Assembly (NCBI RefSeq): GCF_900187505.1
Contig: NZ_FYDL01000004.1
Location: 195,359 to 259,358 of the forward strand
Direction: 5' to 3'
DNA from: Pseudomonas sp. Irchel s3h17
Lineage (GTDB): Bacteria > Pseudomonadota > Gammaproteobacteria > Pseudomonadales > Pseudomonadaceae
DNA length: 64,000 nt
Below the pieces are notes generated by a model. The model had not been told where the DNA came from, ran no database searches, and saw nothing but the letters and a program-made list of their open reading frames with translations. Shown in pieces: positions 1 to 64,000 of the stretch. Each line of letters begins with the position of its first letter. Within the stretch, counting starts at the first letter, position 1. A program made the position numbers and the translations under genes.

Positions 1-177
1 GCTGATCACGCCATCGGTGTTCGGGTGATTCAGGTTGCGGTTCAGTGAACTGGATTTGCTGACCTTGTCGCTGGTCTGGCCCAGGGTCAGGCTGGCGAAG
101 TTTTCGTCAGCGGCTTGAACAGCGGCGCTGGCGCCCAGTACGGTCATGGCCAGGATCAGTTTCTTGAAAGTAGTCAT
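1..177 (-). CDS. Outer-membrane beta-barrel protein, N-terminal part (cut by window edge)
   Basis: Fifty-nine residues are visible, beginning MTTFKKLILAMTVLGASAAV with a classical Sec signal peptide (basic start, hydrophobic core, cleavage after VQAAD-like Ala residues). The mature part (ENFASLTLGQTSDKVSKSS) resembles the start of small Pseudomonas outer-membrane barrels, but the barrel itself lies outside the window. An AGGAAA ribosome site sits 8 bases before the ATG. The promoter region carries four CTGAAC repeats at an 11-bp period (listed separately), suggesting control by an OmpR-family regulator. The family name is an inference from the N-terminus only. Confidence 0.7.
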   Translation of the reverse strand, partial: MTTFKKLILAMTVLGASAAVQAADENFASLTLGQTSDKVSKSSSLNRNLNHPNTDGVIS

Positions 178-237
178 AGTGTGTTTCCTCGTTCGCATCG
201 TGCTGTAGGGGGATGCGTGCAGGTTAACCACCCACCA

Positions 238-276
238 CTGAACTCCTCCTGAACACGCGCTGAACCTCGGCTGAAC
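238..276 (-). promoter_or_regulatory. Four tandem GTTCAG repeats, exact 11-bp period
   Basis: On the plus strand CTGAAC occurs at 238-243, 249-254, 260-265 and 271-276, each 11 bases from the next; read towards the barrel gene this is GTTCAG-N5 four times. Tandem hexamers with N5 spacing are the usual target of dimeric OmpR/PhoB-family response regulators. The array ends about 60 bases before the start codon of the barrel gene, a normal place for an activator. Which regulator binds is unknown; an RstA-like one is encoded 2.5 kb away. Confidence 0.55.
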
Positions 277-372
277 GAGTTCGACGGCGCTGAATCCACT
301 GCGCGGGCCCCTGCCGAAGGATCACGCACCCCAGGGCTATCCAGCCCCAGGCCAACCCGGCAAAATGCCGAT

Positions 373-1098
373 ATGAACTCGCTCCCCCCTATCCCCGCTT
401 GCTGCACGCCCCTCGACGCCCACTGGCCGTTGCCTGATGCACTGCCCGGCACGGTATTGCTCAGTACCCGGTTCGATTCGTCCCGCCTGGAATACGAGGA
501 TTTCCGCCGCTGCACCATCGAGCCGCCCCCCAGTATCCAGCGCTCGGTCGCCAAGCGTCAGGCCGAGTTTCTCGCCGGACGGGTGTGCGCACGCGCCGCA
601 CTGCAGCAACTGGAAGGGCTGGGCTGTGTACCGGCCATTGGCGAGGATCGTGCACCGGTCTGGCCAGCACACATATGCGGCTCGATCACCCACAGCACCG
701 GCCGGGCCGCCGCGATCGTTGCCCACAAGGCGCAGTGGCGAGGCCTGGGCATGGACCTGGAAAACCTGCTCAGCACCGAACGCGCCGAGCGCCTGGCCGG
801 TGAGATTCTCACCCCTTGCGAACTCGAGCGCATGGCGGCAGATAGCCGGGAGCAACGGGCGTTACGGGTCACCCTGACCTTTTCAGTCAAGGAAAGCCTA
901 TTCAAGGCGCTCTACCCCATCGTGCAAAAACGCTTCTACTTCGAGCATGCACAGGTGCTGGAGTGGACTGAGGACGGGCATGTACGCCTGCGCCTGCTGA
1001 CGGACCTGTCCAGTGAGTGGCATAACGGCAAGGAGCTGGACGCGCAGTTCGGGATGAAGGACGGGCAGTTGCTGAGCCTGGTCAGCATCAAGGCCTGA
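373..1098 (+). CDS. 4'-phosphopantetheinyl transferase (PcpS/EntD type)
   Basis: This 241-residue cytoplasmic enzyme moves phosphopantetheine from coenzyme A to a serine of carrier proteins (fatty-acid ACP, siderophore synthetases). The family motifs are in order: KRQAEFLAGR at 61-70, GSITHS at 103-108, GMDLE at 126-130 (Asp and Glu as magnesium ligands) and FSVKESLFKALYP at 170-182. It is longer than Sfp-core enzymes because of the N-terminal extension seen in EntD/PcpS. It stands alone, ends 4 bases from the convergent rstB-like gene, and has no strong Shine-Dalgarno sequence. In Pseudomonas one such enzyme commonly serves both primary and secondary metabolism. Confidence 0.9.
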   Translation: MNSLPPIPACCTPLDAHWPLPDALPGTVLLSTRFDSSRLEYEDFRRCTIEPPPSIQRSVAKRQAEFLAGRVCARAALQQLEGLGCVPAIGEDRAPVWPAHICGSITHSTGRAAAIVAHKAQWRGLGMDLENLLSTERAERLAGEILTPCELERMAADSREQRALRVTLTFSVKESLFKALYPIVQKRFYFEHAQVLEWTEDGHVRLRLLTDLSSEWHNGKELDAQFGMKDGQLLSLVSIKA

Positions 1099-1102
1099 AC
1101 CC

Positions 1103-2719
1103 TCAGCGCTCGGCTTTTTCCTGATTGCGCGGCCAACTCAGGCTGAAACACGCCCCGCCCAGGTTTTTGCTGTTGCTGATCAATGCCCGGCCACCGTGCC
1201 AGTGCACGATTCGGCGCACGATAGACAACCCTAGCCCGTGACCACCCGAGGCTCGGGTGCGGCTGTCGTCGAGGCGCAAAAACGGCGTGAAGATTTTTTC
1301 CCAGGCACTTTCCGGCACGCCCGGGCCGTCGTCCTCGACGTCGACGCGACACCGTTGCTGGCCCACCTGATAACTGATCGAGACCTGCGCCTGGGCATGA
1401 CGCATGGCGTTGCCCACCAGATTCTGCAGCGCACGATGCAGATAGCGCGGTTCGGCTTCGACCCAGGCACCGTCACAATCGGCCGCCGACAGGCACAGTC
1501 CGCGCTGCACCGTCACGTTGGCCCGCAGCGGCGCCAGCTCGCTGATCACCTGATTGATCAGGGCATCCAGGTCCACCCGCTGGAAGTTCAGTGCCGGCGA
1601 GCCCTGCTCCAGTCGCGCATAAGTGAGCATTTCATCCACCAGGCCATCCAGGTCCTGGATGTCGTGATCCATGCCTTCGAGGTACTTGTCGCGCGCCTGC
1701 GGCGTGGTTGCCGAACCGATCATTTCCAGGCCAAAACGCAATCGCGCAACGGGCGTGCGCAGTTCATGGGACACCGCGCGCACCAGCTCGCGCTGAATTG
1801 CCAGCAGTTGCTGCAGATGTTCGGCCATCCCGTTGAAGGCGGCTGCCAGGCGGCCGACCGAGTCCGCGCCACGTGTCGGCACCCGGGTCTCCAGGCTGCC
1901 CTTGGCAATTCGCGTCGCGGCCGACTCCAGGCCACTGAGCCGACGCTCCAGTTGTCGCACCAGCAAATAGACGATCAAGCCGATCAGGCTCAGCCCCAGC
2001 GCCGCGATCAAGATCAGCCACTCCGGCGGATAAGGGTTCATCTGATACAGCGGGCCGATTTCCAGTACCCACGGCGTGCCCACCATCCCGGAAAATACCC
2101 GGATCGAATCGCCGCCCTTGCCCAGCGCCATCACCGTGTCGCCCTCGGACACACGACGTCGCTGGTCCTCGTCCATGTCGGCCTGGTCCACCGTGACCAG
2201 GTTCAGCTCGAAGCCGAACCCCTTGTCCCTCTTCAAGGACTCCAGGCGCTTGGGCTGTTCAGCCACCGGGTAGCGCACCAACTCGTCGGCCAGCAGGTAA
2301 ATAGTCGCCCGCGCCAGTTGCTCGCTGATCTGCTGCACCTCCCCGGTGAGCACCAACTGCTCCTTGTCGCTGACCAGGCGGTAGACCTTGGCCGCGTGCG
2401 GGCCTGTCTGCTCCACCAGCGCCTGGCCACGCAGCACACGGGTGCGCTGCCCCAGGTCGAGATCCGTCTGGCTGAAGGTCTGCACGCTCAACGGAATGCC
2501 CAGCAAACGCTCCCACACCAGCAGCGCCCGATGACGCTCGGTCTCGTTCATCGGCCGCAGGTTGTCGGCCATCAGCGAAAACGTGCCATGGGCCAGTCGC
2601 TCCCGGTATTGCTCGCTGCGCACCTCATTGAGCAGGTGCAAGGCCAGCACCCCGAGCACGGCCACCAGTATCAGCGCAGCGCACATGCCGCCGTAGATGC
2701 GCAGGAAGATCGAGTTCAC
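1103..2719 (-). CDS. Sensor histidine kinase, RstB-like
   Basis: This 538-residue inner-membrane kinase has an N-terminal membrane helix (about 8-30), a periplasmic sensor of about 200 residues, a second helix (234-256), a HAMP linker, and a HisKA domain with the phospho-acceptor His318 in RAVSHELRTPVARLRFG. The HATPase_c domain follows, with N box (NLVGNAMRHA), G1 (DDGPGVP) and G2 (GHGLGLSIV). Its start codon overlaps the stop of the upstream response regulator by 4 bases (ATGA), so the two are translated together. N-terminus and partner resemble E. coli RstB; the signal sensed is not known. Confidence 0.9.
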   Translation of the reverse strand: MNSIFLRIYGGMCAALILVAVLGVLALHLLNEVRSEQYRERLAHGTFSLMADNLRPMNETERHRALLVWERLLGIPLSVQTFSQTDLDLGQRTRVLRGQALVEQTGPHAAKVYRLVSDKEQLVLTGEVQQISEQLARATIYLLADELVRYPVAEQPKRLESLKRDKGFGFELNLVTVDQADMDEDQRRRVSEGDTVMALGKGGDSIRVFSGMVGTPWVLEIGPLYQMNPYPPEWLILIAALGLSLIGLIVYLLVRQLERRLSGLESAATRIAKGSLETRVPTRGADSVGRLAAAFNGMAEHLQQLLAIQRELVRAVSHELRTPVARLRFGLEMIGSATTPQARDKYLEGMDHDIQDLDGLVDEMLTYARLEQGSPALNFQRVDLDALINQVISELAPLRANVTVQRGLCLSAADCDGAWVEAEPRYLHRALQNLVGNAMRHAQAQVSISYQVGQQRCRVDVEDDGPGVPESAWEKIFTPFLRLDDSRTRASGGHGLGLSIVRRIVHWHGGRALISNSKNLGGACFSLSWPRNQEKAER

Positions 2720-3441
2720 AGGGGCTGGTCTGCACAGGCTTCGGGAACGAACAGGTAGCCCTTGCTGCGAATGGTCTTGATCAGGCGCGGGTGTTCCGGG
2801 TCATCGCCTATTTTCGGGCGGATCCTGGAAATGCGTACATCGATGGAGCGGTCCTGGCCGTCATAGCCAATGCCGCGCAGTGCGGTAAAAATCTCTTCGC
2901 GGGACAGAATCCGCCCGGCGTTGGCTACCAGCAGCCACAGCAGGTCGAACTCGGCACTGGTCAACTCGATGCCGTTGCCATGCAGCCAGGCCTCGCGCAA
3001 CGCGTGGTCGACCACCAACGGGCCGAACTGCAAACGACGGAGCTTCTCGGGAGCCGCCGGCTCGGGCGCCTCGCTACGCCGCAGCAACGCCTGGATACGC
3101 GCCAGCAACAAGCGTGGACGTACCGGTTTGCACACGTAGTCGTCGGCCCCCATGTCCAGGCCCTGGATCTGGTCCATGTCGTCGGTACGTGCGGTGAGCA
3201 TCAGGATCGGTCCGTCGTAGCGATCACGAACCTTGCGGCAAATCGTCAAACCGTCTTCGCCGGGGAGCATCAGGTCAAGGATCACCAGGTCCGGTTGCTC
3301 GTCGATGATCCGCGCCGCCGCCAACGCGCCATTGCCTTCGATGGCAACACGCAGTCCATTGCTTTCCAGGTACTCACGAGTCAACTCAGCCAGGCGCTGG
3401 TCATCCTCGACAATCAATACCTGCCAGGCTTCTTGCTCCAC
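2716..3441 (-). CDS. Response regulator, OmpR/PhoB family (RstA-like)
   Basis: This 241-residue DNA-binding regulator has a receiver domain with acidic residues at 12-14, phospho-acceptor Asp56 (VILDLMLPGEDG) and Lys105 (KPVRP). The C-terminal winged helix runs from about 130 to 235 (LTSAEFDLLWLL; ILSREEIF; DVRISRIRPKIGDD). It is the first gene of the pair and overlaps the kinase gene by 4 bases. OmpR-family proteins bind direct hexamer repeats with N5 spacing, which makes the repeat array at 238-276 a possible target, though nothing in the sequence proves it. Confidence 0.92.
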   Translation of the reverse strand: MEQEAWQVLIVEDDQRLAELTREYLESNGLRVAIEGNGALAAARIIDEQPDLVILDLMLPGEDGLTICRKVRDRYDGPILMLTARTDDMDQIQGLDMGADDYVCKPVRPRLLLARIQALLRRSEAPEPAAPEKLRRLQFGPLVVDHALREAWLHGNGIELTSAEFDLLWLLVANAGRILSREEIFTALRGIGYDGQDRSIDVRISRIRPKIGDDPEHPRLIKTIRSKGYLFVPEACADQPL

Positions 3442-3732
3442 GGGTGACCTCTGCTTGCCAGAACACTATTAAGGAAGAATCCACCCGTCTTTTTGTAATG
3501 ATTGGCGTGGATAAAACTGCATGGGCAGCAGCCGATTGTAGCAACGCCTCCCCTCGAGAACACAAGCTGGCAAATGCGCTCGGTAACTGCATTATTTTGT
3601 GGTAGGGTTCGCGCCCGCAAAAATCCGCCCCAGGCTATTTCCCAGGGTAAAAAACAGTGACAAACGGTCTACCCCAGCAAGGTCGCGGCCTACACGACGA
3701 TCGACCGTTTCATACACATTTTACGCACAGCT

Positions 3733-3741
3733 TTATCCACA
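3733..3741 (+). promoter_or_regulatory. DnaA box upstream of nrdA
   Basis: TTATCCACA, a perfect consensus DnaA box, lies 445 bases before the nrdA start codon and just upstream of the presumed promoter. DnaA is known to control nrdAB in E. coli through such boxes. A single box in the nrdA promoter region fits regulation rather than a replication origin. Confidence 0.55.
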
Positions 3742-3750
3742 GGTAGTACG

Positions 3751-3780
3751 TTGCAATCACCCCCTAAAACGCATTATCTT
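3751..3780 (+). promoter_or_regulatory. Candidate nrdA promoter
   Basis: TTGCAA (3751-3756) and TATCTT (3775-3780) are 18 bases apart and form a modest sigma-70 type promoter. The -10 lies inside the first NrdR-like box, as expected for a repressor site. If real, transcription starts near 3787 and nrdA has a leader of about 390 bases. Confidence 0.4.
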
Positions 3781-3815
3781 GTAGCTCAAGTTCAAAAAAT
3801 CCCTAGATGTAGGGT
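3769..3815 (+). promoter_or_regulatory. Pair of NrdR-box-like sites
   Basis: CATTATCTTG (3772-3781) and CTAGATGTAG (3803-3812) each match 8 of 10 positions of the core CWATATATWG of the NrdR box. Their starts are 31 bases apart, three helical turns, which is the spacing known for paired NrdR boxes. NrdR is the nucleotide-sensing repressor of ribonucleotide reductase genes. Position and spacing support the call; the sequence matches alone would be weak. Confidence 0.55.
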
Positions 3816-4145
3816 TTCGAGCTGAAAACCAAACACAAATCAGACAAGAAACTCAAGTGCTTTTCTTGCATGTTTTTGGTTGAACCAAACGCTTTTTCAG
3901 AAGCCCAAACCGCTCCCGCGGATGGCGACCGTTTTCCAGCTCAAAACAGCGAAAACGGTACGGGTGTTGCAGTCATTTACTGTCACCCAAACGGAATCCG
4001 GTTTTCAGCCCCTGGCTTGAAACCAAAGACTTCGGCATGGAAGCGGCGCACGACAGCCCCTTCCTACTGTCCCGAAGTTGTTATGTCCGGCGCTTGCCGG
4101 TTGTAGTGCTTCAGGACGGAACGGTGGGCACCGTGATGGTGCCCA
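3813..4145 (+). promoter_or_regulatory. Hairpin-rich 5' leader of nrdA
   Basis: This stretch between the NrdR-like boxes and the nrdA ribosome site is packed with inverted repeats: 3813-3817/3826-3830; 3845-3851/3862-3868; 3875-3889 (15-bp odd palindrome TTTGGTTGAACCAAA); 3928-3936/3951-3959 (9 bp perfect); 3962-3966/3984-3988 enclosing 3970-3973/3979-3982; 4029-4035/4072-4078 enclosing 4052-4056/4067-4071; 4087-4091/4096-4100; and 4125-4132/4138-4145 (8 bp perfect, 5-base loop) ending 18 bases before the GGAG site. The last stem competes with 4121-4125/4130-4134. There is no convincing open reading frame. A cis-acting RNA is possible; I know of no named family that it matches. Confidence 0.45.
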
Positions 4146-4177
4146 AACAAACATAGAGAATGTGGAGACACCCCCCC

Positions 4178-7072
<2,895 letters not shown>

Positions 7073-7080
7073 GCTGAGCC

Positions 7081-7146
7081 GGCAGGCGCCGCAAGGCGCC
7101 TGCCTGAAACCCCCGATAGACCCCCTGGGTTTATCGGGGGTTTTCT
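7081..7146 (+). terminator. nrdA terminator, preceded by a GCAA-tetraloop hairpin
   Basis: A perfect 10-bp hairpin with a GCAA loop (7081-7090/7095-7104) is followed at once by a 12-bp stem 7107-7118/7132-7143 ending in a T-rich tract. The second is a textbook rho-independent terminator. Confidence 0.9.
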
Positions 7147-7265
7147 TTTGCCCCGGGAAAAGCGCTGACACCCCGCACCCGCCTCCACGCAAACCGGAGC
7201 AACGTGCGTCTACGCCCTCCCCCCCAAGCAACGGCTACACGGCCTCCAGAGGCTTTGTGCAGACG

Positions 7266-7292
7266 AAAAAAAACGCCTCTTGCGAGGCGTTT
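7266..7292 (-). terminator. Terminator of the algU-mucABD operon
   Basis: Stem 7271-7279/7284-7292 with loop TTGC is followed on the minus strand by a run of T (plus-strand A at 7266-7270). It lies just past the mucD stop codon, itself inside a small palindrome (GAGTAACC/GGTTACTC). Confidence 0.88.
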
Positions 7293-7314
7293 CTTTTACA
7301 AGCGAGTAACCGGG

Positions 7315-8748
7315 TTACTCAGCCAGCTTGAAGGTAATGAAGCTGGCACGACCCTGACGCAGAACCCGCATCGACACCGAACGGTTCTTCGGCAACGCCT
7401 TGGCGATCTCCGTGAACTCCTTGGCCGAACCGATGGCCTGGTTGTTCAGGTGGGTGATCACATCGCCTGGCTGCAAGCCAATCAGCGCGGCAGGACCTTC
7501 CAGCACTTCCTTGATCACAACGCCGCTCTTGAGGTCGAACGCTTTCTTCTGCTCATCGCTGAGCTCGACCACGGCCACGCCCAGGCGATTGCTGCTGCGC
7601 TCGACACCGGATTTATTAGCAAGGGCATCGAGCTCTTTGCCTTCTTCCGGAATCGCCCCGACGGTCAGCTCGACGTTTTTGCGCTTACCGTCGCGAATCA
7701 CTTCAAGATTGGCCTTGGCGCCGGCCTTCAGCGCACCCACCAGGTGAGGCAGGTCCGCCGACATGACAATCGGCTGATCGTTCATGGTCAGAATCACGTC
7801 ACCGACCTGCAAGCCACCCTTGGCGGCCGGACCATCGTCCTGAATCTGGGCCACCAGCGCACCGGCCGGCTTGTCCAGGCCAAAGGACTCGGCGAGATCC
7901 TTGTTCACTTCCTGGATGACCACGCCCAACCAGCCACGACTCACCTTGCCACCGGCTTTCAGCTGATTGGAGACATCCATGGCAACGTCGATCGGGATGG
8001 CGAACGAAACGCCCATGAAACCACCGGAGCGGGTGTAGATCTGCGAGTTGATCCCCACCACTTCGCCCGCCAGGTTGAACAGCGGACCACCGGAGTTACC
8101 CGGGTTGATCGGCACGTCGGTCTGGATGAACGGTACATAGTTCTCGTTCGGCAGGCTGCGCCCGATGGCGCTGACGATACCTTGCGTCACGGTGTGGTCA
8201 AAGCCGAACGGCGAACCGATGGCCACGACCCATTGCCCGGCTTTCAGGTCCTGGGACTTGCCCAACTTCAGGACCGGCAGGTCCTTGCCTTCGACTTTCA
8301 GCAGCGCCACGTCGGAACGTGGGTCAGTGCCAACCACTTTGGCCTTGAGCTCGCTGCGGTCCGCCAGGCGCACGATAATTTCGTCCGCATCGGCGATCAC
8401 ATGGTTGTTGGTCAGGACATAGCCATCAGGCGAGATGATGAACCCCGAACCGAGGGATTGCGCTTCACGCTGGCGATCACCACGAGGGGGGCGCGTCTGA
8501 GGCGGCATGCCACGCTCGAAAAACTCGCGCAGCATCGGCGGCAAGCCTTCCAGGTCAGGCATCTGCTGACTGGATACCTTGCGCTCGGGCAGTTTCTGGG
8601 TGGTACTGATGTTCACCACCGCGGGTGAGGCCTCCTCAACCAGCTGTGTGAAGTCAGGCAGCTCGGCTGCCTGGGCAGTGACGGCCTGACCCAGCACCAG
8701 CACAGAGGCAAAAATGGTCAGGTAGGATTTCAAACGTGGTATCGACAT
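7315..8748 (-). CDS. mucD: Periplasmic serine endoprotease MucD (DegP/HtrA family)
   Basis: The 477-residue protein begins MSIPRLKSYLTIFASVLVLG with a signal peptide cleaved after AQA. The trypsin-like domain shows the triad His (NNHVIAD), Asp (SDVALLK) and Ser (GNSGGP), followed by two PDZ domains (about 260-350 and 370-470). It degrades misfolded envelope proteins and damps AlgU activation. It is the last gene of the alg sigma operon, ending at a terminator. The frame stays open 71 codons further upstream, but the chosen start has a GGGAG site and gives a proper signal peptide. Confidence 0.95.
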   Translation of the reverse strand: MSIPRLKSYLTIFASVLVLGQAVTAQAAELPDFTQLVEEASPAVVNISTTQKLPERKVSSQQMPDLEGLPPMLREFFERGMPPQTRPPRGDRQREAQSLGSGFIISPDGYVLTNNHVIADADEIIVRLADRSELKAKVVGTDPRSDVALLKVEGKDLPVLKLGKSQDLKAGQWVVAIGSPFGFDHTVTQGIVSAIGRSLPNENYVPFIQTDVPINPGNSGGPLFNLAGEVVGINSQIYTRSGGFMGVSFAIPIDVAMDVSNQLKAGGKVSRGWLGVVIQEVNKDLAESFGLDKPAGALVAQIQDDGPAAKGGLQVGDVILTMNDQPIVMSADLPHLVGALKAGAKANLEVIRDGKRKNVELTVGAIPEEGKELDALANKSGVERSSNRLGVAVVELSDEQKKAFDLKSGVVIKEVLEGPAALIGLQPGDVITHLNNQAIGSAKEFTEIAKALPKNRSVSMRVLRQGRASFITFKLAE

Positions 8749-8998
8749 ACGGCTCCCGTTACGACGAGCAGGGTTAAGCGATATGGAGCAATAAACACCG
8801 GGAAAACATGCACCGGTACTTTTGTTCCGGGAACAACTATACAAGGCCAGAGCCGAGGGACCCTGACCTATAAAAAAATTTAAGGTTTTTTGCAAATTGA
8901 AATGCTCACCAAACATTTCGACAGCTCGATTGCGACGTGGACATTGACTGACCTTGTGCACAAACGAGCTGTCGTTCGATCAGCGTCACCGGATCGAC

Positions 8999-9958
8999 TT
9001 ACTGCTTGACCGTAGCGGCGTCGGTGCGCATGGAGAGCGCAATCCGCTCAGCGGTACCGATGGGGATTTCCCCCACTACCGTGACCATGATCTCGCCCTT
9101 GGGAGTGGTCAGGCGCCGGGAAACGGCAACGGTTGGCCCCAGCTGAGTACGGGTATCGGTGACCGTTGCGCCATTGAGCGGCTCAAGGAATACCGAAAAG
9201 CGTGCCAGGCCATCGTCATACATCAGGCTGCTGACTTGGGCCTTGGTCTGGGGATCCTTGTGTGCGCCACTGGCGGTCAGCTCAAAGCCCGGCGGTAACC
9301 AGTCGGAATGCCAGTCCTGAGCGGCTTTGACAGCAGACGCCTTGTCGCCCTCGAGCACCACGGGCTTGCACTCGGCAGTGGCCTGCAGATCGTGATCGGT
9401 CGGTACGTCGGCCGTGTCCAGGCGAGTGAACTGGAATCGCTCCAGCAACTGCCCTTTTTCATTCAGCAACAATGACTTCAATGGCAGGCCGGTTTCGCGA
9501 TCCAGGTGCAGTTCGAAACCATAACGATGCTGGTCACGGGGCGTCAGCGCAACAATCACTGCTGGCCGCCCGGCCACGCGCGACTTGCCGATGACGGCAA
9601 GGTCGTACCAATTCTTGAGCTTTTGCGAGTCCAGCGCACGAGCAGAGGTATCGGGCGTATCCCCCAGCCCCGCCACCAGGTTACCGCTGACGCATTGAGT
9701 ATGCCCATCAATGCGTACGACTTCCTGGGCCGAGCCGTCGAGCTGAAGCAAACGCTCGAGGACTTTGCCTTCCTGGACACGATGCCAGATGGTGTGGGTA
9801 GAAAAACTACCGTTACGCTCGTAAACGAAAGTGCCTTGAAAGCTTTGCTGCTGCTCGGCCTGGCTCAGACGGGTCAACCATTCCTGAGCCTCATCGGCAT
9901 GGGCTGGAACAACAAACCAGCCGCTAAGCAAAAGCGTAAGTAGAGGTATGGCGCGCAT
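8999..9958 (-). CDS. mucB: Sigma factor AlgU regulatory protein MucB (RseB family)
   Basis: The 319-residue periplasmic protein has a signal peptide (MRAIPLLTLLLSGWF..AHA). The large MucB/RseB N-terminal domain starts at WLTRLSQAEQQQSFQGTFVY and a smaller C-terminal domain runs from about 210. It binds the periplasmic end of MucA and shields it from the site-1 protease until lipid or LPS signals arrive. A strong AAGGAGG site precedes the ATG, only 8 bases after mucA. The next gene is mucD, 250 bases on; the mucC of P. aeruginosa is not there. Confidence 0.95.
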   Translation of the reverse strand: MRAIPLLTLLLSGWFVVPAHADEAQEWLTRLSQAEQQQSFQGTFVYERNGSFSTHTIWHRVQEGKVLERLLQLDGSAQEVVRIDGHTQCVSGNLVAGLGDTPDTSARALDSQKLKNWYDLAVIGKSRVAGRPAVIVALTPRDQHRYGFELHLDRETGLPLKSLLLNEKGQLLERFQFTRLDTADVPTDHDLQATAECKPVVLEGDKASAVKAAQDWHSDWLPPGFELTASGAHKDPQTKAQVSSLMYDDGLARFSVFLEPLNGATVTDTRTQLGPTVAVSRRLTTPKGEIMVTVVGEIPIGTAERIALSMRTDAATVKQ

Positions 9959-9966
9959 GATCCTCC

Positions 9967-10554
9967 TTAACGGTTTTCCAGGCTCGCTGCACGAGCGTAA
10001 GGCAGGGCACTTTCAGTGCCTTTGAGTGCAGCTTGTTGAGCATGTTGACGCAAATAGCCTGGCAGACGCTGATCGTGCCAGCCTGGCTGACCTTGCAATA
10101 CGCCATTGGCCATGGGACCCGTGGCTTGCGAACCTTCATTGTAGCCTGCCAATACGGCGGGGCCTTTGACTTGAGGAACGCTCAGGCCAGGTTGAGTCGA
10201 TTGCTGGGCCAGTTCGACACCGGCGATCTCGTCCTGGTTGTACAGGCGCACACCCGCCAGGACAGCAAGAGTCACCGAAGCGGCTACCGCCAGGCGACCC
10301 AGGCTACGCCAAGGTCCACGACTGGCTTTTGCCGGCACGGCTTCGTCAGCCAGCGCGGCCGAAACGGCCGAAGCAAGGTCAAGACGCGGGATCAGCAAGT
10401 CCTTGTGCATGACGGCACGAGCGATCTGGTAGCGAGCCCAGGTTTCGCGGGTTTCAACATCGTCAAAGGCATTCAATACCCGACGCAATTCCAGTTCGTC
10501 CGCTTCGTTATCCATCACTGCGGACAGCGATTCCTGCAGGGCTTCACGACTCAT
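9967..10554 (-). CDS. mucA: Anti-sigma factor MucA
   Basis: The 195-residue inner-membrane protein holds AlgU inactive. The N-terminal cytoplasmic anti-sigma domain (MSREALQESLSAVMDNEADELELRRVL) is followed by a membrane helix at about 88-105 ([20 protein letters not shown]) and a periplasmic tail that MucB binds. The reading frame is full length, so this strain does not carry the truncation that makes clinical P. aeruginosa mucoid. It lies 30 bases after algU in the same operon, with AGAGGA before the ATG. Confidence 0.96.
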   Translation of the reverse strand: MSREALQESLSAVMDNEADELELRRVLNAFDDVETRETWARYQIARAVMHKDLLIPRLDLASAVSAALADEAVPAKASRGPWRSLGRLAVAASVTLAVLAGVRLYNQDEIAGVELAQQSTQPGLSVPQVKGPAVLAGYNEGSQATGPMANGVLQGQPGWHDQRLPGYLRQHAQQAALKGTESALPYARAASLENR

Positions 10555-10584
10555 GGCGTTCCTCTCTTGGCTGTCGCCGCTGTC

Positions 10585-11166
10585 TCAGTTTTCCTGCAAC
10601 AACGGCTGCAGGGCTTTATCGATGGCTTCCCGGGCGCGGAAAATCCGCGAGCGCACGGTACCCACCGGACACTGCATGACGCTCGCAATGTCCTCGTAAC
10701 TCAGACCGTCGAATTCACGTAAAGTTAAAGCCGTACGCAAATCTTCTGGCAGTTGCTGGATGGTTCGATGGACGGTGCCTTCGATCTCATCGCGTAGCAA
10801 TGCCCGCTCCGGCGATTCGAGGTCCTTGAGGCCGTGATCGCCATCGTAGAACTCTGCATCCTCGGTACTGACATCGCTATCCGGCGGCCGACGGCCGCGT
10901 GAAACCAGATAGTTTTTCGCCGTGTTGATGGCGATACGGTAAAGCCACGTATAAAACGCGCTGTCCCCGCGAAAATTACCAAGTGCACGGTAAGCCTTGA
11001 TAAAAGCTTCCTGTGCGACATCCTGGGCTTCATGGGTGTCGTGCACGAAACGCACGATCAACCCGAGAATTTTGTGCTGGTATTTCAGCACTAGCAGATC
11101 GAATGCACGCTTGTCGCCGCGCTGAACGCGCTCGACCAGCTGCTGATCCTCTTCCTGGGTTAGCAT
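10585..11166 (-). CDS. algU: RNA polymerase sigma factor AlgU (AlgT, RpoE-like)
   Basis: The 193-residue ECF sigma factor for envelope stress and alginate is nearly identical in length and text to P. aeruginosa AlgU (MLTQEEDQQLVERVQRGDKR). Region 2 contains DVAQEAFIKAYRALGNF and FYTWLYRIAINTAKN; region 4 contains LTLREFDGLSYEDIA and GTVRSRIFRAREAIDK. The ATG with GAGGAG five bases ahead is taken rather than a GTG two codons upstream. Two GAACTT-type promoters lie upstream, fitting autoregulation. Confidence 0.97.
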   Translation of the reverse strand: MLTQEEDQQLVERVQRGDKRAFDLLVLKYQHKILGLIVRFVHDTHEAQDVAQEAFIKAYRALGNFRGDSAFYTWLYRIAINTAKNYLVSRGRRPPDSDVSTEDAEFYDGDHGLKDLESPERALLRDEIEGTVHRTIQQLPEDLRTALTLREFDGLSYEDIASVMQCPVGTVRSRIFRAREAIDKALQPLLQEN

Positions 11167-11225
11167 GAACACTCCTCGATAAGCTCGGAGGAGGCTTGCA
11201 TCACTAATCGATCAGGCTTGCAAAC

Positions 11226-11252
11226 ATAGACTCGTGCTTTTCGCAAAAGTTC
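11226..11252 (-). promoter_or_regulatory. AlgU-type promoter of algU, proximal
   Basis: On the minus strand GAACTT (11247-11252) is followed after 16 bases by TCTAT (11226-11230). This resembles the AlgU/RpoE consensus GAACTT-N16-TCTGA and lies about 60 bases before the algU start. Confidence 0.65.
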
Positions 11253-11418
11253 TCCCCCTCCAGGCAAGTTTCCTGCGTGCTCTGATTTGGCACACACGAA
11301 AAGCGCAGCACCGGCTTGGCCGGCTGCGCCAATAATCTTGTCGTCGAATCCATTCGCAAGGACCGAAACACGGATCCTGCGCAAAACCGACGCTGTCCCT
11401 TGTCTCAGGTAACCGTCT

Positions 11419-11446
11419 ATTGAGCTTGAGCGCGGTGCAAAAGTTC
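11419..11446 (-). promoter_or_regulatory. AlgU-type promoter of algU, distal
   Basis: A second GAACTT on the minus strand (11441-11446) is followed after 17 bases by TCAAT (11419-11423). The -35 is perfect, the -10 poor. The rest of the 558-base gap between algU and nadB holds no gene that I can see. Confidence 0.45.
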
Positions 11447-11724
11447 CCATGTTTTATCGTCGAACCAAACGGACAATGTGTAACCGTGAAGCGAACATGC
11501 GCGCTTTGTCCGCGATAAAGCACGCTTGACGGCCTTTCAACAGGTAAATCACCTGACACAACCTTCAGGCTTTTCCATCACGGTAGTCTCACATTGCCAC
11601 GAAGGCCCGACTATTGTGCCGATCCACCCCTCTATATACTAGTAGGCTGTGTGGCTGCCTTGACTCGCCGAATCAGGTGTCTTGCGCCAACCCCGACCCG
11701 GGTCGCTTTGAGCGGAATCCTGAA

Positions 11725-13341
11725 ATGAGCCAACAGTTTCAACACGATGTTCTGGTGATTGGCAGCGGTGCTGCCGGTTTGAGTCTGGCGCTGACGCTGC
11801 CCGACCATTTGCGCATTGCCGTATTGAGCAAAGGCAACCTCGCCAATGGCTCGACCTATTGGGCCCAGGGTGGCGTCGCGGCCGTCCTGGATGACACCGA
11901 TACCGTTGAATCCCACGTTGACGACACCCTCAACGCTGGCGGCGGCCTGTGCCACGAAGACGCCGTACGGTTCACCGTCGAACACAGCCGCGAAGCCATT
12001 CAGTGGCTGATCGATCAGGGCGTCCCCTTCACCCGCGACGAACAGTCCGGGACAGAGGACGGCGGTTTCGAATTCCACCTGACCCGCGAGGGCGGCCACA
12101 GTCATCGGCGCATCATCCACGCCGCCGATGCCACAGGTGCCGCCATCTTCAACACCCTGTTGGCACAAGCACGGCTGCGCCCGAACATCGAACTGTTGGA
12201 GCAGCGGGTCGCCGTCGACCTGATCACCGAGAAGCGCCTGGGCCTGGCTGGCGATCGCTGCCTTGGCGCCTACGTCCTCAATCGCGGTACCGGCGAAGTC
12301 GACACCTATGGCGCGCGTTTTGTCATCCTCGCCTCTGGCGGCGCGGCAAAAGTCTACCTCTATACCAGCAACCCCGATGGTGCCTGCGGTGATGGCATTG
12401 CCATGGCCTGGCGCTCGGGCTGCCGGGTCGCGAACCTGGAGTTCAACCAGTTCCACCCCACATGCCTCTATCACCCGCAAGCCAAAAGCTTCCTGATCAC
12501 CGAAGCCCTGCGAGGCGAAGGCGCCCACCTGAAACTGCCGAATGGCGAGCGTTTCATGCAGCGCTTCGACCCCCGGGCCGAACTGGCCCCGCGCGATATC
12601 GTCGCCCGGGCCATCGACCACGAGATGAAGCGCCTGGGTATCGACTGCGTTTACCTGGACATCAGCCACAAGCCTGAAGCGTTCATCAAGTCGCACTTCC
12701 CGACCATGTACGAGCGCTGCCTGGAATTCTCCATCGACATCACCAAGCAGCCGATCCCGGTGGTTCCGGCCGCGCACTACACCTGTGGCGGGGTCATGGT
12801 CGATCAACAGGGACGCACGGACGTGCCCGGGCTGTACGCCATTGGCGAAACCAGCTTCACCGGCCTGCACGGCGCCAACCGCATGGCCAGCAACTCGCTG
12901 CTGGAGTGCTTCGTCTACGCCCGCTCGGCGGCTGCGGACATCCTTGAGCAGTTGCCGCACATTGCCGTCCCCAGCACCCTGCCCGCCTGGGACGCCAGCC
13001 AGGTCACCGACTCCGACGAAGACGTGATCATTGCGCACAACTGGGACGAACTGCGGCGTTTCATGTGGGACTACGTCGGCATCGTGCGCACCAACAAGCG
13101 CCTGCAGCGGGCCCAGCACCGCGTGCGCCTGCTGCTGGACGAGATTGACGAGTTCTACAGTAACTACAAGGTCAGCCGGGACTTGATCGAACTGCGCAAC
13201 CTGGCCCAGGTGGCCGAGCTGATGATTCGCTCAGCCATGGAGCGCAAGGAAAGCCGGGGCCTGCACTACACCCTCGACTACCCGGACCTGCTGCCGCAAG
13301 CACTGGACACTATTCTGGTGCCGCCCACCTACGCCGACTGA
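11725..13341 (+). CDS. nadB: L-aspartate oxidase
   Basis: The 538-residue flavoenzyme oxidises L-aspartate to iminoaspartate, the first step of de novo NAD synthesis. The FAD-binding [11 protein letters not shown] motif is at about residues 13-23, THWAQGG-like [10 protein letters not shown] follows, and the active-site region [25 protein letters not shown] lies at 350-375. The fumarate-reductase-type C-terminal domain is complete. The start [15 protein letters not shown] gives the normal family length; the frame is open 37 codons further upstream. It is divergent from algU, and its last 32 bases overlap the convergent ygfX gene. Confidence 0.96.
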
Positions 13342-13762
13342 ACTTGAGCCGCACCCGCAGGCGCCGGTGGACATCCGCCGCCTGCGCGTCGCGCGGCACA
13401 CAGATCGAACGCACCCGCCGCTCCCCACGCAGTCGAAAGCGCAACACCACGATCAATGGCAAGGCCAGGCTGTCAGGGCGCAGCTGCACCGCTTGCCAAC
13501 CGCTGGCCTGACTCCACAGCTGCCAGCCGTCGACATCGCGGCGCACACCGCGAATTGCACCGGGATGAGTCAGCAGAATCTGCCGTGGCAGCGCCCACGC
13601 CCCATGGGCCAGGCACAGCAAGGCGCCGGGCACGCTTGCCCACCCGGGAACATCGAGGATCAACAGCGACCCCAGCGCGAACAGCTGGGCGAGGAGATAA
13701 GCCGCCAGCAATTGCCGTGAGGCATGCCAGCGGCATTCAAACGAATTACTTGGGTTGGACAC
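13310..13762 (-). CDS. ygfX: YgfX family membrane protein
   Basis: The 150-residue protein has two close membrane helices near the N-terminus (about 17-55: [19 protein letters not shown] and [17 protein letters not shown]), then a soluble part with the family pattern WQLWSQ..GW...L. In E. coli YgfX (CptA) is encoded with SdhE (CptB) and has been described as a toxin acting on FtsZ/MreB, though the role is debated. The likely start is GTG, 17 bases inside the sdhE gene; no ATG is available nearby. The 3' end overlaps nadB on the other strand. Confidence 0.75.
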
Positions 13763-14000
13763 GGTCCAGGATCATGCGAACCATGCGCTGCAGTTCAGGA
13801 TCTTCCGATTCGGAACGCTCCATGAACCAGCCGAACATGTCCTGGTCTTCGCATTCAAGCAGCCTGACATAGCACTCGCGATCAACCTGATTCAGGTGCG
13901 GATAAACCTCTTTGACAAACGGCACCAGCAACACGTCAAGTTCAAGCATGCCGCGACGGCTGTGCCAGTAGAGGCGATTGAGTTCAACATCTTCGACCAT
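13746..14000 (-). CDS. sdhE: FAD assembly factor SdhE
   Basis: This 84-residue small helical protein helps attach FAD covalently to succinate dehydrogenase. It shows the hallmark [14 protein letters not shown] (residues 16-29), whose RGxxE motif contacts the flavoprotein. Start [14 protein letters not shown] has a GAGGAG site. It is the first gene of a two-gene unit with ygfX, overlapping it by 17 bases, as in E. coli. Confidence 0.92.
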
Positions 14001-14150
14001 GGAGCGCTCCTCAAATAGGGCGCAAGTATACAGCCCCTGTCCCGGTCGAACAGTCGGCTTTGGTCGGTCACCCACGCTCCTTTGTGAACTACCCATTTCA
14101 ACAGCGCCCCCTTATGATGTCCCCCAGACTTTTTTACCCTGCGATGACCC

Positions 14151-15092
14151 ATGGCCGATTCCACTTTTTTCTGCACCTTGCCCCATGAAGGCGTTCTCGC
14201 CGTCCGTGGCTCTGACGCCAGCAAGTTTCTTCAAGGGCAATTGACCTGCAACCTCAACTACCTGAGCGACACCCGGGCCAGCCTCGGTGCGCGCTGCACC
14301 CAGAAAGGCCGCATGCAGTCGAGCTTTCGCATCCTGCTGGAAGGTGACGGGGTGGTGATGGCGATGGCCAGCGAGTTGCTGGAGCCACAACTGGCGGACC
14401 TGAAAAAATACGCCGTGTTCTCCAAATCCAGGCTCACCGATGAAAGCGCTGCCTGGGTTCGCTTCGGCCTGGCCGACGCCGACGCTGCACTGGCGGCGCT
14501 CGGGCTCGATGTACCGGCGGAGACCGACTCGGTAGTACGCCACAACGGCTTGATCGCGATTCGCGTGTCCCCTGGCCGTACCGAGCTCTGGGCCGCCGCC
14601 GACCAGGCGCAAACCCTGACCGAAAAGCTCTCGCCAACACTGGCCCAGGGTACGCTCAACGATTGGTTGCTGGGCCAGATCCGCGCAGGCATCGGCCAGG
14701 TCATGCCTGGCACCCGCGAGCTGTTCATCCCGCAAATGCTCAACCTGCAAGCCGTGGGCGGCGTCAGCTTCAAGAAAGGCTGCTACACCGGCCAGGAAAT
14801 CGTCGCGCGCATGCAGTACCTGGGCAAACTCAAGCGCCGCCTGTATCGCCTGCAACTGGACGCCAGCGAACTGCCCGAGCCCGGCACCGCCCTGTTCTCC
14901 CCGACCCATGGCAGTTCCATCGGTGAAGTGGTGATCGCCGCCCACGCCGGCCAGGGCATTGAACTGCTCGCCGTGCTGCAAGCCGAAGCCGTCGACAGCG
15001 CCGACCTGCACCTGGGCGCGCTTGAAGGCCCCGCCCTGCACCTGCTCGACCTGCCTTACCAACTGGATCGCGATCTTGAGATCCAGCGTTAA
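14151..15092 (+). CDS. ygfZ: Folate-binding protein YgfZ (iron-sulfur cluster repair)
   Basis: The 313-residue protein belongs to the GcvT-like tetrahydrofolate-binding family. The signature KGCYTGQEIVARMQYLGKLK at about 216-235 is diagnostic, with the conserved Cys needed for function. YgfZ helps make or repair certain Fe-S enzymes such as MiaB. It is divergent from sdhE and followed 45 bases later by an HDOD gene on the same strand. Confidence 0.93.
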   Translation: MADSTFFCTLPHEGVLAVRGSDASKFLQGQLTCNLNYLSDTRASLGARCTQKGRMQSSFRILLEGDGVVMAMASELLEPQLADLKKYAVFSKSRLTDESAAWVRFGLADADAALAALGLDVPAETDSVVRHNGLIAIRVSPGRTELWAAADQAQTLTEKLSPTLAQGTLNDWLLGQIRAGIGQVMPGTRELFIPQMLNLQAVGGVSFKKGCYTGQEIVARMQYLGKLKRRLYRLQLDASELPEPGTALFSPTHGSSIGEVVIAAHAGQGIELLAVLQAEAVDSADLHLGALEGPALHLLDLPYQLDRDLEIQR

Positions 15093-15137
15093 AGCGTCAA
15101 TAAGCAGCACCTTTTGGCAACACCCTAGAGAAACGAA

Positions 15138-15959
15138 ATGAGCGAGCTGGCGGAAAAGATCCAACAGGACTTGGTTGAGGCCATCGATAACGATGACCTG
15201 GTTCTGCCAACGTTACCGGAAGTGGCCCTGCAGATTCGCCGGGCCGCTGAAGACCCGGAAGTCAGCGTCACCGCCCTGAGCAAAGTCATCGGCCGTGACA
15301 CCGCGTTGTCGGCGCGCCTGATCAAAGTGGTCAACAGCCCCATGCTGCGCGCCACCCAGGAAGTGACCGACCTGAACGCGGCCATCACCCGCCTGGGCGT
15401 CAACTACAGCAGCAACCTGGCCATCGGACTGGTCATGGAGCAGATTTTCCATGCCCGGTCCGAGGTAGTGGAACAGAAGATGCGCGATGTCTGGCGCAAG
15501 AGCCTGCAAATCGCCGGCATCAGCTATGCCCTGTGCCGCAGCCACACCCAACTGAAACCGGACCAGGCCGCACTGGGCGGGCTGGTGCACCAGATCGGCG
15601 TACTGCCGATCCTGACCTACGCCGAAGACCACTACGAGCTGTTGTCCGACCCCGTGAGCCTCAACCACGTGATCGAGCACATTCATCCCCTGCTCGGCGA
15701 CAAACTGCTGCAGGTCTGGGAGTTTCCGGAAAGGCTGGCCAAGCTGCCGGGCCAGTACCTGGACCTCAAGCGACAACCCCAGCAGGTCGATTATGTCGAC
15801 CTCGTGCAAATGGCAACCGTGCACGGCTACCAAGGCACCGATCACCCGCTGGCACAGATTGACATCACCGCCCTGCCATCCTTCAAGCGACTCGGTCTCG
15901 ACCCGAACAACCCGCTGCTGTGCAACGACCTGGAAGAGTCACAGTCGATGTTTTACTGA
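15138..15959 (+). CDS. HDOD domain-containing signalling protein
   Basis: This 273-residue protein is almost entirely an HDOD domain (about 20-215: LPTLPEVALQIRRAAEDPEVS, LSARLIKVVNSPMLR, AITRLGVNYSSNLAIGLVM, LGGLVHQIGVLPIL). HDOD is a degenerate HD domain without the metal-binding His-Asp pair, used as a protein-interaction module in signalling. It has no output domain of its own. It probably shares a transcript with ygfZ. The exact role is unknown. Confidence 0.88.
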   Translation: MSELAEKIQQDLVEAIDNDDLVLPTLPEVALQIRRAAEDPEVSVTALSKVIGRDTALSARLIKVVNSPMLRATQEVTDLNAAITRLGVNYSSNLAIGLVMEQIFHARSEVVEQKMRDVWRKSLQIAGISYALCRSHTQLKPDQAALGGLVHQIGVLPILTYAEDHYELLSDPVSLNHVIEHIHPLLGDKLLQVWEFPERLAKLPGQYLDLKRQPQQVDYVDLVQMATVHGYQGTDHPLAQIDITALPSFKRLGLDPNNPLLCNDLEESQSMFY

Positions 15960-16154
15960 GCGGGTGCGCCGGCAGGGCCAGGGTTTGCGTGAGTCTCTCG
16001 GCAACCCCGTCCCAACCCAGCAAAAAATTCCCGATCCCCGGCAAAAAAATTCTATGCCGGCCAAAGCCCCATAAATGCTCGCTCCGTCTTGAGCAGCGCC
16101 CTCAATGGCCGCTTGCTAGGCGATTTCGTCGCACCACAAGCCCAAAAAAACACC

Positions 16155-16160
16155 TATAAT
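16155..16160 (+). promoter_or_regulatory. Candidate -10 of nrdB promoter
   Basis: A perfect TATAAT lies 254 bases before nrdB. No good -35 is visible at the right distance (CACCAC), and no convincing NrdR pair is seen here. It would give a leader of about 245 bases. Confidence 0.4.
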
Positions 16161-16211
16161 GCGCCGGTAAATCGGGCCTGCAACACCTCCTTACATGAGA
16201 GTGAAAGCCAC

Positions 16212-16381
16212 GCTGAAGCCACCACCGGAACTGACCCTGTCGATTCCGCCCTTCAGCGACTTCAGGACACCCGTAGACATTTCTGTTTTTTGCCTGCGTT
16301 CTGCTGCAACAAAACGATTCCTTTAGATCCACCGCGGCCACCACGCCGTGTGAATAACCGACCATCAGAGTTTTCACACGG
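16212..16381 (+). promoter_or_regulatory. Inverted repeats in the nrdB leader
   Basis: Two stems stand out in the 454-base gap before nrdB. One is 16212-16218/16251-16257 (GCTGAAG/CTTCAGC) enclosing 16226-16230/16244-16248. The other is a perfect 9-bp pair CCGTGTGAA/TTCACACGG at 16346-16354/16373-16381, ending 19 bases before the GGAG ribosome site. There is no plausible gene in the gap. A regulatory RNA structure or a protein operator could explain them. Confidence 0.4.
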
Positions 16382-16413
16382 GCATCTGGCCCTCACGCAG
16401 GAGACGACACGTC

Positions 16414-17661
16414 ATGCTGAGCTGGGACGAATTCGACAAAGAAGACGGCGAAGTTGTCGCCAAGGGCGCCAATGCTGGCCACGCTACAGAAGCCAACATG
16501 GACCGCCTCGACAGCGCCGGTGGTGCTGCAGCGCTTGAAGCGCGCGCCGTAACCGCCACCGACTCGGCCGCGATCATTCGCGCCAAGGCCGCCCTCGACA
16601 AACTCGACATCGCCGAAGGCCTGGCCGAACTCGAAGGTGCCTCCGCCCGCGTTGCGGTCGACGAGAAGCGCATGATCAACTGCCGCGCCGACCTCAACCA
16701 ACTCGTCCCGTTCAAGTACGACTGGGCCTGGCAGAAGTACCTGGACGGTTGCGCAAACCACTGGATGCCGCAAGAAGTCAACATGACCGCCGACATCGCC
16801 CTCTGGAAAAACCCGGAAGGCCTGACCGACGACGAGCGCCGCATCGTGATGCGCAACCTGGGCTTCTTCTCCACCGCCGACTCCCTGGTTGCCAACAACC
16901 TGGTACTGGCCGTGTACCGCCTGATCACCAACCCGGAATGCCGCCAGTACATCCTGCGCCAGGCGTTCGAAGAGGCGATCCACACCCACGCCTACCAGTA
17001 CTGCATCGAATCGCTGGCCATGGATGAAGGCGAGATCTTCAACATGTACCACGAGATCCCGTCGGTCGCTAAAAAAGCCACCTGGGGCCTGAAGTACACC
17101 CGTTCGATCTCCGATCCGAAGTTCGAAACCGGCACCGTCGAAACCGACAAGGAGTTGCTGCGCAACCTGATCGCCTACTACTGCGTTCTGGAAGGCATCT
17201 TCTTCTACTGCGGCTTCACCCAGATCCTCTCCATGGGCCGCCGCAACAAAATGACCGGCGTCGCCGAGCAGTTCCAGTACATCCTGCGCGACGAATCCAT
17301 GCACCTGAACTTCGGCATCGACGTGATCAACCAGATCAAGATCGAAAACCCGCACCTGTGGGACGCCGAAATGAAGGAAGAAGCCTCGCAGATGATCCTG
17401 CAAGGCACCCAGCTGGAAATCGAATACGCCCGCGACACCATGCCTCGCGGCGTACTGGGCATGAACGCTGCGATGATGGAGGACTACCTCAAGTTCATCG
17501 CCAACCGTCGCCTGTCGCAGATCGGCCTGAAGGAAGAATACCCAGGGACGACCAACCCGTTCCCGTGGATGAGCGAGATCATGGACTTGAAGAAAGAGAA
17601 GAACTTCTTTGAGACTCGGGTTATTGAGTATCAGACAGGTGGGGCTTTGAGCTGGGATTGA
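16414..17661 (+). CDS. nrdB: Ribonucleoside-diphosphate reductase beta subunit, class Ia
   Basis: This 415-residue subunit carries the diiron-tyrosyl radical used by NrdA. Metal ligands and radical site are visible: Asp in [12 protein letters not shown], the E-x2-H-x3-Y pattern in EEAIHTHAY (Tyr is the radical), Glu in EGIFFYCGF, and Glu/His in [12 protein letters not shown]-terminal tail that docks on NrdA ends [10 protein letters not shown]. The N-terminal 60 residues are an extension compared with E. coli NrdB. Unlike the usual nrdAB operon, it stands alone with its own upstream region and terminator. Confidence 0.96.
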
Positions 17662-17698
17662 TTCCTGGGGCTCATCTCTACTGAGTCAACGACCTGTG

Positions 17699-17734
17699 AA
17701 AGCCCTGAGCATGTTATGTGCCCAGGGCTTTTTT
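17699..17734 (+). terminator. nrdB terminator
   Basis: Stem AAGCCCTG/CAGGGCTT (17700-17707/17723-17730) is followed by T6, about 40 bases after the nrdB stop codon. Confidence 0.85.
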
Positions 17735-17895
17735 GTGGTTGAGATAAAAAGCCTGCTTTCTTGGCTACGGGATTACTCCCGAAAGACACAGCCTGACTCT
17801 TTGAAGGTAGCAACACTTCAGCCTGTAGGAAATTTCGTAGACAGCCATGATGGCCACTCAGTATCGTCCGAAGGTATTCAACCCTCGGCGATTGT

Positions 17896-18612
17896 ATGGA
17901 TATCGAAAAAGAAAAGAATGACTGGAGCGACGAGGAACTGGAAGCTGCAGTCGAAGGCTACTTGAAGATGTTGGCGATCGAGAAAAGTGACCAGAAGCTC
18001 AATAAGGCCCACGAGAATCGCCTTTTGCGCGAGGGGGTGCTGATGAGTCGCAGCAGAGTATCCATCGAGTATCGAATGCGTAATATTTCCACCGTACTCC
18101 ATGATTTGTGCCTGCCTTACATTGTTGGATATCTGCCCGCTAAACATCTTGGCGCCGGAGTCACCCAACGCGTACGAGCAGCGATGATTGCAAAAGGTGC
18201 TTTCGATCCTGACGACTATGCACCTACTGCGAATGATCAAACGTTGAACACGAAGGTTCAAAAGCTTGAGCAGAGAGAGTTCATAGGCATCCCGCGAGGT
18301 ATCGATAAACCACAACGGTTGAACGGTACGATCTCCACGTTCTTGCGCGATCCTCTGGTTAAAACTTGGGTATTGAAGGAGGCGAATGGCGTCTGTGAAG
18401 GCTGTGGTCAAGACGCACCGTTCAAGCAGGCTAACGGATCGCACTTTCTTGAGCTTCATCATGTTAAGCATTTGGCAGACCTTGGGTCGGATCGTCCTAG
18501 CAATGCTGTGGCGCTGTGCCCGAACTGTCATCGGCGTTGTCACTATTCGAGCGACCGGGATGAGTTCACTGCTTCGCTTTATACGAAGGTAGAGCGGTTA
18601 AAGCCTGAATAA
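17896..18612 (+). CDS. HNH endonuclease (McrA-like C-terminal domain)
   Basis: The protein has 238 residues. The C-terminal HNH domain shows a zinc site and catalytic core: C167-x2-C170 (VCEGCGQ), ELHHVKHL with His188/His189, Asn203, and C208-x2-C211-H212 (LCPNCHR) with His216. The N-terminal helical part (WSDEELEAAVEGYLKMLAIE, SRVSIEYRMRNISTVLHDL, IVGYLPAKHLG) is a module I associate with restriction-type nucleases. The gene is clearly AT-richer than its neighbours and has no clear ribosome site at this ATG, which suggests transfer. A defence role against modified or foreign DNA is likely but not shown. Confidence 0.85.
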   Translation: MDIEKEKNDWSDEELEAAVEGYLKMLAIEKSDQKLNKAHENRLLREGVLMSRSRVSIEYRMRNISTVLHDLCLPYIVGYLPAKHLGAGVTQRVRAAMIAKGAFDPDDYAPTANDQTLNTKVQKLEQREFIGIPRGIDKPQRLNGTISTFLRDPLVKTWVLKEANGVCEGCGQDAPFKQANGSHFLELHHVKHLADLGSDRPSNAVALCPNCHRRCHYSSDRDEFTASLYTKVERLKPE

Positions 18613-18628
18613 CTGACTGCTTGAGATT

Positions 18629-18760
18629 TGTGGCGAGGGAGCTTGCTCCCGTTCGGCTGCGGAGCAGTCGCCGAGCAAACACCTTGATCTGTCTGATGTA
18701 CCGCGCTTGCCGGTTTTGGGGCTGCTGCGCAGCCCAGCGGGAGCAAGCTCCCTCGCCACA
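18629..18760. repeat. REPIN 1 (type-1 REP pair)
   Basis: Inverted pair TGTGGCGAGGGAGCTTGCTC ... GAGCAAGCTCCCTCGCCACA around a 90-base spacer. Each arm has the palindromic REP core. The same arms recur at 42911 and 49792. It fills much of the 335-base gap between the HNH gene and the next gene. Confidence 0.9.
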
Positions 18761-18820
18761 GTAAGTTGCGTTGCCACAGAGTGAGTGCAGGGCATATGGA
18801 TCGAGTTGATGCTCGGAATC

Positions 18821-18842
18821 GCGAGCAAGCTCACTCCCACAG
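18821..18842. repeat. Solitary REP half
   Basis: GCGAGCAAGCTCACTCCCAC is a single, diverged REP unit without partner, related to the REP arms nearby but closer to the variant ending CTCCCACAG. Confidence 0.6.
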
Positions 18843-18947
18843 GCTTGGTGTTTTACCGCAGATTTTGTGGTGTATTGAAAACAGTCAGTGCAACCCGTCC
18901 CACCTCCCGCTATTAATCTCCTCCTCCCTCAAGGACCCGAGCCCGCC

Positions 18948-19904
18948 ATGAAATTCGACCTCGCCTACTGCCTCAGCCTCGACGCCAAGCTGTCGATCTA
19001 TGACGTGCGCGACCTGAATTTCGACGAGACGATGGCGTTCGATTCCGCCCGGGAGCACTTCCAGTGCCCCAACGATGCCTGTCGGGCGGCGTTGGGCGAG
19101 GCGAGTGTGCTGGGGACGTTCAATGCCAAGAATGTGAACTACATCAGGACGCCGCACTTCAAGAACGTGCCCAGTACCCGGCACGTTGAGGGTTGTCCTT
19201 ATGCCAGCCTCAAGACATCAGGTTCCGAAGGTGCGGAAACGGACGATGGGCCGGAGGAGCATTTTCCGTCGGAGTTACTGCTGACCCGGCGTCAGTATGT
19301 GCGTAAGCCGTCCAGTCCGACGACGGCGACAGATGGGGGACAGGCTGCGTCGGAAACGCCTTCACCCGCTCGCCACATCGAGCACCCGCCCCAGGATTCG
19401 GCACCGAACAAGACCAGTGTCTTTGCCCATCCCGTGGAGTGCTTCGTTTCGAACTTCGATAACAAGGACCTGCTCAAGCGCATGCCGCTGAAGATCGGCG
19501 AGCACACGGCGTCTTACGGTGCATTCTTCAAGAAGATCGAGTACCTGCAGGACAACAAGGGGCTGATTTACTGGGGCAAGATCAAGGCGATCAAGGACTA
19601 CAACACCAGTTTCCGCATCGATTTCGAAAAGAAGGTCTGGCTCGACAAGAAGCCCTACTCGGTGAACGTTTACCTGAGCAAAAGCCTGGTCGAGAACTAC
19701 CGCAAGCGCAAAGCCTTCCTGGAGGAGATCAAGAGCGCCATCGACAGCGACCGGGAGTTGTTTTGCTTTTTCTATGGTGTGACGCCGGAGTTGAAGCAGG
19801 TGCCGAGCAAGAAAAACCCCGAGCAGACGTTCGGGGTGTTCAGTGGCGATATCGAGAATCTGGATCACTTCATCATTCGGGAGGTACCGGGATTGGAGGG
19901 CTGA
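18948..19904 (+). CDS. Protein of unknown function with possible Cys/His metal site
   Basis: The protein has 318 residues and I do not recognise the family. Near the N-terminus is Cys40-x4-Cys45 ... His70-x8-His79-x3-Cys83 (HFQCPNDAC, TPHFKNVP, RHVEGCPY), a spacing that looks like a metal-binding finger. Residues 90-170 are low in predicted structure (Ser, Pro, Gly, Thr rich). The C-terminal 145 residues look folded and basic-aromatic (YWGKIKAIKDYNTSFRIDF, ELFCFFYGVTPEL). No signal peptide or membrane segment. AAGGA at 18931 precedes the ATG. It sits between a REPIN and an SOS-box regulator, in the accessory stretch. Confidence 0.7.
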   Translation: MKFDLAYCLSLDAKLSIYDVRDLNFDETMAFDSAREHFQCPNDACRAALGEASVLGTFNAKNVNYIRTPHFKNVPSTRHVEGCPYASLKTSGSEGAETDDGPEEHFPSELLLTRRQYVRKPSSPTTATDGGQAASETPSPARHIEHPPQDSAPNKTSVFAHPVECFVSNFDNKDLLKRMPLKIGEHTASYGAFFKKIEYLQDNKGLIYWGKIKAIKDYNTSFRIDFEKKVWLDKKPYSVNVYLSKSLVENYRKRKAFLEEIKSAIDSDRELFCFFYGVTPELKQVPSKKNPEQTFGVFSGDIENLDHFIIREVPGLEG

Positions 19905-20004
19905 GCACCCAATAGCCCCATTGCTTCACCACCACCGATCCCCCGCCCCGCGGGGCCGCGACGCCACCCATCAAAAAATTGAGTTTGATCCGGACGCAAA
20001 ACAA

Positions 20005-20020
20005 CTGTACAAAAACACAG
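20005..20020 (+). promoter_or_regulatory. LexA-like box
   Basis: CTGTACAAAAACACAG fits the LexA pattern CTGT-N8-ACAG exactly, within the longer dyad ACTGT/ACAGT. It lies 40 bases before the XRE regulator gene, so that gene may be DNA-damage inducible. Binding by another repressor is an alternative. Confidence 0.5.
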
Positions 20021-20059
20021 TACTTGTTGATTTGCCACTCTCGACCCCGGAGAAAACCC

Positions 20060-20377
20060 ATGGCCGCTCTTGCGATGAAAATTACCCTGGAACGTATCGC
20101 CCTGTTCCAGTTCACCCCCAAACACAGCACGCAGGCCCGTGCGTTGCTGGGTTGGTCTCTGGAGACGTTGTCCAGGGAGGCCGGGGTCAGCGTTGAAGCG
20201 ATACAACGGTTCGAGGCCGGCGCTGAAGTGCTCGACGTCACCCGCCTGGCCCTCGCCTATCGGCTGGAGGCAGAGGGCCTGGTGTTCTTCCCGGGCTTTG
20301 CGCCGGGCAGAGCCATGAGTGTCCGGGGTTCAACCCCCGACCCGGTGGGACGCGCGGATTACGCGATGATTGAGTGA
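20060..20377 (+). CDS. XRE-family helix-turn-helix protein
   Basis: This 105-residue small DNA-binding protein has a single HTH at about 20-75 (ARALLGWSLETLSREAGVSVEAIQRFEAG..LDVTRLALAYRLEAEG), a Cro/C1-type fold. The ATG after GGAGAAAACCC is chosen; the open frame starts earlier but has no ribosome site. A LexA-like box lies upstream. The C-terminal tail (PGFAPGRAMSVRGSTPDPVG) has no known domain. Target genes are unknown; the following toxin-antitoxin genes have their own promoter. Confidence 0.8.
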   Translation: MAALAMKITLERIALFQFTPKHSTQARALLGWSLETLSREAGVSVEAIQRFEAGAEVLDVTRLALAYRLEAEGLVFFPGFAPGRAMSVRGSTPDPVGRADYAMIE

Positions 20378-20391
20378 TCGCGTTTCACGGC

Positions 20392-20419
20392 TTGACGATT
20401 ATCCCTAAATAGGTATATT
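20392..20419 (+). promoter_or_regulatory. Promoter of the toxin-antitoxin pair with operator-like palindrome
   Basis: TTGACG (20392-20397) and TATATT (20414-20419) are 16 bases apart, a good sigma-70 promoter. The spacer contains the palindrome CCTAAATAGG, a likely operator for the antitoxin. Confidence 0.65.
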
Positions 20420-20423
20420 TCAC

Positions 20424-20785
20424 ATGAGTACAGGGAAGCCACTCTTGTGGGTCGGTAGCAGTAAAAAGGACCTGAAACAGATGCCTGAAGGCATATGGAC
20501 GTTTTTGGGTTCGCCCTCCACTTGGCACAGGACGGCGCAAAGCATCCTCAAGCGAAACCATTGAAAGGTTTTGGTGGCGCGGGTGTACTTGAGGTCGTTG
20601 AAGACTTCAATACCAATACGTATCGAGCCGTATATACCGTTCGTTTTAAGACTGCGATTTACGTTCTCCACTGCTTTCAGAAGAAATCGACCAAGGGTAT
20701 CGAAACCGCCCAGTACGATATCGAACTGATCAAAACGAGGCTGCTTGCGGCCCAGAATCACGCAAAGGGATCAGGACATGATTGA
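20424..20785 (+). pseudogene. Toxin of RelE/HigB (Gp49) type, frameshifted
   Basis: Reading from ATG at 20424 gives MSTGKPLLWVGSSKKDLKQM then PEGIW and a stop at 20564. The rest of the toxin continues in another frame from DVFGFALHLAQ (20498) to LLAAQNHAKGSGHD (stop 20785). Homologues I know read M-P-E-x-x-x-x-VFGYAL without interruption, so one base is missing near 20490. The body (KPLKGFGGAGVLEVVED, YRAVYTVRF, YVLHCFQKKS) is typical of this mRNA-interferase family. As written the toxin cannot be made whole, unless ribosomes slip by -1 at GTTTTTGGG or an internal start is used; a sequencing error is also possible. Confidence 0.75.
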
Positions 20786-21098
20786 GATCGAAGAAAGCAC
20801 AGGCAATGTGTACGAAGACCTGGGTGGGGCCGACGCCAACGAAATGCGGGTTAAAGCGCAACTCGCCACCAAGATCGGCGAAATCATCAAAGCTCGTCAC
20901 CTGACCCAGGTTCAGGCTGCCGATATCCTGGGATTATCACAGCCCAAGCTTTCCGAAATGCTCCGTGGAAAATTTCGAGGCGTCAGTGAGGCCAAGATGA
21001 TGGAATGTCTTTCCCGTCTTGGCCGCGATATACAAATCGTCGTCAAGACCGTGCCGAGATCAAGGCGCGAAGGGCGGATTGAAGTGGTCTTTGCCTGA
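20778..21098 (+). CDS. XRE-family antitoxin, HigA-like
   Basis: This 106-residue protein overlaps the end of the toxin gene by 8 bases, the usual toxin-first order of higBA. The HTH lies at about 32-70 (IGEIIKARHLTQVQAADILGLSQPKLSEMLRGKF). These antitoxins bind their toxin and repress the shared promoter. The gene is intact although its toxin is not. ATG is preceded by GGGATCAGGAC inside the toxin gene. Confidence 0.88.
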   Translation: MIEIEESTGNVYEDLGGADANEMRVKAQLATKIGEIIKARHLTQVQAADILGLSQPKLSEMLRGKFRGVSEAKMMECLSRLGRDIQIVVKTVPRSRREGRIEVVFA

Positions 21099-21141
21099 TC
21101 ACTGACCATGGCGGAAGAACCAACGACTTCCGCCCGCCTCT

Positions 21142-22197
21142 CTAGCCGCTGACAACCACCGGCTCGACCTCCCCTTCAACCTCCAGCCACCAGGCTTCGC
21201 CCCGTTGCGGTTGACTCAGGCTGAAAGCCTCACCCATTTGCGGCGTGGCAATGGAGACATTGCGCTCCCAGGCCAGGGCCAGGATGCGATCGAAGGGTTC
21301 GTACCAGGCGTGCATCGACAGGTCGAAGGTGCCGTTGTGAATGGGTAGCAGCCAGCGCCCCTTGAGATCGATGTGGGCTTGCAGGGTTTGCTCCGGCTGC
21401 ATGTGAATCAGTGGCCAGTCGACGTTGTAGGCTCCGGTTTCCATCAAGGTCAGGTCGAAGGGCCCGAACTGTTCGCCGATTCGCTTGAAGCCGTCGAAGT
21501 AGCCGGTATCACCGCTGAAGAAAATGCGCCGGTCGGCGTCGATGATCACCCAGGAAGCCCAGAGCGTGCTATTGCCATCGAACAGTCCGCGACCGGAGAA
21601 GTGTTGCGAAGGGGTGGCAATGAAATGAATCCCGTCGACCTGGGTGCCCTCCCACCAATCCAGTTGACGCACTTTGTTGGCATCAATGCCCCACTTGATC
21701 AGGGTATCGCCGACACCCAACGGGGTGAGGAAGTACCGGGTTTTTTCGGCGAGCTTCAAGATGGACTGATGGTCCAGGTGATCGTAATGGTCATGGGACA
21801 GGATCACCGCTTCGATTTCCGGCAGTTCATCGAGGCTGATCGGTGGCTGGTGGAACCGTTTGGGGCCGGCCCATTGCACCGGGGAGGCGCGCTCGGCGAA
21901 CACCGGATCGGTCAGCCAGAATTTGTCGCGCAGTTTCAGCAGTACGGTGGAATGCCCCAGGCGAAACACGCTGTGATTGGGGGCGTCCAGCAGCTGTTGG
22001 CGGGTCAACCCCTGAACCGGCACGGCACCCGTTGGCCGTGTATTGGCAGGTTTGTGGAACAGCATGTTCCAGAAAACCCGCAAGCTCTTGCGCAAGCCCA
22101 GTTGATGGACGACCGCATGGTTGAGATAGCGCCCCTGTTCCTGTCGGGAGGTTTTCAGTTCCTTGGCGGTATCTGCCTGGTAAGAGAACGTGGCCAT
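21142..22197 (-). CDS. MBL-fold metallo-hydrolase (NAPE-PLD/UlaG-like)
   Basis: The 351-residue protein has the metal site HDHYDHLDH (about 160), further ligands in TPSQHFSGRG, FSGDTGYF and a late His in PIHNGTFDL. The pattern and length fit the beta-lactamase-superfamily group related to N-acyl-phosphatidylethanolamine phospholipase D. Substrate unknown. Start MATFSYQADTAKELK is preferred because of its GGAG site. It is divergent from a TetR regulator, with a TetR-type operator between them, so it is probably that regulator's target. Confidence 0.88.
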   Translation of the reverse strand: MATFSYQADTAKELKTSRQEQGRYLNHAVVHQLGLRKSLRVFWNMLFHKPANTRPTGAVPVQGLTRQQLLDAPNHSVFRLGHSTVLLKLRDKFWLTDPVFAERASPVQWAGPKRFHQPPISLDELPEIEAVILSHDHYDHLDHQSILKLAEKTRYFLTPLGVGDTLIKWGIDANKVRQLDWWEGTQVDGIHFIATPSQHFSGRGLFDGNSTLWASWVIIDADRRIFFSGDTGYFDGFKRIGEQFGPFDLTLMETGAYNVDWPLIHMQPEQTLQAHIDLKGRWLLPIHNGTFDLSMHAWYEPFDRILALAWERNVSIATPQMGEAFSLSQPQRGEAWWLEVEGEVEPVVVSG

Positions 22198-22308
22198 GTT
22201 GGTGGGACTCCAGAAAAACCAATGAGGCTGAGGGTTTTCTTTTCGGACGATAAATGGCCAATGCACGCACGCGTCAGCCGCAAACTCTAATTTTTTTTGC
22301 CGCACAAT

Positions 22309-22324
22309 TACACTGTACGGTGTA
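22309..22324. promoter_or_regulatory. TetR-type operator between MBL hydrolase and AefR-like gene
   Basis: TACACTGTACGGTGTA is a 16-bp palindrome with 7 of 8 paired positions, in the 204-base divergent intergenic region. Its size and place fit a TetR-family operator. Confidence 0.6.
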
Positions 22325-22401
22325 GTTTCAAGATTGCATCAAAGCCGGGACTAAGTAAACTGTGGAGTGTAATTATCCATTTACCTTGCCGAAGCGTATT
22401 T

Positions 22402-23010
22402 ATGACAGCTCTACAGCGCCTGACCGACCGTAAACGCGAAGCCATCGTTCAGGCGGCGATTGCCGAATTCCGCACCCACGGTTTCGACATCACCAGCATG
22501 GACAAGATCGCTGCGACGGCAGGCGTGTCCAAGCGCACCGTGTACAACCACTTCCCTAGTAAAGAAGAGCTGTTCGCGGAAATTCTGCAACGATTGTGGA
22601 CCAACGTCACCGCGCAGGAAGACACCGTCTACAACCCCGACCTGCCGGTTCGCGAGCAACTCAGCCAGTTGCTTCACTGTAAATTGACACTGCTGGCAGA
22701 CAACAGTTTCCTGGATCTGGCACGCGTGGCCATTGCCGCCACCATTCATACCCCGGAGCGGGTCCGGGACATGGTCTTGCGCATGGGCGAACGTGAAGAA
22801 GTACTCAGCGCCTGGATTCGCGCCGCTCAAGCTGACGGCAAGCTCAAGCCCGTCGATCCCGGCTTCGCCGCCCAACAAATGCACGGGATGCTCAAGGCCT
22901 TCGCCTTTTGGCCGCAGATTTCCATGAACGAACCGGCGTTATCTCCCAAGATGCAGACACAGGTCATAGAGTCGGCGCTGGACATGTTCCTGGCCTGCTA
23001 CCAGCGCTGA
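22402..23010 (+). CDS. TetR/AcrR-family regulator, AefR-like
   Basis: The 202-residue repressor has an N-terminal HTH (residues 10-55: REAIVQAAIAEFRTHGFDIT, MDKIAATAGVSKRTVYNHFP) and a helical ligand domain. The text is very close to AefR of P. syringae, a regulator of efflux and quorum-sensing traits. The frame is open 35 codons upstream, but MTALQRLTDRKREAI is the homologous start. It is divergent from the MBL hydrolase; the palindrome at 22309 is its likely binding site. Confidence 0.9.
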   Translation: MTALQRLTDRKREAIVQAAIAEFRTHGFDITSMDKIAATAGVSKRTVYNHFPSKEELFAEILQRLWTNVTAQEDTVYNPDLPVREQLSQLLHCKLTLLADNSFLDLARVAIAATIHTPERVRDMVLRMGEREEVLSAWIRAAQADGKLKPVDPGFAAQQMHGMLKAFAFWPQISMNEPALSPKMQTQVIESALDMFLACYQR

Positions 23011-23179
23011 ACTCCGGACTATCCTGACAACTGATGCCCCCTCCACCAGCGACTGGCTGGCGAGGGTGTTGATGAACGCGCGTGCAATAAATGACACTAT
23101 TGATGCGTGGCATCCGCTGGATGAACGCCCTGAATAAAACACAACAAAGTATTTCAGCGCGAACCGGGCACAGGGACTT

Positions 23180-24238
23180 ATGGAAAACCAACGCGGCAAA
23201 GGGCTGTCGTTTGCCAAGCGCATCTACAAACCCCGCATCATCGGCCTGAGCATTGGCGCCCTCAGCGTAGCAGCGGCACTCCATCCACTACAGGTTCCCG
23301 CCTGGGTCTGGGCCGCGCTGCTGTTCAACGCCGTGGTCTGGCCACACCTTGCATATCTACTGTCGACACGCTCGCCGTTTCCGTACAAGGCCGAACGCCA
23401 CAATCTGCTGTTCGATTCGCTGCTGGGCGGCTTCTGGGCCGCCAGCATGCAGTTCAACCCGCTGAGCACCGTGACCATCCTGTCAATGATGACGATGAAC
23501 AACGTGGCAGCCGGTGGCGTGCGCCTGCTCGTGCAGGGCAGCCTGGCACAACTGACAGGCGTAGCGGTTTCATGGTTGCTGCTCGGTGCAGCCTTCTCGC
23601 CGACGGTCAGCCAGCTCCAGGTTTACGCCTGCCTGCCGATGCTGACGCTCTACCCCCTGGCGGTTGGCATGGTCTGTTATCAATTGGCGATCAAACTGTC
23701 CGAGCACAAACGCACCCTCAGTGCCTTGAGCCGTACCGACAGCCTGACCGGGTTGCTCAATCACGGTGCCTGGAAAGACCTGCTGCAGATCACGTTCCAG
23801 CAGTGCCAGCAGCAACAGACCCAGGCCACCGTTGGCTTGATCGACATCGATCATTTCAAACTCATCAATGACAACTACGGGCATATCGTTGGCGATACCG
23901 TGCTGCGTCAACTCAGCCTCGAGCTAAAACGCAACCTGCGGGAAAACGATCTGGCGGGACGTTATGGAGGGGATGAGTTCTGCGTGATTCTGCCCGATCT
24001 GCCGCTGGAACATGCCACCGCGGTCATGGAGCGCCTGCGTGAAGTGTTCGGCAATTATCGCCACCCGCAAATACCCGGGCTCAGGGTCAGCCTGAGTATC
24101 GGCCTGGCCACCTGCCAGCCTCACTTCACCGATGCCGCCAGCTGGCTGGATGCCGCGGACAAGGCGCTGTACAGCGCCAAGAGCAATGGCCGCGACAGAA
24201 TCAGCAGCGCCGGCCGGTTCACGCCCTCAATCGCGTGA
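23180..24238 (+). CDS. Diguanylate cyclase with MASE2 membrane sensor
   Basis: The 352-residue protein has an N-terminal MASE2 domain with about five membrane helices (residues 15-165, starting RIYKPRIIGLSIGALSVA) and a C-terminal GGDEF domain (190-345). The catalytic signature is intact: RYGGDEFCVILPD, and IDIDHFKLINDNYGH precedes it. It should make cyclic di-GMP, promoting sessile life; AdrA/DgcC of enteric bacteria has the same layout. I see no RxxD inhibitory site right before GGDEF (ENDLAGRYGGDEF). It is not in an operon. Confidence 0.93.
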   Translation: MENQRGKGLSFAKRIYKPRIIGLSIGALSVAAALHPLQVPAWVWAALLFNAVVWPHLAYLLSTRSPFPYKAERHNLLFDSLLGGFWAASMQFNPLSTVTILSMMTMNNVAAGGVRLLVQGSLAQLTGVAVSWLLLGAAFSPTVSQLQVYACLPMLTLYPLAVGMVCYQLAIKLSEHKRTLSALSRTDSLTGLLNHGAWKDLLQITFQQCQQQQTQATVGLIDIDHFKLINDNYGHIVGDTVLRQLSLELKRNLRENDLAGRYGGDEFCVILPDLPLEHATAVMERLREVFGNYRHPQIPGLRVSLSIGLATCQPHFTDAASWLDAADKALYSAKSNGRDRISSAGRFTPSIA

Positions 24239-24244
24239 AAGGCG

Positions 24245-25132
24245 TCAGTGCGGCAAGCGAATGGCCCGCGCCAATTGATCAAACAAGGTCACCACCGAAC
24301 GCAATGCGCGACAGTCCGGCCGGGTCAGTAACCACAGGCTGGTGTCGTAGCCTTGCAGGGGGTCGCTCAGGGGTCGCACGCCTTGCGCGGGATCGATCAG
24401 AAAGTCCGGCAGCGCTGCCACACCCAGCCCGGCGCGCACCAACTCGGTCACGGCGAGCATGCTGTTGCAGCGATAGCCCGGGATCACGCCAGGCAGTTGC
24501 TGACGACGCCAGATGACCGTCGGATGGTCGGGCAGAAAGTCATCCGGCGCGATCCAGCTCAGGCGTGACAAATCACCCTGATCCACCGCCTGCAAATAGG
24601 CGGTACTGGCGCACACCCTGTATGACACCGCCCCCAATCGCCGCCCTACCAGATGCTCCGGGGGAGAACGGGTCAGGCGCAAGGCGATATCGGCATCGCG
24701 ACGGCTGAGGTTGGCGAAATCATTGGAGGTACTCAGCTCCAGGGTCAACGCCGGGTACGACGGCATGAACTGCGCCAAGGCAGGCAACAGCAAGGCATGC
24801 AACACCGAGTCGGTACAGGTCAGACGCACGGTGCCACTGATGACTTCACCGCCCTGCTCCACCCCGATACGCGCCGCTTCCAGCGCCTGCTCGGCACGCT
24901 CGGCCTGTTCGGCGAGGGTTCGGGCCAGGCTGGTCGGCAAGTAGCCCGCGCGGCTCTTGTCGAACAGCACCTGGCCCAACGCGGCTTCCAGGCGCCGCAC
25001 CGCACGAAACACCGTGGACACATCGACCTTCAACAGTGCCGCCGCCCGGGCCAGGGAGCCGCCGCGCACCAACGCCAGAATCAGGGCCAGGTCAGGGTAG
25101 TCCAGTCGATAGTGCAGCGGTGCATTGATCAC
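24245..25132 (-). CDS. LysR-family transcriptional regulator
   Basis: The 295-residue protein has an N-terminal winged HTH (LALILALVRGGSLARAAALLKVDVSTVFRAVRRLEAALG) and a periplasmic-binding-like effector domain (VRLTCTDSVLHALLLPALAQF, DIALRLTR, GLGVAALPDFL). The start is uncertain: GTG at 25132 (MINAPLHYRLDYPDL) gives normal length, while an in-frame TTG lies a few codons earlier. The gene is divergent from the amidotransferase-like gene; a direct repeat AACGCCAAT (25139, 25161) and ATTG-N13-CAAT in the gap look like LysR sites. Confidence 0.88.
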   Translation of the reverse strand: MINAPLHYRLDYPDLALILALVRGGSLARAAALLKVDVSTVFRAVRRLEAALGQVLFDKSRAGYLPTSLARTLAEQAERAEQALEAARIGVEQGGEVISGTVRLTCTDSVLHALLLPALAQFMPSYPALTLELSTSNDFANLSRRDADIALRLTRSPPEHLVGRRLGAVSYRVCASTAYLQAVDQGDLSRLSWIAPDDFLPDHPTVIWRRQQLPGVIPGYRCNSMLAVTELVRAGLGVAALPDFLIDPAQGVRPLSDPLQGYDTSLWLLTRPDCRALRSVVTLFDQLARAIRLPH

Positions 25133-25210
25133 TTGGGCAAACGCCAATATTGATTGCGTGAACGCCAATTTATAGTGGCCTCCAGGAATCAACAAGCCTC
25201 GGGAGCCTCC

Positions 25211-25918
25211 ATGCAAACGTCCCCTCACCTGCGCATCGCCCTGATCGGTGACTACGACCCACACGTCATCGCCCACCAGGCCATTCCTGTGGCGCTGAAC
25301 CGGGCCGCGCAGCACGCCGACCTTGATGTTCGGTTTCACTGGCTGGCCACCGACCAAATCGACGCCGGTACCCGTTTCACTGACTTCGATGGCTTCTGGT
25401 GCGTGCCCGCCAGCCCTTATCGCCACACCAACGGCGCGCTGCGGGCGATTGAATATGCCCGTGAACAACGCCGGCCGTTCCTCGGCACGTGCGGCGGTTT
25501 TCAGCATGCGGTGCTTGAGTACGCCCGTAACGTGCTGGGCTGGGCCGATGCCGAGCATGCTGAAACCTCGCCGGACGCCGCTCGCGCCGTGCTCTCGCCA
25601 CTGGCCTGTTCACTGGTCGAGGCCGTCGACCGCATTCACTTGATCGAGGGTTCGCTGATCGCCCGTGCCTACGTCAGCCACGACATTCAGGAAGGTTACC
25701 GGTGCCGCTACGGGGTCAATCCCGAGTTCGAGCGCGCGCTGCTCAATCAGGACCTGCATGCCACCGGCCACGACGCGGCGGGTGAGGTGCGAGCCGTGGA
25801 ATTGCACGATCATCCGTTTTTCGTCGCGACCTTGTTTCAACCCGAACGCGCAGCGCTCGCCGGCAAACACGTGCCCTTGGTCGACGCCTTGGTCCAGGCC
25901 TGCGCGAGGCACCGCTGA
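25211..25918 (+). CDS. CTP-synthase C-terminal-region-related protein (class I glutamine amidotransferase-like)
   Basis: The 235-residue protein resembles only the glutaminase half of CTP synthase. The nucleophile Cys94 lies in FLGTCGGFQHAVLEYARN and the His-Glu part of the triad in HPFFVATLFQPE near the C-terminus. There is no synthetase domain, so the amide acceptor, if any, is a separate protein. Relatives are annotated as CTP synthase C-terminal region-related (seleno)proteins; here the position is an ordinary Cys. The stop codon overlaps the next gene start (TGATG). Confidence 0.87.
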   Translation: MQTSPHLRIALIGDYDPHVIAHQAIPVALNRAAQHADLDVRFHWLATDQIDAGTRFTDFDGFWCVPASPYRHTNGALRAIEYAREQRRPFLGTCGGFQHAVLEYARNVLGWADAEHAETSPDAARAVLSPLACSLVEAVDRIHLIEGSLIARAYVSHDIQEGYRCRYGVNPEFERALLNQDLHATGHDAAGEVRAVELHDHPFFVATLFQPERAALAGKHVPLVDALVQACARHR

Positions 25919-26241
25919 TGATTGCCAACACACCGGCGGCGCCTTACTACGCGGTCATCTTCACTTCGCTGCGCACCGCTGGGGATCAAGGCTATGGCCA
26001 GGCCGCGCAACGCATGCTCGACCTGGCCCGCGATCAACCGGGGTTTCTCGGCGTGGAGTCGGCGCGGGGTGAGGACGGGCTGGGGATCACCGTGTCCTAC
26101 TGGGCCAGCGAGGCAGCAATCCTCGCCTGGAAGCATCACGCCGAACACAGTGCCATCCGCGAGCAAGGACGCTCGACCTGGTACGAAGCGTTTCACACCC
26201 GGGTGTGCAAGGTTGAGCGCGCGTACGGCTTCGAGCGGTAA
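25918..26241 (+). CDS. Antibiotic biosynthesis monooxygenase (ABM) domain protein
   Basis: This 107-residue single ABM ferredoxin-like domain (YYAVIFTSLRTAGDQGYGQAAQRMLDLARDQPGFLGVESAR, then ITVSYWASEAAILAWKHHAEH) is of the heme-free small-molecule or stress type. It overlaps the amidotransferase-like gene by one base, so both are translated together. Substrate unknown. Confidence 0.85.
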   Translation: MIANTPAAPYYAVIFTSLRTAGDQGYGQAAQRMLDLARDQPGFLGVESARGEDGLGITVSYWASEAAILAWKHHAEHSAIREQGRSTWYEAFHTRVCKVERAYGFER

Positions 26242-26272
26242 GTTGCAGCACGCCTCAGGCGCCTTGAAACCC

Positions 26273-26599
26273 TCAGCCCTGCACCAGACTCCTCACCGCC
26301 GAGATCTCCGGCAGGTCCTCACGACGCATGTACACCCGCAACGGTTCGGTGATGTTGATCCGGTCATCGATATTCTGCTCCAGCAGCAACCGGATCAACT
26401 CACGCTTGAGGGTCATGGTCTGGCCGTCTTCGCACGCCCAGACGAACTCGCTGGCCGGGATGATGGCATCGTCGGCGACATCCATGCCGAACGAGTCTTC
26501 GCTGAAACGGACGATGTAGTGAGCGGTCTTGCGATTGAAGCCGACGAAACCGTTGAGTTGGTCGGCGGCCTGGCAGATGAGCTCGGACGTGATGCGCAT
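26273..26599 (-). CDS. Conserved Pseudomonas protein of unknown function
   Basis: The 108-residue soluble protein starts MRITSELICQAADQLNGFVG. No known domain seen; the middle (YIVRFSEDSFGMDVADDAII) looks like a beta-rich fold and the rest helical, ending in an acidic-basic tail. The start given has upstream GGACGCACCTG only weakly like a ribosome site; the frame is open another 52 codons but that part reads as non-coding. It stands alone. Confidence 0.65.
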   Translation of the reverse strand: MRITSELICQAADQLNGFVGFNRKTAHYIVRFSEDSFGMDVADDAIIPASEFVWACEDGQTMTLKRELIRLLLEQNIDDRINITEPLRVYMRREDLPEISAVRSLVQG

Positions 26600-26847
26600 G
26601 GTAAACCTCACAGGTGCGTCCCGAAGGACAGCTGAACGATGGTTTACACGCAGGGCGGGCTGAAGATTGTTGCGGGTTTCCCTCTGGCGGGGAAATGGCT
26701 GGAGCGGATCGTACTGCAAAGGACTGCACAAATGCGCGGGAAAAATCGCCCTCATGGATGTTTATGTCGGTCTGGCGATAGCACATCCTGCGCTCAATTG
26801 TTAAAAGGTACTCTTTTGCAATTGCATCTTACGAAAGGACCTCGACC

Positions 26848-27975
26848 ATGCCTGTTACCTTCACTCAAAGCGCCCTGCTGCTGAGCCTGATGCTCGGCTT
26901 CGGCCAGGCACAGGCTACCGGCCAACAGAGCCCGACCGCACTGGCCACGGCCAACGGAATCCCGCATCCGGCCGTGATCGCCCACCGTGGTGCGTCCTTC
27001 GATGCACCGGAATCCACCGCCGCCGCCTACAAGCTGGCACGCGACCTGGGGGCCGACTACCTGGAACTGGACCTGCAACGCAGCAAGGACGGCGTGCTGT
27101 TTGCCCTGCACGACGACAACCTGCAACGCACCACCGATGTCGCCATCAAGTTTCCAGAGCGCAAGGACAGCCCGGCCAACGCGTTCACCCTCGCCGAACT
27201 CAAGACCCTGGACGCCGGCAGCTGGTTCAACACCGCCTACCCGGATCGTGCACGCGCCCACTACGCGGGCCTGAAAATCCTGACCCTGGACGAAGTCATC
27301 GACATTGCCCAGGGCAACCCGTTGCACAAACCCGGCCTGTACATCGAGACCAAAGAGCCGAAGCAGTTTCCGGGGATCGAGCGCGACCTCAAGGACAAGC
27401 TGCAAGACCGTGGCTGGCTGAGCCCGATTGGCTCCAAGCTGGCCAAAAGTGAACTGAGCGTTGGCCAGGGCAAAGGCAAAGTCGTCCTGCAGACCTTCGA
27501 CAAGAGCAGCCTGGAAATGCTCCACAAAGAAATGCCGCAAGTGCCGAAGATCCTGCTGCTGTGGGTCGGCGTCGGCGGTATCGACGCGAAGTCCAACCTG
27601 AGCTTTGCCGAGTCCGGCGACAAGGACAAAGCCACCTACTACGCCAGGCAGGAACCCAAGGACAACGCCGCCTTCGAACAATGGGTCGACTACGCCAAGG
27701 CCCAGGGCGCAATCGGCACCGGCCCTTCGGCAACCTTGACCCAGCTCGGCGATCAGAGTTATTCGGACCTGGTGAAGCCATGGATGAACCGCTACGCCCA
27801 CGACAAGGGCCTGTTGGTACACGTCTACACCATCGACGATGACGTGGATTACAAGAAGGTGATGGACGCCGGTGTGGACGGCATCTTCACTAACCGCGCC
27901 AGCGAGCTGCTCAAGTACTACAAGCGCCCGATGACGGGCAGCGTTGCCCAGTTGCTTGAGGTCAACGGCTACTGA
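26848..27975 (+). CDS. glpQ: Glycerophosphodiester phosphodiesterase, periplasmic
   Basis: The 375-residue enzyme splits glycerophosphodiesters to glycerol 3-phosphate and an alcohol. A signal peptide (MPVTFTQSALLLSLMLGFGQAQA) sends it to the periplasm. The GDPD fold shows AHRGASFDAPESTAAAYKLA, then YLELDLQRSKDGVLFALHDDNL (Glu/Asp calcium ligands and the second His), and ends with DGIFTNRASELLKYY. An AAAGGACC ribosome site precedes the ATG. The gene has no operon partner; the promoter area contains AAAAG/CTTTT and two CAATTG palindromes of unknown use. Confidence 0.93.
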   Translation: MPVTFTQSALLLSLMLGFGQAQATGQQSPTALATANGIPHPAVIAHRGASFDAPESTAAAYKLARDLGADYLELDLQRSKDGVLFALHDDNLQRTTDVAIKFPERKDSPANAFTLAELKTLDAGSWFNTAYPDRARAHYAGLKILTLDEVIDIAQGNPLHKPGLYIETKEPKQFPGIERDLKDKLQDRGWLSPIGSKLAKSELSVGQGKGKVVLQTFDKSSLEMLHKEMPQVPKILLLWVGVGGIDAKSNLSFAESGDKDKATYYARQEPKDNAAFEQWVDYAKAQGAIGTGPSATLTQLGDQSYSDLVKPWMNRYAHDKGLLVHVYTIDDDVDYKKVMDAGVDGIFTNRASELLKYYKRPMTGSVAQLLEVNGY

Positions 27976-28122
27976 GTCGTCATCTGCTAGTGTGCAAGAT
28001 CGTTGCCGCGTACCGCGCGGGAACGATCCTGCTGCTGGACATCCACTCGGGGGAATTAAGGATCAATTAAGTTGCGCCGGTTAACCTGCCCCCACTTAAA
28101 CAGCTCACCAAGGAATGCCCCC

Positions 28123-28440
28123 ATGAAGAAGTTGACCACCCTGTTCACTGCCGCCGCCCTGACCCTGACCGCCGGTTTCGCCATGGCCGACGTGCGCCCG
28201 GACCTGATCCCGGGCCTGCTCAAGGCCGGCACCATCATGGACATGGAAAAGCTCAATCAGGCTGCATTGGCTCAGCACCCGGGCAGCACCGCGGCGAACA
28301 TCGTCGACACTGAACTGGATCACACCGCTGCGGGTGCCTATGTGTACGAAGTCGAAATTCGTGACGCCAAGAACGTGAAGTGGGACGTAAAACTGGACGC
28401 CAAGACGGGCGCAGTACTGAGCAACAAACAAGACACTTGA
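28123..28440 (+). CDS. PepSY domain-containing periplasmic protein
   Basis: This 105-residue protein has a clear signal peptide (MKKLTTLFTAAALTLTAGFAMA) followed by one PepSY domain (about 25-100) with the typical YVYEVEIRDAKNVKWDVKLDAKTG. PepSY proteins are small periplasmic modules thought to inhibit proteases or sense the envelope. AAGGAA ribosome site. It ends at a strong terminator. Confidence 0.85.
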   Translation: MKKLTTLFTAAALTLTAGFAMADVRPDLIPGLLKAGTIMDMEKLNQAALAQHPGSTAANIVDTELDHTAAGAYVYEVEIRDAKNVKWDVKLDAKTGAVLSNKQDT

Positions 28441-28455
28441 TCCACAGACGTCAAC

Positions 28456-28488
28456 AGCCGCACCGCCTCAGGGCCGTGCGGCTTTTTT
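28456..28488 (+). terminator. Terminator of the PepSY gene
   Basis: Stem AGCCGCAC/GTGCGGCT (28456-28463/28476-28483) with T6; 15 bases after the stop codon. The convergent chemoreceptor gene ends at 28494. Confidence 0.88.
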
Positions 28489-28493
28489 ACGTC

Positions 28494-30119
28494 TTAGGCA
28501 CTTAGGCGCGCGGTCACAGCATTGAGCTGGCCCGACAGGTCGTGCAGGTTGTTGCTCGCGGCTTCCGTACGCTGCACGTTGTCCAGGTTGGTACTGGCGA
28601 TACTGGTGATCTCGGTCAGGTTGCGCGAAATGTCCTCGGCCACCGAGGTCTGTTCTTCCGCCGCGGTGGCGATCTGGCGGTTCATGTCGCGAATCGCTTC
28701 CACCGATTCGGTGATGCGCTCCAGCATGGCACCGGCCTCAGTCACTTGCTCGACACTCTCCTCACTGCGCGACTGACCGCTTTCAATCGCCTGCGCCGCA
28801 TCCACGGCGCCCATTTGTACGCTCTGGATGATCTGATTGATCTCGATGATCGACGCCGCCGTGCGCTGGGCCAGGCTGCGCACTTCATCGGCCACCACGG
28901 CAAACCCGCGTCCGGCTTCCCCGGCCCGCGCCGCTTCAATGGCAGCATTGAGCGCCAGCAGATTGGTTTGCTCGGCAATACCGCGAATCACCTCCAGCAC
29001 CTTGCCAATCCGGCCGCTGTCGGTTTCCAGGCGACGGATCACGGTCGCTGTGTTGGCGATTTCCTCGCGCATTTGCGTGATCGCATGAATCGTATTGTGC
29101 ATCACCTTTTCGCCCTGCTGGGCCGACTGGTCGGCATCGTCGGCCGCCCGCGCCGCATCGGCGGCATGCCGCGCGACTTCCTGGGCCGTGGCCGACATTT
29201 CGTTCATCGCCGTCGCCACTTGATCCGTGCGGCTGAACTGTTCGCTGGTGCCGTGGGACATCAGGGTGGCGATGGAGTTGAGCTCGCCACTGGCGCTGTC
29301 CAGATCCGAGGCGCTGCGTTGCAGGCGGCCGAAGGTTTCGGCCAGAAAGTCGCGCAAGGTATTGGCCGCCACCGCCAACCGGCCCAACTCGTCCTGACGA
29401 TCGCTGGCCACGCGCTCGGCGAAGCGCCCCTGGCTCAATTCGGCAACGTAGCCGATCAGCCGGCGAATCGGCTCCACCAGATGGCGGTTGACCAGCCACA
29501 AGCTCAGCAGGCCAATCAACAGCCCCGAGAGCAGCATCACCACAATACCCGCCAGCACGGTGCGATCGGCGTTGGCACTGATCAGCCTCGACTGCTCGTC
29601 ACCCTGCTTGCGCAACGCATTGACCAACTCGCTCATCTGCTCGCTGGTCGCGCGGTCCACGCCTTTGACTGCGTTGTCACCCACTGCCGGATCGCCCCCG
29701 GCGGCCAGGTATGCGTCACGCCCCTTTTGATAGGCCATGCCCAGCATCCGATGCTCTTCACGCAAGCGTTCGATTCGGGCCTTGAGCGACGTGTCGATTG
29801 CCGGTTGACGGGTCAACTCGCCGAGGATGTTCCGCACATCGCCCTGACGGTCCTCGAATTGCTTCCAGTACTTGTTCAGGTCGGCCGGCTGCTTGCCGCG
29901 CAGCAGGACGTTTTTCCACTCCTGCACCTGCGCCTTGAACTGCAGGTTGGCTTCATCGATCAGTTGCGAGGTGTGCAACGGGCCTTCGATCAGGTTGCGA
30001 TAGTTCTGCACCCCGTTGGAGAGGAAGTGAAAGCTGGCCAGCGCGATCAGCAACATCGCAAACAGGCTGCCACTCAGCAGTGCAAGGATTTGAGCTCTCA
30101 GGGACTTCTGCAAAAACAT
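28494..30119 (-). CDS. Methyl-accepting chemotaxis protein
   Basis: The 541-residue receptor has an N-terminal helix (6-30), a helical periplasmic ligand domain of about 150 residues ([20 protein letters not shown] resembles four-helix-bundle sensors), a second helix (187-210), HAMP ([20 protein letters not shown]) and the long signalling coiled coil. The CheA/CheW-contacting tip is [20 protein letters not shown]. No C-terminal CheR-binding pentapeptide is seen. The ligand is unknown. ATG at 30119 is chosen; a GTG five codons earlier is possible. Confidence 0.93.
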
Positions 30120-30320
30120 CGAGGGATATCTCACGACAGGAATAAGGCGGGCACCGGGGTGCGCAAACCAGCCTAGGCATCATCGGCGCCGCCGTGGATT
30201 TCTTGAGCGGCTCCGACCAGTGGTCCTGGGCTTTTCGCGGGCAAGCGAAGCGCCAGCGGCGCCCCACTCCCATACTGTGCGCGTACGCACTCATACCGAT
30301 CAATCAAGCGTGAACGCCGT

Positions 30321-30456
30321 CCCGTGGCGAGCGAGCTTGCTCGCGCTAGGGCGCATAGCGCCCTCAACACGCCTATTGCAGGCGTTCAGATAAATCCCGG
30401 TGACCGGTTTTGGGGCTGCCGCGCAGCCCAGCGCGAGCAAGCTCGCTCGCCACGGG
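30321..30456. repeat. REPIN 2 (type-1 REP pair, GCGAGCGAG variant)
   Basis: CGTGGCGAGCGAGCTTGCTC ... GAGCAAGCTCGCTCGCCACG inverted around a spacer that itself contains GGGCGCATAGCGCCC. It lies in the 553-base gap between the chemoreceptor and the phosphate transporter; I see nothing else gene-like in that gap. Confidence 0.9.
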
Positions 30457-30672
30457 GCATGTGTTTGGCATCCCCACGCCTGACAAGACCATGCATCTGT
30501 TCAAGACAATTGCTCCCGCACTGATCGGCAATGCACACGCCCGCCACGGGGTTGAGAGGAGGTCGGATCAACGGATCTGCAAACATCCAAAACACTGACC
30601 CACCGCAGCGTTTGCGCAATGTTTAGCGCCGATCATGACGAACACCCCTCCTCTCCACAGGATTGTCCGGCA

Positions 30673-32289
30673 ATGGCTACTCCCCTCTCGACTGCCGCCA
30701 CCCCCTCTTCTGCTAGCGGCGTCAGCCCCAACGTCGATAAAAAACCCAGCGTACTGACCGTCGTGGTGTTCTTTTCCGTGCTGGCCATGGGGCTGTTGTT
30801 CACGGCCTACAGCCTGATGCATGACATCAATCGGGTCGGCACCACGATGACCACCTGGACCCCGTTTTTGCTGCTGGGCGTGGCGCTGCTGATTGCCTTG
30901 GGCTTTGAGTTCGTCAACGGTTTCCACGACACCGCCAACGCCGTGGCGACAGTGATCTACACCCATTCGCTGCCGCCGCAATTCGCGGTGGTCTGGTCGG
31001 GCTTCTTCAACTTCCTCGGGGTGCTGCTGTCCAGCGGCGCCGTGGCCTTCGGCATCATCGCCCTGCTACCGGTGGAGCTGATTCTGCAAGCCGGCTCCTC
31101 GGCCGGGTTCGCGATGATCTTCGCCCTGCTGATTGCGGCGATTCTGTGGAACCTCGGCACCTGGTGGCTAGGCCTGCCGGCATCCTCCTCGCACACCCTG
31201 ATCGGCTCGATCATCGGCGTCGGCGTTGCCAATGCCCTGATGCACGGGCGCGATGGCACCAGTGGCGTCGATTGGGCCCAGGCCACCAAAATCGGCTATG
31301 CGTTGCTGCTGTCACCGCTGGTCGGCTTCGGGTTCGCCGCGCTGTTGCTCCTGGCCCTGCGCGCCTTCGTCAAGAACCGCGCCCTGTACCAGGCCCCGAC
31401 CGGCAACGCCCCGCCGCCATGGTGGATCCGCGGGATGCTGATCCTGACCTGCACCGGCGTGTCCTTCGCCCACGGCTCCAACGACGGCCAGAAAGGCATG
31501 GGCCTGATCATGCTGATTCTGGTCGGTACCCTGCCGATGGCCTATGCACTGAACCGCACCATGCCCGCCGATCAAGCGTTGCAGTTCGCCGCCGTGGCCG
31601 AGGTGACCCAACAGGCGCTGGTCAAGGGTGCGCCACGACTCGCCCCCGCCGATCCACGTTCGACACTCACCGATTACGTGCGCAGCAAGCAGGCCACGCC
31701 CGAACTGGTCCCGGCCCTTGCCGCGCTGGCCGGTCATATCGGCAACGAAGTGAAGGGCTACGGCTCGCTGGCCAAGGTGCCGGCCGAAGCCATGGGCAAC
31801 GTGCGCAATGACATGTACCTGGCCAGCGAAACCATCCGCCTGATGGACAAGAACAACGTCGGCCATTTCGATGCCGACACTACCGGCAAGCTGCAACTGT
31901 TCAAGCAACAGATCGACAGCGCCACGCGCTTCATTCCGTTGTGGGTGAAAATCGCCGTGGCGATTGCACTGGGACTGGGCACCATGGTCGGCTGGAAACG
32001 CATCGTGGTGACCGTCGGCGAAAAGATCGGCAAAACGCACCTGACCTATGCCCAGGGCGCCTCCGCCGAAACCGTGGCCATGCTGACCATCGGCGCTGCC
32101 GATATGTTCGGCCTGCCGGTCTCGACCACTCATGTGCTGTCGTCGGGGGTGGCCGGGACCATGGTGGCCAATGGGGGTGGGCTGCAGATGAAGACCATCC
32201 GCAACCTGTTGATGGCCTGGGTACTGACCCTGCCCGCGGCGATTGTGTTATCGGGCAGTCTGTACTGGTTGTTCACCCGGTTGTTCTGA
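30673..32289 (+). CDS. pitA: Low-affinity inorganic phosphate transporter, PiT family
   Basis: The 538-residue membrane protein has about ten helices. The two PiT signature repeats are present: FEFVNGFHDTANAVATVIY near residue 82 and FAHGSNDGQKGMGLIML near 270. A large cytoplasmic loop (about 315-415) separates the last helices, as in E. coli PitA. The substrate is metal-phosphate driven by protons. The start MATPLSTAATP follows an AGGA-like site; an ATG 18 codons earlier has none. The first 30 residues are low-complexity Ser/Thr/Ala. Confidence 0.92.
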   Translation: MATPLSTAATPSSASGVSPNVDKKPSVLTVVVFFSVLAMGLLFTAYSLMHDINRVGTTMTTWTPFLLLGVALLIALGFEFVNGFHDTANAVATVIYTHSLPPQFAVVWSGFFNFLGVLLSSGAVAFGIIALLPVELILQAGSSAGFAMIFALLIAAILWNLGTWWLGLPASSSHTLIGSIIGVGVANALMHGRDGTSGVDWAQATKIGYALLLSPLVGFGFAALLLLALRAFVKNRALYQAPTGNAPPPWWIRGMLILTCTGVSFAHGSNDGQKGMGLIMLILVGTLPMAYALNRTMPADQALQFAAVAEVTQQALVKGAPRLAPADPRSTLTDYVRSKQATPELVPALAALAGHIGNEVKGYGSLAKVPAEAMGNVRNDMYLASETIRLMDKNNVGHFDADTTGKLQLFKQQIDSATRFIPLWVKIAVAIALGLGTMVGWKRIVVTVGEKIGKTHLTYAQGASAETVAMLTIGAADMFGLPVSTTHVLSSGVAGTMVANGGGLQMKTIRNLLMAWVLTLPAAIVLSGSLYWLFTRLF

Positions 32290-32383
32290 ACAATCACCGA
32301 CTGCAGCCGAAAGAGCCGATGGGAACACCCATCGGCCCGGCCGGCAATTGGTCAACCGCAACTGTTCTTTCACCGGGTGGCAA

Positions 32384-32812
32384 CTACGCCCTGGCCAATA
32401 CCATCCGCTCACGCAGCACGTCGTAGGCCCAGTGGTAGATGTAGGTGTACGGCAGGAAGAACAGCAGTACCCCGATGTCCAGAATCAGCGCTTCCATCAG
32501 GCTGACCTTCAGCCACCAGGCAATCAGCGGGATACTGATCGCCACCAGGCCACCTTCAAACATCAGTGCGTGCAAGACCCGGGTCCCGGCACTGGGGACC
32601 AGCGCCAGACGCTTGAGCAGCCGATCGAACAGGCCGTTGAACACCACGTTCCAGCCCAGGGCGATCAGGCCAATGCCAAGCGTGACCACGCCCATGTCGA
32701 CCATCGGTTTGTCCATCAGCCAGGCCAGCAGCGGAGTACACAGTATGATCGCGAGCACTTCGAATCCAATGGCTTGGAAAACACGTTCAGTGAAGGATTT
32801 ATGGGTGCTCAT
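32384..32812 (-). CDS. PACE-family efflux protein (two bacterial transmembrane pair domains)
   Basis: This 142-residue protein consists of two tandem transmembrane-pair repeats giving four helices. PACE hallmarks are present: FTERVFQAIGFEVLAIILCTPLLAW (Arg and Glu in helix 1), GLIALGWNVVFNGLFDR (W-N-xx-N/D) and RVLHALMFEGGL, PYTYIYHWAYD. PACE members such as AceI export chlorhexidine and other biocides or polyamines. A divergent LysR gene, as for AceI/AceR, is the likely regulator. AAGGAG lies 7 bases before the chosen ATG; a second ATG stands just ahead of it. Confidence 0.9.
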   Translation of the reverse strand: MSTHKSFTERVFQAIGFEVLAIILCTPLLAWLMDKPMVDMGVVTLGIGLIALGWNVVFNGLFDRLLKRLALVPSAGTRVLHALMFEGGLVAISIPLIAWWLKVSLMEALILDIGVLLFFLPYTYIYHWAYDVLRERMVLARA

Positions 32813-32900
32813 CATCAAGCTCCTTGGTAAGTGTGGTTGCCATGATCTCTCACCAAGACGATACTTCATAATCAATAACCATCGATCAAGGCGATAGTTC

Positions 32901-33755
32901 ATGCCCTCCCATGAAGTGCTGCTGGCGTTCGTCCAGGCGGCGACCCAAGGCTCGTTTTCCGCTGCGGCGCGCAAACTGGGCAAGAGCCAGTCCACCATCA
33001 GTGCTGCCGTCGCCAGCCTGGAAATCGACCTGAACGTGAAACTGTTCGACCGCAGCAGCCGCAAACCCGGCCTGACGTCGGCCGGGCATGTCATGTTGCA
33101 ACGGGCCGAGGAGATCCTGGCAGCCACCAGCCGCCTGAAAATGACCGCCGCCCAACTGTCACAGGGTGTAGAGGCCAAGCTGACGGTGGCGCTTTCCGAT
33201 ACCTATCATTCCGATCGGTTTGATGCGGCACTGAGCAGCTTCGAACAGCGCTACCCGGACCTTGAGCTCGAATGCCTGATTGCCGAATGCGATGACTTGG
33301 TCGCCCTGGTGCAAAGTGGCCGCGCGCATATCGCCCTGGCCGAGATGAAGGACAGCTACCCCGCCGACCTGGACTGCGCGGCCCTCGACGAACGCACGGA
33401 GATCGCCTTGTTCGTATCGCCACGGCACCCGCTGGCGGCGTTGCACACGGTCGACCAGCAAACCCTTGCGCAACATCGCGAGCTGCGCCTGGCGACCATC
33501 ATCAACCCCTACGAAACCCGCGCCAAGGGACGGGTGTGGTCAACCCCCAGCTATCTGATGCTGCTGGAAATGGCGCAGGGGGGTTACGGTTGGGCGCCCT
33601 TGCCGCGCTGGGTGGTTGCACGCTTTGGCGCCGGGACAGTGCAGGAACTCAAGGTGCGCGGCTGGCCAAAATCCGTATCGGTTCACGCACTCTGGTCACG
33701 GCTGCATCCACCGGGGCCGGCGGGGAGCTGGTTACTGGCCAAGATACTGGAGTGA
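32901..33755 (+). CDS. LysR-family regulator, probable regulator of the PACE gene
   Basis: The 284-residue protein has an N-terminal HTH (LLAFVQAATQGSFSAAARKLGKSQSTISAAVASLEIDL) and effector-binding domain (KLTVALSDTYHSDRFDAALSSFEQRYPDL). It is divergent from the PACE gene with 88 bases between the starts. It converges on the next LysR gene, their stop codons being 5 bases apart. Confidence 0.9.
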   Translation: MPSHEVLLAFVQAATQGSFSAAARKLGKSQSTISAAVASLEIDLNVKLFDRSSRKPGLTSAGHVMLQRAEEILAATSRLKMTAAQLSQGVEAKLTVALSDTYHSDRFDAALSSFEQRYPDLELECLIAECDDLVALVQSGRAHIALAEMKDSYPADLDCAALDERTEIALFVSPRHPLAALHTVDQQTLAQHRELRLATIINPYETRAKGRVWSTPSYLMLLEMAQGGYGWAPLPRWVVARFGAGTVQELKVRGWPKSVSVHALWSRLHPPGPAGSWLLAKILE

Positions 33756-33760
33756 GGCCT

Positions 33761-34603
33761 TCAAGCTGCCCCGACAGCGGGCGGCCGGTTGGTCTGGCAG
33801 TACTCGTGCAGGACGCGCACCGTGGGCAATTCAAGTGCCTGGGCGACGTAGCACAGCCCAACCCGACGCGTCGGCGCCGGCCCGTGCAAGGCCCGAGTGA
33901 CAACCCGCGGGTGCCCATCCACCAACGACTGCGGCAACATGGCCACGCCAACGCCTGCAGCCACCATGCGCAGCGCCTGCATCAGTGACCCCGCATGCCC
34001 GGCCACCGCTTCCGGCGAGCGCCCGTAGAGCGCCATCAAGCGCTGATGGGAAACGTGTTGCGGGCAGGTGATCCAGTTCTCGATGGGGGCGGAATCTGCT
34101 CCCGAGTCGAGCCGGGCCATGGGATGCCCAAGGGGCAGCGCCATGACGTAGGGTTCTTCCCAGAGCGGCAGAAACAACTCGTCCTCGCAGCACAGCTCCT
34201 CCACTGCCAGTCGCGCATCGCCCTGACAACCTTCCTGCAATGTCAGCAACAGATTGGGCAACGCCTGGTGGATCATGCGGACAACCCCCTCGACCTGGCT
34301 GTCGGCAATATCACCCTCCACGCCCAGCTCCAACGATGCACGGTCTTCACCACCACGAAACAAGCGCCGCAGAGCGTCAGCCTCAAGCACCATCCGGCGT
34401 GCCTGCGGATAGAGCACTCGCGCCTGGTCCGTGACCTCCACACCGCGCGGCTGACGAGTAAACAGCGCCGCCCCCAGGTCCTCTTCAAGCTGCTTGATGG
34501 TGACCGACAGGGTTGGCTGGCTGATGAACAGCCGCTGCGCCGCGCTGGTGATGTTGCGCTCCTCGAAGACCGCGAGAAACGCCTTGAGGTGACGAATACC
34601 CAT
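33761..34603 (-). CDS. LysR-family regulator (CynR/CysB-like subgroup)
   Basis: The 280-residue protein has the HTH in IRHLKAFLAVFEERNITSAAQRLFISQPTLSVTIKQLEEDLG and an effector domain (LELGVEGDIADSQVEGVVRMI...GVGVAMLPQSLV). The start MGIRHLKAF aligns with family members; ten codons further upstream stay open. It is divergent from the SDR gene (111-base gap), which it probably controls. Confidence 0.9.
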   Translation of the reverse strand: MGIRHLKAFLAVFEERNITSAAQRLFISQPTLSVTIKQLEEDLGAALFTRQPRGVEVTDQARVLYPQARRMVLEADALRRLFRGGEDRASLELGVEGDIADSQVEGVVRMIHQALPNLLLTLQEGCQGDARLAVEELCCEDELFLPLWEEPYVMALPLGHPMARLDSGADSAPIENWITCPQHVSHQRLMALYGRSPEAVAGHAGSLMQALRMVAAGVGVAMLPQSLVDGHPRVVTRALHGPAPTRRVGLCYVAQALELPTVRVLHEYCQTNRPPAVGAA

Positions 34604-34714
34604 AGAGCATTCCGATAGCAGACAGAGAAACAAGGCATTTTTCAGCCTTGAAACTGGTAAATATACTGCGACCCAAGATCAGCCATCCGTTTTTATTATT
34701 TCAGGAGCCATTCC

Positions 34715-35440
34715 ATGAGCAAGCCATTGATCATCATCACCGGTGCCAGTTCCGGCATTGGCGAAGCCTGTGCCCGTCTGTTTTCGGCAGCCGGCCACCC
34801 TTTGCTGCTACTGGCCCGACGCATTGAGCGCCTGGAAGCCCTGGCCCTACCCGACACGTTGAGCCGTGGCGTCGACATCACCGACCGTTCGGCCCTGATT
34901 CAAGCGGTCAAAGAAGCCGAGGCACAGTTCGGCCCAGCCGACGCCCTGATCAATAACGCTGGCGTCATGCTGCTGGGGGACATCACGACCCAGGATCCGG
35001 CACAGTGGGAGCAGATGCTCGACGTCAATGTGAAAGGCCTGCTCAACGGCGTTCATGCCGTGGTGGCCGGCATGGTCGAGCGCAAGCATGGCACGATCAT
35101 CAATGTCAGCTCCGTGGCCGGGCGCAAGACCTTCCCCAACCACGTGGCCTACGTGGGCACCAAGTTCGCGGTGCACGGGATCTCTGAAAACCTGCGCGAA
35201 GAACTTTCGCCACATAACGTGCGGGTCATCACCATCGCACCGGGTGCCGTGGAAACCGAGTTGCTGAGCCATACCACGGATGAAGCGATCAAGAGCGGCT
35301 ACCACGCCTGGAAGCAGGATATGGGCGGCACCGTGCTAAGCGCGCAAGACGTCGCATCGGCGATTCAATACGCCTATGCACAACCGCAGAACGTGTGCAT
35401 CCGCGAAATCGTGTTGGCCGCGACACGCCAACAAGCCTGA
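34715..35440 (+). CDS. Short-chain dehydrogenase/reductase, SDR family
   Basis: The 241-residue classical SDR has the nucleotide motif TGASSGIGEA (residues 9-18), NNAGV (82-86), catalytic Ser in INVSSVAG, Tyr-x3-Lys in YVGTKFAVHG. Arg36 after the second strand (LARRIERL) points to NADP. Close to clavaldehyde dehydrogenase-like YdfG/NADP-dependent hydroxy-acid dehydrogenases; true substrate unknown. AGGAG before ATG. A divergent LysR gene is the likely regulator. Confidence 0.9.
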   Translation: MSKPLIIITGASSGIGEACARLFSAAGHPLLLLARRIERLEALALPDTLSRGVDITDRSALIQAVKEAEAQFGPADALINNAGVMLLGDITTQDPAQWEQMLDVNVKGLLNGVHAVVAGMVERKHGTIINVSSVAGRKTFPNHVAYVGTKFAVHGISENLREELSPHNVRVITIAPGAVETELLSHTTDEAIKSGYHAWKQDMGGTVLSAQDVASAIQYAYAQPQNVCIREIVLAATRQQA

Positions 35441-35445
35441 GTTGC

Positions 35446-35469
35446 GGCGAGGGCGTGCGCGCCCTCGCC
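35446..35469. terminator. Hairpin between convergent SDR and sigma-factor genes
   Basis: A perfect 10-bp stem GGCGAGGGCG/CGCCCTCGCC with loop TGCG lies between two convergent stop codons. It lacks a long T tract and its arms recall the REP core (GGCGAGGG), so it may be a decayed REP acting as a two-way terminator. Confidence 0.6.
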
Positions 35470-35470
35470 A

Positions 35471-36706
35471 CTAACTCAACTCCGCCAATCGCCGCTCGAT
35501 AAACCGTCGCTCCGGCGCTTGCCGAGTCAGCTCCAGCGCACGCCGATAGGCCGCCTTGGCTTCCTCCACACGGCCCAATTGTCGACAGAATTCGGCTCGC
35601 GCCGAATGGGCCAGGTGATAGTCGAGCAGTTCTCCCCGGTTCAATATCCCCTCGACCAGGTTCAGCGCCACCAACGGTCCATCGCGCCGGGACAGTGCCG
35701 CCGCGCGATTGAGCTCGATCACCGGCGAAGGCATGGCCTGCAACAAGACGTCGTACAGGCCGACAATCTGTGGCCAGTCGGTGTCCTCGGCCACCTTCGC
35801 TTCGGCATGCACGGCCGAGATTGCCGCTTGCAGGCAGTAAGGCCCGAACCCCCGGGTACCCAGCGCCCGCTCGACCAGGGCACTGCCTTCGGCAATCATG
35901 TCGGCATCCCACAGCGAACGGTCCTGCTCATCGAGCACAATCAACTCGCCCGCAGCCGAGGTCCTGGCCGGACGTCGCGACTCATTGAGCAGCATCAGTG
36001 CCAGCAACCCCATCACCTCGGGCTCCGGTAATAGCTCCATCAACAAACGGCCGAGACGAATCGCCTCGCGGGTCAGGTCTTCACGGGTCAACTCACTGCC
36101 TACCGACGCCGAATAGCCTTCGTTGAACACCAGGTAGATCACCCGCAGCACACTGTCGAGGCGCTCGGGCAACTCGGCCATGGACGGCACTTGATACGGG
36201 ATGGCGGCGTCGCGAATCTTTGCCTTGGCGCGCACGATTCGCTGGGCAATGGTCGCCGGTGTGGCGAGAAACGCCCGGGCGATTTCTTCAGTGGTCAGGT
36301 CGCAGACTTCACGCAAGGTCAACGGCACTTGCGCATCGGCTGCCAGGGCCGGGTGACAACAGGTGAAGATCAGCCGCAGGCGATCGTCTTCCACGTCTTC
36401 GACACTCCACTCGGCCTCTTCCAGCGCTTCGAGCTGCGCCACCAACAGCGCCTGCGAGGCGACAAATCGTGCCCGGCGGCGCAAACCGTCAATCGCCTTG
36501 AAGCGCCCGGTCGACACCAGCCAGGCGCGAGGATTGTCGGGCACGCCATCGCGCTGCCAGCGCTCGACCGCGACAAAGAAGGCTTCATGCAGCGCCTCTT
36601 CGGCCAGGTCGAAATCCCCCAGCAAGCGAATCAGGGTGGCGAGGATGCGCCGCGAGTCGTTGCGATATACCGTCTCGACCAGCGCCTTGACCGCCTCGCC
36701 CGGCAT
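35471..36706 (-). CDS. ECF sigma factor with long C-terminal extension (ECF42-like)
   Basis: The protein has 411 residues. The first 170 are a sigma-70 region 2 and 4 (VYRNDSRRILATLIRLLGDFDLAEEALHEAF; LTLREVCDLTTEEIARAFLATPATIAQRIVRAKAKIR). The rest is a helical domain ending in TPR-like repeats (YDVLLQAMPSPVIELNRAAAL, AHSARAEFCRQLGRVEEAKAAYRRAL). This layout, without an anti-sigma gene and next to DGPF/YCII genes, is the hallmark of group ECF42, in which the C-terminal extension is thought to control activity. Its ATG overlaps the stop of the SRPBCC gene by one base (TGATG). Confidence 0.92.
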   Translation of the reverse strand: MPGEAVKALVETVYRNDSRRILATLIRLLGDFDLAEEALHEAFFVAVERWQRDGVPDNPRAWLVSTGRFKAIDGLRRRARFVASQALLVAQLEALEEAEWSVEDVEDDRLRLIFTCCHPALAADAQVPLTLREVCDLTTEEIARAFLATPATIAQRIVRAKAKIRDAAIPYQVPSMAELPERLDSVLRVIYLVFNEGYSASVGSELTREDLTREAIRLGRLLMELLPEPEVMGLLALMLLNESRRPARTSAAGELIVLDEQDRSLWDADMIAEGSALVERALGTRGFGPYCLQAAISAVHAEAKVAEDTDWPQIVGLYDVLLQAMPSPVIELNRAAALSRRDGPLVALNLVEGILNRGELLDYHLAHSARAEFCRQLGRVEEAKAAYRRALELTRQAPERRFIERRLAELS

Positions 36707-37197
36707 CAGTCCGGCATGCCCGTGGTGACCAGGGTAACCAGCCGGTCCAGGCTCTGCCCCCAACCGTCATGAAACCCCATGGCCTCATGCGCCTTGCGAT
36801 CTTCTGCACTCCAGTGCATGGCCCGGGCGGTGTACAAGGTCTTGCCATCGATGTCGTCGAAGGTCACTTCAGCGGTCATGAAGGGTTTACCCGAGGGCGT
36901 CCAGCCTGGTGTGAACGCATCGGTGAAGACCAGTCGCCGGGGCGCATGAATCTCCAGGAACACCCCACTGGTCGGGTACTCGCTGCCGTCCGGCGCACGC
37001 ATCAGTGTGCGGAATTGACCGCCGACCCACAGGTCCATTTCGCACTCCGGCGTGGTCATGCCGTGCGGCCCCCACCACTGGGTGAGCCATTGCGGCTCGG
37101 TCCAGGCGCGGAACACCTTATTGCGCGGCGCATCAATCAAGCGACTGATGGATAACTCGAACTCGGCCGGCTGGCGGTCAGCGTGATGAGTACTCAT
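36706..37197 (-). CDS. SRPBCC / AHSA1-domain protein
   Basis: This 163-residue START-like hydrophobic-pocket fold has the AHSA1 patterns LIDAPRNKVFRAWTEPQWLTQWWGP, GGQFRTLMRAPDG, GVFLEIHAPRRLVFTDAF and a C-terminal helix GFHDGWGQSLDRLVTLV. AGGAGG before ATG at 37197. It lies between the DGPF and sigma-factor genes and is translationally coupled to the latter, so it likely belongs to the same response. Ligand unknown. Confidence 0.9.
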   Translation of the reverse strand: MSTHHADRQPAEFELSISRLIDAPRNKVFRAWTEPQWLTQWWGPHGMTTPECEMDLWVGGQFRTLMRAPDGSEYPTSGVFLEIHAPRRLVFTDAFTPGWTPSGKPFMTAEVTFDDIDGKTLYTARAMHWSAEDRKAHEAMGFHDGWGQSLDRLVTLVTTGMPD

Positions 37198-37236
37198 GAA
37201 CAACCTCCTGTTTATCGTTGTTATTGATCGTGGTTA

Positions 37237-37581
37237 TCAGGGATTCAACTCACGTATCGGACGCACTTCCACACTGCCGACCCGGGCCGCCGGAATCTTG
37301 CCGGCGACCTGGATGGCTTCGTTCAGGTCCTTCGCCTGAATCAGATAAAAGCCTGCCAACTGCTCCTTGGTCTCAGCGAACGGACCATCGGTAATCGACA
37401 ACTTGCCGGCGCGCATGCGCACCGTGGTCGCGGTCTGCACGGACTGCAACGCCTCGGCGGCGAGCATCCGGCCGCTGCCCTGGACAGACTCGGCATAGGC
37501 CATGCACTCGGCGTCTTCGGGGCTGTCGGGCGAGCTGTGCAGCACGCGCTCGTCGCTGTAGACCAGACATAGGTATTTCAT
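37237..37581 (-). CDS. YCII-related (DGPF) domain protein
   Basis: The 114-residue protein starts MKYLCLVYSDE and contains the namesake ITDGPFAETKEQLAGFYLI. DGPF proteins are the constant neighbours of ECF42 sigma factors and are thought to be their main targets; biochemical role unknown. GGAGAG lies 5 bases before the ATG. Gap to the SRPBCC gene is 39 bases, suggesting one transcript. Confidence 0.9.
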   Translation of the reverse strand: MKYLCLVYSDERVLHSSPDSPEDAECMAYAESVQGSGRMLAAEALQSVQTATTVRMRAGKLSITDGPFAETKEQLAGFYLIQAKDLNEAIQVAGKIPAARVGSVEVRPIRELNP

Positions 37582-37648
37582 AAGGCTCTCCAACATCAGG
37601 CTGATCAACTATGGCTGCAGATCGAGGGTTTGGCGAAAAACCCGACGA

Positions 37649-38083
37649 TCAGGGCTGCAACTCGAACAACGCGGCGCCACTGGTCATGTCGAAGGGGGCC
37701 GACCAGTGTTCGTGAACGATTCGCCAGTGCTCACCGACCCGTTGATAACCGGCGGTCACGCGCATCCAGCAACCTTTGGTCTCACCCTTGTCGTCGGTAC
37801 CGCCGCAGTGAGCCAGCCAGTGGGCAAACGCTATGTCTTGGGCACGCAGGACGTTGACCTGATGAAACTCGAAGAGGTCCGGGCCAGGGCACATCGTCAT
37901 GCACTCTTCCCAGTGCGCGCGGTAGGCCGCCTTGCCCTTGAACTGCAGCGCCTTGACGGCATCGAACGAGACAATGTTGTCGGCGTACAGCCCCATGAGC
38001 CGGTCAATGTCCTTGGCGATCACCAACTGCCGGTACGTCTCGATCAGGTTCTGGATATCGGTGTTTTCTGTGTGTGCATTCAT
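37649..38083 (-). CDS. SnoaL-like / NTF2-fold protein
   Basis: This 144-residue cone-shaped NTF2-like fold reads LIETYRQLVIAKDIDRLMGLYADNIVSFD at the N-terminus and GCWMRVTAGYQRVGEHWRIVHEHWSAPF near the end, the usual pattern for ketosteroid-isomerase-like proteins. It probably heads the cluster with the DGPF, SRPBCC and sigma genes. A weak stem GGGTTT/AAACCC (37626-37643) separates it from the DGPF gene. Start MNAHTENTDIQ is chosen; upstream codons read as non-coding. Confidence 0.87.
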   Translation of the reverse strand: MNAHTENTDIQNLIETYRQLVIAKDIDRLMGLYADNIVSFDAVKALQFKGKAAYRAHWEECMTMCPGPDLFEFHQVNVLRAQDIAFAHWLAHCGGTDDKGETKGCWMRVTAGYQRVGEHWRIVHEHWSAPFDMTSGAALFELQP

Positions 38084-38224
38084 GACGCAACTCCGAGTGT
38101 TTTGTGTGAGGACACCCTTAGTCGACTGACCCAAAAGCAAATCGACAGCCGAAATAAAAAAAACTCGAAGCGGCAAACTGGCTAGAATCCGAACCTCACA
38201 TTTGTCGGAATACGGACACCGTCG

Positions 38225-38710
38225 GTGACCACTCAACTCGTTCCTTATGAACAGCTTTCGCCCCACCAGCGCGAGCGTGTGCAAGACATCGAGATCCACC
38301 CGGCGCAGAAGTCATTCTCCGGGGATATTCACGGTGCCCTGCACTCGCTCAGCGCGACCGCGGGCGACGCCATCAGGGGCTTTGCCCTGATCGCGGACGA
38401 AAGGCCTGTCGCCTTCCTGCTGCTCAAGCGCCCACCGTTCCTGCCGGACTGGGCCCACGAAGACACCGCCACCCTGCACGCCCTGCAGGTGGACCACCGC
38501 TGCCAGGGCCAGGGCTATGGCACTGCCTGCCTGCAAGCCTTGCCGGAGATCGCGCGCCAGGCCTGGCCGGACATCAAGGGCCTGGAATTGTCGGTGGATG
38601 CCCATAACGAAGCGGCGCTGGGGCTCTACCTCAAGCAAGGCTGGGTCGACAGCGGCCATGCCTATAAAGGCCGGATCGGCCATGAGCGGCGCATGACCCT
38701 GGACTTCTGA
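38225..38710 (+). CDS. GNAT-family N-acetyltransferase
   Basis: The 161-residue protein has the acetyl-CoA loop LQVDHRCQGQGYGTACLQAL (motif A, Q/RxxGxG/A) at about 89-108 and motif B (LSVDAHNEAALGLYLKQGW). The start appears to be GTG at 38225; no ATG is close. Substrate unknown. Confidence 0.85.
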   Translation: MTTQLVPYEQLSPHQRERVQDIEIHPAQKSFSGDIHGALHSLSATAGDAIRGFALIADERPVAFLLLKRPPFLPDWAHEDTATLHALQVDHRCQGQGYGTACLQALPEIARQAWPDIKGLELSVDAHNEAALGLYLKQGWVDSGHAYKGRIGHERRMTLDF

Positions 38711-38730
38711 CTCCCCGCCCACTGTCACGG

Positions 38731-39348
38731 ATGATACAAGCGATGCTCACGACCATCGAACAACTGGAAGCCCTCTACGGCCTGCCCCACGACCGCGCCG
38801 TCAACAAGCAGATCCCCTGCCTGAACCTCGGCTATCAGGCGATGGTGCAGGCCTCGCCACTGGTGATCATCGGCTCGGTCGGGCCGCACGGCATGGACTG
38901 TTCACCCCGTGGCGATGCACCGGGATTCGTGCGGATCATTGACGAGCGGACCCTGGCGATCCCCGACCGCCCGGGCAACAACCGGATCGACACCCTGCGC
39001 AACATCGTCCTCGACTCGCGGATCTCGTTGCTGTTCATCATTCCGGGTATTGGCGAGACATTGCGGGTCAACGGCACGGCAACCATCAGCGCCGAGCCGC
39101 AGCTGCTGCAAAGCTTTGCCGTGAATGGCAAACCGGCGCGGACGGTGATGGTGGTGACGGTGGAAGCGGCGTTTTTCCACTGCTCAAAGGCGATCGTGCG
39201 TTCGGATTTGTGGAACCCGCAGAAGTACCTGGACCGCTCGGCACTGCCCACCGCGGGCGCCTTTCACAAGCGCCTGAACGATGGCCGGTTCGATGCCGAA
39301 CGTTATGATCAGGAGGCGCCCGCGAGGTTGCGCGACAGTCTGTATTGA
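38731..39348 (+). CDS. Pyridoxamine 5'-phosphate oxidase family protein (FMN-binding split barrel)
   Basis: The 205-residue protein shows the split-barrel pattern: FLII-like LVIIGSVGPHGMDCSPRGDAPGFVRIIDERTLAIPDRPGNNRID, then SLLFIIPGIGETLRVNGTA and a C-terminal SDLWNPQKY. It belongs to the MSMEG_1061-like FMN-dependent PPOX group, whose role is unknown. It follows the GNAT gene by 20 bases on the same strand. A second in-frame ATG lies four codons in. Confidence 0.85.
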   Translation: MIQAMLTTIEQLEALYGLPHDRAVNKQIPCLNLGYQAMVQASPLVIIGSVGPHGMDCSPRGDAPGFVRIIDERTLAIPDRPGNNRIDTLRNIVLDSRISLLFIIPGIGETLRVNGTATISAEPQLLQSFAVNGKPARTVMVVTVEAAFFHCSKAIVRSDLWNPQKYLDRSALPTAGAFHKRLNDGRFDAERYDQEAPARLRDSLY

Positions 39349-39377
39349 GCCTCCTCGCATTGCCCCGGCGGGGAGGC

Positions 39378-39875
39378 TTACAGGTCCAGGGCCATTTCGT
39401 GCCAGGCCAAGCCGCCATGGTCTGACTCGGAGGCCTTGAGGTAGGCAAAGCCAAAACTGGCGTACCAGGCAACGTGTTGTTCCCGGCACATCAGATTGAT
39501 ACGGATCTTGCCCATCTCCCGCATGCGCTCGATGAACTCGGTCATCAACTGTTTGGCCAGGCCTTGCCCCTGATAGTCCGGGTGCACCACCACGGACATG
39601 ATCACCACCTGTGGGCCGTCCGGGTCGTGACCGATCATTTCCTTGAAGGCCTCATCGGCCATTTCCACCTGATACGCCGCACCCGAATTGATAAACCCGA
39701 CCACGACACCGTCGACCTCGGCCACGATAAAACCCTCTGGCCAGGTGTCGATGCGCGTGGCGATTTTCTCGCGAGTGGCTGCCTCATCGCCTTCATACGC
39801 CTCGGTTTCAATGGCGAAACAGCGATCAAGGTCATCCGGTGTGACCTGGCGTATGACAGTCGTGGAGGTGTTCAT
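39378..39875 (-). CDS. GNAT-family N-acetyltransferase
   Basis: The 165-residue protein has motif A in VVVHPDYQGQGLAKQLMTEF and the C-terminal YASFGFAYLKASESDHGGLAWHEM. The N-terminus (VIRQVTPDDLDRCFAIETEAYEGDEAATREKIATRIDTWPEGF) resembles arylalkylamine-N-acetyltransferase-like members. Convergent with the PPOX gene. Substrate unknown. Confidence 0.87.
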   Translation of the reverse strand: MNTSTTVIRQVTPDDLDRCFAIETEAYEGDEAATREKIATRIDTWPEGFIVAEVDGVVVGFINSGAAYQVEMADEAFKEMIGHDPDGPQVVIMSVVVHPDYQGQGLAKQLMTEFIERMREMGKIRINLMCREQHVAWYASFGFAYLKASESDHGGLAWHEMALDL

Positions 39876-40050
39876 GGCGTGACCCGATCAGCGAGAAAAG
39901 AGGGGGCGAATCATAAATGAATAAGCACCGCATATCGATCATACGCGCGGCCGTAAAGCCTTCGTATAGCCTTTGCATCGCGGCTTTATATCGCCCTGGT
40001 TTCGGACTATTGGTAATCCCTGTCTCTCACCACACACAAGGAATTTCACC

Positions 40051-40164
40051 ATGACGAGCGTTCAGGCTGGCCTGCTGATGCTGTTCACCATCAGTGCTTT
40101 TGGCTTCATCTCCCTGATGTTCGATGTGATCCGGGCACGCCGTATCGGCAAAGACCAACAGTGA
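40051..40164 (+). CDS. Small membrane protein, 37 residues
   Basis: MTSVQAGLLMLFTISAFGFI begins the protein; residues 7-27 form one strong membrane helix and the end is basic (FDVIRARRIGKDQQ), so the C-terminus should face the cytoplasm. AAGGAA lies 8 bases before the ATG and a hairpin follows the stop codon, which together mark a real gene. Function unknown; small single-span proteins often tune a larger membrane protein. Confidence 0.65.
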   Translation: MTSVQAGLLMLFTISAFGFISLMFDVIRARRIGKDQQ

Positions 40165-40171
40165 GCCATCA

Positions 40172-40203
40172 AGAGGCGAGCCGCAGGTAACTGCGCCGCC
40201 TCT
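40172..40203 (+). terminator. Hairpin after the small membrane protein gene
   Basis: AGAGGC/GCCTCT (40172-40177/40198-40203) encloses CGCAG/CTGCG; no T tract follows. The convergent GyrI-like gene ends at 40212, so it may serve both strands. Confidence 0.5.
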
Positions 40204-40211
40204 CGCATCGT

Positions 40212-40700
40212 TCAGATCGCCTTGAGCGGCAACCAGATTTCCAGCACACCTTCCCTCGTTTGCGGATTGAAGTCGGCGCTGTAGCGCTCGAACTCCGGGG
40301 CGTCCGCCGCTTCACGGCCCGACGCCGGCAGCCAGGTTTTCCAGATGTACTGAAAGGTCCGGGGCAAGTCGCCCAGTGAGCCTTTGTGTTCGAACACCGC
40401 ATAGTGCTGGGGCTGCACTTCGATCCAGCGGTACTGTTCCGGCAGGTCATCGAGCCTGCTGATCTCGACACCGGCGATGTACTCAAAACCGCCTTTGCCA
40501 TCCGGATTGCAGCAGATGCCGTAGGTCACATCGCCCATTTGCCCAGGCACCTTACCGATATGGGGGATGAATTTATCCCAGAGAGCGGGAATGCCTTCGG
40601 TGGTCTCCTGGGTAAACCGTTCGCCTAGCCCGGCGATCAACAAGAAATGCCCTTTTTCGAGGCGCGGTTCGGCGACGACGCCCTTTTTTGGATCATCCAT
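40212..40700 (-). CDS. GyrI-like effector-binding domain protein
   Basis: The 162-residue single GyrI/AraC-type effector-binding fold has HFLLIAGLGERF at the start, IPALWDKFIPHIGKVPGQMGDVTYGICC, and QPQHYAVFEHKGSLGDLPRTFQYIWKTWLPASG then a conserved Glu (FERY). There is no DNA-binding domain. Such stand-alone forms bind or hydrolyse small xenobiotics. AGGAG before ATG. Confidence 0.85.
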   Translation of the reverse strand: MDDPKKGVVAEPRLEKGHFLLIAGLGERFTQETTEGIPALWDKFIPHIGKVPGQMGDVTYGICCNPDGKGGFEYIAGVEISRLDDLPEQYRWIEVQPQHYAVFEHKGSLGDLPRTFQYIWKTWLPASGREAADAPEFERYSADFNPQTREGVLEIWLPLKAI

Positions 40701-40769
40701 GAATCAACTCCTGCCGCTCAAAGGTGGGTTCAGCCAAGGAGTATAGAAGGCAAACCGGATTCTCCCCCA

Positions 40770-41432
40770 TCAGAGCCCGGGAAGTTCTTCGACACCCGTC
40801 GAGCCAATAAACTCCTGATAGCCGGAAACGATCACGTAGACCGCGAAATAGCAGAAGATCGCCGCAGATGCCAGATAGGAATACCGCAGCAGCTTATCGC
40901 CCAACAGTTTGCCTCCCTGGGTCGCCGCCAGGCACAAGGCAACGCACCAGAGTAGCCCGGCACAAAAGAACCCCGCCAGGAACAACCCGGCGCTGGCCAG
41001 GCTGCCGCCCCCGGAACGGGCGATCAGCGTACCGCCCACGGCCGCAAACCAGAGAATGGCACTGGGTGACGACATGGCCAGAAAGATCCCGCGAAAGAAC
41101 TCTCGACGATGGGAACCGCTACTCACCTCGCCCGCCTCCGCCAGCACGGCACTGTGATGGATCGCCGAGTAAATCATCCTGGCGGCGAAATAGAGCAACA
41201 ACGCCGAGCCACCGACCCACAACACCCAGCGCACCGCCGAGTACTGCAGCAGCACGGTCATGCCGGCCAGCGCCAGCACCGCATAAACCAGGTCACCGAC
41301 ACAGGTCCCGAGCCCCAGCGCGAAGCCCTGGAAATACCCCCGCTGCATGGCCAGGGTGATCATCGCGATGTTGGCCACGCCGATGTCCAGGCACAGTGAA
41401 AGGCTCAGCAAAAAGCCGCTGGAAAACTCCAT
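40770..41432 (-). CDS. LysE-family translocator
   Basis: The 220-residue membrane protein has six helices and the LysE/RhtB pattern FSSGFLLSLSLCLDIGVANIAMITLAMQRG..GFALGLGTCVGDLVYAVLAL and FFRGIFLAMSSPSAILWF. These proteins export amino acids or related metabolites. It is divergent from alaC with 230 bases between them, which is suggestive but does not prove a link with alanine. Confidence 0.88.
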   Translation of the reverse strand: MEFSSGFLLSLSLCLDIGVANIAMITLAMQRGYFQGFALGLGTCVGDLVYAVLALAGMTVLLQYSAVRWVLWVGGSALLLYFAARMIYSAIHHSAVLAEAGEVSSGSHRREFFRGIFLAMSSPSAILWFAAVGGTLIARSGGGSLASAGLFLAGFFCAGLLWCVALCLAATQGGKLLGDKLLRYSYLASAAIFCYFAVYVIVSGYQEFIGSTGVEELPGL

Positions 41433-41662
41433 GTTTCATCCCGTTCGAAGGTGGTTGAGTCAGTGGCGCGTAGCTATGCAAGAAGCAGGCAAGACGGTGT
41501 CTTGTCCGCAACAATCCACTGCGAGCGGGTCAGTGTCGTCGAAAAAAGTTGATCTTCGCTACTGGACAAGCCGTCATCGGCGCCCTTATCTTGCGTCCAG
41601 GCCACCGCAGTGGCCAGCGTCGCTCGGACGGTTCCGGGCGCTTACGTACTCCAGAGGCAACA

Positions 41663-42880
41663 ATGGCAGACCAAGGTTCGCCGCGCCGCTTTGCGCGCAT
41701 AGATCGACTCCCCCCTTACGTATTCAATATCACTGCCGAGCTGAAGATGGCCGCCCGTCGTCGTGGCGAAGACATCATCGACTTGAGCATGGGCAACCCC
41801 GATGGCGCGACCCCGCCGCACATCGTTGAAAAAATGGTCACGGTCGCCCAGCGCGAAGACACCCACGGCTACTCCACGTCCAAAGGCATTCCTCGCCTGC
41901 GCCGGGCCATTTCGCGCTGGTACAAGGATCGCTACGAGGTCGACATCGACCCGGAAAACGAAGCCATCGTCACCATCGGTTCCAAGGAAGGCCTGGCGCA
42001 CTTGATGCTCGCCACCCTGGACCAGGGCGACACCGTGCTGGTGCCCAACCCCAGCTACCCGATCCACATCTACGGTGCCGTGATTGCCGGCGCCCAGGTG
42101 CGGTCGGTACCACTGATTCCTGGCGTGGACTTTTTCGCCGAACTGGAGCGCGCCATTCGCGGCTCGATCCCCAAGCCGAAAATGATGATCCTCGGCTTCC
42201 CGTCGAACCCGACCGCGCAGTGCGTGGAACTGGACTTCTTCGAACGCGTCATCGCCCTGGCCAAGCAGTACGACGTGCTGGTGGTCCACGACCTGGCCTA
42301 CGCCGACATCGTCTATGACGGCTGGAAAGCCCCGTCGATCATGCAGGTACCGGGCGCCAAGGACATTGCCGTGGAGTTCTTCACCCTGTCCAAGAGTTAC
42401 AACATGGCGGGCTGGCGCATCGGTTTCATGGTCGGTAACCCGGAGCTGGTCAACGCACTGGCACGGATCAAGAGCTACCACGACTACGGCACATTCACCC
42501 CGCTGCAAGTGGCTGCCATCGCGGCACTGGAAGGTGATCAGCAGTGCGTCAAGGATATCGCCGAGCAGTATCGGCAACGTCGCAACGTGCTGGTCAAGGG
42601 CTTGCATGAACTGGGCTGGATGGTCGAGAACCCGAAAGCCTCGATGTACGTCTGGGCCAAGATTCCCGAAGCCTATGCCCACCTGGGTTCGCTGGAGTTC
42701 GCCAAGAAATTGCTGGCCGAAGCCAAGGTCTGCGTCTCGCCGGGGGTTGGCTTTGGCGAGTATGGGGATGATCACGTGCGCTTCGCGCTGATCGAGAACC
42801 AGGACCGGATTCGCCAGGCTGTCCGCGGGATTCGCGGGATGTTCCGGGCCGATGGGTTGGTTACCAAAACCAACGCCTGA
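41663..42880 (+). CDS. alaC: Alanine transaminase AlaC-like
   Basis: The 405-residue PLP-dependent class I aminotransferase converts pyruvate and glutamate to alanine and 2-oxoglutarate. Text matches the AlaC/YfdZ group: [56 protein letters not shown], the PLP lysine in [16 protein letters not shown] and the Arg near RFALIEN. Start [10 protein letters not shown] has AGAGG ahead; 38 further codons are open upstream but unlikely to be used. A REPIN lies right after the gene. Confidence 0.92.
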
Positions 42881-42910
42881 CATACAAAAAACCTGTGGAG
42901 AACAAACATC

Positions 42911-43043
42911 TGTGGCGAGGGAGCTTGCTCCCGCTGGGTCGCGAAGCGGCCCCAAAACCAATCACTGTGTTTTTTCAGATAGAACACTGTGGACGGATTT
43001 ACGACTGCTGCGCAGCCGAGCGGGAGCAAGCTCCCTCGCCACA
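42911..43043. repeat. REPIN 3 (type-1 REP pair)
   Basis: TGTGGCGAGGGAGCTTGCTC ... GAGCAAGCTCCCTCGCCACA, the same arms as at 18629 and 49792, between alaC and gntT. Confidence 0.92.
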
Positions 43044-43076
43044 AAAAGCTTGCTCGACATTGGGTTAAATCTCACC

Positions 43077-43106
43077 CACAAAAACCGCATCGCTGCGGTT
43101 TTTGTG
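43077..43106. terminator. Bidirectional terminator between alaC and gntT
   Basis: A perfect 13-bp stem CACAAAAACCGCA/TGCGGTTTTTGTG with loop TCGC and T tracts on both strands; it can stop gntT on the minus strand and alaC on the plus strand. Confidence 0.92.
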
Positions 43107-43121
43107 TCTGCTCCAAACTGT

Positions 43122-44474
43122 TTAAACGAACATCGACAGCAGCAGGATAAAGCCCAGCGCCACCACGGACAGGATGGTTTCCATCGCGGTCCAGGTCTTG
43201 AAGGTTTCCGCCACGGTCATGTTGAAGTACTGCTTGACCAGCCAGAAGCCCGCGTCGTTCACGTGGGACAGAATCAACGAGCCGGCACCGGTCGCCAGTA
43301 CCAGCAGCTCACGGTTCACACCCGGAATCATCCCCACCACCGGCACCACGATACCCGCGCCAGTAATGGTCGCCACGGTCGCCGAACCGGTCGCGATACG
43401 AATCACCGCCGCCACCAGCCAGGCCAGCAGGATCGGCGAAATCTGCGCGTTCACCGCCATGTGACCGATCACATCACCCACACCGCTTGTCACCAGCATC
43501 TGCTTGAAGCCACCACCGGCACCGATGATCAGAATGATCGCGGCGGTCGGGGCGAGGCTCGCGTCCAGCCATTTGAGCATCTGGCTGGAACCGATGCCCT
43601 GCTTGTAACCGAAGGTGTACAGCGACAACAGCAACGCCAGCAGCAGCGCCGAGATCGGGTGGCCGATCATGTCCATCCAGGTGCGGAAGAAGTTGCCGTC
43701 CGGCAGCGTCACGTCAGCAAAGGTCTTGAGCAGCATCAGGAACACCGGCAACAGCACGGTGAGCAGGGTGATGCCGAAGCTCGGCAGTTCGCTTGAATCC
43801 GACTCACGGACCAGTTGATCCACCAGCTCCTGGTTCGGATGACCGGGAATGTGCTTGGCGATGAACGTACCGAAGATCGGACCGGCAATGATGGCTGTCG
43901 GCAGCGCCACGATCAGGCCATAGAGAATGGTTTTACCGATGTCGGCACCGAACACGCCGATGGCCAGCAGCGGGCCCGGGTGCGGTGGCACCAGGCCGTG
44001 GACCGCCGACAGACCGGCGAGCAGCGGGATACCGATCTTGATGATCGACACGCCGGTGCGCCGGGCAACGATGAACACCAGCGGAATCAGCAGCACGAAG
44101 CCGATTTCGAAGAACAGCGGAATGCCCACCAGGAACGCGGCGAACATCATCGCCCACTGCACCTTGTCCTTGCCGAAAGCACGGATCAGGGTCTGGGCAA
44201 TCTGATCCGCCCCGCCCGACTCGGCCATCATTTTGCCGAGCATGGTGCCCAGCGCGAGGATGATGCCGACAAAACCCAGCACGCCACCGAAGCCGTCCTG
44301 GAATGCCTTGATGATGGTGCCGATCGGCATGCCCGAGGTCAGCCCGAGGAAGGCTGCAGCGATGATCAGGGCGATAAAGGGGTGAAGCTTGAACTTGGTG
44401 ATCAGGACAATCAAGCCGATCACCGTGACCACTGCATCGAGCAGCAGAAACGTCTCGTGGGACATGCCAAACAT
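43122..44474 (-). CDS. gntT: Gluconate permease, GntP family
   Basis: The 450-residue membrane protein has about 12-14 helices. Family text: GFGGVLGFVGIILALGTMLGKMMAESGGA, GIPLFFEIGFVLLIPL, HGLVPPHPGPL, GAGGGFKQMLVTSGVG, ATGSATVATITGAG and a final AMETILSVVALGFILLLSMFV. It imports gluconate with protons. It lies downstream of gntK on the same strand with an 82-base gap containing a GntR-type operator, so it probably has its own promoter. GGAGA before ATG. Confidence 0.94.
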   Translation of the reverse strand: MFGMSHETFLLLDAVVTVIGLIVLITKFKLHPFIALIIAAAFLGLTSGMPIGTIIKAFQDGFGGVLGFVGIILALGTMLGKMMAESGGADQIAQTLIRAFGKDKVQWAMMFAAFLVGIPLFFEIGFVLLIPLVFIVARRTGVSIIKIGIPLLAGLSAVHGLVPPHPGPLLAIGVFGADIGKTILYGLIVALPTAIIAGPIFGTFIAKHIPGHPNQELVDQLVRESDSSELPSFGITLLTVLLPVFLMLLKTFADVTLPDGNFFRTWMDMIGHPISALLLALLLSLYTFGYKQGIGSSQMLKWLDASLAPTAAIILIIGAGGGFKQMLVTSGVGDVIGHMAVNAQISPILLAWLVAAVIRIATGSATVATITGAGIVVPVVGMIPGVNRELLVLATGAGSLILSHVNDAGFWLVKQYFNMTVAETFKTWTAMETILSVVALGFILLLSMFV

Positions 44475-44530
44475 TAGGGGTGTCTCCTGGTTGTTGTTGT
44501 TATGAAAGCAGGGAATTTGTAAGCCATCAG

Positions 44531-44545
44531 GACAGCGCTACCTTT
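44531..44545. promoter_or_regulatory. GntR operator copy 1 (gntT)
   Basis: GACAGCGCTACCTTT, identical to the copy at 45109 and one base different from 45260. The core AGCGCT is palindromic, as expected for a LacI-family regulator. It stands 57 bases before the gntT start codon. Confidence 0.7.
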
Positions 44546-44556
44546 CAAAGCAAAAT

Positions 44557-45090
44557 TCATACGGCGAGCTTCAAACCATGGCCCAGCCACCAGTGGTGCG
44601 CTTGCACGGCCAATTCATCGACACTGTGGGTCGATGCATCCAGCGCCAGGGTCAACGGCTCCCCGACGGGTGATTCAAGGGTTGCGAACTGGCTGGCGAT
44701 CAAGGTCGACGGCATGAAGTGACCGGGACGATGGGACACTCGGTCGGCGGCGACTTCCGGAGTCAGTTCCAGGAACACGAACCCCAGCCCAGGCAGAGCG
44801 CTGCGCAGGCGTTCGCGGTAAATATGCTTGAGCGCCGAACAGGTCAGCACCGGGTGCCCGCCCGTGGCATCGACACGACGCAATTCTTCGCACAGGCTGT
44901 CGAGCCAGCCGGCACGGTCGTCGTCGTTCAGGGGAATGCCAGCGCTCATCTTTTCGATATTGGCCGCAGGATGAAAGCTATCGCCTTCAATGCCGGTCGC
45001 ACCGCTGAGCTGGCACAGGGCCTCGCTGACGCTGGACTTGCCGCAGCCGGCCACGCCCATGATGACCAGGGCGGTGATTGGTTGACTCAT
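44557..45090 (-). CDS. gntK: Gluconokinase
   Basis: The 177-residue kinase phosphorylates gluconate to 6-phosphogluconate, feeding the Entner-Doudoroff pathway encoded at 57-60 kb. P-loop GVAGCGKSS at residues 12-20, then GDSFHPAANIEKMSAGIPLNDDDRAGWL and TCSALKHIYRERLR, RPGHFMPSTLIASQFATLE: all typical of GntK. GAGGTG before ATG. Divergent from gntR. Confidence 0.96.
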   Translation of the reverse strand: MSQPITALVIMGVAGCGKSSVSEALCQLSGATGIEGDSFHPAANIEKMSAGIPLNDDDRAGWLDSLCEELRRVDATGGHPVLTCSALKHIYRERLRSALPGLGFVFLELTPEVAADRVSHRPGHFMPSTLIASQFATLESPVGEPLTLALDASTHSVDELAVQAHHWWLGHGLKLAV

Positions 45091-45108
45091 CTAACACCTC
45101 AGCGCGCA

Positions 45109-45123
45109 GACAGCGCTACCTTT
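45109..45123. promoter_or_regulatory. GntR operator copy 2 (gntK)
   Basis: GACAGCGCTACCTTT, 19 bases before the gntK start, in the gntK//gntR divergent region. See copies at 44531 and 45260. Confidence 0.7.
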
Positions 45124-45259
45124 GCCAATGGAAACTCTCGTGCAAAAGCAGGCATTGCCGACGCCTTCTTGTCATTTTTATGGGTTGCAGCAGGTTCTTT
45201 CCCAACGCCAAAAAGCAGGGATCAGGCAACCCCTGCTCAAGCATTTGCAGCCGCATCGA

Positions 45260-45274
45260 GACAGCGCTACCTTA
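45260..45274. promoter_or_regulatory. GntR operator copy 3 (gntR)
   Basis: GACAGCGCTACCTTA, 31 bases before the gntR start codon, consistent with autoregulation. Confidence 0.68.
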
Positions 45275-45305
45275 GTGCCTTGAATTTTGTTTGGCAAGCC
45301 GTCCG

Positions 45306-46337
45306 ATGACCTCCTCTAAAAACGATAAAAATACCCGCACCACTGGCCGCCCTACCCTGAACGAAGTCGCCCGCCTGGCCGGGGTCAGTCCGATTACCGC
45401 GTCCAGGGCCTTGCGCGGCATCAGTACGGTTGCCACCGAGCTGGTGGAAAAGGTCCAGCAGGCCGCCCTGGAACTGAACTACGTGGTCAACCCCGCCGCC
45501 CGCGCCCTGGCCTCGGCCCAGAGCCAGTCGGTCGTGGTGCTGGTGCCGTCGTTGTCGAACCTGCTGTTCATCGAAACCCTGGAAGCCATTCATCAGGTAC
45601 TTCGCCCCAAAGGCTTCGAAGTATTGATCGGCAACTACCACTACTCGCGCGACGAAGAAGAAAACCTGCTGCGCAACTACATGGCCTATCAGCCTCGCGG
45701 CCTGTTGTTGACCGGTTTTGATCGCACTGAAAGTGCCCGGCGCATGGTCGAGACCAGCAACATCCCCTGCGTCTACATGATGGACCTTGACCCCGGCGCC
45801 GGTCTGAACTGCGTCGGTTTCTCGCAGCTCAGTGCCGGTGAAACGGCTGCCCGGCACCTGATTTCGCGAGGCCGCAAGCGCCTGGCCTATATCGGTGCAC
45901 AACTCGACCAGCGTACCTTGCTGCGCGGTGAGGGTTTCCGCCGTGCCCTGCAACAGGCCAACCTCTACGACCCGGCCCTCGAGCTACTGACGCCGCGTCC
46001 GTCCTCGGTAGGCCTGGGCGGTGAGTTGTTCCTGCACATGATGGCGGCCCACCCACAGGTCGACGCCATTTTCTTCGGCAACGACGACCTGGCCCACGGC
46101 GCCTTGCTCGAAGCCATGCGCCACGGAATCAAGGTCCCCGAACAAGTGGCCGTACTGGGCTTCAACGACCTGCCGGCCTCGGCGCACATGGTGCCGCGCC
46201 TGAGCAGCATCAGCACCCCGCGCGAGGCCATTGGCCGCCGCGCGGCCGAGCACATGCTGACCTTGATGGCCGGCAACACGATCGCCAGGCCAGTGGTCGA
46301 CCTGGGCTTCGAGCTCAAGGTGCGCGAGAGTACGTAA
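45306..46337 (+). CDS. gntR: LacI-family repressor GntR
   Basis: The 343-residue repressor has an N-terminal LacI HTH (RPTLNEVARLAGVSPITASRALRG, hinge NPAARALASAQS) and a periplasmic-binding-like ligand domain (VVVLVPSLSNLLFIETLEAI...FFGNDDLAHGALLEA). In P. aeruginosa GntR represses gluconate genes and is released by gluconate or 6-phosphogluconate. It is divergent from gntK; three copies of one operator-like sequence lie before gntT, gntK and gntR. Confidence 0.94.
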   Translation: MTSSKNDKNTRTTGRPTLNEVARLAGVSPITASRALRGISTVATELVEKVQQAALELNYVVNPAARALASAQSQSVVVLVPSLSNLLFIETLEAIHQVLRPKGFEVLIGNYHYSRDEEENLLRNYMAYQPRGLLLTGFDRTESARRMVETSNIPCVYMMDLDPGAGLNCVGFSQLSAGETAARHLISRGRKRLAYIGAQLDQRTLLRGEGFRRALQQANLYDPALELLTPRPSSVGLGGELFLHMMAAHPQVDAIFFGNDDLAHGALLEAMRHGIKVPEQVAVLGFNDLPASAHMVPRLSSISTPREAIGRRAAEHMLTLMAGNTIARPVVDLGFELKVREST

Positions 46338-46389
46338 CAGCGGCTCAGTGACGCAGGCTGTGGGCACCAGCACGACAAATGCCGTTCAC

Positions 46390-46560
46390 TCAGGCCTGCC
46401 CGGCCATCAATTCGACAAACGCCAGCGCGCCCTTCTGCAGCGGCTGGTTTTTGAGCCACACCGCGTGCACCGGCAGCACCAGGCCATTTTCGATGTTCCT
46501 GAAACTCAAACGCTTGAGCCGCCCGGACGCCAGCAACGGCTCGACCACCGACTTATCCGG
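46390..46560 (-). pseudogene. Remnant of a LysR-family regulator, C-terminal piece
   Basis: On the minus strand the frame reads VVEPLLASGRLKRLSF, ENGLVLPVHAVWLKNQPLQ and ends FVELMAGQA then TGA at 46390, which is how LysR effector domains end. Nothing recognisable as the HTH or the rest of the effector domain lies upstream. This and about 270 bases of unassigned sequence make up the 490-base gap after gntR. Confidence 0.55.
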
Positions 46561-46827
46561 CCGGTGCCGAGGGCTTTCTGGACGAGAAACGGTTCAGCCG
46601 GGAACAGATTGCCAACACAACGGTGGCGGCACGGGAAGGGGGTTCGACTTGTTCAGGCAGGTGTGGATCACGTAATGGGACATGCCTCGGTTCAAAACAA
46701 GTGCAAGCCAACAGTCAACGCTGGCCCTCTCCTTCTGTGCCACGGTGCAGGGAAATCTTGCAGATCGATTGCTGATTTGCCTGGAGGTGATAACGGAGCC
46801 CGATTGCCGGGCTCCGTCAAAGCAGGC

Positions 46828-46938
46828 TCAATGGCCGAACACCCCAACCTTTTTAGCCTTCTTGTCAGCGCGTTTTTCATCGGCGCTTTTCGCCGGCTTT
46901 TTTTTCGCAGCTTTCTTTGAATCCATGCCTTTGGCCAT
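46828..46938 (-). CDS. Small lysine-rich protein, 36 residues
   Basis: MAKGMDSKKAAKKKPAKSAD begins the protein; the rest is DEKRADKKAKKVGVFGH. Fourteen of 36 residues are Lys and several Ala/Pro, like the tails of histone H1 or AlgP-type proteins, so nucleic-acid binding is plausible. GGAG stands 9 bases before the ATG. The open frame extends upstream but that part reads as the shadow of the GNAT gene. Function unknown. Confidence 0.6.
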   Translation of the reverse strand: MAKGMDSKKAAKKKPAKSADEKRADKKAKKVGVFGH

Positions 46939-47040
46939 GATACGTACTCCACTCATACGGGATGTGAAGTCAGGTATACACCTATCCTGGTGCGCGCGTT
47001 CTTTTATAATCGCCGGCTTTGCGCACTGGCGATCCCCTTT

Positions 47041-47466
47041 ATGCCCGACACCCGATACATCCAGCTCGACGAGCCGCTGTGGCCCTTGATGAACAAGTTC
47101 TACCGCACACACCAGTCTTCGATGAAAGCCGTGCGTGATGCGCAATTGTGGGTTGGCAAACGCGACGAAATCATCGCCGGACTCTGTCTACGGCCGATTG
47201 CGGACGGGTTCTGGCTGACCGGCTTGTTTGTCGACCCGGGATGTCGTGGGCAAGGCATTGCGGGCGCCTTGATGGCCGAGGCGCTGCAGCCGATCAGCGC
47301 CCCCGTGTGGCTGTTCTGCCACCCGGACTTGCGCCAATTCTATGAACGCAACGGCTTCGCCGCCGGCCCGCAGCTGCCTTATGCGCTGGCCGAGCGCCTG
47401 CTGCGCTACAGCCGCAGCAAGCCGATGATTGCAATGGGCCGAGGCCTGGTCACTGACGCGGCTTAG
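47041..47466 (+). CDS. GNAT-family N-acetyltransferase
   Basis: The 141-residue protein has the acetyl-CoA motif [21 protein letters not shown] at about 61-80 and [17 protein letters not shown] later. The ATG at 47041 gives a normal N-terminus ([14 protein letters not shown]). Its last 4 bases overlap the convergent def gene. Substrate unknown. Confidence 0.85.
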
Positions 47467-48002
47467 CCGTCTGCCCCAGGGTCCAGGTCGGGGAACATCA
47501 CCTCGGTAAACCCGAACTTGCGAAAGTCGCTGATTCGCGACGGGTACAACCGGCCGATCAGGTGATCGCACTCGTGCTGCACGACACGGGCATGGAACCC
47601 AGACGCGAAACGCACGATCGGTTGCCCCTTGGGATCGACACCTTCATAGCGAATGTGCTGGTAACGCTCCACCGCACCGCGCAACCCGGGCACCGACAGG
47701 CAACCTTCGAAGCCTTCCTCCAGCGTGGGCTGCAGGGGCGTGATCAGCGGGTTGATCAGGATCGTCTGCGGTACGGCTTCAGCATCCGGGTAACGTTCGC
47801 TGTGCTCGAAGCCGAAGATCACCAGTTGCAGATCGACGCCAATCTGCGGGGCGGCCAGGCCGACACCGCCGACGCTTTCCATCGTCTGGAACATGTCGTC
47901 GATCAACTGCCACAGCTCAGGGCTGTCGAACATCTCGTCCGGTACTGGCGGGGCAATACGCAGCAGGCGCTCATCGCCCATTTTGAGAATTTCACGGATC
48001 AT
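47463..48002 (-). CDS. def: Peptide deformylase
   Basis: The 179-residue metalloenzyme removes the formyl group from new proteins. All three motifs are intact: [10 protein letters not shown] (residues 47-56), EGCLSVPG (Cys metal ligand) and QHECDHLIG (two His ligands and catalytic Glu). This is a second-type deformylase, not the fmt-linked copy, since no fmt is near. It follows the YihY gene after 2 bases, in one operon. Confidence 0.95.
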
Positions 48003-48004
48003 CG

Positions 48005-48952
48005 TCAGGCTTCGTCAGAGGTCGGTTTGAGCGAGTGATCCCGACCCAATCCCGATACGTGTTGTTTGGGGATGTCGTGTTCACCGAAGGGCGTTTGGCC
48101 AGGCCCCTTGCCCTCGGTCGACATGTGATCGATCACCGCGTTCATCTCCGCGCCCAGCAACAGGACCGCCGCGGAAATGTAGAAGTACAGCAACAGCACG
48201 ATGATCGCACCGATACTGCCATACATGGCGTTGTAGTTGGCGAAGGTTTTCACGTAGAAACCAAAGCCCAGCGATGCAATGATCCAGACCACCACCGCCA
48301 GCACGGAACCGGGGGTAATGAAGCGAAATTCCTGCTTCACATCCGGCATCACGTAGTACGTCAGCGCCACGGCCACCATCAACAGGATCACGATCACCGG
48401 CCAGCGCAAAATCGTCCAGATCGTGACAATGACCTCCTGCATGCCGATCTGCGAGGCGATCCACTCCATCACCTGCGGGCCGAGCACCATCAGGGCCGCC
48501 GCCACCAGCAACATGCCGGCGATGCCAACGGTGTAGATGATCGACAGTGGGAAACGCTTCCAGATCGGGCGGCGCTCGACCACGTCATACGCCGCATTCA
48601 TGGCACTCATCATCAGCCGCACACCCGCCGATGCCGTCCACAAGGCGATGACGATACCGACCGAGAGCAATCCGCCCTTCGATTGCTGGAGCTGGTCAAT
48701 GACCGGATTGACCTGCTCCAGTGCCTGGGGCGGCAACACCAGCTCCGACTGCAGGCGCAACCAGGAAAAGAAGTCCGGCAGGTGCAGGAAGCCGATCAGG
48801 GCGATCAGGAAAAGAATGAAAGGGAACAGTGAGAACAGCATCTGATAGGCCAGCGCCGAGGCATAGGTCGACATCTCGTCAGCGATGAACTCCGTGACGG
48901 TGCGGATCATCACACGGTGCAACGGCAAGCCTTTCAAATCCGGGAAAAACAT
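48005..48952 (-). CDS. YihY/BrkB family inner-membrane protein
   Basis: The 315-residue protein has six or so helices and the family patterns [69 protein letters not shown] and [34 protein letters not shown]. Its cytoplasmic tail is charged. Once thought to be a ribonuclease BN; actual role unclear. GGAG before ATG. First gene of an operon with def. Confidence 0.92.
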
Positions 48953-49404
48953 AGCGTCTCCTTTCGCCGCAACAGGGTTGAAGTCAGGGGGGGCGACTCA
49001 AGGGCCGTTCGTTGCATCAAAGTAACCTACTTGGCGACCTTGAAACAGTTTCGAGGGTAGCAACCAGCGGACAATAGCCGACGTCAAAACGGCCATCCGC
49101 CCATGACCGTTGCACCGCACCGGGGCCGGCGACCCGATCAAGCCTTGTCGACGGTGGCTTGAGCCCATCGCCAACCGTGACGTTCACTCGATCGACCCAG
49201 TGGTTCGCCGTGGTTACCGGTGAACATCCAGGGTTAACCTCGTGCGCTGCGATTGACCGCCGAGCCCTGGGCAGAGTTTCATCTGTTTTAACTGCATCAT
49301 TTCATCACCCCATGCAGGTTGGGCTTTATGTTTGCGGGCTTTGCCGGGAGAATGCATCACGTATTCAGGCCATGGCACTGAAGAACCAATCCCGTAGGAA
49401 CGTT
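48953..49404. other. 452-base intergenic region without visible gene
   Basis: Between divergent yihY and the conserved protein at 49405. I see no convincing gene, terminator or repeat; the T-rich stretch near 49275-49305 may hold the promoter of the downstream gene. Confidence 0.4.
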
Positions 49405-49782
49405 ATGAAACTCGATAAAAAGCAGGCCATTGCCCGCAGGAACCAGGAACTGGGCGGTGCAGTGCTGGGTGTGAACAACTGCCACTTCACCGAATTGAAC
49501 CGCAACCGCAACATCTGGTGGTTTGATATCCCGGTGTCGCGTCTGGCCATTGGTCAGTACGAGTGGGTTCACCTGCTGATGCACACACCCGATACCGACG
49601 AACTGCTGCACCTGAAAGTGCCGACCGTGTTTCTGCGCGAGAAGCTGGAAGGCCTGGTGGTGCGCAACGAAGGCAAGCGCAAGGCGGCCCTGAGCCTGGA
49701 ACTGAGCGCCGACAAGGACTCCTACCTGCAGGACATGCGCCCGGCAGGCACCAACGTGAATTTCACGCAGTTCCAGCAGTAA
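49405..49782 (+). CDS. Conserved protein of unknown function
   Basis: The 125-residue soluble protein reads MKLDKKQAIARRNQELGGAV at the start and is rich in aromatic and His/Asn residues in the middle (NNCHFTELNRNRNIWWFDIP, YEWVHLLMHTPDTDELLHLKV). No signal peptide or membrane segment. Family not recognised. GTAGGAACGTT precedes the ATG, supporting this start. A REPIN follows the stop codon at once. Confidence 0.7.
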   Translation: MKLDKKQAIARRNQELGGAVLGVNNCHFTELNRNRNIWWFDIPVSRLAIGQYEWVHLLMHTPDTDELLHLKVPTVFLREKLEGLVVRNEGKRKAALSLELSADKDSYLQDMRPAGTNVNFTQFQQ

Positions 49783-49791
49783 CGCGAGCAC

Positions 49792-49923
49792 TGTGGCGAG
49801 GGAGCTTGCTCCCGCTGGGGCGCGAAGCGCCCCCTACAATGCTACTGCGGTCATTCAGAATGAACTCGGCGATAGTTTTTAGGGCTGCTTCGCATCCCAG
49901 CGGGAGCAAGCTCCCTCGCCACA
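49792..49923. repeat. REPIN 4 (type-1 REP pair)
   Basis: TGTGGCGAGGGAGCTTGCTC ... GAGCAAGCTCCCTCGCCACA, same arms as at 18629 and 42911, between two convergent genes. Confidence 0.92.
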
Positions 49924-49950
49924 CAAGCGCTGCGGGTATCGCAGATAGCA

Positions 49951-49976
49951 AAAAGCCCCGCATCCGCGGGGCTTTT
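49951..49976. terminator. fadD1 terminator
   Basis: Perfect stem AAAAGCCCCGC/GCGGGGCTTTT with loop ATCC, 14 bases past the fadD1 stop codon; T tracts on both strands. Confidence 0.92.
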
Positions 49977-49990
49977 TGGTGATCGGCGCC

Positions 49991-51682
49991 TTACTTCTTC
50001 ACGCCCAGCTTCTTCAACTCTTCGTCGCGCAGTTCACGACGCAGGATCTTGCCCACGTTGGTGGTCGGCAGCGCATCGCGGAACTCGACAGCCTTGGGCA
50101 CCTTGTAGCCGGTGACATTGGCGCGCATGTGCGTCATCACCTGCTCTTTGGTCAGCGTTACACCCGGTTTGGCGACGATGAACATCTTGATCGCTTCGCC
50201 CGATTTATCGTCCGGCACGCCAATGGCCGCGCACTGCAGCACGCCCGGTACCGCAGCCAGCACGTCCTCGAGCTCGTTCGGGTACACGTTGAAACCGGAG
50301 ACCAGAATCATGTCCTTCTTGCGATCGACGATTCGCAGATAGCCATCTTCCTGGATCAGCGCGATGTCACCGGTCTTCAGCCAGCCTTCGCTGTCGAGCA
50401 TTTCATCGGTGGCTTCCTGACGCTGCCAGTAGCCCTTCATCACCTGCGGCCCCTTCACGCACAGCTCGCCGATTGCGCCCAGCGGTTGTTCAACGCCAGC
50501 ATCATCGATGACCTTGCACAGGGTGGATGGCACCGGAATGCCGATGGTGCCGATCTGGATGTTCTGGATCGGATTGACGGTCGCCACCGGGCTGGTTTCA
50601 GTCATGCCGTAACCTTCGCAGATCGGGCAGCCGGTCACTTCCTTCCAGCGCTCGGCCGCCGCCAGTTGCAAGGCCATGCCACCGGACAGGGTCACTTTCA
50701 TGGCCGAGAAGTCCAGCTTGCGGAAGCCTTCGTTGTTGCACAGCGCCACGAACAGCGTGTTCAACCCGACAAAACCGCTGAACTTCCACTTCGACAGTTC
50801 CTTGACCATCGCCGGCAAATCGCGCGGGTTACTGATCAGGATGTTGTGGTTGCCGATCAGCATCATGGCCATGCAATGGAAGGTGAAGGCATAGATGTGG
50901 TACAGCGGCAGCGGCGTGATCAGGATCTCGCAACCCTCATTGAGGTTGGACCCCATCAGCGCCTTGCACTGCAACATGTTCGCTATCAGGTTGCGATGGG
51001 TCAGCATCGCGCCCTTGGCTACGCCGGTGGTGCCGCCGGTGTACTGCAGCACGGCCACGTCGCTGCTGGCCGGGCTGGCTTCGGTCACGGGCTGGCCGTG
51101 TCCTTTGCTCAACACGTCATTGAACTTGATGGCCTTGGGCAGGTTGAACGCCGGCACCATCTTCTTCACGTACTTGATGACGCTGTTGATCAGCAGGCGC
51201 TTGAGCGGCGGCAGCAGGTCGGCCACTTCCGTGACGATGACATGCTTGACGCCCGTCTTGGGCACCACGGCCTCGGCCAGGTGCGCCATGTTCGCCAGGC
51301 ACACCAGCGCCTTGGCACCGGAGTCGTTGAATTGATGTTCCATTTCCCGCGCGGTGTACAGCGGGTTGGTGTTGACCACGATCAGGCCGGCGCGGATGGC
51401 GCCAAACACGGCGACCGGGTATTGCAACAGGTTCGGCAGTTGCACGGCGATTCGATCACCGGGTTGCAAATCGGTATGCTGTTGCAGATAAGCGGCAAAT
51501 GCACCTGACAGTTCGTACAGCTCACCGTAGGTGAGTGTCTTTCCGAGGTTACTAAAGGCCGGCTTGTTGGCGAAGCGTTGGCAGGACTGCTTCAACACTG
51601 CCTGAATATTCGGATACTCGTCTGGATTGATGTCGGCAGCAATCCCAGCTGGGTACTTATCCTTCCAAAAGTCTTCGATCAT
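49991..51682 (-). CDS. fadD1: Long-chain fatty-acid-CoA ligase FadD1
   Basis: The 563-residue adenylating enzyme activates fatty acids for beta-oxidation. AMP-binding motifs: YTGGTTGVAKGAMLTHRN (about 210-227), GYGMTETSPVATVN, GWLKTGDIAL, RIVDRKKDMILVSGFNVYP and the C-terminal lysine in TNVGKILRRELRD. The order fadD1, fadD2, hydrolase, MaoC equals PA3299-PA3302 of P. aeruginosa, the basis for the gene number. GAGGAG before ATG. Confidence 0.94.
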   Translation of the reverse strand: MIEDFWKDKYPAGIAADINPDEYPNIQAVLKQSCQRFANKPAFSNLGKTLTYGELYELSGAFAAYLQQHTDLQPGDRIAVQLPNLLQYPVAVFGAIRAGLIVVNTNPLYTAREMEHQFNDSGAKALVCLANMAHLAEAVVPKTGVKHVIVTEVADLLPPLKRLLINSVIKYVKKMVPAFNLPKAIKFNDVLSKGHGQPVTEASPASSDVAVLQYTGGTTGVAKGAMLTHRNLIANMLQCKALMGSNLNEGCEILITPLPLYHIYAFTFHCMAMMLIGNHNILISNPRDLPAMVKELSKWKFSGFVGLNTLFVALCNNEGFRKLDFSAMKVTLSGGMALQLAAAERWKEVTGCPICEGYGMTETSPVATVNPIQNIQIGTIGIPVPSTLCKVIDDAGVEQPLGAIGELCVKGPQVMKGYWQRQEATDEMLDSEGWLKTGDIALIQEDGYLRIVDRKKDMILVSGFNVYPNELEDVLAAVPGVLQCAAIGVPDDKSGEAIKMFIVAKPGVTLTKEQVMTHMRANVTGYKVPKAVEFRDALPTTNVGKILRRELRDEELKKLGVKK

Positions 51683-51955
51683 GGAAGCCCACTCCTCAGC
51701 AACGCGAATTCTTCACCGCATTTGATGCGATTATTATTGGTGTGTGTTTTTGGTGAATCTGGCTTACAACATTAAGGCCGAGAAGTCACAAAGCGCGCCG
51801 AGAGTAGCAGCTTTGCAAAAGCCCTACTAGGGCCAAAGAAAGCCCATACAGTCACTTTGATGACTCAAGACAATTTAATAGTCAATTTTAGAGTAAAGAT
51901 TCTACACGATCTTCGAACCCTCTAATTCGGGCAACCGAGCCAGATTCAAGGGACA

Positions 51956-51989
51956 AAAAAGGGGCGCCTGGATTCGGGCGCCCCTTTTT
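51956..51989. terminator. fadD2 terminator
   Basis: Perfect 13-bp stem AAAAAGGGGCGCC/GGCGCCCCTTTTT just after the fadD2 stop codon. The 330-base gap to fadD1 also contains an AT-rich stretch (51840-51910), probably the fadD1 promoter. Confidence 0.92.
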
Positions 51990-52012
51990 GGTGCTGCGCT
52001 GCTAACAAAACA

Positions 52013-53701
52013 TTACGCGATGTCGCGCAACTCCCTGCGCAGGATCTTGCCCACCGGTGTCATCGGCAGCGACTCACGCAACACGATGTGCTTGGGTACT
52101 TTGTAGGCAGTGAAGTTCTCCTTGCAGTACGCCTTCAGCTCTTCGAGGCTGATCCCCGCTTCGCGCGCCACCACGAACAGTTTCACCGCCTCTCCGGAGC
52201 GGTCGTCCGGCACGCCGATGACCGCGCAGTTGGCCACTTTCGGGTGCGCCATGACCACATCCTCGATCTCGTTGGGGTACACGTTGAAACCCGAGACGAT
52301 GATCATGTCTTTCTTGCGGTCGACGATGCGCACAAACCCGTCCGGGTCGATCACCGCGATGTCGCCGGACTTGAACCAGCCCTCGGCATCCAGCACTTCG
52401 GCCGTGGCGTCGGGTTTCTGCCAGTAGCCCTTCATGATCTGCGGCCCCTTGATGCAGAGCTCGCCGCGCTCGCCCAGCGGCTGCTCGACACCGTCGTCGT
52501 TGATCACCTTCAACGTGGTACCGGGTACCGGCAGGCCCACGGAGCCAATGCGCGACTGGTCGCCGTAGGGGTTGGTGCAGGCGACCGGCGAGGTTTCGGT
52601 CAGGCCGTAGCCTTCGGTAATCCGGCAGCCGGTCATGGCTTCCCAGCGCTCGGCCGTGGCCTTCACCAGGGCGGTACCGCCGGAGTTGGTCAGCTTGAGG
52701 CTGGAGAAGTCCAGGGTCTTGAAGTCCGGGTGATCCATCAGCGCGACAAACAGCGTGTTGAGCCCCAGCAGTGCCGAGAATCGCCAGTTCTTCAGCTCCT
52801 TGATGAAGCCGGCGATGTCCCGTGGATTGGTGATCAACACGTTGTGGTTGCCGGTCACCATCATGCACATGCAGTTCGCCGTGAATGCATAGATGTGGTA
52901 CAGCGGCAGCGGCGCGATCATCACTTCCTGGCCTTCGCGCAGCAGTGGCTGGCCATCCTTGCCATGTTGGCCGAGGCACGCGCGGGCCTGTTGCATGTTG
53001 GCCACGAGGTTGCCATGGGTCAGCATCGCCCCCTTGGCCAGGCCGGTGGTGCCGCCGGTGTATTGCAGCACGGCGACGTCGTCGAGGCTGACCTTCAGTG
53101 GCTTGATGCCCTGGCCACGGCCCATGCGCAATGCGCCCTTGAAGGAAATGGCCTGCGGCAGGTCGTAGGCCGGCACCATCTTCTTGACCTTGTCGACCAC
53201 GGTATTGATCAGCCAGCCCTTGGCGGTGGGCATCAGGTCGCCCATCTTCGCTTCGATCAGGAACTGGATATCGGTGTCGGGCAGCACTTCCTGGACCTTC
53301 TGCCCGAACATGTTCAGGTACACCAGCGCCCGGGCACCGGAATCCTTGAATTGATGCCGCATCTCGCGCGCGGTGTACAACGGGTTGGTGTTGACCACGA
53401 TCAGCCCGGCACGCAGCGCACCGAACACGGCAATCGGGTAATGCAGGACGTTGGGCATCTGTACCGCGATGCGATCGCCCGGCACCAGGTCGGTCTGGCT
53501 TTGCAGATAACCGGCGAAGGCTGCGCTGTAGCGCTCCAGGTCGGCGTAGGTCAGGGTCACCCCCATGTTACTGAACGCTGGACGGTCGGCGAACTTCTTG
53601 CAGGAACGCTCGAACACCTCGATCACCGACTTGTAGCCACCCAGATCGATATCGATGGGTACGCCGGCCGGGCGTTTATCATTCCAGAAATCAGGTTGCA
53701 T
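52013..53701 (-). CDS. fadD2: Long-chain fatty-acid-CoA ligase FadD2
   Basis: The 562-residue paralogue of FadD1 is clearly related along its whole length (YTGGTTGLAKGAMLTHGN, GYGLTETSPVACTN, GWFKSGDIAVID, RIVDRKKDMIIVSGFNVYP, TPVGKILRRELRD). The two ligases differ in chain-length preference in P. aeruginosa. It ends at a strong terminator, so fadD1 must have its own promoter. Start MQPDFWNDKRPAGVP aligns with FadD1. Confidence 0.94.
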   Translation of the reverse strand: MQPDFWNDKRPAGVPIDIDLGGYKSVIEVFERSCKKFADRPAFSNMGVTLTYADLERYSAAFAGYLQSQTDLVPGDRIAVQMPNVLHYPIAVFGALRAGLIVVNTNPLYTAREMRHQFKDSGARALVYLNMFGQKVQEVLPDTDIQFLIEAKMGDLMPTAKGWLINTVVDKVKKMVPAYDLPQAISFKGALRMGRGQGIKPLKVSLDDVAVLQYTGGTTGLAKGAMLTHGNLVANMQQARACLGQHGKDGQPLLREGQEVMIAPLPLYHIYAFTANCMCMMVTGNHNVLITNPRDIAGFIKELKNWRFSALLGLNTLFVALMDHPDFKTLDFSSLKLTNSGGTALVKATAERWEAMTGCRITEGYGLTETSPVACTNPYGDQSRIGSVGLPVPGTTLKVINDDGVEQPLGERGELCIKGPQIMKGYWQKPDATAEVLDAEGWFKSGDIAVIDPDGFVRIVDRKKDMIIVSGFNVYPNEIEDVVMAHPKVANCAVIGVPDDRSGEAVKLFVVAREAGISLEELKAYCKENFTAYKVPKHIVLRESLPMTPVGKILRRELRDIA

Positions 53702-53913
53702 TATTCTTGTCCTCTTTACCTGAGCGAGTCCGTGCCGCATCTCGATGATAGTGAAAAGCGGGGCTTCTGGGACACTAGCAGTTATGGCAATTCAGGCAAA
53801 TATAAGCACGACTGTCATTGATGGTGTGAATCTTGCCGCCTTGGGAGGCCCGCATCGGACGCCAGGCGCTTGATCAGCTATACAATGCAACGACTCAGCG
53901 CAAAGGAATCGCC

Positions 53914-54858
53914 ATGATCCACGACACGTTCTGGTTGACCGCGAATGACCACAGCCAGCTTTTCGTCAACCAGTGGTTACCCGAAGGCCCGCTCAACGCG
54001 GTGATCCTGCTGTCCCACGGGATGGCGGAACATAGCGCAAGGTACGAACGCCTGGCGCAGGTATTGTGTAACCAAGGGTACGGCGTCTATGCCCTGGACC
54101 AGCGTGGCCATGGCAAGACCGCGGAAAACGGGGTACTCGGGCATTACGCGGACAAGGATGGCTGGCGCAAAGTGGTCGGTGACCTGGCCAGCCTGAACCA
54201 GCACATCGGCCAACAGCATCCGGGCACGCCGATTGTGTTGCTGGGCCACAGCATGGGCAGCTACATTGCCCAGGCTTACCTGCTGCACCACAGCGCCAGC
54301 CTGTATGGCGCCGTACTCAGCGGCTCGAATTTCCAGCCCGTGGCGCTGTATCGCATGGCGCGCCTGATTGCCCGCCTCGAACGCTGGCGCCAGGGCGCGA
54401 CCGGTCGCAGTGCGCTGATCGAGTGGCTGTCGTTCGGTTCGTTCAACAAGGCGTTCAAACCCAACCGCACCCCGTTCGACTGGCTCAGCCGCGACCCGGC
54501 GGAAGTCGACAAGTACGTCAACGATCCACTCTGCGGCTACCGCTGCACCAACCAGTTGTGGATCGATATGCTCGGCGGCTTGCAGCAGATCAGCAAAGCG
54601 TCCAATCTCGCGCAGATCGATCCGGGCCTGCCGTTGCTGGTCATTGGCGGAGAATGTGATCCGGTGAGTGAAGGCAAGCGTCTCAAGGCGTTGGCCGAAG
54701 CACTGCGCCAGGCCGGCAACCAGTGCCTGCAACTGACGATCTACCCGCAGGCACGGCACGAACTGTTCAACGAAAGCAACCGCGATGAAGTGACCGCGGA
54801 CCTGCTCACCTGGCTGGCCCAGGCATTGAGCCACCGCCGGCCACCCAGAACCGAATAA
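53914..54858 (+). CDS. Alpha/beta hydrolase, lysophospholipase/monoacylglycerol lipase type
   Basis: The 314-residue protein has nucleophile Ser in GHSMGSYIAQAYL, Asp in GGECDPVSEGKRL and His in PQARHELFNES, the full triad. The early LLSHGMAEHSARYERLAQVLCNQGYGVYALDQRGHG is typical of YtpA/PldB-like lipases. It is divergent from fadD2 and next to maoC, so it likely frees fatty acids for activation. AAAGGA before ATG. Confidence 0.9.
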   Translation: MIHDTFWLTANDHSQLFVNQWLPEGPLNAVILLSHGMAEHSARYERLAQVLCNQGYGVYALDQRGHGKTAENGVLGHYADKDGWRKVVGDLASLNQHIGQQHPGTPIVLLGHSMGSYIAQAYLLHHSASLYGAVLSGSNFQPVALYRMARLIARLERWRQGATGRSALIEWLSFGSFNKAFKPNRTPFDWLSRDPAEVDKYVNDPLCGYRCTNQLWIDMLGGLQQISKASNLAQIDPGLPLLVIGGECDPVSEGKRLKALAEALRQAGNQCLQLTIYPQARHELFNESNRDEVTADLLTWLAQALSHRRPPRTE

Positions 54859-54900
54859 CGTTTGGTTATTACACTTAACTCGTCACAGGATTCAAGACAC

Positions 54901-55371
54901 ATGACCCAGGTTACCAACACGCCGTACGAAGCCCTCGAAGTCGGCCAGACCGCCAGCTACAGCAAATCCGTCGAAGAGCGCGACATTCAGCTGTTTGCCG
55001 CCATGTCCGGCGACCATAACCCGGTGCACCTGGATGCCGAGTTCGCAGCGGCGAGCATGTTCAAGGAGCGTATCGCCCATGGCATGTTCAGTGGCGCACT
55101 GATCAGTGCCGCGGTCGCCTGCGAGCTGCCTGGGCCCGGGACCATCTACCTCGGCCAGCAGATGAGTTTCCAGAAGCCGGTGAAGATCGGCGACACCCTG
55201 ACCGTGCGCCTGGAAATCCTCGAGAAACTGCCGAAATTCCGCGTGCGCATCGCCACCCGCGTGTTCAACCAGCGTGATGAGCTGGTGGTCGATGGCGAAG
55301 CCGAGATCCTCGCGCCCCGCAAGCAACAGACCGTGACCCTGCCTACCTTGCCGACCATCAGCATCGGCTGA
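54901..55371 (+). CDS. MaoC-family (R)-specific enoyl-CoA hydratase
   Basis: This 156-residue single hot-dog domain carries the catalytic pair D-x4-H in MSGDHNPVHLDAEFAAASMF and HGMFSGALISAAV. PhaJ-type hydratases link beta-oxidation to polyhydroxyalkanoate monomers. It follows the lipase gene after 42 bases, probably in one transcript. Confidence 0.9.
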   Translation: MTQVTNTPYEALEVGQTASYSKSVEERDIQLFAAMSGDHNPVHLDAEFAAASMFKERIAHGMFSGALISAAVACELPGPGTIYLGQQMSFQKPVKIGDTLTVRLEILEKLPKFRVRIATRVFNQRDELVVDGEAEILAPRKQQTVTLPTLPTISIG

Positions 55372-55384
55372 TTGACCGCTCACC

Positions 55385-55413
55385 GGTGGCGAGGGAGCAC
55401 GCTCGCTCGCCAC
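55385..55413. repeat. Compact REP-like hairpin
   Basis: GTGGCGAG...CTCGCCAC with inner GAGC/GCTC: two REP halves fused into one hairpin, 14 bases after the MaoC gene. It may end transcription. The following 215 bases before the DUF3820 gene hold no gene that I can support. Confidence 0.7.
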
Positions 55414-55628
55414 AAGGCCGAGCCCCTTTACGATTGTTCAACGCTTGCGAACGGGCGCGCTCCTGGCTGCTCCGCCCGCACGTCGCCGTGAACAGCGCCT
55501 GATCGCTTGGAGCTGTCCGCTGCATCACCCGCAAGCATCTGTATGCTGGTTATTGGCAGGATCTGTCGATTGGCGTGCCTGCGCAATGCCTGTATTTTCC
55601 GGACTGTATGAATCAAGACGACTGACCG

Positions 55629-55865
55629 ATGAACCCCGAAACGCTTGAACTGCTGGTCACCCGAGAAATGCCCTTCGGCAAATACAAAGGGCGCATCATT
55701 GCCGACCTGCCCGGCCCGTACCTGAACTGGTTCGCCCGCCAGGGTTTCCCCCACGGTGAACTGGGGGGCCTGCTGGCCCTGATGCAGGAAATCGACCACA
55801 ACGGTTTGTCCGACCTGCTCGACCCACTGCGCGCCAAGCACGGCAAACCCAAGCCTCGCCACTGA
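55629..55865 (+). CDS. DUF3820 family protein
   Basis: The 78-residue protein shows the hallmark REMPFGKYKGRIIADLPGPYLNWFARQGFP. It belongs to the family described as putative quorum-sensing-regulated virulence factor, with no settled function. Twenty-eight bases separate it from the aminotransferase gene, a likely shared transcript. Confidence 0.88.
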   Translation: MNPETLELLVTREMPFGKYKGRIIADLPGPYLNWFARQGFPHGELGGLLALMQEIDHNGLSDLLDPLRAKHGKPKPRH

Positions 55866-55893
55866 ACCACCGAATCCAGACCGAGTTCTCCCC

Positions 55894-57075
55894 ATGCCCG
55901 ATAACACCTTCCGCGCCCATGATGAAGCCTTCTGGCGGACCTTTGCCGATCGCTACGATGTCCAGCCTGGCCCCATCAACCTGGAAAACGGTTACTTCGG
56001 CCGCATGTCGCGCACGGTCATCGAGGAATACCAACGCAACATCGAACTGATCAACAGCAGCAACTCGGTACACGTGCGTCAGCGCTTCGAAAAACTCGAA
56101 AGCGTGGAGATTCGCAAGCAACTGGCGGACTTGCTGCGAGTACCCGCGCAAGCCGTGGCCCTCACCCGCAATGCCTCGGACGCGCTGCAATCGTTGATTC
56201 GCAACTACAACCGCTTGCAGCCGGGTGACCAGGTACTGATCTGCGACCTGGAATACGACACGGTCAAAAGTGCGATGCGCTGGCTGGCACGCTATCGTGG
56301 GGTCGAGGTGATCGAAATCGAGCACTCCCACCCCGCCAGCTTCGAAAGCCTGGTGGCGAGCTATCGCGCGGCATTCGAGCAGCACCCACGAATCAAACTC
56401 ATGGCCCTGACCCACGTCACCCACCGCACCGGCCTGGTGATGCCGGTCAAGGCCATTGCCGCCAGTGCCCGTGAGCACGGGATCGACGTGATCCTCGACG
56501 GCGCCCATGCCCTGGGCCAGATCGAATTCGACCTCGATGAACTGGGCATCAGCTTTGCCGGCTACAACCTGCACAAATGGATCGGTGCACCGCTGACCCT
56601 GGGCTTCCTCTACATCGCCCCGCAACGCCTGGCCGACATCGATCCAGACATGGACGAGTTTCATTTCCCGGCCACCGACATCCGCTCACGCACGCCGTAC
56701 AGCACGCCGAACATTCCCGCCTTGCTGACCTTGCCGCTGGTGTTCGAAGAACATCGCGCCATCGGCAGCGCGGCCGCCAAGGGCGCCCGGCTCAACTACC
56801 TGCGCAATCTGTGGGTCGACGCCGTTCAAGGCGCGCCAGGCATTGAGGTCATGACCCCGAATGACCCGCGCCTGTATTGCGGCATCACCTCGATGCGCTT
56901 CACTCGCCAGGCCGACCAGCAGGCGATGGTCGACCGCCTGCTCAGCGACTACAACCTGTTCACCGTGGCCCGCAGCGGTTCGGCCTGTGGGCCGTGCATT
57001 CGCATCACCCCCGGCCTGATCAGCACGGCAGCGGACATGCACCTGATGGCGCAGGCGCTGATCGAACTGAGTTGA
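55894..57075 (+). CDS. Class V aminotransferase, isopenicillin-N-epimerase-like
   Basis: The 393-residue PLP enzyme has LTRNASDALQSLIRNYNRL, Asp-His in ILDGAHALGQIEFDLDELG, the PLP lysine in AGYNLHKWIGAPL, and a C-terminal GSACGPCIRITPGL. Relatives include cysteine desulfurase-like and epimerase-like enzymes of unclear substrate. No partner gene points to a pathway. Confidence 0.88.
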   Translation: MPDNTFRAHDEAFWRTFADRYDVQPGPINLENGYFGRMSRTVIEEYQRNIELINSSNSVHVRQRFEKLESVEIRKQLADLLRVPAQAVALTRNASDALQSLIRNYNRLQPGDQVLICDLEYDTVKSAMRWLARYRGVEVIEIEHSHPASFESLVASYRAAFEQHPRIKLMALTHVTHRTGLVMPVKAIAASAREHGIDVILDGAHALGQIEFDLDELGISFAGYNLHKWIGAPLTLGFLYIAPQRLADIDPDMDEFHFPATDIRSRTPYSTPNIPALLTLPLVFEEHRAIGSAAAKGARLNYLRNLWVDAVQGAPGIEVMTPNDPRLYCGITSMRFTRQADQQAMVDRLLSDYNLFTVARSGSACGPCIRITPGLISTAADMHLMAQALIELS

Positions 57076-57121
57076 GGCCCGCCGCCCCTTGAATGCAACG
57101 GGGCGGCACTTTTCGCCAGGC

Positions 57122-57152
57122 AAAAAAAACGGCGCACCGACCAAGTGCGCCG
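57122..57152 (-). terminator. Terminator of zwf-pgl-eda operon
   Basis: Stem CGGCGCAC/GTGCGCCG (57130-57137/57145-57152); the A tract at 57122-57129 is a T tract on the minus strand. Confidence 0.85.
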
Positions 57153-57208
57153 AAAAGCCGTAGAACGCAACTACTACAATTCTTCGTAAAACCCTGCGGG
57201 CTACCCCG

Positions 57209-57874
57209 TCAGTCCAGCAGCGCCAGCGCCTCGGCGGTGCACTCCTGAATGCGTGCCCAGTCGCCGTTCTTGATCCACTCCGGATCCAGCATCCAGCTGC
57301 CACCCACGCACATCACGTTTTTCAACGCCATGTAGCTCTTGATGTTGGCCGGGCTCACGCCACCGGTGGGGCAGAATTTCACTTCGCCGAACGGGCCGCC
57401 AAGGGCCTTGATCGCCGCCACGCCACCGCTGACCTCTGCCGGAAACAGCTTGAAGCGGCGGTATCCCAGGGCATAGCCTTCCATGATGCCGGAGGCGTTG
57501 CTGATGCCGGGCAACAGCGGAATCGGGCTGTCCACGCTGGCTTCGAGCAAGTCGCGGGTGATGCCTGGCGTAACAATGAACTGCGAGCCTGCCGCTTCAG
57601 CGGCGGCCAGCATGGTGCGATCCAGCACGGTGCCGGCACCGGTGAGCAACTCCGGACGCTGCTCGCGCAGAATCTGGATGGCCTTGAGGCCGAACTGCGA
57701 GCGCAGGGTCACTTCCAGGGCCGTCAGGCCACCCGCTGCCAGGGCATCGGCCAACGGCAACACGTCCTGTTCGCGAGCGATGGTGATGACCGGCAGGATC
57801 CGCGCCTTGGCGCAGAGACTGTCGATCAGGGCAACTTTATCCGCCATGGAAACGGCAAGGGATGGGGTTGTCAT
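57209..57874 (-). CDS. eda: 2-dehydro-3-deoxy-phosphogluconate aldolase
   Basis: The 221-residue enzyme splits KDPG to pyruvate and glyceraldehyde 3-phosphate, the last Entner-Doudoroff step. The Schiff-base lysine is in FGEVKFCPTGGVS, catalytic Glu in LTALEVTLRS, and phosphate loops TGAGTV and PGISNASG are present. Start MTTPSLAVSMADK has AAGGA nine bases ahead; an ATG at 57895 overlapping the pgl stop (ATGA) is an alternative. Last gene of zwf-pgl-eda. Confidence 0.95.
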   Translation of the reverse strand: MTTPSLAVSMADKVALIDSLCAKARILPVITIAREQDVLPLADALAAGGLTALEVTLRSQFGLKAIQILREQRPELLTGAGTVLDRTMLAAAEAAGSQFIVTPGITRDLLEASVDSPIPLLPGISNASGIMEGYALGYRRFKLFPAEVSGGVAAIKALGGPFGEVKFCPTGGVSPANIKSYMALKNVMCVGGSWMLDPEWIKNGDWARIQECTAEALALLD

Positions 57875-57891
57875 AGCGGATGATCCTTGGC

Positions 57892-58605
57892 TCATGGGCA
57901 CCAGTAAATCTCTAACGTGGGTTGCAAAAACGCGCGAATCGGCATTGCGGCGACATCGTCACCGGCCAGTGCGGCGCTCAGGGTGATCAGCTTGGACTGA
58001 CCGGAAATCGATAGAACGGTATGCGTCGCCGACGCCAACAATGCACGACTCATGGTCAGGCGCTGATGCGGCACGGTGGGCGCCAGCATTGGCCAGCAAC
58101 GGCGCGTACCGTCGGCCTGCAACGCTTGCGCAAGATTCGGACTGTCCGGGAACAGCGAGGCGGTGTGACCGTCATCGCCCATCCCCAGCACCAGCACGTC
58201 AATCCCTGGCAGCTCGGCGAGCAAACGATCCGCCTGCTCGGCGGCCAACTCCAGGTTGGCGCTGGCGCTGTACAGGCTCAGAAACTGCGCCTGGGCCGCC
58301 GGGCCTTGCAGCAGGTAACGCTTGAGCAGGCCGGCATTGCTGTCGGCGTGTTCGACGGGCACCCAGCGCTCGTCAGCCAGGCTGACCACCACCTTCGACC
58401 AGTCCAGTTTCTGCTTGGCCAGGTGCTGGAAAAATGCCACCGGACTGCGCCCACCGGACACCACCAGCGTTGCCGTTCCCGTGGCGTCGAGCGCATCGCT
58501 CAGTTGCTTGGCCACCTTCAGTGCCAGGCCTTCGGCCAGCAGCACCGGGCTTTTGAACTCATGGGCGCTGACGCCCCGGGGCAGTTTCAATTTAGATATC
58601 GCCAT
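57892..58605 (-). CDS. pgl: 6-phosphogluconolactonase
   Basis: The 237-residue enzyme has [43 protein letters not shown] and [15 protein letters not shown], all typical of the NagB-related lactonase. It hydrolyses 6-phosphogluconolactone made by Zwf. Its start overlaps the zwf end by 14 bases; GGGAGG site inside zwf. Confidence 0.96.
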
Positions 58606-60061
58606 ACCACGACCTCCCGTCCCGCGTGATCAGAGCAATGGAGCTCATTGGCCCCCAGGATCCGGCTGCGTACGGCTTGGGCGCATCACCGGACTTCTTC
58701 CATCCGGCGATCAACTGGTCGCACCATTTCCACGCGGCCTCGATTTCATCTTTGCGGACAAACAGGTTCTGATTGCCGCGCATCACTTCCAGCAACAACC
58801 GCTCGTAGGCGTCGGGGATCCGCGCACTGCGCCAGGTATCGGAAAAGTTCAGCTGCAACGGCCCGCTGCGCAACTGCATGCCCTTGTCCAGGCCCTGCTC
58901 CTTGGTCATCACCCGCAAGGAAATGCCTTCGTCCGGCTGCAGGCGGATGATCAGCTTGTTGCTGATCTGCAAGCGCTGCTCGGGGGCGAAGATGTAGTGC
59001 GACGGTTCCTTGAAGTGGATGACGATCTGCGACAGCTTTTCCGGCATGCGCTTGCCGGTACGCAGGTAAAACGGCACACCGGCCCAACGCCAGTTGCGGA
59101 TGTCGGCGCGCAGGGCGACGAAGGTCTCGGTGTCGCTCTGGGTATTGGAGTTTTCTTCCTCCAGGTAACCCGGTACCGCCTTGCCTTCACTGTGCCCGGC
59201 GATGTACTGGCCACGCACCACCTGAGTGCTCAGGCCTTCCGGACTGATCGGTGCCAGCGCTTTGAGCACTTTGACTTTCTCGTCGCGGATGCTGTCGGCC
59301 GACAGGTCCGCCGGAGGGTCCATGGCGATCAGGCACAGCAGCTGCAGCAGGTGATTCTGGATCATGTCCCGCAACTGCCCGGCCTTGTCGAAATAGCCCC
59401 AACGGCCTTCGATCCCGACCTTCTCGGCAACGGTAATTTCCACGTGGGAAATGTAGTTCTGGTTCCACTGGGTTTCGAACAGGCTGTTGGCGAAACGCAG
59501 GGCGATCAGGTTCTGGACCGTTTCCTTGCCCAGGTAGTGGTCGATACGGTAGGTACGGTTTTCCGGGAAAAACCGCGCCACGGCGTCGTTGACCTTGCGC
59601 GACGATTCCAGGTCCGAACCGATGGGTTTTTCCAGCACCACGCGGGTGTTTTCAGTCAGGCCAACCTGCGCCAGGTTCTCGCAGATTGCCCCGTAGACCG
59701 CCGCCGGCGTGGCGAAGTAGGCAATCATCCGCTGCGTCGTGCCTGCCAGTTCAGCCAGGACCACATAGTCATCGGTCTTGAGAAAGTCGACATGCAGGTA
59801 CGTCAGCCGCGCCAGGAAGCGATCGATCACGGCTTCGTCCAGTTCCTTGGCAGGCACATAGTGGCGCAGTTCCCGGGCGATGAAGGCCAGGTGCTCCTGC
59901 GCGCTGCCCGGCTCACGGGCCAGTGCGATAATGCGCGAGTCCTCATGCAGCAGGCCTGCACCATCGAGTTGGTACAAGGCAGGAAACAGCTTGCGCAGGG
60001 CCAGATCGCCCAAGGCGCCGAACAAGGCAAAGGTGCACGGTTCAACCGTAATCGAAGGCAT
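58592..60061 (-). CDS. zwf: Glucose-6-phosphate dehydrogenase
   Basis: The 489-residue enzyme has NADP loop [20 protein letters not shown] and the active-site peptide [14 protein letters not shown]. It oxidises glucose 6-phosphate to the lactone. First gene of the operon and divergent from hexR; the HexR-type site at 60127 lies just upstream. The glycine loop reads GALGDLA instead of GASGDLA, an unremarkable variation in Pseudomonas. Confidence 0.97.
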
Positions 60062-60126
60062 GATGTTTGTTCTTTTATCAAGTTAAGCTACAAATACCTT
60101 TTTTCAAGGCATCACTCAAGGGAAAA

Positions 60127-60142
60127 TGTAGTAATAACCACA
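60127..60142. promoter_or_regulatory. HexR operator in the zwf//hexR intergenic region
   Basis: TGTAGTAATAACCACA is an imperfect palindrome with TGT...ACA ends, close to known HexR sites. It lies 65 bases before zwf in the 240-base divergent gap. HexR represses zwf, pgl and eda until 2-keto-3-deoxy-6-phosphogluconate releases it. Confidence 0.65.
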
Positions 60143-60301
60143 ACATTATTCCAAAATACAGATTCCCGGTGGTGGTCAGTCAGGGCCACCAGTAGGATAG
60201 GCCACCGCAAAGGGCCTTACCAAAGGCCCGATTTTCATAGCCGAGCCTTTACTTGCAAGCAGCGAGTCTGCTGGCATAGCAGCCGCTCTAAGGAAACATT
60301 T

Positions 60302-61171
60302 ATGGACCGCGTGCGAAATTTACTGGAACAGATCCAGAATCGCCTTGCCGACCTGAACAAGGCTGAGCGTAAAGTCGCCGAAGTCATCCTGCTCAACCCG
60401 CAGCAGGCGACTCGCTTCAGCATCGCCGCCCTCGCCCAGGCCGCCTCGGTCAGCGAACCGACGGTCAACCGTTTCTGCCGCTCGTTCGGCGTCAGCGGCT
60501 ACCCGGAACTCAAACTGCAGTTGGCCCAAAGCCTGGCCAGCGGTGCCGCCTATGTCTGTCGCGCGGTGGAAGCCGACGACAACCCGGAGGCCTACACCCA
60601 GAAGATCTTTGGCAGCGCCATCGCCTCGCTGGACAGCGCCTGCCAGGCCCTGGACCCGAACCTGGTCAGCCGCGCCGTGGACTTGCTGATCCAGGCCCGG
60701 CAGATCCACTTCTTCGGCCTCGGCGCATCGGCGCCGGTCGCGCTGGATGCCCAGCACAAGTTCTTTCGCTTCAACCTGGCCGTCACCGCCCACGCCGATG
60801 TGCTGATGCAGCGCATGATTGCTTCCGTGGCCCATACCGGTGAGCTGTTCGTGATCATTTCCTACACCGGTCGCACCCGTGAGCTGGTGGAAGTGGCGCG
60901 CATTGCCCGCGAGAACGGTGCCTCGGTACTCGGCCTCACGGCTGAAGGCTCGCCACTGGCCAAGGCCAGCACCCTGAGCCTGAACATCCCGTTGCCGGAA
61001 GACACCGACATCTACATGCCGATGACCTCGCGGATCATTCAGTTGACCGTGCTCGACGTACTCGCCACCGGCATGACCCTGCGCCGCGGCGTCGACTTCC
61101 AGCCGCACCTGCGCAAAATCAAGGAAAGCCTCAACGCCAGCCGGTATCCGGTGGGGGATGAGTTCAACTGA
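60302..61171 (+). CDS. hexR: Transcriptional repressor HexR (RpiR family)
   Basis: The 289-residue protein has an N-terminal RpiR HTH ([58 protein letters not shown]) and a C-terminal SIS domain (about 130-260: [42 protein letters not shown]). The frame stays open far upstream through zwf but that is a shadow; the ATG at 60302 is the known start. Confidence 0.96.
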
Positions 61172-61201
61172 GACCAGATGCTTCTGTGTTGAATGATCCG
61201 G

Positions 61202-61298
61202 CCTCTTCGCGGGCAAGCCCGCTCCCACAGGTTCAATGGCAGCCGCAAGTTTTGTGCTCGACATGGACACTGTGGGAGCGGGCTTGCCCGCGAAGGGG
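61202..61298. repeat. REPIN 5 (type-2 REP pair)
   Basis: CTTCGCGGGCAAGCCCGCTC ... GAGCGGGCTTGCCCGCGAAG: a different REP family from those at 18629, 42911 and 49792. It lies between convergent hexR and the mutarotase gene. Confidence 0.9.
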
Positions 61299-61325
61299 CC
61301 AGTCCAGACACCGCAATATCTTGAA

Positions 61326-62180
61326 CTAAGCCGCCGCCCACGCCTGCAAACTCAAATGCGCCCGCTCCCCCGGGGCCAGGCTCAGGCTGTCGGTACCACC
61401 GCTGGCCGCTTCCACGCAGACAAACTCGCTCACCTCATTCCAGCTCACCCCCAGCAGCGGGCGCGATCCGGGGTGCCAGACCACGGTGTCCGCGCTGTCG
61501 CCGGTATCGATGCACAATTGGCGCTGCCAGGCATGGTCCTTGAGCTGTAGCTCGCCCTCGTGCTGAAACACGCGCTGGCAGCCACCCTCGACCCGCAACT
61601 CGCCTTTTTGCTCGCACGCCTCACGCTTGAGCTGGTCATAACCCTGCGCGCCATCCAGCCCAGACAGCGCTACCTCACCAACATCGCCAATACGCCAATA
61701 CGCATGCAAAGCATGACTCAACTGGCACGGCAGGCTGTCCTGGTGCTCGGTGCTCAGGCGCAGGTCCATACGCTCGCCCAAGTGCGCGTGCAGCTCGACT
61801 TGCCAATCGCACAGCTGTAACTGCCAGTGCAGGTGCACGCCGTCGTCATCGCTGCGACTGTCGATCAGCTTCCAGTCCAGCAGCCGTGCCCAGCCATGGG
61901 ATGGCCAGGCGTTTTCACTCGGATGCCGGCCATACCACGGCCAGCACACCGGGACTCCGCCGCGAATGGCGCCGACCTGCGGCCACTTCGCCGCGCACCA
62001 CAACCAGGGTTTCTGGCCTGTGGGCTGGAAGTGCAACAACTGCGCGCCCTGGCGACTGAACACCGCCTGGCACAGCGGATGATCAATCACCAACACGTCG
62101 CGCTTCTGATAGCGCTCCCACGCGAACACCGGACGCTCGCGCAAGGACTTGAAGAAACGTTGTAGCGGATGCTCTGGCAT
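61326..62180 (-). CDS. D-hexose-6-phosphate mutarotase (YeaD-like)
   Basis: The 284-residue protein of the aldose-1-epimerase fold has GAQLLHFQPTGQKPWLW, GGVPVCWPWYGRHP, HGWARLLDW (catalytic His), HALHAYWRIGDV and the Glu near VVWHPGSRPLLGVSWNE. It speeds interconversion of glucose-6-phosphate anomers. Between oprB and hexR, the standard Pseudomonas order. Confidence 0.92.
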   Translation of the reverse strand: MPEHPLQRFFKSLRERPVFAWERYQKRDVLVIDHPLCQAVFSRQGAQLLHFQPTGQKPWLWCAAKWPQVGAIRGGVPVCWPWYGRHPSENAWPSHGWARLLDWKLIDSRSDDDGVHLHWQLQLCDWQVELHAHLGERMDLRLSTEHQDSLPCQLSHALHAYWRIGDVGEVALSGLDGAQGYDQLKREACEQKGELRVEGGCQRVFQHEGELQLKDHAWQRQLCIDTGDSADTVVWHPGSRPLLGVSWNEVSEFVCVEAASGGTDSLSLAPGERAHLSLQAWAAA

Positions 62181-62227
62181 GTGCCACGGTCCTGAAAATC
62201 AGCGATCACCAAGGGGCGCGCCACCCC

Positions 62228-62257
62228 AAAAAAAAGCGGACAGCCTGGGCCGTCCGC
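62228..62257 (-). terminator. oprB terminator
   Basis: Stem GCGGAC/GTCCGC (62236-62241/62252-62257) followed on the minus strand by T8 (plus-strand A at 62228-62235), about 40 bases past the oprB stop. Confidence 0.85.
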
Positions 62258-62295
62258 AAAAATGCGCACATGGGAAGGAGCTTATCGCAACAGCG

Positions 62296-63645
62296 TTAGA
62301 ACACCGACTGAATTTTCAGGCCGGCGACCAAAGCGTTATCGACTTCATCCACGCCACCTGGGTGAGTGACGTATTGCAGGTTAGGACGCACGGTCAACCA
62401 GTTGGTAACGTGGAAACCATAGTTGAGTTCGTAGTTGTACTCGGTGTCACGCAGCGGCGAGAACAGCGGATCCTCGTAGTTGGCGACACCGTTGGCGGCG
62501 TTGGTCAGCTCGGCGTTTTTCTTCACGTCATCGTTGACATGGATACGGGCAAAACCGATACCGACATCATCTTTTGGACGTGCATCGAACGGGCCCTTGT
62601 ACACAAACATCAGCGACTGGTAGTTGTCGACGATGTTGGTGTCCTTGTCGTGGAAAGTGGCGTTGGCCGCAATGTTCAGGCCGCGCGTAGCGTCACCGCC
62701 ATGGCTGGTGAGTTGCTGCTGTGCAACGAACCAGTAGCCGTGCTTGCTGCTGTGGCTGCGATAGGCATTGCCGCTGGTGGCCGCATCATTACCGTTGTCA
62801 TCCTCACGGACGTCATCGGCCTTGGCCGTACTTTTGTAGTAACCGACACGGTACTCGCCCGGCAGGCTGTTGACCTTCGGCGACCAGACCAGCTCGACCG
62901 GCAGCACGGTGCCTTCGGTACCGCTGCCGCTGAGCTTGAAACCATTACCGTGTTCCAGTTGCGACGGGGTCTGGTTGTACGCGCCGATCTGCGCATAGAA
63001 CTCGGGCGAGATGTTGTACTTCACTCGGATCGCCGCCTGGCTGACCGGCCAGTTGTACCAGATGTTGGTGGCCCAGTTACCCACCTGGGAGCCGCAGAAC
63101 GCCAGGTTCTGGAACTCACACGGGAAGGTGTTGAAGTCTTCGCCTTCACCGAAGTAACCGGCCTTGACGTCCAGTGTGTTGTCGAAGAACTGATGCTGGA
63201 TCCACAACTGGGTCAGGCGGACCATATGGCCACGGCCGTAGACTTCCTGAGAGGAACTCAAGGTGCCGGCACGCGGGTCGCCGATACGGTCATTGGAGAT
63301 GTTCTCGCCGTTACGGTTGGTGAGCTGGATCTTGGCCTGGGTGTTATCCCAGCCGAGCAATTTTTCCAGGTCCAGCGCCGCGCCCAGGCCAAACTGGTCG
63401 GCGTAACGCGCAGTCTTGTCGTCGTTGTAGCCGCCGTGGAGGTTACCGCCGACTTCACCGACGTAGTCCATTTTGATGTCGATGCCTTGATCGATCAGCT
63501 TGGTCCGCTCGCCGCCCCAGTCACCCGTCATCCACTTGGAATCGGCACTGAACGCCTCGGCCGCGTGCACGCTGCCGGCCAGGCTCATCGCCGCAATCGC
63601 GGACAGCTGGCAGATAATCCGGGCACTGGTGTTGTTCTTCTTCAT
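62296..63645 (-). CDS. oprB: Carbohydrate-selective porin OprB
   Basis: The 449-residue outer-membrane barrel has a signal peptide MKKNNTSARIICQLSAIAAM..VHA, then FSADSKWMTGDWGGERTKLIDQGID, a typical OprB start, many alternating aromatic strands and a C-terminal Phe (AGLKIQSVF) for barrel assembly. It admits glucose and other sugars. The gts ABC transporter end lies upstream (63867), the mutarotase downstream. Confidence 0.95.
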   Translation of the reverse strand: MKKNNTSARIICQLSAIAAMSLAGSVHAAEAFSADSKWMTGDWGGERTKLIDQGIDIKMDYVGEVGGNLHGGYNDDKTARYADQFGLGAALDLEKLLGWDNTQAKIQLTNRNGENISNDRIGDPRAGTLSSSQEVYGRGHMVRLTQLWIQHQFFDNTLDVKAGYFGEGEDFNTFPCEFQNLAFCGSQVGNWATNIWYNWPVSQAAIRVKYNISPEFYAQIGAYNQTPSQLEHGNGFKLSGSGTEGTVLPVELVWSPKVNSLPGEYRVGYYKSTAKADDVREDDNGNDAATSGNAYRSHSSKHGYWFVAQQQLTSHGGDATRGLNIAANATFHDKDTNIVDNYQSLMFVYKGPFDARPKDDVGIGFARIHVNDDVKKNAELTNAANGVANYEDPLFSPLRDTEYNYELNYGFHVTNWLTVRPNLQYVTHPGGVDEVDNALVAGLKIQSVF

Positions 63646-63742
63646 CCCTACATCCTCGTCTTATTGTTATTAACTTTTCTTTTTCTAACGCGGTTACTAC
63701 GGTGGTGTCGGACGACAGGCCGTCCGTCACGGATATCCCCCT

Positions 63743-63856
63743 TGTAGGAGCGAGCTTGCTCCGGGCGGCGTTCCGACGATGGTCTCAAATGCACCGCGTT
63801 CACCCAGACGGCGCACGTCATCGTTAACGTCCATCGCGAGCAAGCTCGCTCCTACA
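63743..63856. repeat. REPIN 6 (type-3 REP pair)
   Basis: TGTAGGAGCGAGCTTGCTC ... GAGCAAGCTCGCTCCTACA: a third REP variant, between oprB and the ABC transporter gene. Confidence 0.88.
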
Positions 63857-63866
63857 GTTTTGATTT

Positions 63867-64000
63867 TCAGCGGCCTTTGAATTGGGCGACGTTGGCTGTG
63901 TGCAATTCGGTTTGTGGTTGACCGGCAGCCCCCAAACGCTCCCCGGTCCTGGCATCGAACAGCAGAACTTTCGATGGGTCGAATTGCAGCGTCAGGGTCT
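63867..64000 (-). CDS. gtsD: Glucose ABC transporter ATP-binding protein, C-terminal part (cut by window edge)
   Basis: Forty-four codons are visible: LTLQFDPSKVLLFDARTGER, then LGAAGQPQTELHTANVAQFK and GR-stop. FDPxxVxLFDxxTGxR is the ending of MalK/UgpC-type ATPases (regulatory OB-like domain). Being upstream of oprB, mutarotase and hexR, it is most likely GtsD of the glucose importer. Confidence 0.8.
   Translation of the reverse strand, partial: TLTLQFDPSKVLLFDARTGERLGAAGQPQTELHTANVAQFKGR

Follow-up and report, generated by a model that had tools for sequence, protein, structure and literature searches.

The window, by which we mean the whole 64,000-nucleotide stretch of Pseudomonas sp. 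Irchel s3h17 DNA analysed here, carries nrdA, the gene for the large subunit of class Ia ribonucleotide reductase, as an open reading frame at 4178–7072. Features lie on the plus strand unless stated otherwise. The N-terminal 266 amino acids of NrdA found a match in 119 out of 119 genomes of the genus. A ribosome-binding GGAG is located at 4164–4167, with the ATG 10 nt downstream. A second in-frame ATG at 4160 overlaps this GGAG, and the start regions of 80 named relatives are split between ATGTGGAG (53/80) and ACGTGGAG (27/80); for these reasons the start of nrdA was taken as 4178. The upstream regions compared number 199: the window, 80 named species (all Pseudomonas), and 118 more genomes of the genus, whose assignment to Pseudomonas is inferred from named loci. 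Six genome pairs in this set share the same leader, and 192 of the 198 leaders are therefore distinct.

Predicted promoter and extent of the nrdA leader

The sequence TATCTTGTA is present in 198 out of 199 upstream regions, mostly about 400 nt upstream of the ATG. In all 198 leaders holding it, a TTG is found upstream of TATCTT, at a spacing of 17 nt (133 leaders) or 18 nt (65 leaders). The window has TTGCAA at 3751–3756 and TATCTT at 3775–3780, separated by 18 nt, and we predict the nrdA promoter at 3751–3780 from this conserved spacing. A scan for the strict sigma-70 consensus promoter gave no match anywhere in 3450–4300; thus, the promoter call rests on conservation. Judging from the promoter position, transcription of nrdA probably begins near 3787. 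Given the promoter elements and the ATG at 4178, the leader would run from about 3787 to 4177, a length of ~390 nt, and because the promoter elements recur in 198 of 198 leaders, its whole 3' domain is expected to lie inside the transcript. An earlier note on this DNA had proposed a structured nrdA leader beginning at 3813. The structured leader stands, while its start is probably near 3787 instead.

Upstream of the promoter lies TTATCCACA (3733–3741), which we take to be a perfect DnaA box; of the 198 leaders, 197 have the same sequence no more than 80 nt before TATCTT. Two presumed NrdR boxes, assigned with the consensus as we know it, are predicted over the promoter with their centres 31 bp apart, the arrangement of an NrdR-regulated promoter. 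Box 1 (3769–3784) overlaps the −10 hexamer, and box 2, TCCCTAGATGTAGGGT (3800–3815), has a position weight matrix score of 17.3. A box 30–39 bp past box 1 was found in all 215 leaders scanned (158 + 20 + 20 + 17), where at least one leader counted among the 158 of type A, G131, belongs to type B; the corrected number of type A leaders, the type of the window, is 157.

Predicted helices and pseudoknot of the leader

The segment 3813–4182 folds with −134.2 kcal/mol (z −4.51), and none of 100 dinucleotide shuffles folds as low. The leader at 3784–4177 has a folding z of −4.62, and in 13 chosen species the leaders have z values between −0.95 and −5.18, 12 of the 13 being below −2. The many inverted repeats reported earlier for 3813–4145 were recovered in a search of 3700–4180. 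When folded from its likely start, the leader is predicted to form a chain of local hairpins, not the long-range domain seen in the 3813–4182 fold.

Covariation was evaluated with a custom script, not with R-scape: parsimony changes were replayed without pairing on a FastTree tree, and E-values were obtained from 60 to 300 null alignments and windows of 4–7 stacked pairs, with values that vary with window length. For single pairs on the whole leader, the best E was 0.10 with the G statistic and 0.17 and 0.18 with the pair score; such tests are underpowered, and helix windows of 4–7 pairs were therefore used. An initial consensus fold, computed from 122 leaders, was set aside because misaligned loops blurred it. 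For the 3' domain, three alignments were used: an unguided one of 124 type A sequences, aligned without structure; A1, with 32 representatives of less than 88% identity taken from the 124; and the model-guided A2, built from 100 sources that we chose among the 157 type A leaders, all 100 of which matched and 95 of which are distinct. The A2 counts for P1, P2, P3, P7, and H8 lean toward the model that built the alignment, while those for PK and the alternative helix do not. Compensatory change is present across Pseudomonas, and so the objection foreseen by the earlier note, that a lack of covariation would speak against a structured leader, does not hold.

In the 5' part, hairpin H1 (3827–3881; arms 3827–3833/3875–3881 and, inside them, 3845–3851/3862–3868) comes from the minimum-energy fold, and has a mean z of −1.58 in 68 regex-matched leaders but −0.4 in the window. 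It is followed by H2 (CCGC/GCGG, 3910–3921), which is seen in the fold; by H3 (3928–3959), an inverted repeat with perfect 9-bp arms and a mean z of −1.98 in 152 regex-matched leaders; and by H4 (GGGTG...CACCC, 3962–3988), again from the fold, with a mean z of −2.46 in 132 regex-matched leaders. No helix of 3810–3992, the part that includes H1–H4, reached an E below 0.2, the best value being 0.25 on realigned segments. The stems earlier read in 3827–3988 are thus present in the fold and have negative mean z values across species, but the alignment used gives them no covariation support. Hairpin H5 (4000–4009/4015–4024) was called on covariation. With six-pair windows, none of 60 nulls reached it in 122 fluorescens-like leaders, and a separate realignment gave E 0.007; with four-pair windows, E was only 0.10 and 0.32 on two alignments. 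The long-range stem 3813–3830/4000–4024 of the minimum-energy fold was rejected, as the local hairpin H5 covaries instead.

The last third of the leader (4027–4149) is a genus-restricted RNA predicted to fold into a conserved pseudoknot. On A2, 96.9% of 3,025 cells hold standard pairs in the 95 distinct sequences. Double changes occupy 158 cells, compared with 33.0 in shuffles, and affect 21 of 32 pairs, compared with 9.8. Sliding the partner by one column lowers pairing from 96.9% to 56.2 or 46.2%. On A1, 89.5% of cells are paired overall (P1 98.2%, PK 96.9%, H8 96.1%, and P2 81.0%), with P3, there counted with a third pair, weak at 61.5%.

Stem P1 (4029–4035/4072–4078), which surrounds P2 and P3, was called on covariation. 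It is 99.4% paired in the 95 distinct sequences, and two of its pairs show double changes from G-C to A-U; these changes fall mostly within one group of 11 sequences and may represent few events. On A2, windows of 5, 6, and 7 pairs gave P1 an E of 0.040, 0.013, and 0.010, respectively; on the unguided alignment, E was 0.11 (6 pairs). Stems P2 (4039–4043/4060–4064) and P3 (4045–4046/4057–4058), also called on covariation and together spanning 4039–4064, are 94.5% and 98.9% paired on A2. Double changes occur at each P2 pair, and none of 300 nulls reached P2 with five-pair windows on A2 (E 0.000).

The pseudoknot helix PK is formed by CTGTCC (4067–4072) and GGACGG (4114–4119). Its pairs at 4067–4071 are 98.5% paired, although PK lies outside the alignment model, and include double changes. 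With six-pair windows, PK was reached by 0 of 200 nulls on the unguided alignment and by 0 of 300 on A2; five-pair windows gave E 0.11–0.13, and seven-pair windows, in which the seventh pair is a mismatch, gave 0.21. Since P1 and PK cross, the predicted structure is an H-type pseudoknot whose two helices adjoin each other on one strand, and the high pairing of both helices and the double changes found in each are consistent with it.

Between the two PK strands, hairpin P7 (4087–4091/4096–4100) has marginal covariation support. Its four-pair main helix is 93.1% paired on A2 with double changes at all four pairs; E is 0.083, and pairing is 65% in 17 putida-like sequences. PK is joined to H8 by an unpaired AACGG (4120–4124), each base of which is at least 95% conserved in the 95 distinct sequences. 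Over the whole domain, mean conservation is lower at unpaired than at paired positions (0.74 and 0.89), and only 9 of 59 unpaired positions are at least 95% conserved.

Hairpin H8 (4125–4132/4138–4145) closes the series. It is 97.5% paired on A2, with double changes at five of its eight pairs; six-pair windows gave E 0.000 (0 of 200 and 0 of 300 nulls), and shorter windows gave 0.015–0.025. Covariation thus backs a hairpin that had been read from the window's letters, but it does not stand directly before the ribosome site as claimed, since 18 nt separate it from the GGAG at 4164–4167. The stem set of that first reading included H8 and missed both P1 and the crossing helix 4067–4072/4114–4119. 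Nor is a switch-like end upheld, in which 4121–4134 would compete with 4125–4145: the window could form the competitor, but no more than 49 of 95 distinct relatives could do so, compared with 88 of 95 for the H8 core.

Because base 4072 is able to pair in either P1 or PK, strand exchange may take the place of coexistence of the two helices. Pairing counts point to an alternative helix (4074–4078/4108–4112) that extends PK and is exclusive with P1. Among 72 fluorescens-like sequences, of which 67 are distinct, it is paired at 99%; the 17 putida-like sequences give 52%, and the 11 of a third group give 84%. PK is paired at 100%, 98%, and 93% in the same groups, which makes the pseudoknot the better conserved of the two forms. 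Strand exchange may be an addition in the fluorescens-like lineage. As a genus-wide switch, the exchange at 4074–4078/4108–4112 was rejected on its 52% pairing in putida-like species. In conclusion, sequence comparison establishes the predicted promoter position and the predicted helices P1, P2, PK, H8, and H5.

Occurrence of the 3' domain and leaders of other Pseudomonadaceae

At the gathering threshold, no Rfam 15 family matches anywhere in the window, in agreement with the earlier note, which knew of no described element that fits. A permissive Rfam search of 3700–4250 returned just two microRNA matches, both on the opposite strand and far below threshold (E 2.1 and 2.6). The covariance model of the domain, R1, has one match in the window's own genome, located before nrdA (150 of 1,319 first-look candidates were scored). 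Under strict filters, which lose weak matches, R1 matched in 142 out of 199 genomes of the genus and in 2 out of 194 genomes of a sample of the order, both belonging to this genus. Nucleotide searches of phage and plasmid collections gave no match to the 3' domain. Among type B, short, and odd leaders, R1 recognized 1 out of 30, a divergent type A leader, and P. aeruginosa-like leaders were not recognized. Second R1 matches in two genomes (G119 and G129) were discarded as informative extra copies, being partial and next to a resolvase-like gene. These partial copies (L217 4754–4863, that is G129:C8:13753–13862, and L218 580–689 in G119:C72) lie beside a 187-amino-acid resolvase-like open reading frame on an apparently mobile contig.

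Short leaders (at most 330 nt) make up 20 of the 198. Sixteen of them (15 distinct) are without the 3' domain and share one common junction, ...CACTCGCAATCAAATATAGAACGTGGAG, with sequence kept to about H4; the other four differ. The 11 short leaders among the 80 named species all fall inside one branch of 21 rows, with five changes on the tree, at least three of them on well-supported branches. These leaders, of ~240 nt and with a single junction, are patchy in that branch of P. fluorescens relatives (L074, L089, L091, L092, L094, L095, L097, L098, L099, L105, and L109). The pattern fits a lost allele that may have spread by recombination. As the domain is absent from the short leaders of this branch, it is dispensable there.

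When the same fold was sought in type B and family leaders, no helix had an E below 0.38, the best being 0.39; the 26 sequences were 14 of the 21 type B leaders and 12 of the 20 from the family, after we excluded atypical ones. At the P1/P2 place, leaders of these groups (L199, L219, L222, and others) hold a recurrent GCC-AGGRA-GGC hairpin within GACT...AGTC. Found by eye and with RNAalifold, it resembles an RsmA/CsrA site, and the covariation test gave it no support. One type B leader (L210, from G076) is interrupted by an insert of ~120–150 nt that appears REP-like by eye.

Leaders of other Pseudomonadaceae carry NrdR boxes at a distance from the promoter. Our NrdR matrix was built from 43 sites in 20 family leaders, and it had no match scoring at least 9 in 281,864 coding bases. 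None of the 21 leaders of the divergent type B entered the matrix. All 21 have an upstream box, at −181 to −195 from box 1, and 20 of the 21 have a downstream box within the leader, at +212 to +225, with 0 of 126 in control windows. Of the family leaders, 17 contain the promoter motif and are part of the training set; an upstream box is present in 16 of these 17 (−180 to −214) and a downstream box in 16 of 17 (+220 to +234), with 0 of 102 in controls. Type A leaders had no distal box upstream (0/157) or downstream (0/157; controls 1/942), and the same was true of short leaders (0/20 and 0/20; controls 0/102). No distal box above threshold was found in the window, the best candidate (3587–3602) scoring 2.2. 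The offsets cluster about one helical turn apart (−193/−182 and +213/+223), and the outer boxes are placed roughly symmetrically, each ~207 bp from the midpoint between the two promoter boxes (examples are L196, L222, L223, and L219). This arrangement suggests that the distal boxes, ~190 bp on either side of the promoter pair, are NrdR looping operators. The accessible parts of the NrdR literature searched, including PMC12176259 and PMC12051234, contain no report of distal looping boxes.

Proposed function of the leader and comparison with known systems

We think it fairly probable, though far from settled, that the ~390-nt nrdAB leader is a cis-acting RNA with a 3' H-type pseudoknot, which acts after initiation through a protein or a ligand. 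Under such a mechanism, the nrdAB transcript would start near 3787 under NrdR control and would carry a ~390-nt untranslated cis-acting RNA leader. The module at 4027–4149 would fold as an H-type pseudoknot: P1 would enclose P2/P3, and the bases immediately preceding the second strand of P1 would pair with 4114–4119. The P1 and PK helices could stack end to end, P7 would be placed in the long loop, and H8 would close the module. Its effect would be exerted post-initiation, on ribosome loading or on nrdAB mRNA decay, via a protein or ligand holding the pseudoknot. In fluorescens-like species, the unheld fold might be exchanged for a longer hairpin, 4067–4078/4108–4119. The conserved unpaired AACGG is the best candidate contact site, and the leader probably tunes the amount of enzyme made.

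We also put forward, as a tentative idea that is less than probable, that this genus-specific pseudoknotted RNA senses the nucleotide pool or a growth-state protein, and sets the translation or lifetime of nrdAB mRNA by moving 4072–4078 between P1 and 4067–4078/4108–4119. If true, a sensing pseudoknot would be a second, RNA-level control below NrdR, in a lineage without its relatives' long-range NrdR operators. Ribonucleotide reductase is essential, and accounts of its control in bacteria have so far centred on NrdR and further DNA-binding proteins. With a conserved pseudoknot leader in most sampled genomes of the genus (142 out of 199), the supply of deoxynucleotides would also be controlled at the RNA level. 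The species without the 3' domain provide a natural comparison, and R1 is a new covariance model that can be used in annotation.

The leader had first been described as having the architecture of a riboswitch or attenuator. A conserved aptamer-like fold is indeed present in a 5' leader, itself placed by promoter conservation. No intrinsic terminator, sought as a G+C stem with a T run, was found on the plus strand in 3450–4300, where the minus strand has four. When the 3' domain was folded with either P1 or the long hairpin forced, using energies without pseudoknots, accessibility of the ribosome site was 0.50–0.52 either way, and that of the start-codon stretch was 0.61 with P1 and 0.53 with the long hairpin. 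Since neither a terminator nor an occluded ribosome site coupled to the fold was found as an expression platform, the riboswitch or attenuator label is unproven. The missing coding-strand terminator speaks against attenuation through intrinsic termination, and the lack of a conserved small open reading frame against attenuation through a leader peptide. What survives of the description is a structured nrdA RNA with compensatory change, and not the switch-like end, a terminator, or coupling to the ribosome site.

Among the alternatives, taken in falling order of probability, the one that survives best, although we hold it unlikely, is a stabilizing or standby leader that senses nothing: the hairpin chain would shield a long-lived essential mRNA from RNases, or offer ribosomes a landing place. 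The local hairpins do form a chain, with H8 last and an A-rich spacer leading up to the GGAG, and one group lost the domain while keeping the gene. This explanation alone, however, accounts for neither the covarying crossing helix nor the conserved unpaired AACGG.

The occurrence of GGA motifs in conserved places makes RsmA/RsmE a serious rival, which we rank next and likewise regard as improbable. The protein would bind the GGA of the P2 arm, ACGGAAC (4116–4122), and the GGAG, and repress until titrated by RsmX/Y/Z. Of the 95 distinct sequences, 68 have CANGGANG, presumably the RsmE consensus; ANGGA is found within the first 40 nt in 87, and A[CT]GGAA[CT]GG in 72. Many other Pseudomonadaceae leaders, examined by eye and with RNAalifold, hold GCC-AGGRA-GGC at the same place. 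Yet GGA motifs are common, the GGA of the P2 arm is paired in the covarying fold, the ribosome-site GGA of the window has no A at −2, and the 26 type B and family leaders gave no helix below E 0.38. In the accessible part of the literature on nrdA, RsmA, and Pseudomonas, what is listed concerns transcription factor binding.

That the pseudoknot is a metabolite riboswitch, binding a nucleotide or deoxynucleotide and adjusting nrdAB translation, is more doubtful still. It agrees with the compact pseudoknot, in which some unpaired bases are conserved, with a match in the window's own genome solely before nrdA, and with the use of a P1 strand by the alternative helix in fluorescens-like species. 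The alternative helix is, however, poorly kept in putida-like species (52%), no terminator was found, hardly any change at the ribosome site is predicted, and 95% conservation is reached at just 9 of 59 unpaired positions. Known riboswitch aptamers are usually widespread, whereas the domain was found in one genus only in the sample of the order.

We consider it very improbable that the signal is confined to DNA, with the inverted repeats serving as operators of NrdR or other proteins and the length of the leader reflecting DNA looping. Other Pseudomonadaceae do have an NrdR box inside the leader, ~191 bp past box 2, but such a box is found in none of the 157 type A leaders, and helices that cross, show compensatory change, and often contain G-U pairs are a signature of RNA. 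A leader-peptide attenuator, in which the 78-codon frame at 3870–4106 would be translated and control nrdA, is hardly credible: the frame is open in the window, but no more than 10 of 95 fluorescens-like leaders contain an ATG frame of at least 60 codons that ends at TTGTAG.

The preferred reading, a cis-acting leader with a 3' pseudoknot, can be compared with other systems. SAM-II and preQ1 riboswitches, as we understand them, are H-type pseudoknots and resemble the nrdA domain in having two crossing stems able to stack, a likeness in how they work only; the nrdA domain has longer loops and extra hairpins, and neither a ligand nor an expression platform was identified here. Among the matches listed, represented by titles and abstract openings with subscription papers and supplements outside reach, none describes a structured RNA before Pseudomonas nrdA. 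The evidence presented here is like that for structured RNA candidates from comparative genomics, namely a conserved fold and compensatory change; in the available part of that work (PMC2864571) candidates are described, while the window matches no Rfam 15 family at threshold. In P. aeruginosa, 115 mapped 5' UTRs of more than 200 nt were proposed to hide unknown cis-regulatory RNAs (PMC3460626); unlike for the nrdA leader here, no structure is given there, and "nrd" is absent from the main text. The P. aeruginosa nrdA gene itself has a long 5' UTR, predicted with BPROM, and control by AlgR has been reported (PMC5738425). It is thus the same gene with a long untranslated leader; the accessible text gives no RNA structure or leader function, and R1 does not match P. 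aeruginosa-like leaders. Control of P. aeruginosa nrdA by NrdR is reported as well (PMC4409342, as far as its accessible text goes). In E. coli, nrdAB has a third NrdR box, which, like the distal boxes of other Pseudomonadaceae, is extra to the promoter pair; according to the accessible part of the report, it lies 15 bp from another promoter box (PMC12176259), whereas the extra boxes of other Pseudomonadaceae are ~190 bp off, on both sides.
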